Shown piece after piece: positions 1 to 58,166 of a stretch of DNA of 58,166 nt. The notes beneath the pieces were generated by a model, which saw nothing but the letters and a program-made list of their open reading frames with translations, had not been told where the DNA came from and ran no database searches. How positions within the stretch are numbered: the first letter of the stretch is position 1; each line of letters opens with the position of its first letter. The stretch is from the NCBI GenBank assembly GCA_937928425.1, contig CALFVL010000007.1, forward strand, positions 1 through 58,166, given 5' to 3'. The DNA comes from an uncultured Verrucomicrobiales bacterium. GTDB taxonomy: Bacteria; Verrucomicrobiota; Verrucomicrobiia; Verrucomicrobiales; Akkermansiaceae. The position numbers were made by a program, and so were the translations under genes.

Positions 1-1575
1 GAACGACGTAATACGGCCATACGAACACGACCAGACCGAAACGAGCACCAGCAAACTGACGTCGCTGCCACGATGACTACGAGCGAAACGAAGCCAACGA
101 GTTACGGACGAAGCAATACGACAAACCGAACGAAGGCCTCACGATGCCCCGACGACTCAACGAAACGAACGACCGACGACGCGATTGGTACTGCGGAACG
201 TTTGAACAAACAAATCGCTATCGATTCGACGAACAAGCGAAAACCCCGCAACTACGAACTCGACGAGGCGCCTACGGGTTAAAGAACGAAGACGCAATGC
301 CGCCACGACGACTCAGCGATTTGAAAGACTAACGACACGATGGACTCACGGACCCATGAACAAACAGCGCCCTGTCGACTCGATGTACGAACGATAACTA
401 CGGCACGACGAACTTAACGAAGCGACCACGAATTGACGGAAAGGATCTTACGGTGCTACGATGACGAGCGAGCACGAACGGAACGAAGCAACCGCAAAGC
501 AGAACGAACGAAAACCCTTCGACTATGACGACGGACGTAACGAGCAAACGAGAACGGAACACTCACGTCGATCAACGAAGCTACGACGAACGACAGCAAC
601 AACCTCGGTCGATAACGAAGGCCCAACGACGCGAGCGATCCGACGAACTTAACGGATAACACGAGCACACACGGTTGCAAAGTGAACACGGGCGAAGCGA
701 GACGAGGCCACGGACCCAGCGAACCCGTACCCACGGATGCGATACAAATATGCCGAACGGAATGGGACCTACGGGTGCACGAACTAACGATACGACTACG
801 AATATCAGCACGAACAGACCAAAGCTTCACCTACGAACCAACGTACGACGAACGACGCTGTCCCGCAACAACGAACTCGACGCAACGAGCTAAGCAACGA
901 ACGACGCTACAGCCCGTCGACGTACGAACGGCCATACGACCACGGACATAACGTAGCGAGAACCATTGCTGTCGAAGCAACACGATGAAGCGAACGAACG
1001 CACGATCTCGCCAGACGGACCAAACACGAAGATACCGGAGGGATCACGAACGAACAACCAACGACGCTACGATAACCGAACGAACAGGACAACGAGCGGC
1101 GCAATCCGTACGACTAAACGTAGACCCTCACAACGTTCCAAGGACCCGATGAGCAAACACGACAACGCCTCGGTGAACTACGAACTTACGACACTACGAT
1201 GACCGAACGAACACGAACAGAACGAAGCAACTACACGCAGCTACGACGAGGCGACCGCGGCGAAGACTACGAAGGATCGACGTGACACGACGGATATTGG
1301 AACCGAACGACCAACAACGTGATCGATACGACAAACGGATGAACAAACGAGATGCCTACGCAAGTACGAACGTAACGAAGCGACTAGGAACTGATGAACG
1401 ACGAACTTACGATGCCCGAGGACTTAACGAACCGACCCACTAACGAAGTAATACGAACTACGGAGAGACGGCTAACTACCCTACGATGATGAGACGAGCT
1501 ACGGCCCCAGGACTACTGCGAATGATTCGGATCATACGAAACTGACCCCCACGGGGGCCATCCCACACCTTTAAT
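1..1575. repeat. T-poor, ACGA-rich degenerate repetitive tract, no gene recognised
   Basis: The + strand here is dominated by A, C and G built from irregular ACGA/CGAACG/TACGA words, with very little T (4 T in the first 60 bases). Dispersed imperfect copies are visible: 456-492 and 1194-1231 share a ~37-base CTACGATGA...GAACGAAGCAAC unit, and CGAACTTAACG-like words recur near 408, 645 and 1390. Open frames exist on both strands but encode only low-complexity Arg/Thr/Asn-rich strings with no domain. Strand composition changes sharply after about 1575. Nothing comparable occurs elsewhere in the window. It may be non-coding sequence from another replicon or organism joined to this contig; its source is not recognised. 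Confidence 0.75.
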
Positions 1576-1594
1576 CGATTCATGCTACTTACGA

Positions 1595-2080
1595 CTAACG
1601 ACTCGGCCCACTACGGTAATCATCGGTGCGATCGTCGTCACCATACGGATCATCACGGTCGGCGTAGACTTCGGAGCGACGACGTTTTTCAGGAGCATAA
1701 CGACTACCCCCGTAGTAACGACCGTCCTCACGATAATCGTCACGCCCGCGGTCCGCGCGTTCGTAATCGTCGTAGTCATCGGAACGGTCCACCCGACGCG
1801 CCGCGTCTTGACGACGAGGAAGCAAGCGAGGGGGCGCGCGCTCACGAAAACGATCGGCCTCTTCGCGCAGCGTCGTAACCTTCGTGTTCGCGATGACCAA
1901 CTGCTCTTTCGTGTTTCGTAGCTCCACGGCAACGTCTCGCTCTTTCGCCTCGACCACCCCGATACGAGCGACGAGCTGGTCGATTACGTCACGCACACGC
2001 CACCCGCTAACACGGACCGCTTCGGACGCGAAGATCGGACCCCACATCGGTTCCGTACGGATATCTACGTCGGGGATCAC
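1595..2080 (-). CDS. Unrecognised coiled-coil / DY-R-rich protein, probably 5'-truncated
   Basis: This 161-codon frame (GTG at its 5' end) stays open further upstream, to at least about 2110, where it meets the end of the isomerase gene, so its true start is probably missing. The N-terminal third contains WGPIFASEAVRVSGWRVRDV, followed by a heptad-like stretch with alternating Glu/Lys/Leu (VEAKERDVAVELRNTKEQL). The C-terminal half is low complexity, rich in Asp, Tyr and Arg (DDYDDYERADRGRDDY), suggesting a disordered tail. Codon use and composition differ from the verrucomicrobial genes that follow. No family is recognised. It is the only coding-looking frame in the first 2.1 kb and probably shares the origin of the ACGA-rich tract. 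Confidence 0.4.
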   Translation of the reverse strand: MIPDVDIRTEPMWGPIFASEAVRVSGWRVRDVIDQLVARIGVVEAKERDVAVELRNTKEQLVIANTKVTTLREEADRFRERAPPRLLPRRQDAARRVDRSDDYDDYERADRGRDDYREDGRYYGGSRYAPEKRRRSEVYADRDDPYGDDDRTDDYRSGPSR

Positions 2081-2879
2081 GGTTTCTAGCGACGCGAGTG
2101 ACGGTGGCGACGTGAGGTTCTATGGCTATGCCTCCTTTGTAGTGGTCTGCTTTGAGTTGTTTTAGGATGTCTTGGACTCTGGCCTGTCCTTCTCCGGGGA
2201 GGGTGTATTTGGCAGGTTCGCTCTGACCAGTGGGGGGGTGGGTGCAGTCTTTAATGTGGATGTGAACGATGTGTTCTTTGACTTTGTGGTAAAATTCTAG
2301 GGGGTCTTGCCAAGGGAAGGTTCCATCTGCTTGGGGTTTAGAGCGGTCGAGCTGGAAGACGGGGTTTGCGGTGTCAAAGACGAGTTTTAGCCCGGGGACT
2401 TCTTCGACTAGGCGGAGGGTGTGGTCAGCAGAAAAGCCTCCCCAGTTCATGCAATTTTCATGGACAGCCTGAAGTCCTGCATCAGCAAAGCGGGTGTGGA
2501 TTTCTCGAAGGCGGCGGAAGCGTTCGTGTTCATGCTGTTCGCTACCCCATGGTTCTTGGGCGTAGGACATGATGCGGATGAGCGGGGTGCCAAGGCGCTG
2601 CATACGAGGGATGGCGCGCTCAATTTCTGCAAGGGTGATTTCAAAATCAGATGAGATTTTTTTTCCCCAGTTCCCGATGAGGGAGCCGAATTCAGGGATG
2701 GTGATGTGGGCTTCGTCGAGTTGGTCGGCGACTTGGTCGAATTCTTTCTGGGGGAGTTCATGGATGTTGGCGCCATTGACTCCGCGAGCTGAGATTCTAG
2801 TCCAGCCGATTTCTTTGGTGGCTTTGATTTGGGTGGTGAGGTCTTGTGCCGCTTCGTCGGCAAATCCAGTGAGAAACAT
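2007..2879 (-). CDS. Sugar phosphate isomerase/epimerase (TIM barrel), 3' end replaced by foreign sequence
   Basis: The N-terminus (MFLTGFADEAAQDL) and the body read as a xylose-isomerase-like/AP-endonuclease-2-type TIM barrel. It has metal-ligand-like segments at AVHENCMNWGG, LVFDTAN, HIVHIHIKD and the closing IEPH, roughly residues 140-256. After about residue 260 (GGIAIEPHVATV) the frame continues with an Arg-rich tail (TRVARNRDPRRRYPYG) that does not look like this family. Members usually end about 10-25 residues after the EPH motif. The last 30 residues are therefore read from the foreign-looking sequence and the native 3' end is lost. Substrate is unknown; members act on keto-sugars or inositol derivatives in the cytoplasm. 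Confidence 0.8.
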   Translation of the reverse strand: MFLTGFADEAAQDLTTQIKATKEIGWTRISARGVNGANIHELPQKEFDQVADQLDEAHITIPEFGSLIGNWGKKISSDFEITLAEIERAIPRMQRLGTPLIRIMSYAQEPWGSEQHEHERFRRLREIHTRFADAGLQAVHENCMNWGGFSADHTLRLVEEVPGLKLVFDTANPVFQLDRSKPQADGTFPWQDPLEFYHKVKEHIVHIHIKDCTHPPTGQSEPAKYTLPGEGQARVQDILKQLKADHYKGGIAIEPHVATVTRVARNRDPRRRYPYGTDVGSDLRVRSGPC

Positions 2880-2953
2880 GGATGTTTTTTAACCCAGATT
2901 TAGAGAAAGGCCAAAGGATTTGCCTTTTTGGGGGTGGGTGGGCAGGTGTGATT

Positions 2954-3199
2954 TTACCAGAGTGAGAGTTGTTGTTTCTCGGGGAGGTGTTTTTTGGCAG
3001 GGGCGCTGATGAGATCGAGGTCTAGGATGAGGTCTAGGGAGGCTTTTTCTTTTTCGTCCAAAATGTCACGGAGGTGTTCTCGCCACATGGGAGGGTCTCC
3101 ACCTTGTTTATTGGCAAGGATTTCAGACCACTGACTTACGGCGCCGCTTGCTTGGGCGCGTTTGCGCAGTTTGGTAAGCCAAGAGGAGTATCGATCCAT
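2954..3199 (-). CDS. Small hypothetical protein (81 aa)
   Basis: The start was placed at the ATG giving MDRYSSWLTKLRKRAQASGA. The longer open frame would run into the divergent pepP gene and encodes low-complexity sequence. The product has a basic N-terminus, a middle segment WSEILANKQGGDPPMWREHL and an acidic Asp/Leu-rich stretch (EKASLDLILDLDLISAP). It has no signal peptide or membrane segment and no family is recognised. The gene lies between the isomerase and pepP, divergent from pepP, with 74 bases to the isomerase start. Codon composition matches the neighbours and the reading is compact, so it is probably a real lineage-specific protein. Confidence 0.5.
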   Translation of the reverse strand: MDRYSSWLTKLRKRAQASGAVSQWSEILANKQGGDPPMWREHLRDILDEKEKASLDLILDLDLISAPAKKHLPEKQQLSLW

Positions 3200-3264
3200 G
3201 GGATAAGGGGTGCGTGAAGGGTAGAAGCGTTTTCTACGGCTTGCAAGTGGCGATGAAATTGGAT

Positions 3265-3268
3265 GGAG
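3265..3268 (+). promoter_or_regulatory. Ribosome binding site deciding the pepP start
   Basis: GGAG lies 8 bases before the ATG at 3277. The upstream GTG (3214) and ATG (3253) have no comparable site, and family homology begins at MRYDSV. Confidence 0.55.
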
Positions 3269-3276
3269 TGGTGGGG

Positions 3277-4566
3277 ATGCGTTATGACTCGGTTGATGTG
3301 AATCTTTTTGTCCGGAACCGGGCAAAGCTTGTTGAGAAGTTAAAGCCTAGAACTTTGGTGGTGATCCATTCTAATGATCATTATCCGACGAATGCGGATG
3401 GAACGCGGAGCTATCGTCAAAATAGTGATTTCTTTTATCTGACGGGGGTCGATCAAGCTCAGTCGATATTAGTTCTCTGTCCTGATGCAGTTCTGGAGGC
3501 AGACCGTGAGGTTCTTTTTGTGCGTGAGACTTCAGAGCATTTGGCAATTTGGGAGGGTGAGAAATTAACCAAGAAGCAGGCGACGGCGGTTTCTGGAGTG
3601 AAGAGTGTGAGGTGGGTGGATTCTTTTGAGGGCCTTTTTCATCAGCTTGCGCCTCAGATGGATATTCTGAGTTTACATAGTAACGAGCATCCCCGAGCGA
3701 GTACGCTGGTGGAGACGAGAAATCGGCGTTTTATCCGTTTATGTCAGGAGCGTTATCCACTGCATCGTTATGAGCGGGTGGCGTTATTATTACAGGAACT
3801 CCGGGTGTGTAAGGAGGAGGAGGAGCTACGCTTTTTACAGAGGGCGATTGATCTGACTGAGGCGGGTTTCCGAAGGGTGCTTAAGTTTTTACGCCCCGGA
3901 GTGGGCGAGTGGGAGGTGGAGGCGGAGTATCTGCATGAGTTTGTCCGGAATAAGTCACGTGGTTTTGCTTATTCTCCGATTATTGGCTCAGGGAAGAATG
4001 CCTGTGTCTTGCATTATATCACGAATAATGATGTTTGTGAGGATGGTGAGATGGTGCTGATGGATGTGGGGGCAGAGTATGGTAATTGGAATGCTGATAT
4101 GACGCGGACAGTTCCGGTGAATGGGAAGTTTAGCCCGAGGCAGAGGGAGGTTTATGAGGCGGTCTTGAGGGTGATGCGCGCGGCTAATGAGATTCTGCGC
4201 CCAGGGGTGACTCTGATGAAGTATCAGGAGCAGGTTTTAGAAATCATGGAGGGGGAGTTGATCGGGCTGGGCTTAATCAAGGAGGAGGAGGCGAGAGAGC
4301 AAGATGGTTCAAAGCCTTTAGTGAAAAAGTATTTCATGCACGGAACGTCGCATCATCTGGGATTAGATGTGCATGATGTGAGCCCCCCTAATGCGCTGGT
4401 GGAGGTGGGGATGGTGTTTACGATCGAACCTGGGATCTATATCCGCGAGGAAAGTCTGGGGGTCCGCATTGAAAATAATGTCCTGATCGGGGAGCGAGAG
4501 AATGTGGATCTCTTCGCTAATTTTCCAACGACGGTGGAGGAGATCGAGGCTGCGATGGCGAGGTAG
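3277..4566 (+). CDS. pepP: Xaa-Pro aminopeptidase (aminopeptidase P, M24B)
   Basis: This is a cytoplasmic metalloaminopeptidase that removes an N-terminal residue preceding proline. The 429-residue product starts MRYDSVDVNLFVRNR, matching the family N-terminal creatinase-like domain with SNDHYPTNADGTRSYRQNSD and FFYLTGV. The C-terminal pita-bread domain carries the two-metal ligands: Asp in MDVGAEYGNWNADMTR (about residues 260-275), His in HGTSHHLGLDVHDV (about 354-367), Glu in FTIEPGIY and Glu in GVRIENNV. Length is close to E. coli PepP (441). It stands alone on the plus strand between two minus-strand genes. All metal ligands are present, so it is probably active. Confidence 0.93.
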   Translation: MRYDSVDVNLFVRNRAKLVEKLKPRTLVVIHSNDHYPTNADGTRSYRQNSDFFYLTGVDQAQSILVLCPDAVLEADREVLFVRETSEHLAIWEGEKLTKKQATAVSGVKSVRWVDSFEGLFHQLAPQMDILSLHSNEHPRASTLVETRNRRFIRLCQERYPLHRYERVALLLQELRVCKEEEELRFLQRAIDLTEAGFRRVLKFLRPGVGEWEVEAEYLHEFVRNKSRGFAYSPIIGSGKNACVLHYITNNDVCEDGEMVLMDVGAEYGNWNADMTRTVPVNGKFSPRQREVYEAVLRVMRAANEILRPGVTLMKYQEQVLEIMEGELIGLGLIKEEEAREQDGSKPLVKKYFMHGTSHHLGLDVHDVSPPNALVEVGMVFTIEPGIYIREESLGVRIENNVLIGERENVDLFANFPTTVEEIEAAMAR

Positions 4567-4577
4567 AGGAGAGGGAT

Positions 4578-5636
4578 TTAGCGTGTGATGGTGGTAACCC
4601 ACCAAGGGTTTTTCCCGGCCTTTAGGGTGCTGGTCCGGGTGAGTTTTCCATCGGCATCGATGGTGAAGACTGCGAGATTGCCTGATTGCTGTCCTGCGGC
4701 GATGAGGTGTTTCCCGTCTGAGGTGATGTTGAAAGAGCGGGTGACTGCCTCGGTAGGGGTGTGTGCGATGGGGCTGAGAGAGCCGTCGGCCTGAATAGAG
4801 TAGCTGGCGATGGCATTATACCCGCGATTAGCGATGTAGACGAATTTCCCAGAAGGATGGACCTCGATGTCTGAGGTGTTCTTTTTTCCTTCAAAGTCAG
4901 GAAGTCCCTGATCTGGGAGGGAGCTTAGGGTGTGCTCTTTTTTTAGGGTGTTGGCGTCTTGGTCGAAGAGGTAGCTGCTGATGCTGCATCCTTGTTCATC
5001 ACTGCCGTAAGCGTAGCCATTAGTAGGGTGGAACCAGAGGTGACGTGGGCCGGTGTTTTCTCCCGTTTGTAAAACTGGTGAGTCGTTTGGAGTGAGGAGT
5101 CCGGTCTGGGGGTTAAAGAGGAATTGATGGATCGCGTTTGGCCGAGTGTGGGGAACAAAGACTGAGTGACCGCTGGGGTGAGAGATGATGCAGTGGGCAC
5201 GCTCATCAGTGGGGATGAGCTGGGTGGGTGTGGCGGAGAGGCTGCCGTCTGCATTGATCTGATGGACGGCGATTTTTCCTGTTTGGTAGTATGCGCTGAG
5301 GAGAAATTTTCCACTGGGGTGAATGTGGAGATAGGAGGCAGATGCTTCCATTTTGCTTTCGCTTAGATGGGTGAGTTTTCCTGCGGGGTCGATTAGGAAG
5401 CTTGCGATAGAGTTGTCGCCTTTCATGGCGACGTAGAGCCGGTCTTGCTCTTTGTTAGTGGTCATCGCGGAGGGCTGCCCCGAGGTCTCTAGAGTGCTTG
5501 CGAGGGAAAGCTCGCCTTCGTTTAAGGAGTAGGTGGCGATTTTTTTGTCTTTGCTGAGTGAGAGGATGACCAGTTGTGCTGCGTGAGCGGAGGTGATGAA
5601 GGTGAGGAGGGCCGCGAGGATGAGGGAATGGATCAT
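4578..5636 (-). CDS. Exported beta-propeller protein, lactonase (YbhE/Pgl) family
   Basis: The chosen ATG start gives MIHSLILAALLTFITSAHA, a clean Sec signal peptide; a TTG start 12 codons upstream is less likely. The rest is built of repeating propeller blades with the lactonase-family rhythm: LYVAMKGDNSIASFLID, ASYLHIHPSGKFLLSAYYQTG, NTGPRHLWFHPTNGYAYGSDE, TSDIEVHPSGKFVYIANRGYNAIASY. Cytoplasmic relatives are 6-phosphogluconolactonases, but export argues for a different, periplasmic substrate here. It converges with pepP, leaving 11 bases between stops. It is transcribed in the same direction as the PhoD-like gene, 53 bases downstream of it. Confidence 0.85.
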   Translation of the reverse strand: MIHSLILAALLTFITSAHAAQLVILSLSKDKKIATYSLNEGELSLASTLETSGQPSAMTTNKEQDRLYVAMKGDNSIASFLIDPAGKLTHLSESKMEASASYLHIHPSGKFLLSAYYQTGKIAVHQINADGSLSATPTQLIPTDERAHCIISHPSGHSVFVPHTRPNAIHQFLFNPQTGLLTPNDSPVLQTGENTGPRHLWFHPTNGYAYGSDEQGCSISSYLFDQDANTLKKEHTLSSLPDQGLPDFEGKKNTSDIEVHPSGKFVYIANRGYNAIASYSIQADGSLSPIAHTPTEAVTRSFNITSDGKHLIAAGQQSGNLAVFTIDADGKLTRTSTLKAGKNPWWVTTITR

Positions 5637-5689
5637 GGGAATTGAATTTTTTAAGGTGACTGTTCTTAGCAATTTTTTAATTGTAAGGG

Positions 5690-7066
5690 TTACCTTTGAG
5701 TTTGGTAGAGTATTTCACCAGAGTCATCTCTGAATTCTATGCTGAGATGCTCGTCAGCGGTGATGAGGAGGAAGCCTCCACTGGGTTTTGGTGAGAGGAA
5801 GGGCTGGGTGATGAGCGCTTTTGGGTCGGTGCTTTTTTTGTCACCGGGTTTTCTTCCAAGGCGGGCATTTTCGTCGTTGAGGGCACCGCAGGCGAATTCG
5901 TGAATCCCGCTGGGGTGGATGCTGTGGTATTGCCAATGGCGGTCTCCACAGACTGTGATTAGGTTTTCGATCTGGTTTTCTGAGAGCCAGTTAAAGAAGG
6001 AGTCAGCTTCATGACGAAAGCCTCTGAGGTTGGTATGGTTGTCTTTTTTTGAGGCGTCGTCTGGGCCGACGAGTGGGGTGGGGGAGATGAGAATTTTCCA
6101 CTTGGCATCACTGGTTTTCAGGGTGCGCTGAAGCCACGATTTCTGGGTGTCACCCCAGAGGGTTTTATCAGGACCGTCAGGGAGGTGATTTGCGGAGCGG
6201 TAGTCACGGCCTTCGGTGAGCCAGATTTGGAGGTCTTTTGTGACGCGGATGGTCCGGTAGCTTTTTTCGGGAAGGGGGAGTTGCTCGCGGAAGAGGTCTA
6301 TCCCAGTTTGAGAAAGAGGAAGGCGATCTGTGGTGTTGTCAGAGTCGTTGTAGCGGAAGTCGTGGTCGTCCTTTGACCAGTAGGTGGGGACATTTTGGAA
6401 GAAGCCGATCATGCGCGGAAAGCGGAATTGCTCGTGCCAGCATTTACGAAGTTCAGGGAGACTTTCGGCGTTACGGAATCTGTTATCGTAGTAAACGATG
6501 TCGCCGGTCCCGATGAAGAAGTCGGGTTTTTGGGCAGCCATGGCGGTGAAGGCTGGGAAGCCAAGTTCTTTGTCTTCCGGAGTCGCGGTGATGGGGCCTC
6601 TGGCATTAGCTTTCCGACCGTGAAGGAACTTGTTGTAGTTCATGCAGCTTCCGATGATGAAGCGGACGGAGTGTGTTTTGTTTTCCCCAGGTAGCGTCTT
6701 GAAGGAGCAGATGGGGCTGGCTTGGACCTTTTCTTTAGAAGTGCCGTAGTGGGCGCGGTAGTAGTAGGTGCTGTGGGGCTGGAGCTGGGTGAGTCGGGTG
6801 CGGACGATGAAGTCTTGCTCGGGTAGGGCTTTTTTAAAGGGGGTGGTGGAAGATGGGGTGAAGTCTTTATTAAGGCTCCACTCGAAGGCAACGACTCCCT
6901 CTGTCCCGGGGAGGTCACCACTTTCGTTGAGTTCAGCGGTAGCAGTTAGGCGGGTTTGGAGGGAGATGCTATGATCACTTAATTCACCACTCATGACTCC
7001 TTGGCCCAGGAAGGGGGTGGCTTGGGAGAGGGAAGTGAGGGTTAGGGTGATGAGGAATCTGATCAT
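5690..7066 (-). CDS. PhoD-like metallophosphatase (alkaline phosphatase D family), exported
   Basis: The 458-residue product begins MIRFLITLTLTSLSQA, a signal peptide. An Ig/fibronectin-like N-terminal domain follows (residues ~30-130, ending HSTYYYRAHYG). The metallophosphatase domain has GSCMNYN, IGTGDIVYYD, TYWSKDDHDFRYNDSD and the closing VCGDRHWQYHS, matching the metal-binding blocks of PhoD-type enzymes. It probably hydrolyses phosphodiesters or monoesters in the periplasm; the substrate cannot be told from sequence. It lies upstream of the lactonase-like gene on the same strand, and the two may be cotranscribed. No phosphate box was found by eye. Confidence 0.88.
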   Translation of the reverse strand: MIRFLITLTLTSLSQATPFLGQGVMSGELSDHSISLQTRLTATAELNESGDLPGTEGVVAFEWSLNKDFTPSSTTPFKKALPEQDFIVRTRLTQLQPHSTYYYRAHYGTSKEKVQASPICSFKTLPGENKTHSVRFIIGSCMNYNKFLHGRKANARGPITATPEDKELGFPAFTAMAAQKPDFFIGTGDIVYYDNRFRNAESLPELRKCWHEQFRFPRMIGFFQNVPTYWSKDDHDFRYNDSDNTTDRLPLSQTGIDLFREQLPLPEKSYRTIRVTKDLQIWLTEGRDYRSANHLPDGPDKTLWGDTQKSWLQRTLKTSDAKWKILISPTPLVGPDDASKKDNHTNLRGFRHEADSFFNWLSENQIENLITVCGDRHWQYHSIHPSGIHEFACGALNDENARLGRKPGDKKSTDPKALITQPFLSPKPSGGFLLITADEHLSIEFRDDSGEILYQTQR

Positions 7067-7114
7067 AGGGTGGTGGAGTGCGTTAGATTTTTAGTAATAG
7101 TGAGGGTGATGGGC

Positions 7115-9823
7115 CTAGCTAATGAGTTTATGGAGGTCTTGTTGGAGTTTATCTAAACGGATTTGGTCATTGAGTTTTTTTCCGTCTTGGGTGCTGACGT
7201 AGATGGAGTCTAGAGCAGCTCCTTTCTCAGTGCAAATACGCGAGTGGACTGTGATAAGGCCGTGGTCGTTCACGGTACGAAGGACATCATGGAGAAGGCC
7301 GATGCGGTCAAGAGCTTGGAGTTCAATGACAGTGAAATGTGGGTCTAGGTCGTTACTAATCCAGGCGCGGACGGGGAAGTGGACGATTTGTTCGGTTTCT
7401 GGTTTTAGGAAGTTAATTTTCTTTTTGAGGTATTTGGCGGGGTCGTAGTCTTCCTGCTCGTTGATGGTGTAAAGGGTGGTGGCAATGGCTTTTTGTTTCT
7501 CTTTGCCACTTACGACTTTTAGATCATCAGTGCAGACGCGGAAGAGGTCTAGGACGATGCCATCTGGACGGGTGTAGACGTCTGCTGAGAGGATGTTGAG
7601 CTGATGTGAGGCGAGGGTGCAGCAGATTTTTTCAAGGAGGCGCTGGTTGTCCTTGGCGGCGATGATCAGTTCACTGTAGCCAAATTTAGGGTGTTCGATC
7701 CACTGGATAGCGCACTCAAAAGGTGTCTGTGGCCGACGCTTACGAAGGTCGATATATTCCCAGAGTGCGACGACGTGTTTCCCGATGCTTTTTTTACTCC
7801 GGTAGCGGAAGTAGCGCTTGGGCATGAGCTTGGCGTGCTCATCGAAGATGTCGTGATATTTTTCTCTGAGGCTACTTTTGATTTCTACGAGGGAGGTGTG
7901 AACTTCTTTGTCAATTTCTTCGGTTCCGGCGGTCTTTCCTTCGAGGATGAATTCCCGGGTGTTGCGATAGAGTTGGAGGATGAGGGTTTCTTTCCAAGGC
8001 GACCACGCTTCTTCATTCGTGCCATTAGAGTCGGCAAAGGTGAAGAGTAAGAGGGCATCAAGGCGATGACGATCCTGCATGAGGTCGGCAAATTCTTGGA
8101 TGACTTCTGGGTCATCAATGTTCTTTTTAGTGGCAAAGCGCCAGAGGGTGAGGTGGTGATCCACGAGGAACATGATGAGGGCGCGACGACCGCCGGTAAT
8201 CTTGAGCCGTTTGCAAAGGCGGGCAGCGAGGATGGCAGATCCATCAATATGTTCACGGACGTTTTCAGCCCGGCCGGTGTCGTGGAGAATGAGAGCGGTG
8301 TAGAGGGCGTAGGGGTCAGGGTGTTTTAGGAAGAGGTCGCGGTAGATGGAGTGGCGTGGGTCTTCATCATCGACGAGGGCGTCGAGTTGATCAATGCAGC
8401 GGAGGGTGTGCTCATCTGCGGTGTAGCGGTGAAAGAATTCGTGCTGGACCAGGCAGTCGAGAGCTCCAAATTCAGGAAGATAGCGCCCAAGAACTCCGGA
8501 GCGGTGCATGAGGCGCAGGGTGCGTGCAACTTGTCCTTTTTTTTCTAGAATTTCGCGGAAGACATCGCGGTTGGCGATTTTACTGCGGAAGGATTTGTCG
8601 ATGAGGTGCCAGTGGTTTTTTATGAGTTTCCTCAGTGGGGGAGAGGGGCGGACGTCGTGCTTTTGGCAGTAGAGGAAGAGGCGGAGCAGGCGGTCGGGAT
8701 TTTCCTCAAAGATGGTTTTGCGTTTGGGAAAGAGGCGGCCATTACGGATGGTGTAGTCTTCAAGGGTCTTTTGTTTCCTCTTGATGAGTCCGAAGGTGAG
8801 TTTAGAGCGGAGTCCGTGGCTCAGGTGTTCGGAATGTTGGAGTTCGAAAATTTCGAAGACTGATTTAGTGTGGTTGTGAACGTTTCGTGCGTGGGTGTAG
8901 TAGTCACGCATGAATGACTCAATCCGGCGTAGGATTGATTTTTCAGGGTAGCCGAATTCGTCAGCAAGGACACCTTGGAAACGGAGGGTGAGAATGTCAT
9001 TCCCCTTGTCATGATAGTGGAGTCCATTGCGAACGCGGTGGAGGAAGTTGAAGGCGTCCTTGAGTTCTCGCCGTGCGAGGCGGCTCAGGATGTGACGCCC
9101 TACGAGCTCAGTCATAGAGCGGGTGTGGGCTTCTGCATCGATGATCCAGTCTAGGTTATGATAGTCGCGAAGAGTGCCTGGGCTTTCTTTGATATTAGGT
9201 TCTTGGAGAAAGACGGTGTGGGACCACTTGGCGTGCCGTTTTATGACGTCGAGACTACGCTCTTCAAAGAAGGTCTCTTTGTCCTTTTCAATGCAGTTTT
9301 TTCGGAAGCGGGTTTTGAATTTCTCAAAGAGGGTGCTGGAGCCAGCAATGAGGCGGGAGTCAAAGAGGGCGGTGCGTGACTGTGGCTCTCGTTTTGCTTC
9401 GGCAAGAGATTCAGAAATGGAGCGGGTGGAGGGTAGGAACTTAAAGCCGAGATCCCAGATGATGTGCTGGATTTCCTTGATGAGTTCGGAGTCTTTTTTG
9501 GGGATTTTCTGAGATGAGGTGGCGGTGAGAAAGAGGAGGTCAATGTCAGACCCGGGGTTCATCAGACCGCGGCCATATCCGCCGTTAGCGAGGAGGGCGA
9601 GTTGGGGTGTCTCTTGACCTTCTTTCAGGAATGTTTGGTAGAGGGCGTTAATGAGTTGATCTGTGGCCGCAGAGCGTGCTTCGGCATGAGCGAGGCCGTC
9701 TTGCCCCGCAAGGTGAAGCTGCTGTAGGGTCTGGTTACTCTCGGCGAGATGGGTCTTTAAAAAAGCGAGCAGCTCCTGAGGAGGCAGCTCGCGTAGGACG
9801 TGGTGGTCTAGTTTAGATGACAC
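7115..9823 (-). CDS. glnD: [Protein-PII] uridylyltransferase / uridylyl-removing enzyme GlnD
   Basis: GlnD senses glutamine and adds or removes UMP on PII proteins, setting nitrogen regulation. The 902-residue product has the family order: a nucleotidyltransferase domain with GGYGRGLMNPGSDIDLLFL (residues 81-99), the GlnD linker, an HD hydrolase domain with LILHDTGRAENV (~515), and two C-terminal ACT domains (LIIAAKDNQRLLEKICCTL; VIELQALDRIGLLHDVLRT). The start is a GTG (MSSKLDHH) with no clear Shine-Dalgarno. It follows the L,D-transpeptidase gene by 20 bases and may be read through from it. Its expected partner PII gene is not in the window, but two amt genes lie 14 kb away. Confidence 0.93.
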   Translation of the reverse strand: MSSKLDHHVLRELPPQELLAFLKTHLAESNQTLQQLHLAGQDGLAHAEARSAATDQLINALYQTFLKEGQETPQLALLANGGYGRGLMNPGSDIDLLFLTATSSQKIPKKDSELIKEIQHIIWDLGFKFLPSTRSISESLAEAKREPQSRTALFDSRLIAGSSTLFEKFKTRFRKNCIEKDKETFFEERSLDVIKRHAKWSHTVFLQEPNIKESPGTLRDYHNLDWIIDAEAHTRSMTELVGRHILSRLARRELKDAFNFLHRVRNGLHYHDKGNDILTLRFQGVLADEFGYPEKSILRRIESFMRDYYTHARNVHNHTKSVFEIFELQHSEHLSHGLRSKLTFGLIKRKQKTLEDYTIRNGRLFPKRKTIFEENPDRLLRLFLYCQKHDVRPSPPLRKLIKNHWHLIDKSFRSKIANRDVFREILEKKGQVARTLRLMHRSGVLGRYLPEFGALDCLVQHEFFHRYTADEHTLRCIDQLDALVDDEDPRHSIYRDLFLKHPDPYALYTALILHDTGRAENVREHIDGSAILAARLCKRLKITGGRRALIMFLVDHHLTLWRFATKKNIDDPEVIQEFADLMQDRHRLDALLLFTFADSNGTNEEAWSPWKETLILQLYRNTREFILEGKTAGTEEIDKEVHTSLVEIKSSLREKYHDIFDEHAKLMPKRYFRYRSKKSIGKHVVALWEYIDLRKRRPQTPFECAIQWIEHPKFGYSELIIAAKDNQRLLEKICCTLASHQLNILSADVYTRPDGIVLDLFRVCTDDLKVVSGKEKQKAIATTLYTINEQEDYDPAKYLKKKINFLKPETEQIVHFPVRAWISNDLDPHFTVIELQALDRIGLLHDVLRTVNDHGLITVHSRICTEKGAALDSIYVSTQDGKKLNDQIRLDKLQQDLHKLIS

Positions 9824-9843
9824 GTAGGGTAGCGGAATGACTT

Positions 9844-10464
9844 TTACCAGCGGGTGGCATTGGCTCGTAGCTTTCCACCATTACGGGCGTAGTAGGTGCG
9901 GCCTGCCTTGATCGTATCGAGTGATCCACGGATGATTTTAACGCCCGAGCCGACACCAACTCGGCGATAGAGGTCAATGACATCATTCGATTTCATGCGA
10001 ATACAGCCGTAGGAGGCGGGACTGCCTATCTTATGCTCGGCAGGAGTCCCGTGAATGTAAACACAGCGACCGAAGGTGTTACGATTATGGCTATCGCGGC
10101 CACTGAGCCAGAGAATACGAGTGACGATGGGGTCTCGCCCTGGGGTGTTAGGTTTGACGATTGCGCCAGTCCGGCGACGGCTTTTAAAAACGGCACCTTT
10201 AGGTGCTCCACCACCAATTTTTTTAGCGATGACGTGATTACCGAGGGGGGTGCGATTACTCCCGTTCTGGCTTCCTAGTCCGAATTTCGAGGTGGAAATG
10301 GGATAGGCTTTGATAGGTTTCCCATTTTTAACGAGGAGCATTTTCTGGTCCCTTACGCTGACAACCATCTGGCTAGTTCGGTCGTCTGGTTTAGAGCCAC
10401 AACTTGCTAGAAACAAGGGGAGGCTGGTAAAGAACACAAGGGTGATCGACTTAAAGAGGCGCAT
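9844..10464 (-). CDS. L,D-transpeptidase (YkuD) lipoprotein
   Basis: This enzyme would make 3-3 crosslinks in peptidoglycan or attach proteins to it. The start was placed at MRLFKSITLVFFTSLPLFLASC, a lipoprotein signal with the lipobox ending LASC; the open frame extends further upstream into the glycosyltransferase gene but without meaning. The catalytic motif is intact: CVYIHGTPAEHKIGSPASYGCIRM, with the His (YIHGT) and the S-x-GC-R Cys-Arg near residue 160. The mature enzyme of ~190 residues is a bare YkuD domain with no LysM. It sits between a glycosyltransferase and glnD on the same strand with ~20-base gaps on each side. Confidence 0.9.
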   Translation of the reverse strand: MRLFKSITLVFFTSLPLFLASCGSKPDDRTSQMVVSVRDQKMLLVKNGKPIKAYPISTSKFGLGSQNGSNRTPLGNHVIAKKIGGGAPKGAVFKSRRRTGAIVKPNTPGRDPIVTRILWLSGRDSHNRNTFGRCVYIHGTPAEHKIGSPASYGCIRMKSNDVIDLYRRVGVGSGVKIIRGSLDTIKAGRTYYARNGGKLRANATRW

Positions 10465-10484
10465 AAGGGAGGCGAAAGTTTGAA

Positions 10485-11987
10485 TTAATGTTTCTTCGAA
10501 AGAAAGGGCAAAAATTGGAGCAAATAATGCATTTGTCCTATTGAATTTAAAGAAGTATAAAAGAAACCGACTGGAAAGGGAAGCAGTAAGATTGCCGATG
10601 GCCAATTTCCTGAGAAGGCGGCTTCCAGAACGACGAAGAGGAAGAATAGGCCGAATAGGAGCTCGGCGATCGGGGTGAGGCTCTTCAGGGCTTTATAGCC
10701 ACTTTTTTTGATTTCTTTTTTCTCAGTGCCTTCGATACCGTATTTAGGGGTGCGGACGAAGCCCGTTTCATGGCCCATCATGGCTTCTATGACAGCTTTG
10801 GCATTATTGACGGCCATGCCGATGCCGAGGGCAAGAAGAAGGGGGAGGTAACAGATTTCTCTTAGCCATGTTTTGGGGTTAAGGGATTTTTGGGCTACGG
10901 CGTAGAAGAAGACGATAGAGATGGAGGAGAAAAAGAAGATGGGGGCATTGATAAGAAGATTACCAAGAGGGCCGAAGTCTGGACCCCACTGATTTTTAGG
11001 GAAGATGAGGAAGCAGAGGGCGATGAGGAGGAGGTAGGCGTAATTGGCAGTGAGGTGTGCAGTGGCCTCTAATTTTACTGCAAGTGGGTATTTACTTTTC
11101 CAGATGGAGGGGAGGCATTTTTTACAGCACTGAATAGAGCCTTTGGTCCAGCGGTGTTGCTGATTTTTAAAGCCAGCCATATCCACAGGGAGCTCGGCAG
11201 GGGTTTCCACTTCTTTAAGAAAGATGAATTTCCACCCTTTCAGCTGGGCGCGGTAGCTTAAGTCCATGTCCTCGGTGAGGGTGTCATGTTCCCAGCCGCC
11301 TGCGTCTTCGATCGCAGACTTACGCCAGATGCCACCTGTGCCATTAAAGGAGAAGAAGCGACCAGAGCGGTTACGGGCGGTTTGCTCTAGTTCGAGGTGG
11401 CCATCTAGGAAAAGGGCTTGGACACGTGTTAGGGCGTTATAGTTCCGGTTGAGGTGTCCCCAGCGGGTCTGAACGAGGGCGATCTGATCGTTAGTAAAGT
11501 GGTGGATGGTTTCTTGGAGAAGGTCCGGATTAGGGACGAAGTCAGCATCAAGAATGAGGATGAAGTCTCCTTTGGCGACCTTCATGCCGTTTTCAAGAGC
11601 TCCAGCCTTAAATCCTGTGCGGTCACTGCGGTGGAGGCATTCTGCATCGAAGCCCTGTTCGCGGAGACGGGCGGCGCCGGCTTGAGAGATATTGACGGTT
11701 TCGTCGGTTGAGTCGTCGAGAATTTGGATCTGGATTTTATCTTGAGGGTAGTCGAGTGCGGCTACGGCACCGAGTAGTCGGTCCACGACGTGCATCTCGT
11801 TAAAGACTGGGAGCTGGATCGTCACGAGGGGCATTTCTTGGAATTCCCGCTCGGGCATAGGCCGTTTCCTACCGTGCTTAAAGTAGAGGTAAAGAATGGT
11901 GAGGCGGTGGCAGCCATACCCTGCGAGCCCAAGTAGCACTGCGGTGTAGAGGGCGAACCAGATCCAAGCGGAGATACCTTGTGACAT
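10485..11987 (-). CDS. Membrane glycosyltransferase family 2 (cellulose/mannan-synthase-like)
   Basis: The start was taken at MSQGISAWIWFALYTAVLLG, the first membrane helix; the open frame upstream to 12296 is Pro/Thr-rich and overlaps the divergent SMP-30 gene. The 500-residue protein has the GT2 core: LVTIQLPVFNEMHVVDRLL, QIQILDDSTDETV, LILDADFVPNPD (D-x-D), GTGGIWRKSAI, LTEDMDLSYRAQLKG, and QQHRWTKGSIQ (the Q/RxxRW signature). Several C-terminal membrane helices follow (from ~residue 330). This pattern is processive or CslA-like. It probably makes a polysaccharide or glycolipid; the product is unknown. Confidence 0.9.
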   Translation of the reverse strand: MSQGISAWIWFALYTAVLLGLAGYGCHRLTILYLYFKHGRKRPMPEREFQEMPLVTIQLPVFNEMHVVDRLLGAVAALDYPQDKIQIQILDDSTDETVNISQAGAARLREQGFDAECLHRSDRTGFKAGALENGMKVAKGDFILILDADFVPNPDLLQETIHHFTNDQIALVQTRWGHLNRNYNALTRVQALFLDGHLELEQTARNRSGRFFSFNGTGGIWRKSAIEDAGGWEHDTLTEDMDLSYRAQLKGWKFIFLKEVETPAELPVDMAGFKNQQHRWTKGSIQCCKKCLPSIWKSKYPLAVKLEATAHLTANYAYLLLIALCFLIFPKNQWGPDFGPLGNLLINAPIFFFSSISIVFFYAVAQKSLNPKTWLREICYLPLLLALGIGMAVNNAKAVIEAMMGHETGFVRTPKYGIEGTEKKEIKKSGYKALKSLTPIAELLFGLFFLFVVLEAAFSGNWPSAILLLPFPVGFFYTSLNSIGQMHYLLQFLPFLSKKH

Positions 11988-12202
11988 GAGAAGGGTAGGT
12001 GAGGTGGGGTTGAGTGAGGGTTTGTTAAATGTGGGGGTGGGAAAAGTTCCCTGCCCCTTTGGGTTGCCAGTTATTGCTGGATTTGTCAAGGCTCCTGCAC
12101 GGTTGACGATGTTAAGGATAAGTCCTGTGTCAATGGCGGGTGGAGAGTGAGAATTACAGTGAAATTCTGGACAAATGAGTGCGTTAGAGATTTGGTGCAG
12201 GA

Positions 12203-13048
12203 ATGACAGTTGAAGCGATTGGGACTTATAGGTCGACTTGGGGAGAGGGGCCGATTTGGGTAAATGGGCGTTTGGTGTATGTGGATATTGAGTCACATAA
12301 GGTCATTTCCTTTAATCCCGAGACCGGAGATGAGGTGATTTGGAAAGTAGGACAGCGGGTGGGGACGGTGGTGCCTCGGGCGAGTGGAGGATTTGTGGCA
12401 GCGGGCGACCAGGGTTTCTTTTTCCTGAGTGAGGAGGGTGAGGTGAGCGCAATTACTGATCCTGAGCCAGAGAAAGAGAATAATCGTTTTAATGACGGCA
12501 AGTGCGCTCCGGATGGTCATTTTTTTGCAGGGACCATTAGCTTGGTCAAGAAGGAGGGTGATGCTGACCTCTACCGGCTTTCGCCAGATTTAGCGGTGAC
12601 TAAGGCTTACGGGCCGGTGACGAATTCTAATGGCATCGTGTGGAACGCTGATGGGAAGACTTGTTATTACATCGATACCCCGAAGAAAGAAGTTCTGGCG
12701 TTCGACTATCAGGACGGTGTTTTGACAAATCCGCACCGCGTCGTGTCGCTGAACCATATTGAGAGCTCTCCTGATGGTATGGCGATCGATGAAAAAGGTC
12801 ACCTTTGGATCGCTTTCTGTCATGGGGCTTGTGTCACGAGTTTTGATCCAGCGAGCGGGTATGAGATACAGCGGGTAGAGCTGCCTTGTTTGGAGACGAC
12901 AGCCTGTGCCTTCGGGGGACCAGACCTAGCAGACCTCTACGTGACAACAGGGGTTCATAAGACCGAGAAAGAAGAGCATGCGGGGAGGATATTCGTGATT
13001 AAGGGGCTCGGAGTGACGGGACTCCCTACGAATTTCTTTGGAGGGTAG
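12203..13048 (+). CDS. SMP-30 / gluconolactonase-like beta-propeller
   Basis: This 281-residue cytoplasmic protein opens MTVEAIGTYRSTWGEGPIWV. It carries the metal ligands expected of SMP-30/regucalcin lactonases: Glu in GEGP (about residue 15), Asn in NRFNDGKCAPDGHFFAGTI (~95), Asn in TNSNGIVW and Asp in SSPDGMAID (~195). The family hydrolyses aldonolactones, for example gluconolactone, in sugar-acid pathways. No signal peptide is present. It is divergent from the glycosyltransferase gene with about 215 bases between starts. A long perfect inverted repeat (13143-13175) lies downstream. Confidence 0.9.
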   Translation: MTVEAIGTYRSTWGEGPIWVNGRLVYVDIESHKVISFNPETGDEVIWKVGQRVGTVVPRASGGFVAAGDQGFFFLSEEGEVSAITDPEPEKENNRFNDGKCAPDGHFFAGTISLVKKEGDADLYRLSPDLAVTKAYGPVTNSNGIVWNADGKTCYYIDTPKKEVLAFDYQDGVLTNPHRVVSLNHIESSPDGMAIDEKGHLWIAFCHGACVTSFDPASGYEIQRVELPCLETTACAFGGPDLADLYVTTGVHKTEKEEHAGRIFVIKGLGVTGLPTNFFGG

Positions 13049-13142
13049 GTGTGTTTTAAGGGGAGTAGGGTGGCTCTGGGGGTGAAAAATTCCGAATTTT
13101 TTGCGAATTGCTTCAGCTAGCCGAAATGTGAAAACGCACAAT

Positions 13143-13175
13143 ATATTGTGTTGTTTTTTTAAAACAACACAATAT
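13143..13175. repeat. Perfect 15-bp inverted repeat with TTT centre
   Basis: The arms ATATTGTGTTGTTTT and AAAACAACACAATAT are exactly complementary and separated by TTT. It lies 95 bases after the SMP-30 stop and 114 bases before smc. The stem is A/T-rich and not followed by a T-run, so it is not a textbook terminator. It may be an operator for a dimeric regulator of smc, or an extruding hairpin. Confidence 0.7.
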
Positions 13176-13288
13176 GAAGTGTTTCTCCCTGCCTTTCCTT
13201 GAGATGGAAGACTTGGTCTTTTAGACTCCACGTCTACCCGAAACGGGCGGAACTTGTCCTCGCCTTTAATTCTTAATCACACCCTCTC

Positions 13289-16200
13289 ATGTATCTCAAA
13301 TCCCTCGATATCCACGGCTTTAAGTCCTTCGCCGATAAAACTCGCTTTGAGTTTGCTGAGGGCGTCACCGGCATCGTTGGCCCAAATGGTTGTGGGAAGT
13401 CGAATGTGGTGGATGCCATTCGCTGGGTCCTCGGAGAGACCTCAGCGAAGGCCCTGCGTGGGGGAGAGATGGCAGACGTTATTTTTAATGGTTCTGAGAA
13501 GCGCAAGAAGCTGGGGATGGCGGAAGTCACCCTCACTTTGGCGGATTGTGAAGAAGCGCTGAAGACGGACTATAATGAGGTTTCTATCACACGCCGGGTT
13601 TTTGCAGACGGAAAATCAGAATATTTGATTAATAATACCCGCTGCCGTCTTCGTGATATTGGTGATCTCTTCATGGACACCGGAATCGGTCGTTCTTCGT
13701 ATTCTATTATGGAGCAGGGGAAGATCGATATGCTTCTCTCTGCGAAGCCAGAAGATCGCCGCCAAGTCTTCGAAGAAGCCGCAGGAATTACTAAGTCTAA
13801 GAAGGAGAAAAAAGAAGCCCTCAGAAAACTAGAATACACGGAGGGAAATCTCCTCAGAGTGTCTGACGTCCTAGCAGAACAAGAACGGCGCATAAATTCG
13901 CTGAAGCGGCAGGTTTCTAAGGCGCGCCGCTATCAGGCTCTTGCTAAGGATGTCACCATTCTAGACACCCATCTGAGTCACCGGCTATGGCAGCGGCTCA
14001 GTGGAGAGCGTGAAGAGCTCCTCGTCTCACTCTCATCACTCTTTAAAAAGCGAGATGAATTCGAGAATGAACTCCCTCAAAAAGAGGCTGCCGTAGTCAA
14101 TGCTCGCGATAAAGCGCAGGCCCTTGATGCCGAACTCTCCGCCCTTCGTCAGCGCCTGTCAGATAAAAAAAATGCCATCTCAGCGGCTCAAAGCCGTATC
14201 GCCTTTAACGATGAACGCAGAGGGGAATTCGCCGAGCGGCTGCAACAGAATGAGAAAGACATCGCCGCCACAGACCTCAGCCTCGCCGAGCAGCAAGAAA
14301 CCTTGCAACAAAGCCAAGCTTCCCTCGAGGATCTAGAAAAACGAATTAGCGATAAAGAGTCCCAAGCGCAAGAACGCCAACAAGCCTCCGGCGCCATTGT
14401 CCAAGAACGTCAGGACTTAGAAAACCAGCTCCGCCGAGTGAGGGCAGAGGCCAATGCCACACAGCAAATTATTGCCAGCTCACAGGCTAAGATCGAGAGT
14501 GCACTCAGCCAGATGGAGGGTAACAAGGAGCGCATGAAGCAGCTGGAGGACGAGTCTGAGCGACTCCGCGTAGAGCAGGCTAGGGTGATTGCGGAGCGGG
14601 ACCAGTTCATCACCCTTTTAGAAGAACATCAGAAGACCCTTCCTAGCTTAGAAGAAGCTCGTGAGAAGACGCAGAGAGAGTTTGAGGAAGTACGAGCTTC
14701 ACTAGACTTAGCCCGTAAGGCTGCCACCGTGGCAAGTCGTGCTCATTCGCAGAAGAGCTCCCGCCTAGATGTCCTTAGGCAGCTTGTAGAGAGTGGGGAG
14801 GGCTTAGAAAAAGGCACCCAAGCTGTCCTGCGCGGCCTGAATGATCCGGACCTTATTAAGCCCGGTATCACTGGTCTTCTCGGAGCTGCTCTTAAGGCAC
14901 CAGATGAGTATGCCATCGCAGTAGAGTCTGCCCTTTCTCAGTATCTTCAAGCCATCATCGTCCGTGATGAAGAGCTGGCAGACTCCATCATCGAGCGCCT
15001 TGTGGATGGGAAAAAAGGCAGTGCTGCCATCTTACCTGAGAGTCTACTTCCCGCCGCACAAGGCACCCAGATTGAGGCCCTCCCAGAAGGCGCCTCCGCT
15101 TGGTCTCTTGATGTCGTCACGGTGGATGCCAAGTTCACGGGGCTCATGGAGCAACTCCTCGCTAAAGTCCTCATCGTCCCAGAGCGGGCCACAGCTTTAC
15201 AGCTTCGTGCCGCCTACCCGGACCTCACCTTCGTCACACAAGCAGGCGAGCTTTTAACGCCCGAGGGTGTCCTACGCGGAGGTTCTAGTGGCGGGAAAGA
15301 CAACTCGCTGCTCAAACGCCGTAACGAGATCGAAGCACTCTCCCATGAGGTGAAAGAACTCGCAGCGGCTGAGAAGGCGGCGGAGAAAGATATCTGTGAT
15401 TGCGAGGCACGCACTAAGGAGCTGCGTGAGGAACTCGAGCAAGCTAAAGACCGATTGCAACGTCACCGAGTCGAAGACTCCACCCTGCAAGGCCAGCTGA
15501 AACTCGCTAAGCGAGAGGCTGATGGCATCGACTCCAAAGTCGGGAATAACCAGTGGGAGCGAGAAGATCTAGGGGGGCGGGAAAAAACGGCGACTGATAG
15601 CCGCTCAGCTCTTGAGAATGAGCTGGCCCGCGCCCGTGAGCGTCTGAATGCCTTAGAGGATGATAGCCGTAAACTCTCCGCTCAAGTGGAGGAGGTCATG
15701 AAGAGGGAAAACGAGGCCCGTGAGCGGACGAATGAGGCCCGCACCGCACTTGCCGTAGAAAAACAGGCCCGTGATTCTGCTGCTCGTGAACAGGACCCGA
15801 TGAGCCGACGGATTCGCGAACTCGCCGAGCTCAATACCCGCCGAAAAAATGAAATTTCCACGGCGAAAGAACGGATCGTAAAAGGGGAGACCGAGAACCA
15901 AGGCCTCCTTATAGAAGTCACCCAGTATCAAGAAGAGGTGAAGCAGCTCAGCGGAGAACTAAGCCTCTCTGATGAGCAGCGTAAGACCCTTGCGCGTGGC
16001 ATTGAAGAAGCGGAGGCCAGCTTCTCTGAACTCCGCCACCACCAGAGCCAAGTCCTCAGCCAAATCAGTAAAGAAGAGGTTTCCTGCACCAAGCTAGATC
16101 TGCGCATAGAAAACTTAGTGAATGGCACCATGGAGCGCCATCAGGTGGATCTCTCTCTCTTCCGCCCAGATGCGCACGGACTCATCGCCTGTATCAATGA

Positions 16201-17083
16201 GCGCAAGGAGCTTGAGAAAAAGAGCCGTGCGAGATCAGGCCCTGAGAGCGAAATCAAAGCCCCTGCTAACTTGTCACCAGATGATCAGGCAGAAAGCGCA
16301 AGTGAGGCCAGTGAGGCTGGGCAAGAGGAGCAGGCGATCGCCCAGATTACTGGGGAAAAGCACCCTGATTGGGACTTTGTCGAGGCCATCGTCGCAGATC
16401 TAAAACGCCGTCTGGATTCCATGGGTCCGGTGAATCTCGATGCCATTGAGGAATTTGATGAGCTGGAAGAACGCCACACTTTCACCAGAAATCAGCACGA
16501 TGACCTCGTGAACTCTAAGGAAAAACTCCTCGAAATTATCGACCGGATTAATACCGAGTCCGAGCGACTCTTTGCCGAGACCTTCCACGCCGTCAGTAAG
16601 AATTTTAAGTCCATGTTTAAGCGCCTCTTTGGGGAGAAAGCTACTGCGGACCTCATCCTTCAAGACGAGAGCGACCCCCTAGAATGTGGCATTGAAGTCA
16701 TCGCGAAACCGCCGGGTAAAAAACTGCAATCTATCTCCCTCATGTCTGGTGGAGAGCGTTCCATGACTGCCGTGGCCCTGCTCTTCTCCATCTACATGGT
16801 AAAGCCTAGCCCCTTCTGTGTGCTGGATGAGCTGGATGCCCCACTGGATGAGTCAAACATTGGCCGCTTCCTCAAGGTGCTAGATGCATTTATCGATCAG
16901 AGTCAGTTCATCATCGTCACCCACTCTAAGCGCACCATGGAGCGGGCTGATGTCATGTATGGCGTCACCATGGAAGAATTCGGAGTCTCAAAACCGGTAG
17001 GAATGCGCCTCACCAGTGAGACCGCCAAAGACAGTGGACCTAAATCTGCTGCCCAGAAAGCAGCCCTGAAGCTGGATGCTTAG
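13289..17083 (+). CDS. smc: Chromosome segregation ATPase SMC
   Basis: SMC is the condensin subunit that loops and segregates chromosomal DNA together with ScpA/ScpB. The 1264-residue product has the N-terminal head MYLKSLDIHGFKSFADKT and Walker A GPNGCGKSNVVDAIRWVLGE (~31-50). A first long coiled coil follows, then the hinge (about 515-660, containing GITGLLGAALKAPDEYAIAV), a second coiled coil with an acidic Ser/Glu insert near residue 1000, and the C-terminal head with signature LMSGGERSMTAVALLF and Walker B FCVLDELDAPLD (~1175). Length is near the bacterial norm (about 1200). It is a lone gene; scpA/scpB are not adjacent. Confidence 0.96.
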   Translation: MYLKSLDIHGFKSFADKTRFEFAEGVTGIVGPNGCGKSNVVDAIRWVLGETSAKALRGGEMADVIFNGSEKRKKLGMAEVTLTLADCEEALKTDYNEVSITRRVFADGKSEYLINNTRCRLRDIGDLFMDTGIGRSSYSIMEQGKIDMLLSAKPEDRRQVFEEAAGITKSKKEKKEALRKLEYTEGNLLRVSDVLAEQERRINSLKRQVSKARRYQALAKDVTILDTHLSHRLWQRLSGEREELLVSLSSLFKKRDEFENELPQKEAAVVNARDKAQALDAELSALRQRLSDKKNAISAAQSRIAFNDERRGEFAERLQQNEKDIAATDLSLAEQQETLQQSQASLEDLEKRISDKESQAQERQQASGAIVQERQDLENQLRRVRAEANATQQIIASSQAKIESALSQMEGNKERMKQLEDESERLRVEQARVIAERDQFITLLEEHQKTLPSLEEAREKTQREFEEVRASLDLARKAATVASRAHSQKSSRLDVLRQLVESGEGLEKGTQAVLRGLNDPDLIKPGITGLLGAALKAPDEYAIAVESALSQYLQAIIVRDEELADSIIERLVDGKKGSAAILPESLLPAAQGTQIEALPEGASAWSLDVVTVDAKFTGLMEQLLAKVLIVPERATALQLRAAYPDLTFVTQAGELLTPEGVLRGGSSGGKDNSLLKRRNEIEALSHEVKELAAAEKAAEKDICDCEARTKELREELEQAKDRLQRHRVEDSTLQGQLKLAKREADGIDSKVGNNQWEREDLGGREKTATDSRSALENELARARERLNALEDDSRKLSAQVEEVMKRENEARERTNEARTALAVEKQARDSAAREQDPMSRRIRELAELNTRRKNEISTAKERIVKGETENQGLLIEVTQYQEEVKQLSGELSLSDEQRKTLARGIEEAEASFSELRHHQSQVLSQISKEEVSCTKLDLRIENLVNGTMERHQVDLSLFRPDAHGLIACINERKELEKKSRARSGPESEIKAPANLSPDDQAESASEASEAGQEEQAIAQITGEKHPDWDFVEAIVADLKRRLDSMGPVNLDAIEEFDELEERHTFTRNQHDDLVNSKEKLLEIIDRINTESERLFAETFHAVSKNFKSMFKRLFGEKATADLILQDESDPLECGIEVIAKPPGKKLQSISLMSGGERSMTAVALLFSIYMVKPSPFCVLDELDAPLDESNIGRFLKVLDAFIDQSQFIIVTHSKRTMERADVMYGVTMEEFGVSKPVGMRLTSETAKDSGPKSAAQKAALKLDA

Positions 17084-17141
17084 AAAAAATAGGCATCACT
17101 TCTGTTTCTTTAAGGAGCTGAGGTGAAGTCCCAGTCTGACT

Positions 17142-17169
17142 TCTAGTTTGACACTAGAAATGCCTTTTT
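17142..17169 (+). terminator. Possible smc terminator
   Basis: TCTAGT-TTGAC-ACTAGA forms a 6-bp stem, followed after six bases by TTTTT. It lies 58 bases past the smc stop. The spacing to the T-run is longer than usual, so this is tentative. Confidence 0.35.
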
Positions 17170-17190
17170 AAAGATCTGGGGAGGAGAGGG

Positions 17191-17232
17191 TAAAAAAAAC
17201 TCTTGGGCTGCCTTTAAGACCGCCCAAGAGTT
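17191..17232 (-). terminator. Intrinsic terminator of the PEP-CTERM gene
   Basis: On the minus strand an 11-bp perfect stem (arms 17198-17208 and 17222-17232, AACTCTTGGGC/GCCCAAGAGTT) is followed by eight T. It starts about 20 bases beyond the stop codon of the PEP-CTERM gene. Confidence 0.85.
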
Positions 17233-17253
17233 AGACAATGAGATATACTAAGA

Positions 17254-17940
17254 CTAGCGCTTTCTTCTCAGTGCTCCGCCGAGGAGAGCAAGGGAAGCAA
17301 GGAGAGAAGTCGAAGGCTCAGGAACCGGAATGATAGAAACTCCCTCAAAAATGGCACCGTCATTGCCACCGGGTGATGCCCATGTGAAGTTGGCAGAAAC
17401 GATTGGATCACTTCCGCTATTTGCAGTTAAGGTGAAGAAGCTTGATGTGGCCTGTCCGAGAGGAACAAAAACACCTGAATTAACGAGAGGTCCTCCGTTA
17501 GTAGATGTGGCCCACTGGAAGTTTCCAGTTGCGCCACCGCCGATGGAAGGATTTCCACCTCCGGCGCCTTCCAGATTGACGAGTGAAACGGTCTGTCCAC
17601 TCAGAGTCGTCGCGTTGATGATGAGGGAAGAGGTTCCGGGGCCATCATGAAGGTCATTAAATTGGAGGGTGAAGCCTCCCACACCGGGAGCCGGAGATCC
17701 AGCTGGCACATCTAAGAAGTTAAATGTGGTCGTGGCGTTTCCAGGAACGATGGTAGAAGGAGCGAGGGCTGCCCCTGGATTATTGAAGGTGACGCCATCG
17801 ATTGTGTTGGAACCGGCGACGATCCCACTGGGGATGTGTCCTGCTGGAGCAGTTGCTGAATTCACTGCGGTGATTGCAGCGTGTGTCACGGGAGCTCCGA
17901 TGAGAGCGGAGCTGAGGATAAGATAGGATGTATATTTCAT
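17254..17940 (-). CDS. PEP-CTERM sorting domain protein
   Basis: The 228-residue product has an N-terminal signal (MKYTSYLILSSALIGAPVTHA), a Gly/Ser/Thr/Asn-rich extracellular body, and a C-terminal sorting region VPEPSTSLLASLALLGGALR followed by RKR. That is the PEP motif, a hydrophobic helix and a basic tail recognised by exosortase-type enzymes. It would be exported and processed at the cell surface, often together with exopolysaccharide. The body (NFLDVPAGSPAPGVGGFTLQF) resembles no known enzyme. It is monocistronic, with its own strong terminator. No exosortase gene is seen in the window. Confidence 0.9.
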   Translation of the reverse strand: MKYTSYLILSSALIGAPVTHAAITAVNSATAPAGHIPSGIVAGSNTIDGVTFNNPGAALAPSTIVPGNATTTFNFLDVPAGSPAPGVGGFTLQFNDLHDGPGTSSLIINATTLSGQTVSLVNLEGAGGGNPSIGGGATGNFQWATSTNGGPLVNSGVFVPLGQATSSFFTLTANSGSDPIVSANFTWASPGGNDGAIFEGVSIIPVPEPSTSLLASLALLGGALRRKR

Positions 17941-18214
17941 AGTTTCTTAAACTGAGATGTATGACAATTGCAGCAGCCGTGCCTCAGGTCAAATTTTTTT
18001 TACTAGGGGCTTGGGATATTTTATTTCAGAAGCATTTATGACCCTTCTAAGTGTCTAATAGATAAGTTTTAAATAGGTTGAGGTGATCTAGAGATCTTAG
18101 AAAAAAATTGGGCCGTTGTGAGATGACCCAAGGAGGAATGATTTCTTGTGATCTCTTAGGAAGAGTAATTAACGGGTGAGGGTGGGAATTATTATCATAA
18201 GGCTTATGGAGCTT
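17941..18214. other. Intergenic region between the PEP-CTERM gene and creC
   Basis: A/T-rich spacer of 274 bases containing the promoter side of the PEP-CTERM gene and the 3' side of creC. A small palindrome CATAAG-G-CTTATG lies at 18196-18208. No gene or RNA was recognised. Confidence 0.4.
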
Positions 18215-19669
18215 CTAAGAGTTTTGGAGTGCAGAGTTTATGAGAGGTAGGGTGATGGTGACCCTTGTCCCGCGCTTTTCCTCTGAAGAGGTGAGGGCGG
18301 AGGGAAGGGTGGGCGCGATTGCGGCACTTCCTTGGTGGAGCTCAGCCACTTCTTTCACGAAGGCTAGGCCTAGGCCATTCCCCTTTGCCGAGTCTTCTTG
18401 GCGAAATGAGTAGAAGCGCTCGAAGGCGCGCTCGGCGGCGAAGGTCTCGATGCCTCTTCCCTCATCCCTGACTTCGAGGGTGATTTCAGCATCATCAAGT
18501 GTGAGTTTGAAAGTGATAGTTCCTTGTCTAGGGGAGAATTGGATCGCGTTTTGGAGGAGATGATTTAGGGCAGACTTTAGGAGGGGTTCATTCCCAAAAA
18601 AAGGGACAGTGTCTGGAAGTGTGCTTTGAAAAGTGACATGAGATGCTTCGGCAAGAGCGGTCATTTCTTGGAGGCTTTTTTTACAGCAGATGACTAGGTC
18701 GAAGGAGTGAGAATCTTTAAGGTGAGTCTGGGCTTCTAGGGCAGAGAGCTGGAGGAGATTATGAATGAGATCTTGGCAGCGTTTTGTTTGGGAGTGGATG
18801 TTGTGGATGAAGTGGTCTCGCTGCGCTTGAGGCATGTCCTCATTTAGGAGTTCGGCGGCGCCTTGGATGGCTGCGAGGGGAGATTTCAGCTCATGAGTGA
18901 GAGTCTGAATGTAGCGCTCTGCGTATTGGCGACCCTCGAGCGATTCGCGCATGTCGTGCAGGGCCCGTGCGAGGGTATTGACCTCGCGGCCCTGACCGAC
19001 CTGTGGCCTGGCGAGGCGTTCTCCACGAGTGATCGCACGGGCGTAGCTGGTGAGTTTCCCGATGGGGCGGAAGAGCCAAATAAAGACCGCTACGATGAGC
19101 GAGAGAATACCAAGGCCGATGAGGACGAGGGCCGAGATGATAGTTTGGCGGCGGTCATGAACGAAAGGGAAGATATCACGCTGGGATTTTGAGATAGAAA
19201 GGCAACCGACGATTTTACCTTGGCGGTGGATGGGAGCGCCGACGTACATGACTGAGGAGTCTGGATCATCCTCGATGAGGCGAGTGGAGCGGGCGCCGTA
19301 TTCTCCCTTTAGGGTTTTAAAGACATCACTCCATTGTGAGAAATCTTGCCCGACATTTTCCGGGTGGAGGCTGTCGAATAGGACGATGCCTTCGTGGTCT
19401 GTGAGGTAGGCGTTAATGCCTACTTTATTTTTAAGCACGGCAAAGATGCGGGCTTCAAATTGACGTTCTGCAAGGCCGTCGAAAATTTTGGCGAGGTCTT
19501 GCTCGTTTTCGACGTAGTTGGCGAGGAGTTGGGCCGAGTCGATCATGGACTCTTCAGTGGCCTGGAGGGTCTGGAATTCTAGGTCTTCGAGAAGGTAGTC
19601 GGAGAGGCGATAGAAGCCGAGTCCGATGATGAGGGTGATGAGGAAGAGGGTGACGCGGGTGAGACGCAT
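18215..19669 (-). CDS. creC: Sensor histidine kinase, CreC-like
   Basis: This is a membrane two-component sensor. The 484-residue product has an N-terminal helix (LFLITLIIGLGFYRLSDYLL) and a periplasmic sensor segment resembling E. coli CreC (GIVLFDSLHPENVGQDFSQW; GEYGARSTRLIEDDPDSSVM; YVGAPIHRQGKIVGCLSISK). A second helix (~180-205), a HAMP region, the H-box LTHELKSPLAAIQGAAEL, the N-box LNHLLQNAIQFS and G-boxes VRDEGRGIE and GNGLGLAFVKEV follow. It lies 84 bases downstream of the regulator gene on the same strand. In enterics CreBC responds to carbon source in minimal medium; the signal here is unknown. Confidence 0.87.
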   Translation of the reverse strand: MRLTRVTLFLITLIIGLGFYRLSDYLLEDLEFQTLQATEESMIDSAQLLANYVENEQDLAKIFDGLAERQFEARIFAVLKNKVGINAYLTDHEGIVLFDSLHPENVGQDFSQWSDVFKTLKGEYGARSTRLIEDDPDSSVMYVGAPIHRQGKIVGCLSISKSQRDIFPFVHDRRQTIISALVLIGLGILSLIVAVFIWLFRPIGKLTSYARAITRGERLARPQVGQGREVNTLARALHDMRESLEGRQYAERYIQTLTHELKSPLAAIQGAAELLNEDMPQAQRDHFIHNIHSQTKRCQDLIHNLLQLSALEAQTHLKDSHSFDLVICCKKSLQEMTALAEASHVTFQSTLPDTVPFFGNEPLLKSALNHLLQNAIQFSPRQGTITFKLTLDDAEITLEVRDEGRGIETFAAERAFERFYSFRQEDSAKGNGLGLAFVKEVAELHQGSAAIAPTLPSALTSSEEKRGTRVTITLPLINSALQNS

Positions 19670-19753
19670 GCTTGGGAGATGGAGTGAGGGTTTGAAGTGC
19701 TTTAGAAAAAGAGGGGGAGATGCGGCAATCGTGTAGGGGGATCGTATCGTCTT

Positions 19754-20425
19754 TTAAAAGACGAGGGTGTAGCCGAGGCCCCGGCGTGTCTGGATGGTCT
19801 GGGCTGCGTCTTCGGAGTGCTTGCGAAGTTTTGCGCGGAGGGCCTTAATGTGGGCGTCGATGGTGCGATCCATGGCAGATCCGGGGTCCTCCCAAGCTTG
19901 CTCTAGGAGCTGCTCGCGGGTGAAGACGCGGCCGGGCTGTGAGAGAAGGATGGCGAGGAGTTTATACTCATGAGCGGTGAGGTCTAAGGAGGTTCCGCAG
20001 CAGGTGATGCTCATGGTATCGGCATGGTGGTAGAGGAGCTCGTTCGATTTTTCTGGGAGGGGGGGATGACCACGGCGGAGGATGGCCCGAATGCGGGCGA
20101 CTACGGCGCGGGGTGAGAAGGGCTTGGTGACGTAATCATCAGCACCGAGTTCTAGACCTAAGACTTGATCCACCTCGGAGTCACGAGCGGTGAGAAAGAG
20201 GATCGGAACGTCTGAAAGGGTGCGGATTTTACGGCAGAGGTCGAATCCCGTAAAATCCGGGAGTCCAATATCGAGCACGGCAAGGTCTGGGGCATGTGAG
20301 TCGAAGTGTTCGAGCCCTTTCTGGGCTGTCTTGACGTGAGTGGTGGAGAAGTTCTCAGTTTCGAGCGCGTAGATGAGGGTGTCTGCGATGGGGCTTTCAT
20401 CTTCGACAATAAGGATGGACGGCAT
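19754..20425 (-). CDS. creB: Response regulator, CreB-like (OmpR family)
   Basis: The 223-residue product has a receiver domain with acidic pocket VEDES, phospho-acceptor Asp in LAVLDIGLPDFTGFDLCRKI (about residue 54), switch Thr in PILFLTARDSEVDQ and Lys in ADDYVTKPFSPRAVVARI. A C-terminal winged helix follows (LDLTAHEYKLLAILLSQPGR, then a recognition region ending TIQTRRGLGYTLVF). The receiver closely follows CreB (SEVDQVLGLELGADDYV). It is the first gene of the creB-creC pair and is divergent from hpt, with 85 bases between starts. Confidence 0.88.
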   Translation of the reverse strand: MPSILIVEDESPIADTLIYALETENFSTTHVKTAQKGLEHFDSHAPDLAVLDIGLPDFTGFDLCRKIRTLSDVPILFLTARDSEVDQVLGLELGADDYVTKPFSPRAVVARIRAILRRGHPPLPEKSNELLYHHADTMSITCCGTSLDLTAHEYKLLAILLSQPGRVFTREQLLEQAWEDPGSAMDRTIDAHIKALRAKLRKHSEDAAQTIQTRRGLGYTLVF

Positions 20426-20498
20426 GATGGAGTGCTTTTACTAGGAATGGGAGAGCGGAGCAATTCCGCAAGATGATCTCGTAGGCCGGGGAGAGGGG

Positions 20499-20503
20499 AA
20501 AGG
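20499..20503 (+). promoter_or_regulatory. Ribosome binding site deciding the hpt start
   Basis: AAAGG within GGGGAAAGG ends 7 bases before the ATG at 20511. The alternative internal ATG at 20547 (MHEDVERVLI), where family homology begins, has no such site. Confidence 0.5.
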
Positions 20504-20510
20504 TATTTTA

Positions 20511-21086
20511 ATGGACTTCGCTGGGTGGCTTCTTTTAGCTGATCTAATGCATGAGGATGTTGAGCGGGTGTTAATCACTGAGGAGGTGATAGAGAAGCGG
20601 TTGGGTGTCATTGCAAAGAAAATCCAGAGAGACTTCGCATCTGAGGAGCAGCTCCAAGTGGTGGGTATTTTAAAAGGGGCACTCGTGTTTATGGCGGACC
20701 TTTTACGCCGAGTGCCACTGCGTTTAGAGATCGAGTGCCTGAATGTGGCGAGTTACCATGGTGGCATCGAGAGCACGGGACGGGTCGATTTTTTAGATCA
20801 AAAACTCCCTGAGGTGAAGGGCCGCTGCGTGCTTCTTATCGATGATATTTTAGATACGGGGCAGACGCTGGAGGCGGTCTCGAGGAGGCTCATTAAGATG
20901 GGGGCGCGTGAGGTGAAGACTTGCGTCCTTTTGACGAAGGATAAGCCGCGTGCCACTGAGGTGGAGGCTGATTATTCGGCCTTTAAAATAGAGGCTGAAT
21001 TTGTGGTGGGCTATGGTCTAGACTATGGTGGACGCTATCGTAATCTCCCGTATGTGGGAGTTCTTAAACCTAATGTGATTAAATAA
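20511..21086 (+). CDS. hpt: Hypoxanthine phosphoribosyltransferase
   Basis: This purine-salvage enzyme joins PRPP to hypoxanthine or guanine. The 191-residue product contains VGILKGALVFMADLLRRVP, a flexible-loop SYHGGIEST, the PRPP-binding signature VLLIDDILDTGQTLEAV (~110-126) and a C-terminal YGLDYGGRYRNLPYVGVLKP typical of HPRT. Homology starts at MHEDVERVLI, so the first 12 residues may be an extra N-terminus; the upstream ATG was kept because of its ribosome site. The stop overlaps the next gene's ATG (TAATG), implying translational coupling. Confidence 0.92.
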   Translation: MDFAGWLLLADLMHEDVERVLITEEVIEKRLGVIAKKIQRDFASEEQLQVVGILKGALVFMADLLRRVPLRLEIECLNVASYHGGIESTGRVDFLDQKLPEVKGRCVLLIDDILDTGQTLEAVSRRLIKMGAREVKTCVLLTKDKPRATEVEADYSAFKIEAEFVVGYGLDYGGRYRNLPYVGVLKPNVIK

Positions 21087-22231
21087 TGAAATGCTCGATT
21101 GTACGTGAACTGGATTCGCTTGACCGCTTGCTGAGGCAAGGAAGCAATTTGAACTGCGCTGTGATTCAGGGACTGGATTTACGGGAGGTGGATCTCGATT
21201 GGAGGGAGATCGAGTGCCAAGGTGCGGTTTTTCTAGGCTGTCGGTTCCCAGTGGGTCTCTCGCTGTGTGATTTGATTGAAAAAGGAGCCTTAGTTTTTCC
21301 TAAGTTCGGGGGGCTTCCGTATAATCCTTATCGACCGGAGCTTTATACGCGAGAGGAGCTGATGGAGGGATGGAGTGAGGAGGAAGATCTTAGTCTGGAT
21401 AAGAGGATTTATGACCACTTCGTGAAGTACGGGAAGAAAGATCCTGACATTGTGGAAGCTCTGGCGGAGCGGCTGCATGATCATGCGATCGACGATGGTC
21501 TGACTGATCTCTTAGAGGGGCGGACTGAGAAGGATGGGAAAAAAAAGGTGGTGGCGATCATGGGAGGGCACAGCACGGGAAGAGATGACTCCTCTTACCG
21601 GAAGGTCGCTCACTTGGCGCGTGCCTTGACTGCGGAGGGTTTCTTTATCGCGAGTGGTGGTGGACCGGGGATTATGGAGGCGACTAATCTAGGGGCTTAT
21701 CTGGCGGACCTGAGTGAGGAGGCCTTAGATCAAGTTTTAGATGAGTTAGCACGGGCACCGAAGTATACGGACGAGGGTTATATAGATGCGGCGAGCCAGG
21801 TGATAGAGAAGTATCCTACGGGCCACTCTAGTCTTGCGGTTCCGACTTGGTTCTACGGTCACGAGCCTACGAATATGTTTTCCGCGTACGTGGCGAAGTA
21901 TTTTTCAAATAGCATCCGTGAGGATGGACTCCTAGCAATTGCGAGGTATGGGGTGATTTTCGCACCGGGGCGAGCAGGGACGACACAGGAGATTTTCCAA
22001 GATGCTTGCCAGAATCACTATGCCAGTCTGGGGGAAGTGAGTCCGATGGTGTTTCTAAACTCGGAGCGATATACGCAGGACACTCCGCTGTGGGAGACGG
22101 TGCAGACTCTCGCGGAAGGGAGGCATTATAAAGATTACTTACATCTGAGTGATAAGGTCGGCGAGATTGTAGAATTTATTAAAAAGCATCCGCCGGTGAG
22201 CAGTGATGGAGTGAAAGAGGTGAAGGGATGA
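21086..22231 (+). CDS. LOG-family Rossmann nucleotide-binding protein with N-terminal extension
   Basis: The 381-residue product has a LOG/lysine-decarboxylase-like Rossmann core: VVAIMGGHSTGRDDSSYRKV (~155), GFFIASGGGPGIMEATNLG (~185) and IFAPGRAGTTQEIFQDACQN (~300), the last corresponding to the PGGxGTxxE motif with R in place of one G. LOG proteins hydrolyse nucleoside 5'-monophosphates, releasing ribose phosphate. The first ~150 residues are additional and include a short pentapeptide-like stretch (LDLREVDLDWREIECQGAVF). It overlaps hpt by one base, so a linked role in nucleotide salvage is a reasonable inference. Exact substrate is unknown. Confidence 0.75.
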   Translation: MKCSIVRELDSLDRLLRQGSNLNCAVIQGLDLREVDLDWREIECQGAVFLGCRFPVGLSLCDLIEKGALVFPKFGGLPYNPYRPELYTREELMEGWSEEEDLSLDKRIYDHFVKYGKKDPDIVEALAERLHDHAIDDGLTDLLEGRTEKDGKKKVVAIMGGHSTGRDDSSYRKVAHLARALTAEGFFIASGGGPGIMEATNLGAYLADLSEEALDQVLDELARAPKYTDEGYIDAASQVIEKYPTGHSSLAVPTWFYGHEPTNMFSAYVAKYFSNSIREDGLLAIARYGVIFAPGRAGTTQEIFQDACQNHYASLGEVSPMVFLNSERYTQDTPLWETVQTLAEGRHYKDYLHLSDKVGEIVEFIKKHPPVSSDGVKEVKG

Positions 22232-22286
22232 TTGGTTTTAAATTGCTCGCTTTTCGCGCTGGGCTGGAAGTGATAGACTTATCTTC

Positions 22287-23276
22287 ATGAAGCTGAGTTT
22301 TCACGTTCTAGCTGCTTGTGGGACTGCGTTATCTTCTTGCTCGGAGCTCTTAAAGGTGCCGACGATTAAACCTAAGACGGCAAAGAAGGAGCGCTTCACG
22401 GAGGGTGAGAGCGGTGGGGTGGCTGGTAGTCCCTTTGCTAAGGTGAGTAAGCCGAATGAAGACTCGGCGCTGGGTGATGAGGCGCCTGAGCAGGCAGGAT
22501 ATCTTTCCGGGCGAGTGGGTGAAGGGGTGGTGGCAGGTGGATTTCTCTTACCTTCAGATGATAAGATTGTCTGGTCGTCTGGGGAGGATCCTAATGCGGA
22601 CATCCCTTTTGATAAAGTCTTTGAGACTAAGCCGGAGAAGAAGGAGGCTTGGCTCTTGAGTTATCGAGAAGCGAGGCGGGAATCGATGCGGAAGGGTAAG
22701 CCGGTGTTAATGTGGTTCACACGGACGGGGTCTCCAGCGAGTCCGCGCTGTGTGACTTTAAACCGCGAGCTTTTCTCAACGCATAAATTCGGAGACTGGG
22801 CGAAGGAAAATATCATTCGCTTGAAGGTGGATGCCTCCGGTGGGGTCGATAATAAGGTCCGCTTCGAAGGAGAGGAGATCGACCGCAGGAATTACGCTAA
22901 AAAGTTAAAGAAGCAATATCGCGTCTTGGGCTACCCTACGCTCGTTCTCCTGCAGCCAGATGGTGGCGTGTATTTTAGTGAGCGAGGATACTCCCGAGGT
23001 GGGGACTCTGAATTATGGGGAAAGTTGAAGGATGCGGCATTGACGATCGAGCATAACCGGGAGGTCTATGAACGGAAGTTGGCGAGGAAGGGATACCGCG
23101 AATGGACCGGAACTAAGCGGGGTCTGGTTTTTGCTAAGTTAAGTCGCTTTGATGAGAAGAGTGGGGCGGTTTGGCTCACTGAGCCAGATGGCAATGTGGT
23201 GAAGACGAGCACGAAGCTTATCTCTAAGGGAGACCGAGGCTGGATCCTCGCAGAGAAAGAGCGGCGCGGACATTAG
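22287..23276 (+). CDS. Thioredoxin-fold lipoprotein lacking the CXXC pair
   Basis: The N-terminus MKLSFHVLAACGTALSSC has a lipobox ending LSSC, so a lipoprotein is likely. Residues ~30-110 look disordered (Pro/Gly/Glu-rich). From ~125 comes a thioredoxin-like fold: KPVLMWFTRTGSPASPRCVT, WAKENIIRLKVDASG, YRVLGYPTLVLLQPDGGVYF (with the cis-Pro GYPT). The usual CXXC position reads SPASPRC, with a single Cys, so classical disulfide exchange is unlikely. The C-terminus (~275-329, REWTGTKRGLVFAKLSRFD) resembles SHD1-type beta domains of planctomycetes and verrucomicrobia. Function is unknown. The gene stands 55 bases after the LOG gene. Confidence 0.65.
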   Translation: MKLSFHVLAACGTALSSCSELLKVPTIKPKTAKKERFTEGESGGVAGSPFAKVSKPNEDSALGDEAPEQAGYLSGRVGEGVVAGGFLLPSDDKIVWSSGEDPNADIPFDKVFETKPEKKEAWLLSYREARRESMRKGKPVLMWFTRTGSPASPRCVTLNRELFSTHKFGDWAKENIIRLKVDASGGVDNKVRFEGEEIDRRNYAKKLKKQYRVLGYPTLVLLQPDGGVYFSERGYSRGGDSELWGKLKDAALTIEHNREVYERKLARKGYREWTGTKRGLVFAKLSRFDEKSGAVWLTEPDGNVVKTSTKLISKGDRGWILAEKERRGH

Positions 23277-23340
23277 AGTGGACCCCGAGCGTGGGTGCTT
23301 TGAGATTGTGACTTTACGAGCAGTGAGAGAGGCTGCTGGC

Positions 23341-23511
23341 ATGACACTCGCTTTAGCTTCTCTGGGGACCGGTTTAATCGTTGGCTTAATTTTCACCGCA
23401 TTCAAGTTGCCTTTGCCCGCTCCTCCAGTGATCGAAGGGATTTTGGGGATTTTTGGGATTTGGGCTGGGAGTAAAATTTGGCCAATTTTCACGGAATTTA
23501 TAAATCGGTAA
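23341..23511 (+). CDS. XapX (DUF1427) family small membrane protein
   Basis: The 56-residue product MTLALASLGTGLIVGLIFTA... has two hydrophobic segments around the conserved LPLPAPPVIEGILGIFGIW block, the XapX-domain signature. The ATG at 23341 was chosen over the GTG at 23278, since the upstream 21 residues are polar and the family begins near this Met. It is probably an inner-membrane protein of unknown function. A tiny open frame follows 10 bases downstream, then a terminator shared with the convergent amt gene. Confidence 0.7.
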   Translation: MTLALASLGTGLIVGLIFTAFKLPLPAPPVIEGILGIFGIWAGSKIWPIFTEFINR

Positions 23512-23521
23512 TTAAGGGGCC

Positions 23522-23593
23522 ATGACTCCTGAAGAGATCATTCGCAGGAATGGGGAAGGGCGCGAGTGGTTTACCAAGTTTATCGGGAGATAA
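23522..23593 (+). CDS. Possible 23-residue peptide after XapX
   Basis: An ATG preceded by AAGGGG opens MTPEEIIRRNGEGREWFTKF and stops three residues later. It lies just after xapX and before a terminator hairpin. It is charged, amphipathic and has no signal peptide. Codon content resembles the neighbours and the ribosome site is plausible, but a frame this short can arise by chance. It could be a genuine peptide partner of XapX or the relic of a longer gene. Confidence 0.3.
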   Translation: MTPEEIIRRNGEGREWFTKFIGR

Positions 23594-23623
23594 AAAAAGA
23601 CCGCAGACAGAGCTGCGGTCTTT
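23592..23623 (-). terminator. Terminator between xapX and amt
   Basis: An 11-bp stem (AAAGACCGCAG at 23596-23606, CTGCGGTCTTT at 23613-23623) with a 6-base loop. On the minus strand it is followed by a run of T (A-run 23592-23598), ending the amt transcript. On the plus strand the T-run is only three bases, but it may also act there. Confidence 0.8.
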
Positions 23624-23658
23624 GAAATGGCTAAGAGGCTGATTCAGCCTAGAGTATT

Positions 23659-25155
23659 CTACTCAGCGTAAGCTGGAACTCCGTGTTCCGCAACATCGAG
23701 TCCCTCATACTCCTCTTCCTCACTGACACGGATTCCCATAGTGGCTTTCAGGATTCCAAAGACGATGAAGGTGAATACGAAGGCAAAAGTTCCGATGGCA
23801 AGTGTACCAAGGATCTGAACTCCGAGAGTGGCTTCGCAGTCCGCTTTGGTGAGGAAGCTTAGGCCGACTGCAATGGTTCCCCATATGCCAACGACTCCGT
23901 GGACTGAGATCGCTCCGACAGGATCGTCAATTTTGATTTTATCGAAGAAGAGAACTGAGAAGACAACGAGAGCTCCTCCAATCCCTCCTGCAATGACCGC
24001 GCCGATGAGCGTAAACTGGTCCGCGCCCGCTGTGATGCCTACGAGTCCAGCGAGGAGTCCATTAAGGGCCATAGAAAGATCGGGCTTTTTAAGGACAAGC
24101 CATGAGGTGCACATGGCCACGAGTCCACCTGCCGCAGCTCCGAGTGACGTTGTCACAATAACATAGGAAATCGAACTTGGATCGGCGGAAAGCACGGACC
24201 CTCCGTTAAATCCGAACCATCCGAACCATAGTAGAATCGCCCCGATACTGGCAAGCGGCATACTGTGACCGAGGATGGGTTTCACGCCGTCTTTGGTATA
24301 CTTTCCCTTTCGGGCACCGAGAAGGATGACAGCAGCAAGAGCTGCGAATCCACCGAATCCGTGAACCACAGAAGATCCGGCGAAATCATAGAAACCTTTT
24401 TGATCAAGCCAACCGCCACCCCATTTCCAGGAGCCGGTGATGGGGTAGGCAAACCCAACGAGTAAGACAGCGAAGAGCATGAAGGATCCGAGCTTAACCC
24501 GCTCAGCAACTGCTCCGGAGACAATCGTTGCTGCAGTTGCAGCGAACATCGCTTGGAAGATAAAGTCGGCAAAACCAGTCTGACAGAGTCCTGTGCCACC
24601 GTAAGAGATGTCTGTGCTGCCATAGTCTGCATTAGAAATTTGAGAACCCCATGCGAAGAAACCGTTGAAGTCTCCGGGATACATTCCATTGAAGCCATAG
24701 GCAGCATAAAGAAGGAGGCCTGAGCAAATGATGAAGACGTTTTTAAAGAGGATATTTACGGTGTTTTTCTTCTGGGTGAGTCCTGATTCGAGCGTGGCGA
24801 ATCCGAGGTGCATGATGAACACTAGGAAGGCTGAAAGTAGGATCCAGAGGTTACTGAGGCCAAAGAATGGAGTGGTTTCGTAGCGGTCGTAGTAGCCCTC
24901 CATTGCTGATTTTTGCTCACTAGAGAAGGATGAAAGCTCGCCACCTAGTTCGATGAAGCGAAAGAGCTGTTGTCCAATTAGATCAACCGCGCCTTCATCA
25001 TAGTCTGCGTGCTCCGAGTCGAGCATTTCAGCGCTTACTTGGTATTCTTCGGCGGATGGATCAAAGGTTTCCGCGTTCGCTGCGCCGAATCCAGTGAAGA
25101 GGACTGCTAGGGTCAGCAGCCAAACTGTTGTCATTTGTTGTATTAGCTTTCGCAT
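23659..25155 (-). CDS. amt: Ammonium transporter (Amt) with periplasmic N-terminal extension
   Basis: This inner-membrane ammonium channel has 498 residues. It starts with a signal-like helix (MRKLIQQMTTVWLLTLAVLF...ANA) and then about 75 acidic residues (ETFDPSAEEYQVSAEMLDSE) before the first Amt helix (FGLSNLWILLSAFLVFIMHL). The Amt core follows with GFATLESGLTQKKNTVNIL, the first pore His in GSSVVHGFGGFAALAAVIL and the second in ISVHGVVGIWG. The C-terminus ends VSEEEEYEGLDVAEHGVPAY, the conserved GlnK-interacting tail motif. It is divergent from a second amt and has a sigma-54 promoter 36 bases upstream. No glnK is adjacent. Confidence 0.94.
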   Translation of the reverse strand: MRKLIQQMTTVWLLTLAVLFTGFGAANAETFDPSAEEYQVSAEMLDSEHADYDEGAVDLIGQQLFRFIELGGELSSFSSEQKSAMEGYYDRYETTPFFGLSNLWILLSAFLVFIMHLGFATLESGLTQKKNTVNILFKNVFIICSGLLLYAAYGFNGMYPGDFNGFFAWGSQISNADYGSTDISYGGTGLCQTGFADFIFQAMFAATAATIVSGAVAERVKLGSFMLFAVLLVGFAYPITGSWKWGGGWLDQKGFYDFAGSSVVHGFGGFAALAAVILLGARKGKYTKDGVKPILGHSMPLASIGAILLWFGWFGFNGGSVLSADPSSISYVIVTTSLGAAAGGLVAMCTSWLVLKKPDLSMALNGLLAGLVGITAGADQFTLIGAVIAGGIGGALVVFSVLFFDKIKIDDPVGAISVHGVVGIWGTIAVGLSFLTKADCEATLGVQILGTLAIGTFAFVFTFIVFGILKATMGIRVSEEEEYEGLDVAEHGVPAYAE

Positions 25156-25190
25156 TTTATCGTGGGTTCTTATTGAACAGAATGGCAGTG

Positions 25191-25206
25191 AGCAGTGGTT
25201 GTGCCA
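25191..25206 (-). promoter_or_regulatory. Sigma-54 promoter of the minus-strand amt
   Basis: Read on the minus strand, TGGCACAACCACTGCT matches the -24/-12 consensus (TGGCAC-N5-TTGCW) with the invariant GG-N10-GC. The predicted transcript would start about 25 bases before the ATG. It fits nitrogen-limited, NtrC-type control. Confidence 0.7.
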
Positions 25207-25213
25207 TCGGTAG

Positions 25214-25228
25214 ATGAATGAGATTCAT
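25214..25228. promoter_or_regulatory. Inverted repeat centred between the two amt promoters
   Basis: ATGAAT-GAG-ATTCAT is a perfect 6-bp inverted repeat lying almost exactly midway between the two divergent sigma-54 -24 elements. It may be a regulator site shared by both genes. Classic sigma-54 enhancers lie further upstream, so its role is uncertain. Confidence 0.4.
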
Positions 25229-25231
25229 TAA

Positions 25232-25247
25232 TGGCATGAAATGTGCT
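25232..25247 (+). promoter_or_regulatory. Sigma-54 promoter of the plus-strand amt
   Basis: TGGCATGAAATGTGCT has the invariant GG-N10-GC spacing and near-consensus -24 (TGGCA) and -12 (TGCT) elements. The predicted start lies about 40 bases before the ATG at 25297. Confidence 0.6.
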
Positions 25248-25296
25248 CCATTTTCTTTAAGGTGCTTCCCTTGAGCGGCGCCAATCTTAAGAAGTT

Positions 25297-26613
25297 ATGA
25301 AAAAATACTGTCACACAATGAAATCGCTAGGAGCCTTCCTTGCGGTGTTATTTCTCTCGAGTGGAGTTCTCTTCGCTGCGGAAGAGCTTCCTCCGATCGA
25401 CTCGGGAAACACAGCCTGGATGATCACTGCTACGGTTCTGGTCCTAATGATGACTCTTCCGGGACTGGCTCTTTTTTATGGTGGTCTAGTCCGGGCGAAG
25501 AATGTCCTTTCGGTCTTGATGCACTGCTATGCGATCGCGGCGTTAGCTTCGATCTTATGGGTTGCAGTCCTCTATACGATGTCTTTTGATCATCAGGAAG
25601 GTGGCAAGTGGTTAGGAGGTTTTGGGAAAACCTTTCTGGAGGGGGTGGGGCTAGATAGCCGTCAGGGAGATATTCCTGAAACGGTATTCGTGATGTTCCA
25701 GATGACTTTCGCGATCATTACCCCGGGCTTGATCGTGGGTGCTTTTGTGGAGCGGATGAAATTTGTCGCGGTGATGGTCTTTACGGCCCTGTGGTTAGTT
25801 TTAGTTTATGCTCCTGCTGTTTACTGGGTGTGGGGCGGTGGAATCATGTTCGAGTGGGGAGCGATTGATCTAGCGGGAGGAATCGTGGTTCATGCCACAG
25901 CAGGGGTTTCAGCACTCGTCTTGGCTAAAATGATCGGGCCTCGTAAGGGTTTTCCGAGTCAGTTACAGCCTCCTCATAGCCCAGGGATGGTTATGATTGG
26001 AGCGTCGTTACTCTGGGTTGGCTGGTTCGGCTTCAATGCTGGATCACAGCTTGCCGCAAATGAGGCTGCAGGAATGACGATGCTAGTCACACATATTTCG
26101 GCAGCGACGGCCTCGCTCGTCTGGTGCCTCGTGGAACGGATGCAGACTGGTAAGACTGGAGTGGTGGGCATAGCGACTGGGATGGTGGCAGGTCTGGCTA
26201 CGATTACACCAGCTTCCGGGAATGTAGGCCCTATGGGGGCGCTCATCATCGGGGCTTCGGCAGGGGTGATCTGCTACTTTATGTGTGGAGTCATTCGTAA
26301 TAAGTTGAAGATTGATGATTCACTGGATGTGTTTGCCGTTCACGGTGTGGGCGGAATTCTTGGGACCCTTATGGTGGCTTATCTCGGTCTAGAGAAATTC
26401 GGAGGAATGGGGATCTCGGCAGACAGTCCGATGGAGCAGCTTGTGATCCAGCTCAAGTCGCTTGGAATTACCATCGTGTGGTCAGCTCTCGCTACCGTGA
26501 TTATTGTTCTTATCATTAAGAAGACGGTGGGTCTTAGGGTGAGTGAGGAGGTGGAATCCGAGGGGCTCGATTCCGCAGAGCATGGCGAAACGGCCTACAG
26601 CCTTGATTCCTAG
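25297..26613 (+). CDS. amt: Ammonium transporter (AmtB type)
   Basis: The 438-residue product has a signal-like start (MKKYCHTMKSLGAFLAVLFL...FAA), a short linker and the Amt core: GNTAWMITATVLVLMMTLPG LALFYGGLVR, MTFAIITPGLIVGAFVERMK, the pore His residues in GGIVVHATAGVSALVLA and DVFAVHGVGGILG, and the C-terminal tail RVSEEVESEGLDSAEHGETA that docks PII proteins. It is closer to the canonical AmtB layout than its divergent neighbour. Having two dissimilar Amts under back-to-back sigma-54 promoters suggests different affinities or partners. It ends at a strong terminator. Confidence 0.95.
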   Translation: MKKYCHTMKSLGAFLAVLFLSSGVLFAAEELPPIDSGNTAWMITATVLVLMMTLPGLALFYGGLVRAKNVLSVLMHCYAIAALASILWVAVLYTMSFDHQEGGKWLGGFGKTFLEGVGLDSRQGDIPETVFVMFQMTFAIITPGLIVGAFVERMKFVAVMVFTALWLVLVYAPAVYWVWGGGIMFEWGAIDLAGGIVVHATAGVSALVLAKMIGPRKGFPSQLQPPHSPGMVMIGASLLWVGWFGFNAGSQLAANEAAGMTMLVTHISAATASLVWCLVERMQTGKTGVVGIATGMVAGLATITPASGNVGPMGALIIGASAGVICYFMCGVIRNKLKIDDSLDVFAVHGVGGILGTLMVAYLGLEKFGGMGISADSPMEQLVIQLKSLGITIVWSALATVIIVLIIKKTVGLRVSEEVESEGLDSAEHGETAYSLDS

Positions 26614-26646
26614 TTTACTCTTAAGGACCTTGATTCTTTAAAATCC

Positions 26647-26682
26647 AAAGAACCTAGCAAATTTTTGCTAGGTTCTTTTTTT
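26647..26682 (+). terminator. Intrinsic terminator of the plus-strand amt
   Basis: A 15-bp perfect stem (26647-26661 and 26664-26678, core GAACCTAGCAAA) with a two-base gap between arms is followed by a T-rich tail. It lies 34 bases after the stop. Confidence 0.88.
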
Positions 26683-26822
26683 ATGCCCGGATCTTGTGTG
26701 ATGATCCCAGCTGCTTATCTGAGGGAGTAAGTTTTCATAGATCGAATTGGCAAATTGCAGATAATCTTGAGAGCTAAACTTTTAGCTCTTCTCTAAAATC
26801 AAGCTAACTTAATCTTGATATT

Positions 26823-26838
26823 TGGCACGCGAACTGCT
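26823..26838 (+). promoter_or_regulatory. Sigma-54 promoter of the TorF-like gene
   Basis: TGGCACGCGAACTGCT is a near-perfect -24/-12 element (TGGCACG, N4, CTGCT) with GG-N10-GC. The predicted start falls only about 5 bases before the ATG at 26854, so the message would be nearly leaderless, or the true start codon lies further in. Confidence 0.65.
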
Positions 26839-26853
26839 TAGAGTCTTTCCGCA

Positions 26854-27558
26854 ATGAAAAAGACATTCACAATTCTAGCAAGCGCTTCCAGTCTGCTTCT
26901 CAGTAATGCACAAGCTGAGATTGAGTCAGAATTTCACGTTGGTTATAACAGTAAATATATTTTCCGTGGAGTAGACCTCGGTGATGATGCTTACGAGTAT
27001 GGCCTTGATTTTGCAGGTTCCACGAAGTTTGGACTGGATTGGTCAGCAGGAATTTGGGGAATCTCCCCAGATAACGAGGACGGGAACGTTGATGAGCTTG
27101 ATATCTATGCAGCCGTTTCTAAGGACTTCGGTGGAGTAACAGTTTCTGCCGGTTTTACCGCTTATACTTATGATAGTGGTGAGGATGATGCTGAGGTTTT
27201 CCTCGGTGCTTCAGGAACGATCGCTGATATTGAGGCTGGTTTGACTGTTCTCTTTGGAACTGAAGGTATCCTCACTGATCAGATTCTCTTAGAAGGGAAT
27301 TTAGGTTATTCTTATGAAATCAATGAGACAGTTTCAGCGAATCTTGGTTTGACCTATGGTCTGATCCTTGATGAAGGAGACGGTGGTTATGCTTCAGGTA
27401 GTGGTTTTGCGTATTTCACCGCTAGCTTTGGACTGGATTTCGCTCTGAGTGAGGAGACGACATTTTCCCCTTATGTGTCTTTCGTTGATGGCGCTAGCCG
27501 AGTGGGTGGGGTAGATGCTGAAACAATTGGAGGTGCAACTCTTTCGTTCTCCTTCTAA
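26854..27558 (+). CDS. Outer-membrane beta-barrel protein, TorF (TIGR02001-like) family
   Basis: The 234-residue product has a signal peptide MKKTFTILASASSLLLSNAQA followed by alternating aromatic/polar strands. The opening HVGYNSKYIFRGVDLGDDAY is characteristic of the TorF-like outer-membrane family. Acidic loops (DNEDGNVDELD, DSGEDDAEVF) recur, and it ends GGATLSFSF with a terminal Phe, the outer-membrane assembly signal. It probably forms a small barrel or porin. A sigma-54 promoter and the adjacent amt genes suggest a role in nitrogen-compound uptake across the outer membrane; this is inference. Confidence 0.75.
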   Translation: MKKTFTILASASSLLLSNAQAEIESEFHVGYNSKYIFRGVDLGDDAYEYGLDFAGSTKFGLDWSAGIWGISPDNEDGNVDELDIYAAVSKDFGGVTVSAGFTAYTYDSGEDDAEVFLGASGTIADIEAGLTVLFGTEGILTDQILLEGNLGYSYEINETVSANLGLTYGLILDEGDGGYASGSGFAYFTASFGLDFALSEETTFSPYVSFVDGASRVGGVDAETIGGATLSFSF

Positions 27559-27595
27559 AATTCCCTTCTCAGCGAATTTTTATTAGTACTTAAAC

Positions 27596-27627
27596 GAGCG
27601 GGGTCCGATGGGCCTCGCTCTTTCTTT
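27596..27627 (+). terminator. Terminator of the TorF-like gene
   Basis: The hairpin GAGCGGGGTCC-GATG-GGCCTCGCTC, with one small bulge, is followed by TTTCTTT. It sits about 38 bases after the stop. Confidence 0.7.
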
Positions 27628-27675
27628 AGAGAGCGTAGGCTTTAGCCACGGGAACGGGGGTTAAGGAAACGGGGG

Positions 27676-28548
27676 TTATCCAGTAGAACGCTCGACGAGC
27701 CTGCGATTTAAATTGATCGAGCGGTAGAGGAGGCGAGTTTGCTCTAAAATGCCCCGCTGTTCTTTCGTGGCTTTACGACAGTCCTCTCGGGTGGCATTCA
27801 CATTTAGAAAACGGCCTACCTCACGAAAGGCTTTGGCTTGATTATCGTTGAGCACTCCGAGTTCTGCACGGTAGGTGGTGATGTCTCGGTTGGCTTTACT
27901 GATGAGTGAGAATGATTCGGTGGCCTCTCCCTTAGATCCTTTCTGCTTGGAGTCGATTTCTTCCTGAAGTTCTGCGAGCTCGGTTTCCTGTTCCTTAATT
28001 TGGGATTCGGTGGCAGAAATCTTGGAGCGGGCCTCGGTAAACTCGGCCTTAAGTGCTTTGAGTTCTTCTTTGCACTTTTCTAGATCGTCGTGGTCGGAAT
28101 CTTCTTCTTGGAGGACCTTATGCTTCATTTTTAGCGCAGCATGTTTACGTTTGGTCTGGGTGGCTGTGTCTAAAATATTTTCACGTAGTTCTTCAAGTTC
28201 ATCAATCTTGGTGAAGTAATCGTCCCGTTTCTGGAGTAGCTCTTCTCCGATATCCTTAGACCGATCCATGACCTCAGCGCGCTTGTTCTGTGCCCCGTTT
28301 AGCGTGTTTTCAGCCTCCTCTAACTTAGCCATAAGTTCTTTTTCCTCGCGTTCCATTTTCCGAAGGTTCCAGTATTCCATGGAGAGTTCTTCGATTTTTT
28401 CGATGTGTTTCCAGCAAGATAGGCCAAGAATTTCTTCTCCGTCCTGCATAAGTTGTAGCTCAAAAGCGGCATCAGTCAGCCGTTTGGTTCTTCGGTGTAG
28501 CCCGAAGGACTGGAGGAGAAGGGCAAGGGCATAGCGGGTGCGAGTCAT
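27676..28548 (-). CDS. Coiled-coil protein of unknown function
   Basis: The 290-residue product begins MTRTRYALALLLQSFGLHRR and has no clear signal peptide (the hydrophobic run is short). Residues ~50-215 are one long predicted coiled coil rich in Glu, Lys and Leu (MEREEKELMAKLEEAENTLN), and the C-terminal ~75 residues are more globular and basic (EVGRFLNVNATREDCRKATK). No family is recognised. It starts 10 bases after the acs stop, so the two are probably cotranscribed. It could be a structural or scaffold protein; no function is assigned. Confidence 0.75.
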   Translation of the reverse strand: MTRTRYALALLLQSFGLHRRTKRLTDAAFELQLMQDGEEILGLSCWKHIEKIEELSMEYWNLRKMEREEKELMAKLEEAENTLNGAQNKRAEVMDRSKDIGEELLQKRDDYFTKIDELEELRENILDTATQTKRKHAALKMKHKVLQEEDSDHDDLEKCKEELKALKAEFTEARSKISATESQIKEQETELAELQEEIDSKQKGSKGEATESFSLISKANRDITTYRAELGVLNDNQAKAFREVGRFLNVNATREDCRKATKEQRGILEQTRLLYRSINLNRRLVERSTG

Positions 28549-28558
28549 GGCAGGGGCG

Positions 28559-30517
28559 TTATTTTCTTAGCTGTTCTTGGAGATCACTGATGACTTTGTG
28601 ATCTTCAAGGGTGGTAATGTTCCCTGAGACTGTGCCGCTTGCAACGAGTTCTTTTAGGAGGCGCCGCATGATTTTTCCTGAGCGAGTTTTGGGGAGTGCG
28701 GGGGTAAAGTAAATTTCATCTGGTTTGGCGATTGCTCCGATGATGTGGCCCACGTGTTCACGGAGCTCTTTTGCCATGGTGTCAGAGGTCTCTATGCCAC
28801 TCTTTACAGTGACGAAGGCGACGATGCCTTGACCCTTAATTTCATGTGGGCGCCCGACGACGGCAGATTCGGCCACTACCTTGTGGGCTACGAGGGCACT
28901 CTCTACCTCGGCGGTGCCTAAACGGTGTCCGGAGACGTTTAGAACATCATCAAGGCGACCGGTAATCCAGAAGTTTCCTTTCTTATCACGGCGTGCACCG
29001 TCGCCGGCGGTGTAGATTCCAGGGTAGTCATCCCAGTAGGTGTTGCGGTAACGCTTTTTATCGCCGTAAATCGTTCGGAGCATAGAGGGCCAAGGCTTAC
29101 GGATGACCAGTTTCCCTCCTTCATTTGGACCGACTTCTTGCCCCGTTTCATCGAGGATAGCGGCATCGACACCGAAGAAGGGGAGGGTGGCTGTTCCTGG
29201 GGTGGTGGGGGTGCAGCCGGGAAGAGGGGAGATCATGATGGCTCCGGTTTCAGTCTGCCACCAGGTGTCGACGATTGGGCAGCGCTCTCCGCCGATTTTA
29301 GAATGGTACCATCTCCAGGCTTCTGGGTTGATGGGCTCTCCTACGGTGCCGAGCAGACGCAGTGAGGAGAGGTCTCGTGATTCGGGGAAGTGGTCCCCGG
29401 CCTTGATGAAGGCGCGGATGGCGGTGGGGGCGGTGTAGAAAATACTGACTTGGTACTTTTCAACGAGGTCCCAAAAGCGGCCGAAGTCTGGGAAGTTAGG
29501 AGCTCCTTCATACATGACTTGGGTGACGCCATTAGCGAGGGGGCCATAGGTGATGTAGGAGTGACCGGTAATCCAGCCGACGTCTGCGGTGCACCAGTAA
29601 ACGTCGTCATCTTGCATATCGAAGATATATTTGCAGGTGGCGTAGGTGCCGGTGAGATAGCCTCCGGCGGTGTGAAGAATGCCCTTTGGTTTTCCTGTAG
29701 AACCGGAGGTGTAGAGAATGAAGAGGGGGTGCTCACTGTCGAAGGCCTTGGCCTCGTGCTTAGAGGAGACTTGGGCGGCTTGCTCATGCCACCAGAAGTC
29801 GCGACCTCGCTTCATTTTTACAGGTGCCTCCTCTGATCCGATCCTTTGGTGGACGATGACGCTTTCAATTTTTTTGTACTTTTTTAGGGCGTCGTCGACA
29901 TTTTTTTTCAGTGGAACCACCTTTCCACGGCGATATCCGCCATCACTGGTGATGATGGCTTTAGCCTCACAGTCTTCGAGGCGGTCCACGATGGACTCCG
30001 CAGAGAAGCCCCCGAATATGACGGAGTGAACTGCTCCAATACGGGCGCAGGCGAGCATGGCGATGACGGCTTCTGGGGTCATCGGCATGTAGATCATGAC
30101 ACGGTCTTTCGCTTGGATTCCTTGGGCAAGGAGGATGTTGGCAAAGGTACATACTTCGCGGTGGAGTTGCCGGTAGGTCAGGGTGCGACTCTCACCAGGC
30201 TCACCTTCCCAGATGATGGCGGCTTTATTGGCGCGGCCATTACTAAGGTGCTGGTCTACGCAGCTTTCGCAGACATTGAGCTTCCCGCCGACGAACCACT
30301 TGGCGTAAGGAGCCTTCCACTTGAGTGCTTTAGTCCATTTTTTTTGCCAAGTGAGTTCCCTTGCCTCTTTAGCCCAGAAGATGCCGGGTTTTTCGATGGA
30401 TTCCTGATACATGCGCTGGTATTGCGCCATGCTCTTGATCCGAGCATTTTTAGAAAATTCTTTAGCGGGCTTGAAGATATTTTCTCCGCTGGAGGGATTT
30501 TTTAAGGAATGACTCAT
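28559..30517 (-). CDS. acs: Acetyl-CoA synthetase (AMP-forming)
   Basis: Acs activates acetate to acetyl-CoA using ATP. The 652-residue length equals E. coli Acs. Motifs include the N-terminal [19 protein letters not shown], the adenylate-forming P-loop [20 protein letters not shown] (about residue 260), [20 protein letters not shown] (~410), the hinge/core [20 protein letters not shown] and the C-terminal [16 protein letters not shown], with the catalytic Lys that is regulated by acetylation. It is followed after 10 bases by the coiled-coil gene. All catalytic motifs are intact. Confidence 0.97.
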
Positions 30518-30583
30518 ATTTATGATATGGGATTCTAACAGATTTTTAATGATTTGGACAATTCCCGAGTGAGGTGATGGGGG

Positions 30584-31336
30584 CTATTTCTTGCGAGTCG
30601 CTTTCTTTTCGGAGAGGGCCATGAGGGCGGCGCGCTCAGAGGGCTCAAGGAAGCGGAATTTACCGGGTTTAAGGTTGTCTAGGGTGAGATCACCGATACG
30701 GACACGGACGAGGCGTCTTACACGGTGACCGACGGCTTGGACCATGTAGCGAATTTGCCGTTTGAGGCCGGTGTTGAGAACCATTTCCATGCGGCGTGAG
30801 GAGAGGCGTTTTACAGAGACAGCGCGTGCCTTGCCCACCTCAGTGTAGACTCCTTTTTCAAGTTGGCTGAGGATCGAGTTTTCAAAGGCGTTTTCGGTGG
30901 TGACTTGGTAGAGTTTTTTAATGCGGTGACTGGGGTGGGTGAGGGCTTGGGAGAGCTCACCATCATTACTGAGGATGAGAAGTCCCTCAGAGTCTAGGTC
31001 AAGGCGGCCCACGTGGGCGAGGTGATGGAGGCGGGGTGGGAGGAGTTCATAGATGGTGGCGCGGTGGTTCTCATCGTGGCGGGTGCAGACGAGGCCGGCG
31101 GGCTTATGTATGACGATGGATTGCACTTCGAGAGGCTCTATGCGCTTACCGTTCGCTTTAATGAAGTCACCGGGCTGCACTCGGTAGCCTGGATTTAGGC
31201 AAGGTTCCCCATTGATAATGACTTGGCCTTCTTGGACGAGGGTGTCACAGTTACGGCGTGACCCGAGGCCGGAGGAGGCGAGGTATTTATTAAGGCGGGT
31301 GCCTACGGGGGCGGGTGAGGAACTGGATGAAGTCAT
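30584..31336 (-). CDS. Pseudouridine synthase, RsuA/RluB/RluE family
   Basis: The 250-residue product has an N-terminal S4 RNA-binding domain (RLNKYLASSGLGSRRNCDTL) followed by the synthase domain with IVIHKPAGLVCTRHD, the catalytic Asp in LAHVGRLDLDSEGLLILSND (~115), and the C-terminal LNTGLKRQIRYMVQAVGHRV typical of this family. It modifies a uridine in rRNA; the architecture is closest to RluB (23S) or RsuA (16S), which cannot be told apart here. The Lys/Arg-rich end (SEKKATRKK) is usual. It is followed upstream by the small basic protein gene on the same strand. Confidence 0.9.
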   Translation of the reverse strand: MTSSSSSPAPVGTRLNKYLASSGLGSRRNCDTLVQEGQVIINGEPCLNPGYRVQPGDFIKANGKRIEPLEVQSIVIHKPAGLVCTRHDENHRATIYELLPPRLHHLAHVGRLDLDSEGLLILSNDGELSQALTHPSHRIKKLYQVTTENAFENSILSQLEKGVYTEVGKARAVSVKRLSSRRMEMVLNTGLKRQIRYMVQAVGHRVRRLVRVRIGDLTLDNLKPGKFRFLEPSERAALMALSEKKATRKK

Positions 31337-31375
31337 GGCAAAAAAAAGACGGAGCCACAGAAATGGCCCCGCCGG

Positions 31376-31407
31376 AAAAATAGTTTCCTCCAGAAATTCC
31401 GGGAGGG
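31376..31407 (-). terminator. Possible terminator of the small basic protein gene
   Basis: On the minus strand a short CCTCC...GGAGG stem with a 10-base loop is followed after a few bases by five T. It lies just past the small gene's stop. The loop and spacing make it tentative. Confidence 0.4.
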
Positions 31408-31416
31408 AAGAGAGGG

Positions 31417-31572
31417 TTACCCTTCTGCTTTAGTTTTAGGAAGGCCGATGGCGCTTTGGCCTTCTTTCCACTCACCACGCTCCTTCAAAACCTTAACGCG
31501 CTCAAAGCGCTTCATGACTGAGCGTTTACCTGTGGCGCCGCCTTTACGTTTAAGTGAGTTGTGCTTTGACAT
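31417..31572 (-). CDS. Small basic protein, Chlamydia/Verrucomicrobia type (TIGR04137-like)
   Basis: This 51-residue protein reads MSKHNSLKRKGGATGKRSVM, then KRFERVKVLKERGEWKEGQS and a tail ending GLPKTKAEG. The pattern SLKxKGxxxGKRSVLKRFERVxxLKxxGxWKEG is the lineage-specific small basic protein conserved in Verrucomicrobia and Chlamydiae and thought to be ribosome-associated. The start was set at the internal ATG, since the longer frame adds 18 unrelated residues. It is transcribed towards the pseudouridine synthase gene. It is good evidence for the phylum. Confidence 0.85.
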   Translation of the reverse strand: MSKHNSLKRKGGATGKRSVMKRFERVKVLKERGEWKEGQSAIGLPKTKAEG

Positions 31573-31905
31573 AGTAGAAAGTTGGAATGGATGGCGGAAG
31601 CTAGGAAGGAGCTGTGGTTTTGGCAAGGATGAACTTGGGATAAATTTTCAGAAGAGAGCAGGGTACTATGAGTCATGAATTGATGATCGTTTCCATACGC
31701 TTGTCCAAAAATTCTAAAGTCACTCTAGTGGGAGTCCCCCGTCGATATTGCTGGATAGAGTTCCCCGCCAGCAACTTAAGGAAGGTGCCAGCCTTCGAGA
31801 TCTTGAAACTGGGTTCTAGGGCGATGTTGGATGGTCTTATTTTAGTCGCTATCTGAGGGGGAGGAGGCTCTTGACTTTTTAAGGGACGAGGATGATTTTT
31901 AATAA

Positions 31906-32565
31906 ATGGAGAAGCCGCTGATTCCGGGGAAGACGATTTACCGTCTCTCGATTTATCATCGCTGTTTGCGGCGCTTGGATGAGAATCAGATCGAGACAGT
32001 GAGCTCGTCTACTTTGGCAAAGGCAGCCGGGGTAAATCCGGCACAGTTGCGGCGTGATCTGGGGTATTTGGGGACATTTGGGACTCGCGGGCTGGGTTAT
32101 CCGATTGTGGAACTATCTGATGCCATTCGAGAAGTGTTGGGGCGGGAGCATTTACAGCCGGTTATCTTGGTGGGGGTGGGTAACTTAGGTGCGGCCTTGC
32201 TCCGTTATGATGGTTTCCAGAAAGAGGGGTTTGAGGTGATCTCGGCTTTTGATGCAGTTCCTGAGGCGGTGGTGTTGCGGGGAATTGATGTGCCAGTGGG
32301 TCATGTTTCTGAGATGCCCGCCTTCGTGGCTAAGAATCAGGTGCGTTTGGCGGTGCTTTCGGTTCCCGCAGAACATGCTCAGGAGGTGGCGAATGATTTG
32401 GTGGAAGCAGGGGTGCAGGGGATTTTAAATTTCTCCCCGACTGTTCTCCAAGTTCCCGAATCGGTCACGGTGAATAGTGTCGATCTGGCACTGGAGTTGG
32501 AGCAGGTGAGTTTTTTCATAAAGAAGGAGAAGTCCACAGAGGGAGAATCTGGTTTGGAGGTTTAG
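31906..32565 (+). CDS. rex: Redox-sensing transcriptional repressor Rex
   Basis: Rex binds operators when NAD+ is high and leaves DNA when NADH rises. The 219-residue product has the N-terminal winged helix (TIYRLSIYHRCLRRLDENQI...SSTLAKAAGVNPAQLRRDLG YLG), the Rossmann motif VILVGVGNLGAALLRYDGF (~85-103) and the C-terminal swapped helix region (NSVDLALELEQVSFFIKK). Length matches the family (~210). No Rex operator (TTGTGAA-N4-TTCACAA-like) was found by eye near it. It stands alone; the targets are elsewhere or unknown. Confidence 0.93.
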   Translation: MEKPLIPGKTIYRLSIYHRCLRRLDENQIETVSSSTLAKAAGVNPAQLRRDLGYLGTFGTRGLGYPIVELSDAIREVLGREHLQPVILVGVGNLGAALLRYDGFQKEGFEVISAFDAVPEAVVLRGIDVPVGHVSEMPAFVAKNQVRLAVLSVPAEHAQEVANDLVEAGVQGILNFSPTVLQVPESVTVNSVDLALELEQVSFFIKKEKSTEGESGLEV

Positions 32566-32796
32566 TACCGGACTGTGAGGTGGTGTGGAGCTATCTGAGT
32601 TTCGAGGAGTTTCGAGAGTGGCCTTATGGTCTTCTTCCTTCTGAAGCCACTTTTTCGTGAACTGAGCAGATGGAAGGAGATGACTTCAATAGAGGTGGGA
32701 TTTTTTTGCCCGTTGGCAAGTGAAGGAACTTTTACATAAGGAGAAAGAGAATCATCCGTTCCGAGGGCTGGACTTTTTCGATTTCTTGGAGCAAGT
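32566..32796. other. Intergenic spacer upstream of the pseudokinase gene
   Basis: 231 bases with no recognised gene. A small hairpin TTGCC-CGTT-GGCAA lies at 32706-32719 after a T-run, and GGAG at 32788-32791 is the ribosome site of the next gene (5-base spacing). Confidence 0.4.
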
Positions 32797-35367
32797 ATGG
32801 GGCCTCAATCTATGGAACCCTCTTTTATTAACGGATATAAAATCCTCTCTGAAATCGGTGTGGGCTGTGCTGGGACTGTCTATGAAGTAGAGGGTAAGAA
32901 TGGGGAAATTTGCGCACTGAAGGTCTATGATATGATGTCTTCAAATGCTGGGCTTTTGGCGAGCCGAGTAAAACGAGTGATCGATGGGGGGGCGCAGCAT
33001 GTGACTGTGCCCGTGATCGAGCAGGCTTTAGAGGAAAGACCTAGTTATTTAGTGATGCCCTTGATGGGTAAGCGTGCTGAAGGGGGGGAGGCGTCATTCC
33101 AGCCGCAGACGCTGCAGACCTCTTATGCAGACTACGAGACGAGCGAGCTGACATGGCCCTTTCTAGTGAAATTGGCGACTCGCTTAGCGAGTCTACATAC
33201 CGCGAAGGTGGCACACGGGAATCTCAAGCCTGGGAATATCTTTTTAGAAGAAGACGGAGGGCCTTTATTATCGGACTACGCAAGTGGTCTGATGCCTGGG
33301 GTCCACCGGATCGGATATAGTGATGCCTTACTCTATGCTCCTCCAGAGCAGTTACGTTTTCCAGATGGGTATCATGAGGAGGCTGGATACCGCTGGGATG
33401 TTTATGCTTTTGGGGTGCTTGCCTACCGTTTGCTAACTGGGAAGTTTCCTCGCTGCCATGAGGTCTTTAATACGGTGAGTCCAGCCCCGGGAACTCAGCA
33501 AAGATTTGGGATCGAGGCTGATTATCAAGGAATCGTGGAGGGATTAGAGGGGAGTGGGGACTTGCAATGGCCTACGGAGGCGCAGGATGAGCGCGAGGCT
33601 CGACGCCGAGAGGTGGTGATAGACTGTCTCTCGCTTGATCCGCTGGGACGCCCTAGTAATATGAGGGAGGTTTCTCGGCACTTTGAGAACTTGGAGATAG
33701 ATCTCTCAGTTAGGGAGGAGAATGAGCGCTTACTTACGAGTGAGAAGAAGGCCCAGCGGAAAAAGCGTGGAATGGCCGTGCTCTTGGGGCTCACCTCGGT
33801 GGCAGCACTGGGGCTGGGTGCAGCGTGGATGCACTCGCAAAAAATGAGAATTTCGGAAGAGGAGCAGGCGAGAGTAAAGTTGGAGCAGCAACGAGAGCTG
33901 AGCGAGTCTGCAATGGCTGCACTGAGACGTGAGCGGGATGATTCTCTGGCTGGTAAAAAGGAGGCGATGAGGCTGCGCGACGAGTTGCAAGAATCCTTAA
34001 GTGCGGAACAGGGGAAATCACAATTTGAAATTGCGTCAGTGCAGGAGACGAATGAGGCATTGTTCAATTGGATCTTAGCTGAGGGCGTAGAAAACTTGCC
34101 GGTTTTAGAGGGGAGGGCTGAGCGCTTGAGTTATCTGGCGGAGAAACTCGATGAGCAGTTAGAGGGCTTAAAGAAACGGCCTGAACTGGCTGAGCATGCG
34201 GCTTTATTACGTTTACGGAAGGCTGAGTTGGCTTTAGCTCGTGGTGATGTACGGGGGGGAAAGGACTTGTTAGAAGATGCGATTGATCAAGGAAACTTTT
34301 CTGAAAAATACTTGGCAAGGGCCAGAATGAGGCTGTTTTTAATCAGCTCGAAATTAGATCCTGCGAATTTAGAAACCTTGATCAAGCCTACGGAGGATTC
34401 GATCGAGGCGGCTTGGGGAAATGACAAATCCCTCTCGTTACGGGCGAAGGCGGCGATGGAGTTAGGGCAAGCACGGATGTGGAATGCTAAGGGCGATCGC
34501 TCGCGCGCGGAGGTAGAGTTTCTCGCGAGTTTAAAATCATATAAGGAATTGGCGCAGCTCTATCCTGAGAATCCGGCAGTGGCTCTGCTGGTAGGAAAGC
34601 GTTACCTTTCTGCTGCGTCGGCTGCTGAAGGTGAAGGTGCCTTTGAGAATGCTGCGGTCCTTCGGGCAGAGGCTGCGGCTGCTTTCAGCGAGTTAGCTAA
34701 GAAACAGAAAAGTCCGTCACCTGAGCTGGAGTATCAAATCGCCTCGGCAAGTGCGGCGCGTGCGGTGACTCAATGGCAGCAGGGGGATACCTTTGGTGCT
34801 GAGGCCTTGGCCAGAGAAGGGGTGGCGAAGTTGCGTTCTCTTCAGGCGAAATTACCGAATGACTTTCGAGTGACTTTAGATCTAGCTTCTCAGCAAGGGA
34901 TCATCGCGACAGCCCTCCGAGACGAAGGGAAGCCAAAAGAGGCACAGGCGATTTTAACAGAGAGCATTAAAAGTCTGGAAGCTGGATTGAAAGGGAAGCC
35001 AGAGGAGTGGAGTGGGCGCTATCTCTTAGCTTCCTTAAAGTGGCAGCTGGCGGGCCTCATGGGCCAACAAGGAGAAAGTGATTCTGAGTTAGAGATGGGT
35101 GCCGTAGCCCGAGATGAGCTGAGGGCTTTACTAGCAAGTGATATGGTTCGCCCACGGCCTTCTGAGGTGCGGAGATCTCTAGCGTATCTGTGCGCAGATC
35201 TTGGGTATTCTGCGGACTTGCGAAATAAGCGAGAGCTAGCGGTGACCTACTTGGAAGAGGCGAAGCGCCTATGGCAAGAGTTAGCCCGAGATGAGGGCGA
35301 TCAATTAGAAATCCGCCAAGGTTACCATAGTGCTAATAATCGCCTAGAGGAGATGGGGGTAGAGTAA
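32797..35367 (+). CDS. Membrane pseudokinase with coiled coil and TPR-like region
   Basis: The 856-residue product starts with a Ser/Thr kinase fold: glycine loop EIGVGCAGTVYEVEG (~18-32), Lys in ICALKVYD, catalytic loop AHGNLKPGNIFL (~147), DYASG in place of DFG, YAPPEQL in the APE position, and DVYAFGVLAYRLLTGKFP. The HRD aspartate is replaced by Asn (HGN), and DFG by DYA, so catalysis is probably lost or unusual. A membrane helix (GMAVLLGLTSVAALGLGAAW, ~328-347) precedes a coiled coil (~355-415) and a helical repeat region (to 856) resembling divergent TPRs. It may act as a signalling scaffold. ATG 32797 was chosen for its GGAG site. Confidence 0.8.
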   Translation: MGPQSMEPSFINGYKILSEIGVGCAGTVYEVEGKNGEICALKVYDMMSSNAGLLASRVKRVIDGGAQHVTVPVIEQALEERPSYLVMPLMGKRAEGGEASFQPQTLQTSYADYETSELTWPFLVKLATRLASLHTAKVAHGNLKPGNIFLEEDGGPLLSDYASGLMPGVHRIGYSDALLYAPPEQLRFPDGYHEEAGYRWDVYAFGVLAYRLLTGKFPRCHEVFNTVSPAPGTQQRFGIEADYQGIVEGLEGSGDLQWPTEAQDEREARRREVVIDCLSLDPLGRPSNMREVSRHFENLEIDLSVREENERLLTSEKKAQRKKRGMAVLLGLTSVAALGLGAAWMHSQKMRISEEEQARVKLEQQRELSESAMAALRRERDDSLAGKKEAMRLRDELQESLSAEQGKSQFEIASVQETNEALFNWILAEGVENLPVLEGRAERLSYLAEKLDEQLEGLKKRPELAEHAALLRLRKAELALARGDVRGGKDLLEDAIDQGNFSEKYLARARMRLFLISSKLDPANLETLIKPTEDSIEAAWGNDKSLSLRAKAAMELGQARMWNAKGDRSRAEVEFLASLKSYKELAQLYPENPAVALLVGKRYLSAASAAEGEGAFENAAVLRAEAAAAFSELAKKQKSPSPELEYQIASASAARAVTQWQQGDTFGAEALAREGVAKLRSLQAKLPNDFRVTLDLASQQGIIATALRDEGKPKEAQAILTESIKSLEAGLKGKPEEWSGRYLLASLKWQLAGLMGQQGESDSELEMGAVARDELRALLASDMVRPRPSEVRRSLAYLCADLGYSADLRNKRELAVTYLEEAKRLWQELARDEGDQLEIRQGYHSANNRLEEMGVE

Positions 35368-35380
35368 GGGGGAGCTCTCA

Positions 35381-36145
35381 TTAGAGGTTCTTTGTCTTAA
35401 AGCGGTAACCTGGGGCGAGTCTGGTGATTTCTTCTTGTAGGCGTTCTTGGAGTTGAGGGCTTCCGTAAAAGGGACCGGCGCCACCTCCTCCAGTGGTATG
35501 GGTCTCGATAAGGACGAGTTCCTTCCCTGAGATCATGAAGGATGGATTCCCGCTATCTCCGCCTACGAGTTTTTTATTCCAGCCGTGGAGCTGGGGCTGG
35601 TCGTAGCGAAAGGAGATAAAATTCGAGACTACGAGTCTTACTTTATGAAAGAAGAGTCTACGATTCTGATCTGTGATGACCGCTGTCTGATCGACGAGGT
35701 GGCTGTAATCTTCTCTGGGCGTAGGGAGGGGGTAAATTTTATATCCCTGAGGGACGTCACGGTCGAGGAGACCTACGGAAACGTCTCCGAGGACGGGACG
35801 GAGGTGGGTGATGGTGCGAGTGAGGCGTTTGCCATTCCGATCATGGAAGATGACGGGCGAGCCGGGGTTACGGGGGTAGTGTTTTGCCATGACGACATGG
35901 CGTTTGGTGATGAGGGTGACGGTTTGTCGCTGGTTAAAGGAGATTCCTGACATGTCGAAATCACGAGCCCAGTTATCAGTCATGACGGCATCTTCAGTGG
36001 TGGAGTAAACCTTAAAGATATTCGGAGCTGCTTTAGGAGGTGGAAGTTGAGGCGCGGAGAAGGAGCTACGGTGACTATGGCTACTGGGACCGGAACAGGA
36101 GAAGAGGATGAAAGGAAGAAGGCAGACGAGAGGGATACTTTTCAT
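35381..36145 (-). CDS. Trypsin-like serine protease fold lipoprotein
   Basis: The 254-residue product has the lipoprotein signal MKSIPLVCLLPFILFSC and a Ser/Pro/His-rich linker. A trypsin-like core follows: TLITKRHVVMAKHYPRNPG (possible catalytic His), LGDVSVGLLDRDV (possible Asp) and LVGGDSGNPSFMISGKELVL (GDSG with the nucleophile Ser, near residue 195). The C-terminus has a Gly-rich loop THTTGGGGAGPF. It would be anchored in the periplasm or outer membrane. It is convergent with the pseudokinase gene, 13 bases away. Family membership is inferred from the GDSG and fold pattern only. Confidence 0.65.
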   Translation of the reverse strand: MKSIPLVCLLPFILFSCSGPSSHSHRSSFSAPQLPPPKAAPNIFKVYSTTEDAVMTDNWARDFDMSGISFNQRQTVTLITKRHVVMAKHYPRNPGSPVIFHDRNGKRLTRTITHLRPVLGDVSVGLLDRDVPQGYKIYPLPTPREDYSHLVDQTAVITDQNRRLFFHKVRLVVSNFISFRYDQPQLHGWNKKLVGGDSGNPSFMISGKELVLIETHTTGGGGAGPFYGSPQLQERLQEEITRLAPGYRFKTKNL

Positions 36146-36172
36146 GAAGTTTTGATAGAGGATGGAGGAGAT

Positions 36173-36209
36173 AAAAAAAGCCCAGAGTTACGTGGGGTAA
36201 CTCTGGGCT
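36173..36209 (-). terminator. Intrinsic terminator of the sugar kinase gene
   Basis: A 13-bp perfect stem (36179-36191 and 36197-36209, AGCCCAGAGTTAC) with a 5-base loop is followed on the minus strand by a T-run. It begins 20 bases after the kinase stop. Confidence 0.87.
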
Positions 36210-36228
36210 CTGGAATGGATTTACGATT

Positions 36229-37329
36229 TTAGCGATCGACCCGAGCGGAACCTCCGCCGACAAGCTTTGCGACTTCGTCACGGGTGACCATGGTGGTGTC
36301 ACCGGGAGTGGTCATGGCGAGCGCTCCGTGGGCTGCTCCCCATTCTACGGCTTGGGCGGCATCGTTAAATTCGAGGAAGCCGTAGATGAGGCCGGAGGCG
36401 AAGGAGTCTCCGCCGCCGACGCGATCGAAGATTTCAAGGTGCTCACGGTTGATCGAGTTATGGAACTGGCCATCATGCCAGGCGAGGGCAGCCCAGTCAT
36501 TATCTGAAGCAGAGTGAACCTCGCGCAGGGTGGTGGCGGTCGCCTTGAAATTAGGGAAGGTTTCTACCGCTTTTTCGATCATTTTTTTAAAGTTGGAGAT
36601 GTCGATACCCGTGATGTTTTCCTCGTCCACTCCCTCGACTTCAAAGCCGAGGCAGGCGGTGAAATCTTCTTCGTTACCGATCATGACGTCGACGTATTGG
36701 GCGATCTCACGGTTCACTTCTTGGCATTTTTTTTGACCTCCGATGGACTTCCAGAGTGAGGGGCGGTAGTTAAGATCGTAGGAGACGATGGTGCCGTGTT
36801 TTTTGGCAATTTTACAGGCTTCGATGGTGAGTTGAGCATTGCCTTCTGAGAGGGCGGCAAAGATTCCTCCGGTGTGAAACCAGCGGACTCCAAGGGTGCC
36901 GAAGATGTGCTCGAAGTCGAAGTCCTCAATGGTCAGTTGGCTGGCGGCGGTGTGGCCGCGGTCTGAGGTGCCCTTAGCTGCCCGGACGCCAAAGCCGCGT
37001 TCGGTGAAGTTTAGGCCATTACGAGCGGCGATTCCAAGACCATCGAAGTCAGCCCATTTGATGAACTGGGTATCGACTCCGCCTTGGAGAACGAGGTCTT
37101 CAAGAAGGCGGCCGACTTCATTATCTACGAAGCCGGTAAGGACGGCGGCACGTTTACCGAAGCAGCGGCGGAGGCCACGGGCGACGTTGTATTCACCACC
37201 TCCTTCCCAGGCTTGGAATTGGCGAGTGGTGCGGACGCGACCGTCACCGGGATCGAGACGGAGCATGATTTCGCCCATGGAAATGATGTCGTAGGCGCAG
37301 TCTGAGGCGGGTTTGATATCGAGGCTCAT
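36229..37329 (-). CDS. kdgK: PfkB-family sugar kinase, probable 2-keto-3-deoxygluconate kinase
   Basis: The 366-residue product has the PfkB signature start ISMGEIMLRLDPGDGRVRTT, the substrate-binding GGGEYNVARGLRRCFGKRAA, VSYDLNYRPSLWKS (~195) and the C-terminal ATP/anion-hole motif FDRVGGGDSFASGLIYGFLE (~315), with catalytic Asp in GGGDSF. This layout is typical of KDG kinases, which phosphorylate KDG made from hexuronates. Upstream on the same strand, 42 bases away, lies a D-2-hydroxyacid dehydrogenase gene. UxaC, 17 kb away, would supply the upstream part of the route. Ribokinase-like specificity cannot be excluded. Confidence 0.78.
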   Translation of the reverse strand: MSLDIKPASDCAYDIISMGEIMLRLDPGDGRVRTTRQFQAWEGGGEYNVARGLRRCFGKRAAVLTGFVDNEVGRLLEDLVLQGGVDTQFIKWADFDGLGIAARNGLNFTERGFGVRAAKGTSDRGHTAASQLTIEDFDFEHIFGTLGVRWFHTGGIFAALSEGNAQLTIEACKIAKKHGTIVSYDLNYRPSLWKSIGGQKKCQEVNREIAQYVDVMIGNEEDFTACLGFEVEGVDEENITGIDISNFKKMIEKAVETFPNFKATATTLREVHSASDNDWAALAWHDGQFHNSINREHLEIFDRVGGGDSFASGLIYGFLEFNDAAQAVEWGAAHGALAMTTPGDTTMVTRDEVAKLVGGGSARVDR

Positions 37330-37371
37330 TAGCAGAATTTATAGTTGATGAGGTGATTTGATTTTATGAAA

Positions 37372-38349
37372 TTAGATCAGGCCATTGGCGCAGAGGATGT
37401 CATCAGTTCCAGCGAAGAAGTTGATGGCGTTATGGAGACAGCGGTTGGCTTGACGCTGCACAGACTCGTGAGTGCGTGAGCCGATGTGGCTGGTGATAAT
37501 GCAGTTAGGTGCACCGATGAGCGGATGGTCGGGGGCGGGTGGCTCGGCGTCTAGGACGTCAGCGCCATATCCGCCGACTTTACCAGACTTTAGGGCAGCA
37601 GCCATATCGGCGGTGTTGACGAGTTCTCCACGAGCGCAGTTGAGGACGATGACGTGATCACGCATTTCCGCAATTTTTGCGGCGTTGATCATGTTTTCAG
37701 TCTCTTCATTAAGGAAGCAGTGAAGGGAGACCACGTCTGAGTTATGGAGGACTTCATCCATGCTGTCGCAGCGCTTGATCTGGTGTTGAGTAGCGAAGGA
37801 GTCATCGAAGTAAGGATCGAAGGCGATGATGTCCATGCCGAAGGCGCGGGCACGAATAGCGACTTCTTTACCGATCCGGCCTAGCCCGATGATGCCGATC
37901 GTTTTCCCCATAATTTCGTTGCCAACGGGCTTTTTCCAACCTGCAACCCATTCGCCGTTTTGGACCGCGACTGCATTTGATTGGATATCCTTGGTGATGC
38001 CGAGGAGGAGCCCGAAGGTGTGTTCGGCAACGGTGGTGTGATTTACGCCAGGGGTGAAGAGGACTGGGAGTTTATTTTCCGTGGCGTAGTCGACATTAAT
38101 TTTATCAAGGCCGATCCCGTATTTTGAGATGATTTGAAGGCGGGGTAGTGACTTATCAATGACCGCCGCCGTGATGGCATCATCTCCGCAGAGGAAGGCA
38201 TCGAAGTCCCCGGCGAGTTCTAGCATATCGGACTCAGACAGAGGTCCGCGTGCACGTACGATTTCCCAGTCTTGAGTGTTCAGGAGATCTTGGTGGCTTC
38301 CGGGAGTGTCTTGGAAGGAGGTCGTGGTGAGTAGGACTCTTTTGCTCAT
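37372..38349 (-). CDS. D-2-hydroxyacid dehydrogenase (phosphoglycerate dehydrogenase-like)
   Basis: The 325-residue product has a substrate domain and an NAD-binding domain with IMGKTIGIIGLGRIGKEVAI (~148-167), catalytic Arg in VLNCARGELVNTADM, Glu in DVLDAEPPAPDHPL and His in CIITSHIGSRTHES. It lacks the ACT domain of SerA. Candidate reactions include 3-phosphoglycerate, glyoxylate or keto-acid reduction. It is the upstream partner of the KDG kinase gene, so a role in sugar-acid metabolism is plausible but not shown. Confidence 0.88.
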   Translation of the reverse strand: MSKRVLLTTTSFQDTPGSHQDLLNTQDWEIVRARGPLSESDMLELAGDFDAFLCGDDAITAAVIDKSLPRLQIISKYGIGLDKINVDYATENKLPVLFTPGVNHTTVAEHTFGLLLGITKDIQSNAVAVQNGEWVAGWKKPVGNEIMGKTIGIIGLGRIGKEVAIRARAFGMDIIAFDPYFDDSFATQHQIKRCDSMDEVLHNSDVVSLHCFLNEETENMINAAKIAEMRDHVIVLNCARGELVNTADMAAALKSGKVGGYGADVLDAEPPAPDHPLIGAPNCIITSHIGSRTHESVQRQANRCLHNAINFFAGTDDILCANGLI

Positions 38350-38409
38350 GGTGTAAGTTGTCTGACAGGTTGCTAGAGGGTATTTTGTGGAGATGCAATA
38401 AAAAGCAAA

Positions 38410-39186
38410 CTAGCGTGTGAGGATTCCTTTTGAAGAGGGGGAGCGGACTGCCTCGATAAGTTTCTCAGCACTGGGGCTCCAGTCTTGTTGTTCCGCTTCG
38501 ATGAGAGCTTGGCTGCGTGAGAGCTTTGAATTGAGGAGGAGCGCGTAGGCTTTTTTAAGCTCGGTTCGCTGTGCCGGTGAGAAGCCAGCTCGCTTTAGTC
38601 CGATCGTGTTGAGACCTGAGAGCTGGTTGATTTTATGGACGATGCAGTAGGGCGGGATATCTCGGGTCATGCCGGAATTACCCTGAATCATGGCGAGGTC
38701 TCCTATGTGGATGAATTGATGAATGGCACTGCCTCCGCCAAGGAAGATGTGTGAGCCGAGTTGGCAGTGGCCGGCGATCATGACGTTATTGGCGAGAATG
38801 TTATGATCAGCGATGCAGACATCATGAGCAAGGTGGGAGGCTGCCATGAGGAAGTTATGATCACCGATTACGGTGTGTTGCTGCGCTCTTGTGCTGCGAT
38901 TGATCGTGACGTGTTCTCGGAAGCTATTGTGATTTCCGATGAGGACCCCGGAGGGGGTGAGGGGATCAAAGCTAAGGTCTTGCGGGTCTCCTCCGATGAC
39001 GGCTCCGTGACCGATGGTGTTTTCTGCCCCCATGGTGACACCTGAACAGATTTTAGCATGGGAGGCGATATGGCAGGCTGCTCCGATAGTAACGTGACTT
39101 TCGATGATGGCGAAGGGACCAATCTCGACATCAGGAGCGAGTTGCGCATTGTCAGAAACGAGGGCTGTGGAATGGATTTGTGGCAT
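38410..39186 (-). CDS. lpxA: UDP-N-acetylglucosamine O-acyltransferase LpxA
   Basis: LpxA adds a hydroxyacyl chain to UDP-GlcNAc, the first step of lipid A synthesis. The 258-residue product shows the left-handed beta-helix hexapeptide repeats (VEIGPFAIIESHVTIG, MGAENTIGHGAVIGGDPQDL), the catalytic His region REHVTINRSTR (~110), HLAHDVCIADHNILANNVMI and the conserved GMTRDIPPYCIVHKINQLSG, then a helical C-terminus. Length is close to E. coli LpxA (262). It begins two bases after radC. Other lpx genes are not nearby. Confidence 0.94.
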   Translation of the reverse strand: MPQIHSTALVSDNAQLAPDVEIGPFAIIESHVTIGAACHIASHAKICSGVTMGAENTIGHGAVIGGDPQDLSFDPLTPSGVLIGNHNSFREHVTINRSTRAQQHTVIGDHNFLMAASHLAHDVCIADHNILANNVMIAGHCQLGSHIFLGGGSAIHQFIHIGDLAMIQGNSGMTRDIPPYCIVHKINQLSGLNTIGLKRAGFSPAQRTELKKAYALLLNSKLSRSQALIEAEQQDWSPSAEKLIEAVRSPSSKGILTR

Positions 39187-39188
39187 GG

Positions 39189-39887
39189 TTAGATGAGGCG
39201 TTCTTGGTGGAATGAGTAGTAGCCTTTTGTCCCATCTTGTGGGCGGCCTACGATGAGGTGATCTACTAAATTCAGCCCCATGGTGAGGGAGGCTTTGGCC
39301 AAGGAGGAGGTCAGGGTGCGGTCCTGTGCACTGGGTGTGGGGTCACCTGAGGGGTGGTTATGGGAGATGATAAAGTTAGGCGCTTGGTCGATGAGGACTG
39401 GGCGGAGAATCTCTGAGACGCTGGCGACTGTCTGGTTAGTAGAGCCGCTGGTGAGCTCGCGTACTTTGATGATCTTACCATTCCCATGAAGGGTGATGAT
39501 GAAGAGTTTCTCCGTGGCGAGGTGGGCGAGTTGTGGGGCGAGGAAGTGGTAAATGTCTAAGGTGTTTTGGAGCCGAATGGAGTGAGAGTCGTCTCGAGCG
39601 GCACGAGTGCCTAGCTCGAATGCGGCTAAAAGTTGACAGGCCTTGGCGAGTCCTAAACCGTGTTCTTTACAGAGCTCGCCAAGGTCCATGCGGGCGAGGG
39701 CGACGAGGCCGCCGTGTTTACGTAGGAGATGACGACCGATCTCGATGGCGCTGGCGCCCTTGGTCCCCGTCCTGAGGAAGATGGCTAAGAGTTCCTCGTT
39801 AGAAAGGGCGGCGGGACCGAGCGAGGCCATTTTCTCACGAGGTTTTTGCTCGTCAGGGAGGTCATGGATACGTTGATGCTGGTCCAT
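39189..39887 (-). CDS. radC: RadC/MPN family protein
   Basis: The chosen ATG gives MDQHQRIHDLPDEQKPREKM and 232 residues, the usual RadC length (~225); the longer frame overlaps the DCC gene. It has an N-terminal helix-hairpin-helix (ALSNEELLAIFLRTG...ARMDLGELCKEHGLGLAKA) and a JAB/MPN metal motif ISHNHPSGDPTPSAQD (~180). RadC was named from a DNA-repair mutant, but its true role is unresolved. It is the first gene of the radC-lpxA pair and divergent from the DCC gene. Confidence 0.92.
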   Translation of the reverse strand: MDQHQRIHDLPDEQKPREKMASLGPAALSNEELLAIFLRTGTKGASAIEIGRHLLRKHGGLVALARMDLGELCKEHGLGLAKACQLLAAFELGTRAARDDSHSIRLQNTLDIYHFLAPQLAHLATEKLFIITLHGNGKIIKVRELTSGSTNQTVASVSEILRPVLIDQAPNFIISHNHPSGDPTPSAQDRTLTSSLAKASLTMGLNLVDHLIVGRPQDGTKGYYSFHQERLI

Positions 39888-39933
39888 CGGAAAGAATCTT
39901 CGATTTTTCGAAGAGAGGTGGCAAGCTTCACTC

Positions 39934-40323
39934 GTGAGGGAGAGGACGATTGTGTTTTTTGACGGAGAGTGCCTGATGTGTAAAGGCACGTTGAGGTGGC
40001 TGAACCGGCTGGATGTGAAAGATCGCTTGTACTTTGCGCCCTTAGACGGGGTGACTGCGGGAGAGTGGGACATTGATACTCAAGATGAGGATTCCATCGC
40101 GCTGATTCACGAGGGTATGATCTATCGAGCGAGTGAGGCCATACGGATGGCCTTGGCTGAAGTAGGTGGAATCGGGTATGGGATCGCTTTTTTTCTTAAG
40201 ATGATTCCGCTGCGCTGGCGGGAGTGGGGGTATCGGTGGATTGCACAGCGCCGCAAAACTTTGGTGACAGAGGAGCGCTGTGGTGTTCTAGACGAAGGGG
40301 TGCGTGAGAAGATTTTAGAGTAG
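39934..40323 (+). CDS. DCC family thiol-disulfide oxidoreductase-like protein (DUF393)
   Basis: The 129-residue product opens MRERTIVFFDGECLMCKGTL with the defining DGxCxxC motif of the DCC family, and contains FAPLDGVTAGEW, RASEAIRMALAEVGGIGYGI and a C-terminal RKTLVTEERCGVL. A GTG start (39934) was used because the motif begins only eight residues in. A thioredoxin-like fold with redox activity is predicted from the family. The gene is divergent from radC with 46 bases between starts. It is followed by the tRNA-Ala gene. Confidence 0.82.
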   Translation: MRERTIVFFDGECLMCKGTLRWLNRLDVKDRLYFAPLDGVTAGEWDIDTQDEDSIALIHEGMIYRASEAIRMALAEVGGIGYGIAFFLKMIPLRWREWGYRWIAQRRKTLVTEERCGVLDEGVREKILE

Positions 40324-40424
40324 GGCGGTGCAGGTGTGATTGGCCTTTTAAAAGGAGGAATCTTTTTTTCGCTTGCTAGTGGGGAAGGGAGGGCCTATTG
40401 CAACTCCCGTCCTGAATAAACTCG

Positions 40425-40500
40425 GGGGCGTTAGCTCAGTTGGTAGAGCATCTGCATGGCATGCAGAGGGTCAGCGGTTCGAATCCGCTACGCTCCACCA
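40425..40500 (+). tRNA. tRNA-Ala (GGC)
   Basis: The cloverleaf is complete: acceptor GGGGCGT/ACGCTCC, D-arm with AGCTCAGTTGGTAGAGC, anticodon loop ATGGCAT (anticodon GGC), T-arm GGTTCGAATCC and encoded CCA. An intrinsic terminator lies 55 bases downstream. Confidence 0.97.
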
Positions 40501-40554
40501 CTTTTTTCTCATGAGTGAGCGAAGAATGGTGCTGGGGGGAAGCTCAGGAAGATG

Positions 40555-40577
40555 ACCGGCCAAGAGCCGGTTTTTTT
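40555..40577 (+). terminator. Terminator between tRNA-Ala and rsfS
   Basis: ACCGGC-CAAGA-GCCGGT followed by a seven-base T-run. It ends the tRNA transcript and shows that the upstream extension of the rsfS frame through this hairpin is not coding. Confidence 0.8.
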
Positions 40578-40599
40578 GTCAAATAGACGCCTTAAATTT

Positions 40600-40962
40600 A
40601 TGCTTATTGGAGAAGACCTCGCGATCGCCTGTGCGAATGCCGCTGATGAATTGAAGGCTGAAGATATTCAGGTATTTGATTTACGAGGGATTTCCTCGCT
40701 GACTGACTATATGGTGGTCTGTGCAGGGAATTCGATGCCGCACCTGAAGGCGATTGTCCGAGAAGTGGAATCGCGAGTGAGAGAGAAGGGAGCCGAGTCT
40801 GCCTTACAGACAGAGGGGAAAGCGGCAAGCCGCTGGGTTGTGATCGACTTTGTGGATGTGATGGTGCACGTGCTGGATCAAGAATTTAGAGAGCATTATG
40901 CCCTTGAAACTTTATGGGGCGATGCGAAGGAGGTGATCTGGAATGGCGATGATGAGGATTGA
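40600..40962 (+). CDS. rsfS: Ribosomal silencing factor RsfS (Iojap/DUF143)
   Basis: RsfS binds ribosomal protein L14 and blocks subunit joining when nutrients are scarce. The 120-residue product from MLIGEDLAIACANAADELKA has the family core EDIQVFDLRGISSLTDYMVV, CAGNSMPHLKAIVREVESRV, WVVIDFVDVMVHVLDQEFRE and YALETLWGDAKEV. The 48-base longer frame was rejected because it contains a terminator hairpin. The stop overlaps cinA by 20 bases, and the cinA ribosome site lies inside rsfS, so the two are coupled. Confidence 0.93.
   Translation: MLIGEDLAIACANAADELKAEDIQVFDLRGISSLTDYMVVCAGNSMPHLKAIVREVESRVREKGAESALQTEGKAASRWVVIDFVDVMVHVLDQEFREHYALETLWGDAKEVIWNGDDED
40927..40934 (+). promoter_or_regulatory. 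Full-length Shine-Dalgarno of cinA
   Basis: AAGGAGGT is fully complementary to the 16S rRNA 3' end and lies 8 bases before the ATG at 40943. It is unusually strong for this window, where most genes have weak sites, and is embedded in the rsfS coding region. Confidence 0.75.
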
Positions 40963-42175
40963 AATCATAAACACTGGGACTGAGCTCTTACTGGGATCCA
41001 CTCGGAATACACATGGATCTTGGATCGGTCAGGAATTGGTGAAATTGGGTCTTCGGGTCCAACGCCAGACGACTGTCCCGGATGGCGTGGCGATTGAAGA
41101 TGCATTGGCAGAGGCGACAAAGCGATCTGATGCAGTGATCGTAACAGGTGGGCTAGGGCCAACGAGTGATGATGTTACCCGCGAAGCTGCGGCAAAGGTG
41201 CTGGGTGTGGAATTGATGGAAGATGAGGCTGCCTTACGGGCATTGCGGAAGTTTTTTGAGGTGCGAAAAAAGCCCATGGTGGATGCTAATTTAAAGCAGG
41301 CACAGAATTTGGTAGGGGCAGATGTTCTTGCGAATCATAATGGCACTGCTCCGGGGATCTATGCTCCGCCCAGATTAGGTGGGGAGCCGAGCTGTGCAGT
41401 TTTTTTACTACCCGGGCCACCACGTGAACTTTACCCCCTATTCCACGAGGAAGTTGTTCCGAGATTGAGAGCTCTGGGTGGAGTCGAGGTGATTGACCAA
41501 GTGCAGGAACTTAAGTTTGTAGGAATCGGAGAGAGTGAATTTCAAGATCAACTCGACGCCGATTTGGCGAAAGTCGCGGGACTAGAAGTGGGTTACTGTG
41601 CTCGCCTTGGTGAACTGGATCTCCGCTTGATCGGGCAGGAGAGGGCCATCGCCATAGGGCGGAACCTTGCCGAAGAGAAATTCGCTGAATTTTTGGTGTG
41701 TGATGATGGGGCGAGCTTAGAAGCAGTCGTGGTGAGAACCCTTGCGAAGGCTGGGAAGACCTTAGCGACGGCAGAAAGCTGCACCGGTGGGATGATTGCG
41801 AGTAGGGTCACCGATGTCTCAGGAGCGAGCGAGGTGTTTACTCATGGATTCATCACCTATGCGGATGATGCTAAGGTAAATTTAATCGGAGTGAGTCATG
41901 AGACCTTGGCGAATTACGGAGCGGTGAGTGAAGAAGTGGCCGGAGAGATGGCACAGGGGGCTCTGCGAGTGAGTGGTGCTGATATCGCGGTAAGCGTGAC
42001 AGGTATCGCAGGTCCCACTGGGGGAACGGAGGAAAAACCGGTAGGGACCGTTTGCCTAGGTCTGGCCACGCGGGAAGGGGTGGAAACATTCCGTGAGCTT
42101 CATCCACGCAGTCGAAAAGATTTTAAACTTCAGGTGAGTCAGCGAGCCTTAGATCTAGTCCGGCGAGTTCTCTAG
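40943..42175 (+). CDS. cinA: CinA family nicotinamide mononucleotide deamidase-related protein
   Basis: The 410-residue product has both CinA domains: the N-terminal molybdopterin-binding-like COG1058 domain (EIINTGTELLLGSTRNTHGS; VIVTGGLGPTSDDVTREAAA) and the C-terminal deamidase domain with TLATAESCTGGMIASRVTDV (catalytic Ser, ~280) and SVTGIAGPTGGTEEKPVGTV. The full protein recycles NMN to nicotinate mononucleotide; the N-terminal domain is an ADP-ribose pyrophosphatase in some species. It overlaps rsfS by 20 bases. Length matches the family (~415). Confidence 0.95.
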   Translation: MAMMRIEIINTGTELLLGSTRNTHGSWIGQELVKLGLRVQRQTTVPDGVAIEDALAEATKRSDAVIVTGGLGPTSDDVTREAAAKVLGVELMEDEAALRALRKFFEVRKKPMVDANLKQAQNLVGADVLANHNGTAPGIYAPPRLGGEPSCAVFLLPGPPRELYPLFHEEVVPRLRALGGVEVIDQVQELKFVGIGESEFQDQLDADLAKVAGLEVGYCARLGELDLRLIGQERAIAIGRNLAEEKFAEFLVCDDGASLEAVVVRTLAKAGKTLATAESCTGGMIASRVTDVSGASEVFTHGFITYADDAKVNLIGVSHETLANYGAVSEEVAGEMAQGALRVSGADIAVSVTGIAGPTGGTEEKPVGTVCLGLATREGVETFRELHPRSRKDFKLQVSQRALDLVRRVL

Positions 42176-42591
42176 TAGTCTGGGTTAAACTTTCCGTTAT
42201 ACCCGGGGCGGTAGAGATGAATCTTTAAAACGTCTGCCATGATGGGGAAGTGTTTATCATGAGCGAAGATCGTGAGCTCTTTCTCCTTTGCAATCGTGGC
42301 GATAAGGATGTCATTCCAAGGAACACTGTATCCTGCTGATCTAAGGATGGTATAATTCTCAGCTCCTTTCCGCCACAGCTTCTGGTCGTTCGTAATGTAG
42401 GGGACGATGTCGAACCATGCTTTAATTTCAGGTATTTCATTAGCCCTTGCTCCTCCGAGGAATTCGAGTTCTACCGGACCACAAAGAGCGCCCTCATAAG
42501 CATCAAGCAGTCCCTTCACGGCGAGTTTTGTGGCGAGATCACCATCTCGCCGGAAGAAATCTACCCAAGCGCTCGTATCAATAATGACCAC
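42172..42591 (-). CDS. vapC: PIN-domain toxin VapC
   Basis: The 139-residue PIN protein starts MVIIDTSAWVDFFRRDGDLA (first acidic ligand Asp5) and has VELEFLGGAR (Glu), WNDILIATIAKEKELTIFAH and DKHF (Asp ligands), the usual quartet for an RNase. PIN toxins cut tRNA or rRNA when the antitoxin is degraded. It follows vapB by 20 bases and ends in a 4-base overlap with the convergent cinA stop. It appears intact. Confidence 0.9.
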   Translation of the reverse strand: MVIIDTSAWVDFFRRDGDLATKLAVKGLLDAYEGALCGPVELEFLGGARANEIPEIKAWFDIVPYITNDQKLWRKGAENYTILRSAGYSVPWNDILIATIAKEKELTIFAHDKHFPIMADVLKIHLYRPGYNGKFNPDY

Positions 42592-42611
42592 GGTTTAAGA
42601 TGGTTAATAGA

Positions 42612-42818
42612 CTAACGATCGCTGGCTTCAAGTTCGTCATTAGTCAGGGGATAGTCTGCAAAACCTCCTTCCATGACCTTATTTGCAAACTTGCGGACCA
42701 TCTCCCGCTTTACGAACTCTGTGGCTGCTTTCGTAATGGCAGGGCCTTTTTTAGACTCACCAGTCAGCTCCATCGCATTTTCTAGAACCTCATCATCAAT
42801 ATCAATTGTGATTCTCAT
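42612..42818 (-). CDS. vapB: VapB-type antitoxin
   Basis: The 68-residue product (MRITIDIDDEVLENAMELTG) resembles VapB antitoxins of the DUF2191 type: a short N-terminal strand for DNA binding as a ribbon-helix-helix dimer, a helix (AITKAATEFVKREMVRKFAN) and an acidic C-terminus (LTNDELEASDR) that would wrap the toxin. It is encoded directly upstream of vapC on the same strand. A palindrome 17 bases upstream of its start is a likely autoregulatory operator. Confidence 0.88.
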   Translation of the reverse strand: MRITIDIDDEVLENAMELTGESKKGPAITKAATEFVKREMVRKFANKVMEGGFADYPLTNDELEASDR

Positions 42819-42834
42819 GAGGTGAAATTAATCT

Positions 42835-42847
42835 AAAGTATTACTTT
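42835..42847 (-). promoter_or_regulatory. Probable vapBC operator
   Basis: AAAGTA-T-TACTTT is a perfect 6-bp palindrome in the A/T-rich region just upstream of vapB, the position expected for antitoxin binding. A further AAAGTA half-site follows at 42857-42862. Confidence 0.5.
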
Positions 42848-42876
42848 GTAAAGAAGAAAGTATGATTTCTGATGAT

Positions 42877-45681
42877 CTATTCTTCCTTTGGTTCAGGGAC
42901 GATTTCGTAGCGCAGGGAGTTTTCCTTTTTTAAGTATTCTTTAGCTAAAGCATTAAGCTCTTTAACCGTAACCTTGCCAAAGTCGTCTGCCCGAGAGCGG
43001 GCCCAGTCTAAGCGGTGAGGATGTTCCTGACTGCTTCCAAGGACGGTGTTTAGCCAATAACTATTGTTGCGGAGGTTTTCTTTAAGGTCGGACTCGATCG
43101 GTTTTAAAGCCCGCTCAAGCTCATCTTGAGTCACCCCTTCTGTCGCAATTTTATCTGCAATTGCGATTACGAGTTCCCCGTATTTTTTACTTTCTTCAGG
43201 TTTGACCTGAGCCATGGCCTGAATCATCCCGATATTGAGCTCCTGACTTGGTGCAGAGGCTGCGCGGGGGCTGTAAGATCCACCTAGTTTCTCTCGGATT
43301 TCCTCACGGAGGCGATCGTTCAGAATAGAGGCGAGGACTCTAAAATGGCGAGAGGTTTTGATATCCTTGCCAGTGCCTGGAATTTTCCAAACGGTCATGG
43401 CAGCAGCATTCGGGATTTTTGAGTCAAAGGTGAGCCTCTTACTGCCAGGACGTGCGGGGAAGTTGATTTCACGGCGCTCGGATAGGTCGGCTTTACTCGT
43501 CTCACGTGTAGGCAGTGCTCCGAAGGTTTTAAGGATGAGGGGGAGTGCGACCTCTGGATCAAGATCCCCGACAAGGGTGAGCTCAAGTGGTGCCTTAATA
43601 AAGAAGGGGGTGAGCCAGTCCTTCACCATGGCACTCGTGTAGGAGAGTGCCTTTTCCTGCTCGGGAAAACCGAAACGGAAGTCTCCTCCGTAGAGGTGTT
43701 GGGCCACTTTTACCATGGCGCCTTGTAGTGAATGCTCGAGTTGTTTATAGAGCATGGGGAGTGCTAATTTAAACATCCGCTCCCCCTCCTGACGAAAGGC
43801 AGGATCGGTGAGATAGGCGCACATGAGCTGGAGTTGAAGCTCAAGGTCCTCTGGGGTGGTACGGCCGCTAAGAGTGAAGTCGGCTTCTCCCACTTGAAAG
43901 CCAATGCCAACATTCCGCCCCGCGAAGATACGCTGGAGTTCATCTGCTGAGTGTTTCCCTAGACCTCCTGCTTCCAAGATGGCACTGGCGAAGCGGTTTA
44001 GTCCGGCACTGCCATCTGGCTGGACAAGCTGGCCAGAGCCGAAACGTGCGCTAATGCTGATCGAGTTCTTTTGGAAGTCGGTCTTCTTGTAGTTTACGCG
44101 GATGTTATTAGAGAGGGTGAGTTGAGTTGCGTCGAAGTCTTCAATTTTAGTCTCTTTGGTCACCGTGCCGGGGTCTCCAAAGTCAGTATAAGCAAAGGGA
44201 GCAAGTTTTTCCTCAGAAGGAGCTACGACTTCTGTCTTCTGGCTCTCAAGGAAGATTTTTTTGACTTCCAAGTCGCTCCCTTCAGGGGCTTCTCGACTGG
44301 TAAGGACGAGTGAGAGATCCTCGGTTTCCCAAAATTCGTTAAAGGCTTTTTTACAATCATCCACGGTAATGTTGCTGAGGGCTTCTTGGACAAGAGCGAG
44401 GTTAGCTTCAGGGGTGGTGAAGACTTTTTTAGGTCCGATCGAGCCAATGAAGGACATGGAAATACCAGAAGAGCGGCGCGTGTCTTTACGTTTTACGGCC
44501 TCTTCTGCGCTGTTGATGATCCTTGCTTTCGCCTCACTAAGTTCATCTGAAGTGAAGCCAAATTTTACCGCTCGGCGAAGTTCCTGCTCGAGGATGGGGA
44601 GTGCTTCTTTCCACTTTCCTTCCACTGGGGTTACTGCGATCCCTCCTTGCTCGATCTGGTTAAAGAGGACTGAGCGTCCAGCATTACCGGCAAGGATCGA
44701 GGAGCCTTCTTCCTTTGCTAAGACTTCGAATCGGCGGTTGATGATGTTGTTGGCAATGGCAAGGGGATATCGTGCCGTGCGGTTCGCCGAGGTGTCTGGC
44801 TTCTCTTGATAGCTGCGGAGTGAGTAAAGGGAAAGAGAGGCTGCGGGCACCTCCTCATCAGTGAAGACTGCGGAGCGGAGGCCGTGGCCTGTGGGTGGGC
44901 TATCTTTCTTAGGGGTTTCTCCGGGTTCGGCTGGGTTTTGAAGGGAGATGAATGTTTCACGAACCCGCTTTTCCATTTCTTTAGGGTCAATGTCTCCTAC
45001 GATGACGAAAGTCATGCGTTCAGGTGTGTAGAAGCGAGAGTAGAAGTCAGTGAAGCGTTCCCGCTTAGCAGTGTTAATCACTTCCTCAGTGCCGATGGGG
45101 ACACGCTGCATGAGGCGGGAACCTGGGAGGAGATACTCAAATTGCTTAAGCATGAGACGATATGCGACTGAGTCACGGGAGGTTTTTTCTGAAATGATGA
45201 CTCCGCGTTCTTTATCAATCTCTTCCTCGGTGAGGAGGGCACCGTCGGCGAAGTCGCGCATGACGGTGAAGGTGAGATCTAAGGTCTCTTCATCAAGATT
45301 GGGCAGATCGAGCATGTAGACGGTCTCGTCAAATGAGGTGTAGGCATTTGCGTGGGCTCCGAATTGGATACCGAGGCGCTGCATCTTCGGGATGAGTTCA
45401 GCGGGCGTGAAGTTCTTAGTCCCATTAAAGACCATGTGTTCTAGGAAGTGGGCAAGGCCGCGCTGATCATCTGCTTCCATGAGCGACCCAGCGGCGATGT
45501 GCAGACGGACGGAGAATTTCCCCGGAGGTTCTGCGTTCGGGTAGATGATGTATTGAAAGCCATTATCCATGGAGCCGAAGAGGGCCTTAGGGTCCGGCTT
45601 GAGGTCAGAGCCTTCTCCCGCAATGGGGTTCCCAGCGAGGGGGAGGATAAGGGCGGTAGCAAGCGGTAGGAGAAATTTCAT
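42877..45681 (-). CDS. M16 family zinc protease, exported
   Basis: The 934-residue protein has a signal peptide (MKFLLPLATALILPLAGNPI) and two tandem M16 halves. The active N-terminal half carries the inverse zinc motif HFLEHMVFNGT (HxxEH, ~83-87) and the downstream Glu in EEEIDKERGVIISE (~160). The second half (~500-934) is the usual inactive partner (RFASAILEAGGLGKHSADEL; LGGSYSPRAASAPSQELNIG). It resembles PqqL/pitrilysin-like peptidases of the periplasm that degrade short peptides. It lies upstream of vapBC on the same strand. Confidence 0.93.
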   Translation of the reverse strand: MKFLLPLATALILPLAGNPIAGEGSDLKPDPKALFGSMDNGFQYIIYPNAEPPGKFSVRLHIAAGSLMEADDQRGLAHFLEHMVFNGTKNFTPAELIPKMQRLGIQFGAHANAYTSFDETVYMLDLPNLDEETLDLTFTVMRDFADGALLTEEEIDKERGVIISEKTSRDSVAYRLMLKQFEYLLPGSRLMQRVPIGTEEVINTAKRERFTDFYSRFYTPERMTFVIVGDIDPKEMEKRVRETFISLQNPAEPGETPKKDSPPTGHGLRSAVFTDEEVPAASLSLYSLRSYQEKPDTSANRTARYPLAIANNIINRRFEVLAKEEGSSILAGNAGRSVLFNQIEQGGIAVTPVEGKWKEALPILEQELRRAVKFGFTSDELSEAKARIINSAEEAVKRKDTRRSSGISMSFIGSIGPKKVFTTPEANLALVQEALSNITVDDCKKAFNEFWETEDLSLVLTSREAPEGSDLEVKKIFLESQKTEVVAPSEEKLAPFAYTDFGDPGTVTKETKIEDFDATQLTLSNNIRVNYKKTDFQKNSISISARFGSGQLVQPDGSAGLNRFASAILEAGGLGKHSADELQRIFAGRNVGIGFQVGEADFTLSGRTTPEDLELQLQLMCAYLTDPAFRQEGERMFKLALPMLYKQLEHSLQGAMVKVAQHLYGGDFRFGFPEQEKALSYTSAMVKDWLTPFFIKAPLELTLVGDLDPEVALPLILKTFGALPTRETSKADLSERREINFPARPGSKRLTFDSKIPNAAAMTVWKIPGTGKDIKTSRHFRVLASILNDRLREEIREKLGGSYSPRAASAPSQELNIGMIQAMAQVKPEESKKYGELVIAIADKIATEGVTQDELERALKPIESDLKENLRNNSYWLNTVLGSSQEHPHRLDWARSRADDFGKVTVKELNALAKEYLKKENSLRYEIVPEPKEE

Positions 45682-45802
45682 GAATTAGTAGAAGTTGTAG
45701 TAAGAAAGGGAAGGAGGGATAGAATGGTAGCGGGGAGGATAGGTGGATTTGTTTTTCTGATTTGATTAAATCGTAGGAGGAGGCTGAAGAGGGTGATGTT
45801 TT
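45682..45802. other. Intergenic spacer, M16 gene to glycosyltransferase gene
   Basis: 121 A/T-rich bases with no recognised feature; presumably the M16 promoter (minus strand). Confidence 0.3.
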
Positions 45803-47122
45803 TCAAATTTGTGATTTTAGGAAGTGGAATTTATGGGGTTTTAGAAACTCGTGAAGGATCTTATGAGGAGGAAGCCAGTCGAGGGGTCCATTTGCTTGAA
45901 TTTGTTGGAGGATGTGAGTGAGATTTTTAGCGTAGGTAGGGAGGGACCAAGCTGAGGTATCAATCGAGCCAGCGGGTTTTTTTAGGGCGTGGGAGATCCA
46001 GTGGCGGAGCTCAGGGAGGCAAATGGAGGTGATGAGGTGGCGTTGGAGGGCCTCTGGAAGATTGCCGAAGTCAACGCATTCGTTTTTTGAGAATGCACGC
46101 CAGACATCGTGAAGCTGTTTTTGGCTGAGGGGGTGCCCGTAGGCAGTTCTGGTGCGTTGGAGTCCTTCGAGAAAGAGTCTCTTGAGGGAGGGAAGGTGTT
46201 TTAAGGGAATGGGGATGCTTTGATAAAGGGTGCCGTATGGGATGAAGTCTTTAGTAATGTCAGGGAGGTCACGGCCGATGAGAGGCTTATTAATGAATGC
46301 AGGGTCTAGAAAAGTGAGACCAAAGCCTTCACTGATCGAGGTGGTGATGAGGTGACTGGCGCGTTCTAGGTAGCTTTTAAAACAGGCGGGATCTTGCTCG
46401 GCGATAGCGAACTCGATGGGAAGTTTTTCTTTTTTGGCAAAGTCCACCCAGTCTTGATGGAGAAGGGGTGATTCCTCAGGACCAGCACCTAGGGCGGTGG
46501 CGAAGCGAGTCCCCTCAGGGGCATGAGCGGCGAGTAGACAGAGCTCGCCCAAGTTTTTACGGCGGATGCCGCGCACAGGATAAAAGATGAGTGGCTCTAC
46601 TGAAGAGGTGGCGCTAAGGGCGGGGGGATGGATCGCGTTAGGAAGAAGGTGACACCTGGAGGCTGGGATTTTTGCTTTCAACAGGCTTTGGTAATCTCGA
46701 CGATTGACGCTGGCGTAGTGGATGTGGGAGGCCAGAGGGTAGATCTTTTTCCGAGTTTTTAGGAGCTGGTAGTTTTCAGGACGCCCGTCTTCGGCGAAGT
46801 CGTGAATCTGCATCAGGATTTTAGGACCTGAGTAGGCGGCAGCTTCGATGAGGTCAGGGTAGGCGCTGTTTAAACCTAGGGTGGGGTTGTGGATGATCCA
46901 GAAGTCCGCAGGGGTGTTGAGAAGGAGTGAGATAGGAATGGTTCCTTTTTTTTGGTAGTCTAATTCAGGAATGATGAGGTGTTGGCAGTCCCAGTCGGTG
47001 AGGGGGCCACTGGAGGCTACGATCACTTGGTGGCCTTGGGCACGGAGCACTTGCACTTGAGATTCGATGACGCGGGTCACTCCCCCTGGTCGGAGGTGGT
47101 AGTGAATGATGAGGATGGTCAT
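45803..47122 (-). CDS. Glycosyltransferase (GT4-like)
   Basis: The start was taken at MTILIIHYHLRPGGVTRVIE, the classic GT-B N-terminus with a GGVTR donor/acceptor loop; the open frame upstream adds nine unrelated residues. The 439-residue product has HVHYAS-like central segments (YPLASHIHYASVNRRDYQSL), IFYPVRGIRRKNLGELCLLA (~190) and the GT4 E-x7-E-like region TSISEGFGLTFLDPAFINKP (~270). The C-terminal ~150 residues are less conserved. It probably transfers a sugar to a glycan or lipid; substrates are unknown. Confidence 0.78.
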   Translation of the reverse strand: MTILIIHYHLRPGGVTRVIESQVQVLRAQGHQVIVASSGPLTDWDCQHLIIPELDYQKKGTIPISLLLNTPADFWIIHNPTLGLNSAYPDLIEAAAYSGPKILMQIHDFAEDGRPENYQLLKTRKKIYPLASHIHYASVNRRDYQSLLKAKIPASRCHLLPNAIHPPALSATSSVEPLIFYPVRGIRRKNLGELCLLAAHAPEGTRFATALGAGPEESPLLHQDWVDFAKKEKLPIEFAIAEQDPACFKSYLERASHLITTSISEGFGLTFLDPAFINKPLIGRDLPDITKDFIPYGTLYQSIPIPLKHLPSLKRLFLEGLQRTRTAYGHPLSQKQLHDVWRAFSKNECVDFGNLPEALQRHLITSICLPELRHWISHALKKPAGSIDTSAWSLPTYAKNLTHILQQIQANGPLDWLPPHKILHEFLKPHKFHFLKSQI

Positions 47123-47191
47123 TTGGAATCTGGGGGAGCGAGTGTGCATGATAGCATTGCGATGGCAACTTTGATCCAGTAAGCTCGGGGA

Positions 47192-47506
47192 ATGAAAAAT
47201 TCCGCTTGGTGGCAGATGTCACTCGCGATTGCCGCAGTGACCCTCCGTGATCGTGAGAAGCGGCGTCGTTTCGTGACGAGATTTCTCTTTTTCATCGTAG
47301 CCTATTTCACCTTCGGCCTGTGGGTGCTTAGCCCGTGGTTAGAGCAGGGGCTGGGAAGGATGTTTTTCTACTGGGGTGGGCTTGTCCTAATGCTGCTTTT
47401 TTTGATACTTCTAGCACTTTATGATGCGCTGGCCGTGATTGGCGAGGAGCGAAGAAAGTTAGATGAGAGCCGTCCGAAGGTGGATGAGGAAATATCGAGA
47501 GAGTGA
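47192..47506 (+). CDS. Small membrane protein of unknown function
   Basis: The 104-residue product has a basic N-terminus (LRDREKRRRFVTRFLFFIVA) and two membrane helices (FLFFIVAYFTFGLWVLSPWL; MFFYWGGLVLMLLFLILLAL), ending in a charged tail (IGEERRKLDESRPKVDEEIS). No family is recognised. It is divergent from the glycosyltransferase gene (69 bases between starts) and lies 43 bases upstream of the M20 dipeptidase gene on the same strand, which it may share a transcript with. Confidence 0.6.
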   Translation: MKNSAWWQMSLAIAAVTLRDREKRRRFVTRFLFFIVAYFTFGLWVLSPWLEQGLGRMFFYWGGLVLMLLFLILLALYDALAVIGEERRKLDESRPKVDEEISRE

Positions 47507-47549
47507 TTTGTGACTTGCGGGTTTGCTGCCCTCGCCTCATCCCTTTGGC

Positions 47550-48884
47550 ATGACTTCAGATCTTGAGCGCCTTTTTGAGCATTTACGCTTTCCGAGTATT
47601 TCGACTGATTCACGCCATGCAGGGGATGTGCAGGCGAATGCGCAGTGGCTGAAGGCGCAATTTGTGGAGATGGGCTTAGAGGCTGAGTTGCACGAGACAC
47701 CGGGGCATCCGGTGGTGCTGGCCCGGAATGAAAAGGTGGAGGGACTTCCGACGGTGTTGATATACGGTCACTATGATGTGCAGCCAGTCGATCCCTTAGA
47801 ATTATGGGACTCACCACCCTTTGAACCTGAAGTAAGGGACGGTAAAATCTGGGGAAGAGGAGGAGCAGATAATAAGGGGCAACACTTTGTCCACATGCTG
47901 GGGGCTGAGAAGACGATTCAGGAGGAGGGGAAACTTCCGCTCAATGTCATCTTCTTGATCGAGGGGGAGGAGGAGATCGGCTCGCCGAATTTGGTGCCTT
48001 TTTTAAAGGAGCATCTTGATGAGTTGGCCTGTGATATTATCGCTGTTTCTGATACGGGGATGGTGGCGCCAGGGGTGCCGACTCTAGGCTATGGTTTACG
48101 AGGAATCACTTGTCTGGATGTCACGGTGAAAGGGCCTGCGGGAGATTTACACTCAGGGGTCTACGGGGGCTGTGTGGCGAATCCTGCCTCGGCGGCAGCC
48201 CGTCTGATTGCGAGCTTACATCATGATGATGGGAGCATCGCGGTGGAAGGGTTTTATGATGATGTCATCGCTTTAGAAGATTGGGAGAGAGAGATGTGGG
48301 CCCAAGTTCCGGGGACTTCTAATGAGGAGATTTTAGCGAGCATTGGCTCGCCAGAACCCTTTGGAGAGCCAGGTTACACCATGGCAGAGCAGCTGTGGGC
48401 GCGACCTACCGTAGAGGTGAATGGGATGGGTGGTGGATATCAGGGAGAGGGATCTAAGACCGTCATTCCGGCAGAGGCGATGTTTAAGCTCTCCTGCCGC
48501 CTCGTCCCTGGGCAAGATCCAGATAAGGTGCAGGCGCAGGTGGAGGAGCATTTAAGAAAGATGCTACCGAGAGGGGTGACAATCGAGATTGATAAAGGGC
48601 ACTCTGGGAAGGCTTATCATAATGACCCTCATTCACGATATGGGAAGGCGGCTCAGGCTGCGTTGAAGAGGAGTTTTGGCCGTGAGCCAGTCTTAATCCG
48701 TGAGGGAGGAAGTATTCCGATCATTCAGGATATGAAGGAGATTTTAGGAGCAGATAGTCTGATGTTGGGACTGGCTTTACCGGGCTGTCAAATCCACGCT
48801 CCGAATGAAAATTATGCGGTGGAGAACTTTGAGAGAGGGATCGAGATGAGCCGCGCCCTGCTCAAGGAATTGTCTAAAATTTAA
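47550..48884 (+). CDS. M20 family dipeptidase
   Basis: The 444-residue product begins MTSDLERLFEHLRFPSISTD; the upstream TTG of the open frame was rejected. It has the metallopeptidase ligands in VLIYGHYDVQPVDPLELWDS (His and Asp, ~79), GRGGADNKGQHFVHMLG (bridging Asp), LIEGEEEIGSPNLVPFL (catalytic Glu-Glu, ~143), AVSDTGM and the C-terminal CQIHAPNENY (His). The insert dimerisation domain includes LDVTVKGPAGDLHSGVYGGC. It would cleave dipeptides or similar N-acyl amino acids in the cytoplasm. The gene is followed six bases later by glnS. Confidence 0.93.
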   Translation: MTSDLERLFEHLRFPSISTDSRHAGDVQANAQWLKAQFVEMGLEAELHETPGHPVVLARNEKVEGLPTVLIYGHYDVQPVDPLELWDSPPFEPEVRDGKIWGRGGADNKGQHFVHMLGAEKTIQEEGKLPLNVIFLIEGEEEIGSPNLVPFLKEHLDELACDIIAVSDTGMVAPGVPTLGYGLRGITCLDVTVKGPAGDLHSGVYGGCVANPASAAARLIASLHHDDGSIAVEGFYDDVIALEDWEREMWAQVPGTSNEEILASIGSPEPFGEPGYTMAEQLWARPTVEVNGMGGGYQGEGSKTVIPAEAMFKLSCRLVPGQDPDKVQAQVEEHLRKMLPRGVTIEIDKGHSGKAYHNDPHSRYGKAAQAALKRSFGREPVLIREGGSIPIIQDMKEILGADSLMLGLALPGCQIHAPNENYAVENFERGIEMSRALLKELSKI

Positions 48885-48890
48885 GCGAGT

Positions 48891-50561
48891 ATGAGTGAGC
48901 AAAAGAAGGACTTTATCCGCGAGGTGATCGCTGAGGATATTAACAGTGGAAAGCACAAGGCACCTATTACCCGTTTCCCACCGGAGCCGAATGGTTATCT
49001 CCATATCGGCCACGCGAAGGCGATCGGGGTGAACTTTGGAATTGCTAAGGAATACGCAGAGCAGGGGGCAAGGTGCCATTTGCGTTTTGATGACACGAAC
49101 CCGCTGAAGGAAGATACCGAGTATGTGAAGTCGATCAAAGAGGACATCACGTGGTTAGGTTATGATTGGGGGGAGCATCTTTACTTTGCGAGTGATTACT
49201 TTGAGTTCTTTTACGACTGTGCGGTCGCGCTCATTCAGAAGGGGCTGGCATATGTTGATACGCAGAGCTCAGAAGAGATTCGCGCTCAGCGGGGGAATGT
49301 CTCGGTGGTGGGTCAGCCTTCTCCACACCGTGCACGCTCGGTGGAGGAGAACTTGGAGCTATTTCAGAAGATGCGGGAAGGTGACTTTGCAGATGGAGCT
49401 GCGGTGCTACGTGCACGCATAGACATGGAGTCATTTAATATGAATATGCGTGACCCGGTGCTTTACCGGGTGGTTCATGCGACTCATCACCACACGGGAG
49501 ATGAGTGGTGCATTTACCCGATGTATGATTTCGCTCATCCACTTGAGGATGCGAAGGAGGAGATTACGCATTCGCTCTGTTCACTAGAGTTTGAAAACCA
49601 TCGCCCGCTTTACGACTGGGTCGTAGAGCATTGTCCAGTGCCTTCACAGCCTAGGCAAATCGAGTTCGCCCGTTTAAACATCGGTTACACTGTGATGAGT
49701 AAGCGGAAATTTATTCAGCTGGTGGATGAGGGGCATGTGGCCGGGTGGGATGACCCACGTATGTCAACTCTGAGTGGAATGCGCCGCAGGGGGTATCCGC
49801 CAGAGGCGATCCGATCATTCGTGGAGACTTTAGGCTTAACGAAGCAAAATTCCCTCTCTGATTTCGCCTTGCTGGAATTTGAAGTACGAAGTTTCCTGAA
49901 TGGGGTGGCCTTACGGAAGATGGCGGTATTAGATCCACTGAAGGTGGTGGTGACGAACTACCCTGAGGATGGGAGTGAAACGGTGATGGTGCCGAATCAT
50001 CCTCAGGATGAGAGCCAGGGGAGCCGTGAACTCAGCTTTACGAGGGAGCTCTGGATCGAGCGAGAGGACTTTATGATCGAGGCTCCTAAGAAGTTTTTCC
50101 GACTCAAGCCTGGAGGTGCGGTGAGATTAAAAGGAGCTTATATTATCCAATATCAAGATCATGTCTTAGATGATCAGGGTGAAGTGTGTGAGATTCATTG
50201 TGAGTTGATCCCAGATACGATCGGGCAGGCTCCTCCAGAAGGGGTGAAGTGCCGCACGGCCATCCACTGGGTTTCTTGCGTTCATGGGGTGGATGCGGAG
50301 GTGCGCCTCTATGATCGACTCTTTAGTGCGGAGCTTCCTGATAAGGCGGAGGGGGGATACTTGGGGTGCTTGAATCCGGAGAGTCTCCGCGTGATTGCGG
50401 GTGCGAAACTTGAGCCTAGCCTCGCTGCGATGAGCGCTGGTGAGCGTTGCCAATTTGACCGCTTAGGGTATTTCTGTGCGGACTTGAAAGATCATACACA
50501 TGCTAGGCCTGTTTTTAACCGGATCGTGACCTTGCGTGATTCTTGGGGGGGAAAAAGGTAG
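48891..50561 (+). CDS. glnS: Glutaminyl-tRNA synthetase
   Basis: This is a class Ic synthetase of 556 residues, matching E. coli GlnS (554). It has RFPPEPNGYLHIGHAKAIGV (HIGH motif, ~26-45), RFDDTNPLKEDTEYVKSIKE, HHTGDEWCIYPMYDFAHPLE, and the KMSKS-equivalent YTVMSKRKFIQLVDEGHVAG (~265). The C-terminal beta-barrel anticodon domain follows. Presence of GlnRS means Gln-tRNA is made directly rather than only through GatCAB. It starts six bases after the dipeptidase stop. Confidence 0.97.
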   Translation: MSEQKKDFIREVIAEDINSGKHKAPITRFPPEPNGYLHIGHAKAIGVNFGIAKEYAEQGARCHLRFDDTNPLKEDTEYVKSIKEDITWLGYDWGEHLYFASDYFEFFYDCAVALIQKGLAYVDTQSSEEIRAQRGNVSVVGQPSPHRARSVEENLELFQKMREGDFADGAAVLRARIDMESFNMNMRDPVLYRVVHATHHHTGDEWCIYPMYDFAHPLEDAKEEITHSLCSLEFENHRPLYDWVVEHCPVPSQPRQIEFARLNIGYTVMSKRKFIQLVDEGHVAGWDDPRMSTLSGMRRRGYPPEAIRSFVETLGLTKQNSLSDFALLEFEVRSFLNGVALRKMAVLDPLKVVVTNYPEDGSETVMVPNHPQDESQGSRELSFTRELWIEREDFMIEAPKKFFRLKPGGAVRLKGAYIIQYQDHVLDDQGEVCEIHCELIPDTIGQAPPEGVKCRTAIHWVSCVHGVDAEVRLYDRLFSAELPDKAEGGYLGCLNPESLRVIAGAKLEPSLAAMSAGERCQFDRLGYFCADLKDHTHARPVFNRIVTLRDSWGGKR

Positions 50562-50566
50562 TTGAG

Positions 50567-51757
50567 ATGAAGGGCCACCGATATTGGATGGCGGTGGTCT
50601 TTTTCCTGCTCGCTTCGGCGCCGGGGTTCTGGTTTCCGGCATTATCGAATGTTCTAGACCATTATGGACTGGGAACGTGGAAGCTAGCGGTTTTTCTAAC
50701 ACCGCCGATTGCTGGGATGATCTCGCCCTTGGTTTTTGGGGCTCAGGTGGATCAGCGCTTTCAGGCTCAGAAGGTGTTGGGCTGGATTATGCTCTCGGGG
50801 GCGGGCTTTCTCTTCATGGCATTCCATTCACTGGAGCAAGGCTGGGGTGGGGGCTGGTTTCTATTCTTTTTCATTATCAATGGACTGATTTCAGCACCTG
50901 CTTGGTCTTTACTGACTACGATCACGCTTTCTAATCTGAGTGATCCGGGGAAGAGCTTTGGCTATTTCCGAGTGTGGGGGACGGTGGGCTGGATGGTGGC
51001 GGGCTTAATTGTGAGTTTTGCAGAGCTCGATTTCTCCGCGCAGACTGGGAAGCTGGGTGCGGAGGTGAGAATTTTAGCAGGTTTAGCATGTTTCTTTTTG
51101 CCGGTGACCTTGCCGAAGGGGAGTAAGGCTAAATCTTGGCGTGATGCTCTGGGGCTGAGTGCGCTGAATTTACTGAAAGATCGCGACTTGTTCGTTTATT
51201 TCATCTCCGCTCTTTTATTCAGCATTCCTCTAGGGGCCTATTACTTACACACTCCAGAGCATTTAGAAGAGTTAGGGGTGACCGCAGTGAGTGGACTAAT
51301 GGCGATGGCTCAGCTGATGGAGACGCTGGCGATGCTGGTGATGGGCTGGGTGATTGCAAAGTACCGGGTGAAGACGATCTTGTTGATGGCCTTGGCCTTC
51401 GGGGTCTTACGGTATGCTTTTTATGCCGTGGATGGAGTGGGTTGGCTTCTCGTGGGAATTACCTTACACGGGATTTGCTGGACCTTCTTTTTTGAAGCTG
51501 GGCGAGTCTTCGTGCACCGCCGAGTGGAGGAGGGAATGCGGGCTCAGGCGCAGGCCCTGCTCGCCTTTTTCACGGGTGGACTTGGTGGGATTCTTGGAAT
51601 TGTAGTGGTGCACTACCTTTATGAAGCAATCGTAAAAGAGTATGGATGGTCTCCCTACTGGATGGTGCTGACGGGGATGAATTGTGTAGCGATGTTACTT
51701 TTCGCGATCGGCTACCAGGGTGTTTCTAAGCCAATTTCTGAAGAGCCTGAATCCTAA
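50567..51757 (+). CDS. MFS permease, nucleoside/sugar:H+ symporter-like
   Basis: The 396-residue product from MKGHRYWMAVVFFLLASAPG has about 12 hydrophobic helices (GMISPLVFGAQVDQRFQAQK marks the helix 2-3 loop of MFS proteins). Segments SFGYFRVWGTVGWMVAGLIV and AGRVFVHRRVEEGMRAQAQA are typical of the LacY/NupG/YegT-like nucleoside:H+ symporter group. Substrate is unknown; nucleosides or oligosaccharides are candidates. It follows glnS by five bases on the same strand and overlaps the convergent M48 gene by 32 bases at the 3' ends. Confidence 0.8.
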   Translation: MKGHRYWMAVVFFLLASAPGFWFPALSNVLDHYGLGTWKLAVFLTPPIAGMISPLVFGAQVDQRFQAQKVLGWIMLSGAGFLFMAFHSLEQGWGGGWFLFFFIINGLISAPAWSLLTTITLSNLSDPGKSFGYFRVWGTVGWMVAGLIVSFAELDFSAQTGKLGAEVRILAGLACFFLPVTLPKGSKAKSWRDALGLSALNLLKDRDLFVYFISALLFSIPLGAYYLHTPEHLEELGVTAVSGLMAMAQLMETLAMLVMGWVIAKYRVKTILLMALAFGVLRYAFYAVDGVGWLLVGITLHGICWTFFFEAGRVFVHRRVEEGMRAQAQALLAFFTGGLGGILGIVVVHYLYEAIVKEYGWSPYWMVLTGMNCVAMLLFAIGYQGVSKPISEEPES

Positions 51758-52991
51758 CGAGGACGGGAGGATGGGAGTGGTCTAAAAAGACTTCTAGTGG
51801 GTGTGGTGTGAGATTAGAGAGGTTATTTGCGGAAAGTTTCTTCAAGGCTGAGATGAGATGAGCGGGGGTGCCTTGATTGACTGCGGCGTATTCGTCAGCC
51901 TCGAATTCGTGCTTCCGAGAGAGGATGTTCATAAGGACCGAAAGAATGCGGGATACGGGTTTAAAGACGATCATGAAGAGAACAAGGCCTGCGGCGATGG
52001 CTGCTTTAGATCCGGCGGGAATGCCAAAGGCGGCAAAGAGTTGACCTCCGAGGGCGCTTTGAGGATCGATGGCCATTCCGAGGAGGAAGAAGATGACAGC
52101 AGTCTGGAGAATGGAGATGACGAGGCGCTGGATGATGTGTTTTTTCTTAAAATGCCCGATTTCATGCGCGAGGACGCCGACGAGTTCATCCGTGGTCTGG
52201 CTTTCGATCAGGGTGTCAAAGAGGGCGATTTTTTTCCGTTTTCCAAATCCTGTGAAAAAGGCATTCGACTTAGCCGAGCGTTTAGATCCATCCATGACTG
52301 AGATTTCGGTGAGCGGGAATTCGCATTTTTTGGCCATGCTTTGAATCGCTCGATTGAGTTCCTCATTCTGGAGTGGGGTGAATTTATTAAAGAGTGGAAG
52401 GAGGAATGAAGGTGCGAGATAGGTGAGAGCCAGTGAGATGACGGTAAAGCTGAGCCACGCCCAGAGCCAAGCATTCGGGATGGTCTGAAAAATCCATAGC
52501 ATGAGGCCTACGATTAATCCTCCGAGAATCGCGGTGAGGATGTGTGACTTTATCTGATCTGCGAGGTAGGTGGCGGCGGTCGTTTTATTAAAGCCAAAGC
52601 GCTCTTCGAGGACGAAGGTGTGATAAATATCAAAGGGCAGTGAGGTGGCCCATGTGCCGAGGTAGATAAGGGCGATAAAGCAGAGTCCAGTCGTGATCTC
52701 GCCCAGATTCCACTGAGTGACGATTCCCTCAAGCCACCCGAATCCTCCAAAGAACCAAAAGACAAGGAGGACGCTGAGAGAGGAAATGGACGAGAGGATG
52801 CCGTACTGGGCCTGCGCTTTTTCGTAGGCCTGAGATCGTTGGTATTTTTCGTCATCCCAGATGCCACGGAATTCTTCAGGGAGTTCAGCCTTAAGGTTTT
52901 TTAGGGTGAGAATGGTCGCGATGAGATCCAGTTTCCAAAGAAGGAAAAGAGCGATGATGAGAAGGATAGCTAGGAAGTTAAACTCGAGCAT
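51726..52991 (-). CDS. M48 family metallopeptidase (Ste24/CAAX-protease-like)
   Basis: The 421-residue membrane protein has helices near the N-terminus (FLAILLIIALFLLWKLDLIA) and around 65-200, the zinc motif VGVLAHEIGHFKKKHIIQRL (HEXXH, ~285), further helices and the third ligand in HEFEADEYAAV (~357). SKRSAKSNAFFTGFG precedes the active site as in Ste24 enzymes. It would cleave membrane proteins or prenylated/peptide substrates within the inner membrane. Its 3' end overlaps the MFS gene. Both zinc motifs are intact. Confidence 0.93.
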   Translation of the reverse strand: MLEFNFLAILLIIALFLLWKLDLIATILTLKNLKAELPEEFRGIWDDEKYQRSQAYEKAQAQYGILSSISSLSVLLVFWFFGGFGWLEGIVTQWNLGEITTGLCFIALIYLGTWATSLPFDIYHTFVLEERFGFNKTTAATYLADQIKSHILTAILGGLIVGLMLWIFQTIPNAWLWAWLSFTVISLALTYLAPSFLLPLFNKFTPLQNEELNRAIQSMAKKCEFPLTEISVMDGSKRSAKSNAFFTGFGKRKKIALFDTLIESQTTDELVGVLAHEIGHFKKKHIIQRLVISILQTAVIFFLLGMAIDPQSALGGQLFAAFGIPAGSKAAIAAGLVLFMIVFKPVSRILSVLMNILSRKHEFEADEYAAVNQGTPAHLISALKKLSANNLSNLTPHPLEVFLDHSHPPVLVRIQALQKLA

Positions 52992-53120
52992 AGGGAGAAG
53001 GTCAGGCTCAGGGAGGCGAGCGACAAGCCGAATTTTTTGATCTCAAAAAAGCCGTGATCAGGATGGAGAAAATTTACTTAGACTCTTGAAATATTTAAGC
53101 AATCTGTAACGATCGCGCAG

Positions 53121-53732
53121 ATGTTCCATCCAGCAAGGCAAATGAGGTTTAATTTTCTGGAAGATCCAGGAAATCAGAGCCTAGCTGCTGAGATGGCCCC
53201 GAGTGGAAATATCACTTTGCCTCAAGGGACGGATGTGGCTTTGGAAAAAATTTGCCAAGATTTGTTAGCTGACTTGGGTTTAGAGGACCTAAGGCGGCGC
53301 GTTTCCGTGGAGTGGAATAGCCGGATGCGCTCTTGTGCGGGGCGGGCCTTTTGGCCAAAGGGGAGCATTCAGCTAAATCCTAAGCTCGGAGGGATTTCTA
53401 AAGCGGAGATCCGCCAAACTCTTTTACATGAACTAGCGCACCTGATCGCATACGAGCGCCATGCGGGGCGTCGCATCAAAAGCCATGGTGAAGAGTGGCA
53501 GCAAGCTTGTGCTGAGGTGGGGATCCCAGGTGAGAAAGCGACTCATCAACTCTCTTTGCCAACTCGAGTGATGAAGCGGAAATGGCGTTATGAATGCCCT
53601 GAGTGCGACCAAGTGATCGAGCGTGTGCGGCGCTTTAAGAGCGCGGTCGCTTGCTATCACTGCTGTCTTGAGAAGACCGGAGGCGTTTTTCACCGGTCCT
53701 TTCAGCTCGTAGAGTACAGGCTGGGAACTTAG
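53121..53732 (+). CDS. SprT-like zinc metalloprotease domain protein
   Basis: The 203-residue product has the SprT core: VEWNSRMRSCAGRAFW, IQLNPKLGG, TLLHELAHLIAYERHAGRRI (HExxH, ~110) with a third His in KSHGEEWQQACAEVG. A C-terminal zinc ribbon follows (YECPECDQVIERVRRF, VACYHCC). SprT proteins are related to the DNA-protein crosslink protease Spartan. It is convergent with uxaC, only three bases away. It has no export signal. Confidence 0.87.
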   Translation: MFHPARQMRFNFLEDPGNQSLAAEMAPSGNITLPQGTDVALEKICQDLLADLGLEDLRRRVSVEWNSRMRSCAGRAFWPKGSIQLNPKLGGISKAEIRQTLLHELAHLIAYERHAGRRIKSHGEEWQQACAEVGIPGEKATHQLSLPTRVMKRKWRYECPECDQVIERVRRFKSAVACYHCCLEKTGGVFHRSFQLVEYRLGT

Positions 53733-53735
53733 GTT

Positions 53736-55154
53736 CTAGGCGAGTAGTCTCTCACTGTGATGAGGGAGGCCAAAGTAGGCGTGGGCGTTATGGTAACAGA
53801 TATTAGCGATCATCTGACTTAGGAGTTTCTGATCATTGGGGAGCTTCCCGTCTTCCACGTCTTGCCCTACGAGATGACACAGAAGGCGGCGGAAATACTC
53901 GTGACGAGGGAAGGAGAGGAAGGAGCGGGAATCGGTCAACATGCCCACGAAGTGGGAGAGGAGGCCGATCGAGGAAAGGGTGTTAATCTGGTCCTCCATT
54001 CCCTTGAGGGTGTCATTGAACCACCAACCAGAACCGAACTGGATTTTACCACGCTGTGGTGCTTCTTGGAATGAGCCACAGGCCGCGGCGAGCACGGCAT
54101 TATCTCGGGGGTTGAGATTATAGACGATGGTTTTAGGGAGTTTGTTTATTTTGTCCAAGGAGTCTAGAAAGCTGTAAAGGGCTTCTCCTTGAGGCCAGTC
54201 TCCGATGGAGTCGAAGCCTGAATCTGGGCCGAGTTTTTGAAAGAGGCGGGTGTTGGGATTCCGCTTAGGCCCTAGGTGTAACTGCATGGTCCAGTCTTTC
54301 TCCGCGAGCCACTGACCGAGGTGATACATGAGGAGGGCGCCAAAGGAGTCACTCTCTTCCGCACTTGCCTCTTTACCTTCACGGGCATTTTTAAGAATAC
54401 GATCTGCCTCAGCTTCATGGCAGGGATGAGCGAGGGCGTAGCGCATACCATGGTCACTCATGCGGCAGCCTCTCTCATGGAAGTAGTCAAAGCGGACCCT
54501 TAGGGCCTGGAGAAGATCAGTAAAGGTGTGGATGTTTTTACCCAGCTGATCTAGCCAAGGATTTAGAAGTGTGGGGCGATCGACGAAGAAGGCTTTATCG
54601 GGACGGAAGGTGGGATAGATCTTAGTAGGGCAGTCTGAAGCATTAGCGGCTTCGTGATGGCTGAGGTGATCCGTGGGGTCATCCGTGGTGCCTACGGCAT
54701 CTACGCGAAATTTTCTTAAAAGTCCCTGTGCGGTAAAGTCACTTTCACGGAGCCGCTCGTTACAGTGGGTCCAGACCTCTTCGGCAGTTTCAGGGCTTAG
54801 TAAGGTATCGATGCCGAAGCAGCGGCGGAGTTCTAGGTGGGTCCAGTCGTAGAGGGGATTCCGAAGAGTGTTCGGAATGGTCTCGGCATAGGCTTGGAAC
54901 TTCTCACGTGGAGAGGCCTCGCCGGTGATGTGTGATTCTGGAATCCCGTTTGCTCGCATCGCCCGCCATTTATAATGGTCGTGGCCCAGCCAGAGTTCGG
55001 TGATGTTTTCCCAGCTCTGATTATTAGCGACCTCATCAGGAGGAAGGTGGGTGTGGTAGTCGATGATAGGAAGATCCTTGGCGCAGTTGTGAAAAAGATT
55101 CTGGGCCGTTTCAGAAAGGAGGAGGAAATTGTCGTCAAGATATGTTCTAGCCAC
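53736..55154 (-). CDS. uxaC: Glucuronate isomerase UxaC
   Basis: UxaC converts glucuronate to fructuronate and galacturonate to tagaturonate, the first step of hexuronate use. The 472-residue product has the metal-binding start KDLPIIDYHTHLPPDEVANN (HxH), the family-specific ELWLGHDHYKWRAMRANGIP, VDAVGTTDDPTDHLSHHEAA, LHLGPKRNPNTRLFQKLGPD, and the C-terminal LTDSRSFLSFPRHEYFRRLL. Length matches E. coli UxaC (470). Together with the KDG kinase it points to uronate or pectin catabolism; the remaining genes (uxaA/B, uxuA/B, kdgA) are not in the window. Confidence 0.95.
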   Translation of the reverse strand: MARTYLDDNFLLLSETAQNLFHNCAKDLPIIDYHTHLPPDEVANNQSWENITELWLGHDHYKWRAMRANGIPESHITGEASPREKFQAYAETIPNTLRNPLYDWTHLELRRCFGIDTLLSPETAEEVWTHCNERLRESDFTAQGLLRKFRVDAVGTTDDPTDHLSHHEAANASDCPTKIYPTFRPDKAFFVDRPTLLNPWLDQLGKNIHTFTDLLQALRVRFDYFHERGCRMSDHGMRYALAHPCHEAEADRILKNAREGKEASAEESDSFGALLMYHLGQWLAEKDWTMQLHLGPKRNPNTRLFQKLGPDSGFDSIGDWPQGEALYSFLDSLDKINKLPKTIVYNLNPRDNAVLAAACGSFQEAPQRGKIQFGSGWWFNDTLKGMEDQINTLSSIGLLSHFVGMLTDSRSFLSFPRHEYFRRLLCHLVGQDVEDGKLPNDQKLLSQMIANICYHNAHAYFGLPHHSERLLA

Positions 55155-55210
55155 AGCTGGAGGCTAGACCATAGGGCAACTCCTCGCAAAGCGAGAAATG
55201 GAGGACGGGC

Positions 55211-57319
55211 CTAGAGATTCAGGCTTTTCTCGTGGAGGGGATTAGCAGGGCCGCCCTTACGGAGGTAGTCTCGGTAGAGCTCCTTAGCCTCTTCCTTTTG
55301 TGACTTTGTTAAGGCGATGATGGAGAGGTTATAATAGGGTTCATAAAGGGCGGCATTCTGAGTGATCGCTTCTTTGTAATGAAATTCGGCCTCGCTCAGT
55401 TTATTGGTTTTTCCTGCGATGTTTCCGAGAAGGATGTGTGCTTTGGCATTTTCTGGCTCTAGCGAGAGAGAGCGTTTCATCTCCTCGGCGGCATCGTCAT
55501 AAAGGCCTTGGCGGTAGAGAGAGTCTCCGAGCATAAAGTGGGCAAAGGGGATCTTACGGTCGCCTGCAATGAGAATGGATTTACGGAAAAGGCGTGTGGC
55601 GGAGTGAGAGTCATCTAAGCGCAGATTGACGATGCCGAGATTCACCATAGCCTCCCATGCGCCGGGATCTTCATCCACGATGAGCTGTAAATTTCCACGA
55701 GCGGCCTGAAAGTCTCCCTTGGTAAAGAGGCGTTTTGCCACTTGGTTCAGATCCTTAGTCATCTGCCGGAGGTCGGAGGTGGCTTTGTTAAATTCTTGGG
55801 CAGAAGGGCGCTCGCTATTGGTAAAGCTAGGATTTTGGACCGTGCGTTCTAGGAGTTCCATCTCCTCGATTGTGAGTTCCATTTTCTGATCACCACGGAT
55901 GCGGGCCATGGCGTCTTTAAAGTGCGTATCGTTCTCTGCCTTCCGTTCACCTTGCTCAAGGAGGAGCTGAGCGGCTCCAAGCTGAGCGGCCATTTTCGCT
56001 TTCTGTTTCTCGATGATCTCACGAAGCATGGCTACTTCTTCTCGTCCTCGCTGGTTAAGTTCTTTCCCGTTTAGCTGAGAGAGAAGGTCTGCCTCGGCTT
56101 GCTGGAGGCGCTTTTCGAGCCGACTCATTCTTAAGTTCGCCTGAGTGTTTGCTTTTTGGAGGTTTTCAATTTTTGCCTTAGCGACGACGAGGCGTTGCTT
56201 GGCGAGGAGGATGACTTCTTTCTTCGAGTTTGCCTCGGCTTGGACGGCATCAAGGTTCGCTTTAGCTTCATTAAGTTCCTGGCTGAGGGTGACGTTCTGC
56301 GTGATGAGTTCTTGCACGCGGTCGGCTTCATTCATCTTAAGAAGAGCTTTCATCTGATCGCGTTCTCCGATGAGGTTTTCACGTTCACTCTCTAGTTCTT
56401 TCACCATTTTTTGGGATTGGGTGAGCTGCTGGCTGAGATCATCAACTGTCCGGTTGACCTCGGCGATGATGGCATCTCGCTCTACGATGACTTTCCTTAA
56501 TTTATCAATTTGCTCTTGTTGGCCTTCTACGACACGGCCATTGATTTTACTCTGTTTTGCGATGATGGCCTCGAGCTCGGCCTTCTCGGCATTCGCAGCG
56601 GCGAGGAGTCTCTGTGTGTTTTCGAGCCGTCGCAGTGTCTTTTCTCTCTCGGCGTCCGCTTTATTTTTGGCGTGTTCCATGGCATTGCGCTCTCGGCGGA
56701 GTTGATCAATCTGCTGGTTTAAATCACGCACTTGATCTTTGAGGGGGGAGGCGGCTAGGCGGAAGAGTTCGTTTTCTCGTTGTTGGATAAGCTGGCGGAG
56801 GCGCGCGCTGTCAGCATCGCGCTGATTTGGCTTTTGGCTGAGTTCAGTTTTTAAACCAGTGATCATCCGCTGGAGTTCCTGAACCCTTCGTGAGTCCGCG
56901 CCACTAGGGCCGATCGTGCCCGGAACTTGGAGGCTGCTAGGGCCGGACTCTCCGGGAATTTCTAGAAGGGGAGTTTCTCCTTCCTTCTGTTGGGTCTTTT
57001 GCTGGCTGAGTGCCTTTCCATGGATGTTTTCCATGGCCTTTCTGGTGGCATCACTGCGGAATTTTAGCCCCTCTTTGCGGAAGTTCGGGCGGGTGACCTT
57101 GATGATATCGAAGAAGGAAACGGCTTTACGGTACTTAGTGAAGGCGGTCACGTAGTCTTGTTTCTGCTCAGCCTCCTCGGCTTCCTTCACGAGGCTCCAC
57201 GCTTGGAAGTAGAGTTCACCGGGGTCTAAGTCAGCGAGCTCCTCTGGTGTCTGCGCCCAAGTCTGCTGGCAGAGGAGGACCACAAAGACGAGGCAAATGA
57301 GGTGACGTAGATAGCGCAT
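55211..57319 (-). CDS. Exported coiled-coil / TPR protein
   Basis: The 702-residue product has a signal peptide (MRYLRHLICLVFVVLLCQQTWA) and an N-terminal TPR-like helix pair (GELYFQAWSLVKEAEEAEQK). A Pro/Gly-rich linker (PLLEIPGESGPSSLQVPGTI) leads into a very long coiled coil (~150-470, EEKTLRR/LEN-type heptads). C-terminal TPRs (AWEAMVNLGIVNLRLDDSHS; YEPYYNLSIIALTKSQKEEA, ~545-690) follow. No enzyme motif is seen. It could span periplasm to envelope as a structural or scaffold protein. It stands alone between uxaC and the tRNA cluster. Confidence 0.8.
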   Translation of the reverse strand: MRYLRHLICLVFVVLLCQQTWAQTPEELADLDPGELYFQAWSLVKEAEEAEQKQDYVTAFTKYRKAVSFFDIIKVTRPNFRKEGLKFRSDATRKAMENIHGKALSQQKTQQKEGETPLLEIPGESGPSSLQVPGTIGPSGADSRRVQELQRMITGLKTELSQKPNQRDADSARLRQLIQQRENELFRLAASPLKDQVRDLNQQIDQLRRERNAMEHAKNKADAEREKTLRRLENTQRLLAAANAEKAELEAIIAKQSKINGRVVEGQQEQIDKLRKVIVERDAIIAEVNRTVDDLSQQLTQSQKMVKELESERENLIGERDQMKALLKMNEADRVQELITQNVTLSQELNEAKANLDAVQAEANSKKEVILLAKQRLVVAKAKIENLQKANTQANLRMSRLEKRLQQAEADLLSQLNGKELNQRGREEVAMLREIIEKQKAKMAAQLGAAQLLLEQGERKAENDTHFKDAMARIRGDQKMELTIEEMELLERTVQNPSFTNSERPSAQEFNKATSDLRQMTKDLNQVAKRLFTKGDFQAARGNLQLIVDEDPGAWEAMVNLGIVNLRLDDSHSATRLFRKSILIAGDRKIPFAHFMLGDSLYRQGLYDDAAEEMKRSLSLEPENAKAHILLGNIAGKTNKLSEAEFHYKEAITQNAALYEPYYNLSIIALTKSQKEEAKELYRDYLRKGGPANPLHEKSLNL

Positions 57320-57460
57320 GGGATGAGAATGTTAGCAAAGAGCTCGGTGCGGGAAAAGGGTAGAATGGGTCGTGTTCATGTCCAGAATTTCAGAATTTAC
57401 GCTTTAGGCTATGATGGTATTGACAGGGAGGAGGGAGGAGATTACCTATCCGGCGTTGAG
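57320..57460. other. Intergenic spacer before tRNA-Cys
   Basis: 141 bases with no recognised gene; it holds the promoter side of the coiled-coil gene (minus) and of tRNA-Cys (plus). Confidence 0.3.
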
Positions 57461-57535
57461 GGCGGAGTAGCCAAGTGGTAAGGCGCGGGTTTGCAAAACC
57501 TGTATTCGCGAGTTCGATTCTCGCCTCCGCCTCCA
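57461..57535 (+). tRNA. tRNA-Cys (GCA)
   Basis: The cloverleaf is complete: acceptor GGCGGAG/CTCCGCC, D-arm AGCCAAGTGGTAAGGC, anticodon loop TTGCAAA (GCA), T-arm AGTTCGATTCT, discriminator U73 (as expected for tRNA-Cys) and encoded CCA. A terminator hairpin follows. Confidence 0.97.
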
Positions 57536-57544
57536 GTTTTTTTT

Positions 57545-57583
57545 AAAGGTCGGGCCCTTTTTGATGAGGGGTCTGACCTTTTT
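57545..57583 (+). terminator. Terminator after tRNA-Cys
   Basis: AAAGGTC...GACCTTT, with inner GGGCCC/GAGGGGT-type pairing, forms a hairpin ending in TTTTT. It lies 10 bases past the tRNA. Confidence 0.65.
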
Positions 57584-57758
57584 CTTGTCCTTTTGGTTTC
57601 TTGGTCATTAGTGATGGCGTGGGGAAAGGGAGTCGATCGATCTGAGGAGTGGGTGTTTCGTTTTTTAGATGGGATTGAAAAAAAGTGATATTGAGATTCC
57701 TTTTTTCTTGATGATTCCTCCGGATCAAGCCAGATTCCGCCCGCACCGAAAGGTGAAT

Positions 57759-57833
57759 TCCGGCGTAGCTCAGTGGTAGAGCGGGTGACTGTTAATCACT
57801 AGGTCCTTGGTTCGAACCCAAGCGCCGGAGCCA
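57759..57833 (+). tRNA. tRNA-Asn (GUU)
   Basis: The cloverleaf is complete: acceptor TCCGGCG/CGCCGGA, D-arm AGCTCAGTGGTAGAGC, anticodon loop CTGTTAA (GTT), T-arm GGTTCGAACCC, discriminator G and encoded CCA. Confidence 0.97.
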
Positions 57834-57835
57834 AT

Positions 57836-57876
57836 GAAAGCCTCTGACCTGTAATGGGTGAGGGGCTTTCGCCTTT
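57836..57876 (+). terminator. Terminator after tRNA-Asn
   Basis: GAAAGCCTCTGACC and GGGTGAGGGGCTTTC pair around a short loop and are followed by CTTTT. It lies directly after the tRNA. Confidence 0.6.
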
Positions 57877-57931
57877 TATGTTGGTTTAGATTTAGGCTTT
57901 TTTCAGCAAGGCGAGGTGATGAGCTCACTTT

Positions 57932-58166
57932 CTAAGCGAGGATGGGTTTGACGATTTTTCCGTGAACGTCGGTGAGGCGGAAGTGGCGGCCTTGGAACCT
58001 GTAGGTGAGGGCGGTGTGGTCGATTCCGAGAAGGTGAAGGATGGTGGCTTGGAGGTCGTGAATGTGGACGGCATTTTCATCATAGGCGTGCTTGTCCGGT
58101 GAGATGCTGAGTCCATTCTGGTCGACGAGGTTGTAGCCGTAGTCGTCAGTCTGGCCGAAGGATATG
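57932..58166 (-). CDS. DUF1501 protein, C-terminal end only (runs off window)
   Basis: Reading the minus strand from the window edge gives [20 protein letters not shown], then [40 protein letters not shown] and [14 protein letters not shown] before TAG. The [15 protein letters not shown] and [15 protein letters not shown] patterns are the C-terminal signature of DUF1501 proteins of Planctomycetes and Verrucomicrobia. They are related to sulfatase/alkaline-phosphatase folds and are usually paired with DUF1549/DUF1553 cytochrome-like proteins. The start, active site and any partner gene lie beyond 58166. Confidence 0.88.

Follow-up and report, generated by a model that had tools for sequence, protein, structure and literature searches.

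The window analyzed in this study, a stretch of 58,166 nucleotides from a bacterium of the Akkermansiaceae, contains two divergently transcribed ammonium transporter genes, amt A and amt B, separated by an intergenic region of 141 bp (25156-25296). Both products belong to the Amt family according to a profile search (PF00909, E values of 1e-112 and 1e-110). The NCBIfam model nearest to amt A was TIGR03644, a marine subtype, with a score below the cut-off of this model. The following features were annotated in this region and next to it:

23659..25155, minus strand: amt A, ammonium transporter (PF00909; TIGR00836 passed)
25191..25206, minus strand: predicted sigma-54 -24/-12 element of amt A, TGGCACAACCACTGCT (matrix; conservation in 18/18 genomes)
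25214..25228, no strand assigned: perfect palindrome ATGAATGAGATTCAT (ATGAAT-GAG-ATTCAT), proposed LysR-type operator (conservation, family-wide recurrence, LysR leaders)
25232..25247, plus strand: predicted sigma-54 -24/-12 element of amt B, TGGCATGAAATGTGCT (matrix; conservation in 18/18 genomes)
25236..25250, no strand assigned: second, degenerate operator-like site ATGAAATGTGCTCCA (ATGAA half-site at +22 in 18/18 genomes)
25297..26613, plus strand: amt B, AmtB-like ammonium transporter (PF00909; TIGR00836 passed)
26823..26838, plus strand: third predicted sigma-54 element, TGGCACGCGAACTGCT, upstream of a porin-like gene (19.8 bits; conserved in L074, L082, L084 and L086)
26854..27558, plus strand: Gcw_chp (TorF-like) outer-membrane protein gene (PF09694)

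Both amt elements fit the pattern TGGCAC-N5-TTGCT with GG-N10-GC, and their distances to the amt start codons are 35 and 49 nt. The two elements are 25 bp apart, and 27 bp separate their -24 GG pairs. The back-to-back GG-N10-GC sites with a perfect repeat midway, as described in the initial annotation, were confirmed from the sequence. Transcription from sigma-54 promoters is expected to start about 11-12 bp past the element; the predicted starts are at approximately 25180 for amt A and 25258 for amt B. Relative to these starts the palindrome is centred at -41 for amt A and -37 for amt B, and the second operator-like site at -63 and -15, respectively. A GTTC-N5-GAAC repeat (25165-25178) in the short predicted amt A leader occurs at the same place in many genomes of the genus. 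It was dropped as a candidate because it is lost in some of them.

Sigma-54 promoters and probable nitrogen control

A single -24/-12 match was not accepted as evidence, because matches to the sigma-54 consensus with one mismatch are common genome-wide (114 versus 90 in the reversed control) and a lone match thus proves little. Therefore, a 16-bp matrix was trained on other genes, using 79 distinct sites that precede PII, rpoN and LysR genes in related genomes, with amt sites left out. In the scan of both strands of the 58-kb window, the amt A element ranked first (25191, minus strand, 21.6 bits), the element upstream of the porin gene second (26823, plus strand, 19.8 bits), and the amt B element third (25232, plus strand, 19.1 bits). 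The fourth match reached 11.7 bits (23337, plus strand) and all remaining ones at most 8.1 bits, whereas mononucleotide shuffles yielded 0-0.1 matches per 58 kb at the scores of the top three sites. The weaker fourth site, TGGCATGACACTCGCT (23337-23352), is located between the convergent 3'-ends of a gene at 22287-23276 and amt A, with no obvious gene downstream.

Comparison with related genomes, like the matrix scan a check proposed at the outset, was in line with this result. In all 18 genomes of the genus that possess the divergent amt pair, the source genome included, both sigma-54 elements are kept. The palindrome follows ATGAR-N5-YTCAT, with ATGA-N7-TCAT exact in 17 of the 18 genomes. 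Its gap to the amt B element is always 3 bp and its gap to the amt A element 7 bp (6 bp in two genomes). The amt A element is also kept in genomes having only amt A (L071-L073). Hence, both amt elements are supported as predicted sigma-54 promoters by every computational test, and the case is based on conservation and matrix rather than on a lone consensus match.

The initial annotation made its promoter assignment dependent on rpoN, and this gene is present in the genome together with three full-length true enhancer-binding proteins. One of the latter is encoded on C77 after a gene for a soluble PAS kinase. In most genomes of the genus rpoN is preceded by its own sigma-54 site. The only PII gene found (C145) carries a perfect, genus-conserved sigma-54 site, TGGCACGGGGCTTGCT, 50 bp before its ATG, and for this reason nitrogen control through sigma-54 is likely. 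The Gcw_chp/TorF-like gene, the predicted leader of which is only about 5 nt long, probably belongs to the same nitrogen cluster as the amt pair.

The palindrome in the genus and the family

With two strong sigma-54 matches at hand, the region might be regarded as an ordinary promoter pair in which the palindrome plays no separate role. The 3-4 fold increase of amtB in N2-fixing cells of a distant relative from the same phylum (PMC3404531) would agree with such a simple arrangement. We consider it highly improbable, since the palindrome is as strictly conserved as the promoter elements and the motif recurs family-wide. Furthermore, in G009 (L073), where amt B is missing from this locus along with its promoter, the palindrome and the amt A promoter have been kept.

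The double-promoter composite with its fixed spacing of 41 bp was searched in 387 genomes of the order without a convincing match outside the genus. Thirteen of the 16 matches were found in genus genomes; the other three look like chance and were rejected. In contrast, the palindrome in combination with a single sigma-54 element was detected far more widely. Among 260 genomes of the family, about 85 matches in 51 genomes were obtained for gaps of 1-30 bp and 27 matches in 20 genomes for gaps of 31-60 bp, and the reversed-pattern control had none in either range. Operators at other promoters would be missed by this search, which required a sigma-54 site. Thus, the divergent amt arrangement seems to be genus-specific and the putative operator family-wide.

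The composite was found before glnA, amt, nirA, nirB, nrtA and rpoN. The downstream genes are overwhelmingly related to nitrogen and encode glutamine synthetase, both types of Amt, nitrite reductases and a nitrate-binding-type protein. Further ones encode a NarK-like MFS transporter, a UrtB-like permease, porins including TorF-like ones, LysR regulators and RpoN; some of these gene names were assigned by reading the sequence. Over 41 gene-by-lineage cases, grouped by hand, the gap between palindrome and sigma-54 element has a period of 10.5-11 bp that exceeds all 5000 uniform simulations. Judging from this period, the palindrome-binding protein seems to favour one side of the helix with respect to the polymerase.

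A perfect operator copy is located 6-8 bp before the sigma-54 element of rpoN itself in L136, L142, L143 and L145, and in these few genus genomes sigma-54 may be under the same regulator. In L246, L247, L248 and L249 the palindrome lies 48-49 bp before a sigma-54-like element of small lysine/alanine-rich histone H1-like genes. These genes, seen in four or more genomes of the genus, are a possible unexpected target.

The association with sigma-54 sites at nitrogen genes and the helical phasing of the gaps are also what a binding site for an enhancer-binding protein would display, and a reading of the palindrome as an NtrC-like enhancer was favoured first. The genome has three candidate proteins, and an odd-length dyad with a 3-bp centre, as found here, is also used by Fis-type domains. 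Such an enhancer would have to act unusually from -37 to -89, with the LysR gene described below merely as one of its targets, and its position at amt B, -37, would bring it up against the polymerase. Moreover, the sigma-54 sites of the PII promoters and of most rpoN promoters are conserved and lack the palindrome, and in LysR leaders the palindrome follows the predicted start and persists even in cases without a recognised sigma-54 site. The enhancer reading was therefore lowered, and we regard it as unlikely that the palindrome belongs to an enhancer-binding protein.

A LysR-type regulator and its putative operator

Twenty-four of 27 genus genomes yielded a gene for a LysR-type regulator. 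In the source genome it is located on C33, with one gene between it and an nrtA-like gene; the coding region of the LysR protein is L283:2277-3236 on the minus strand. The survey of LysR leaders covered 80 loci from named Verrucomicrobiota genomes, 78 of which had readable upstream regions. Just upstream of the LysR gene the palindrome is present in 68 of the 78 genomes (3.4% of control windows), often perfect and starting 17-22 bp before the start codon, and a sigma-54 element in 58 of the 78 (1% of control windows). Deeper lineages (L347-L369) retain the palindrome, mostly with no sigma-54 element recognised. At the LysR gene of the source genome (L273) the sigma-54 site is present and the copy of the palindrome is poor.

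Autoregulation through a T-N11-A dyad is the signature of LysR regulators (PMC4834489), and for CbbR the site pattern TNA-N7-TNA has been described (PMC2942843). The palindrome fits both patterns, with A-TGA-N7-TCA-T in 17 of 18 genomes, and CbbR was the nearest relative with a solved structure. A weaker second site two to three helical turns away, a further property of LysR operators, is represented by the ATGAA half-site. It is located exactly 22 bp from the palindrome in 18/18 genomes, and at other promoters in the family a second motif is likewise most often 22 bp away.

Because of its position in LysR promoters and leaders and beside nitrogen-related sigma-54 promoters throughout the family, we consider it quite probable that the palindrome is the operator of the LysR protein. 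The preference over an enhancer-binding protein derives in part from the PII promoters and most rpoN promoters, which must likewise depend on such a protein and have no palindrome. Most likely it is the autoregulatory operator of this regulator and not a sigma-54 enhancer. The LysR gene was not found in G014 (85% complete) and G026 (81% complete), both of which keep the palindrome. In G023, loss of the LysR gene coincides with a decayed palindrome, which is suggestive but weak because this genome is 92% complete.

These results bear on two earlier proposals. The assignment as RpoN-type nitrogen-limitation promoters holds with respect to the sigma-54 sites, rpoN and the PII site. The compact centre was additionally taken as a squeezed enhancer region; this was not supported, and the palindrome is best explained as a LysR operator given its occurrence in the LysR leader or promoter of 68 of 78 genomes and next to nitrogen-related sigma-54 promoters of the family. 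The enhancer-binding protein must either have its site beyond the 25 bp that separate the amt elements or work independently of a specific one.

Proposed circuit and related regulatory systems

In our model, two back-to-back sigma-54 promoters would share one LysR operator in a compact divergent region. The LysR gene, located elsewhere (C33, near nrtA), is usually preceded by a sigma-54 element and the same operator and would thus be autoregulated. Under nitrogen limitation an enhancer-binding protein would open both amt promoters. This would be one of the three encoded in the genome, most likely the NtrC-like protein on C77 with the soluble PAS kinase. As a tetramer, the LysR protein would presumably occupy the palindrome together with the weaker site 22 bp from it.

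Activation by LysR regulators usually goes with sites placed in the -41/-63 manner. At amt A the sites at -41 and -63 would correspond to this layout, whereas at amt B the sites at -37 and -15, over the promoter, would be repressing. The second half-site, which overlaps the plus-strand promoter, would also explain why the amt B element has TGGCATGAA instead of TGGCACG, and unequal control is predicted from this overlap. Classical sigma-54 polymerase footprints reach about -34; thus, the 25 bp in the centre would have to be shared by two polymerases and a LysR dimer, or contested among them. Sigma-54 and the enhancer-binding protein would deliver the starvation signal to both genes, and the LysR protein would set the ratio of the two transporters. 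Joint induction, as initially proposed, is consistent with the shared sigma-54 signal but would be only half of what the model predicts, because the two promoters differ in where the operator pair lies relative to them. We infer the binding of the LysR protein to the palindrome, the direction of control, the ligand and the identity of the acting enhancer-binding protein.

The same operator may serve a pure repressor or anti-activator that blocks both sigma-54 promoters under nitrogen sufficiency or in the absence of an effector, either by covering the polymerase site or by quenching the enhancer loop. Quenching that depends on the helix phase has been reported as possible for proteins whose binding site lies between a sigma-54 promoter and its enhancer (PMC4740811). 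At the amt pair the footprints of both promoters contain or abut the operator, and at the LysR gene it is found over the promoter or in the leader. However, many operators are placed clear of the promoter, at -50 to -82, and the 22-bp pairs at nirB (about -50/-72) and nrtA (about -40/-62) have the activating layout. In addition, a LysR gene with a sigma-54 promoter should be made when its target genes are needed. Pure repression is thus a minority possibility, although somewhat less remote than an NtrC-like enhancer. The combination of sigma-54 promoters and shared LysR operator appears probable to us; this judgement extends to the promoters and the operator, and it overlaps with that on pure repression since both include the LysR operator.

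The circuit resembles that of Nac in enteric bacteria, an autoregulated LysR regulator transcribed by sigma-54/NtrC. Here too, the LysR gene (58 of 78 with a sigma-54 element) would be autoregulated and would extend nitrogen control. Nac recognizes ATA-N9-TAT and mostly serves sigma-70 promoters, whereas our site is ATGA-N7-TCAT and the operators are found at sigma-54 promoters. The LysR protein passed no NCBIfam model and no Nac model was among the best 25, so that it was not placed in the Nac family. Each part of the circuit is of a known kind; what sets it apart from Nac are the protein family, the site and the promoters targeted. The glnK-amtB operons of Proteobacteria are controlled by sigma-54/NtrC and likewise have an ammonium transporter under a sigma-54 promoter. 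In contrast, the window has two divergent amt genes, no PII gene linked to amt and no recognised NtrC-type enhancer.

NtcB, the LysR protein of cyanobacterial nitrate assimilation, is also tied to nitrate and nitrite genes, and its structure (8h3v, E 7.5e-21) was among the nearest solved structures to our LysR protein. NtcB works together with NtcA (reference list of PMC4834489) and not with sigma-54, while in our case amt, glnA and rpoN are marked as well. ThnR exemplifies one LysR regulator acting on two closely spaced divergent promoters via T-N11-A sites with helix-face dependence (PMC4834489); its promoters have -10 boxes, whereas both amt promoters are of the sigma-54 type. In Methylacidiphilum, a LysR gene annotated as cbbR adjoins nitrate/nitrite assimilation genes by locus number (Mfum_140011 to Mfum_140017; PMC3404531) and may be the same nitrogen regulator misnamed.

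Our literature searches, with most subscription papers outside reach, revealed no report of this operator or circuit in Verrucomicrobiota. The control of sigma-54 promoters is attributed almost exclusively to enhancer-binding proteins, and we know of no LysR protein that activates the sigma-54 polymerase. We tentatively propose a family-wide circuit in Verrucomicrobiota in which a sigma-54-transcribed, self-limiting LysR protein would act directly on sigma-54 promoters from phased positions between -37 and about -82, and in which one operator at the amt pair would activate one transporter and restrain the other. If true, direct co-activation of the sigma-54 polymerase by a LysR protein would add a novel way of controlling sigma-54 transcription. 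These results show that selection acts on the palindrome of the window, and across the family the putative operator of a second regulator is tied to sigma-54 promoters that serve a large part of the genes for nitrogen assimilation. Since both operator motif and regulator gene are named, the idea is directly testable, and the motif may serve as a usable regulon motif for these common, little-studied aquatic Verrucomicrobiota.
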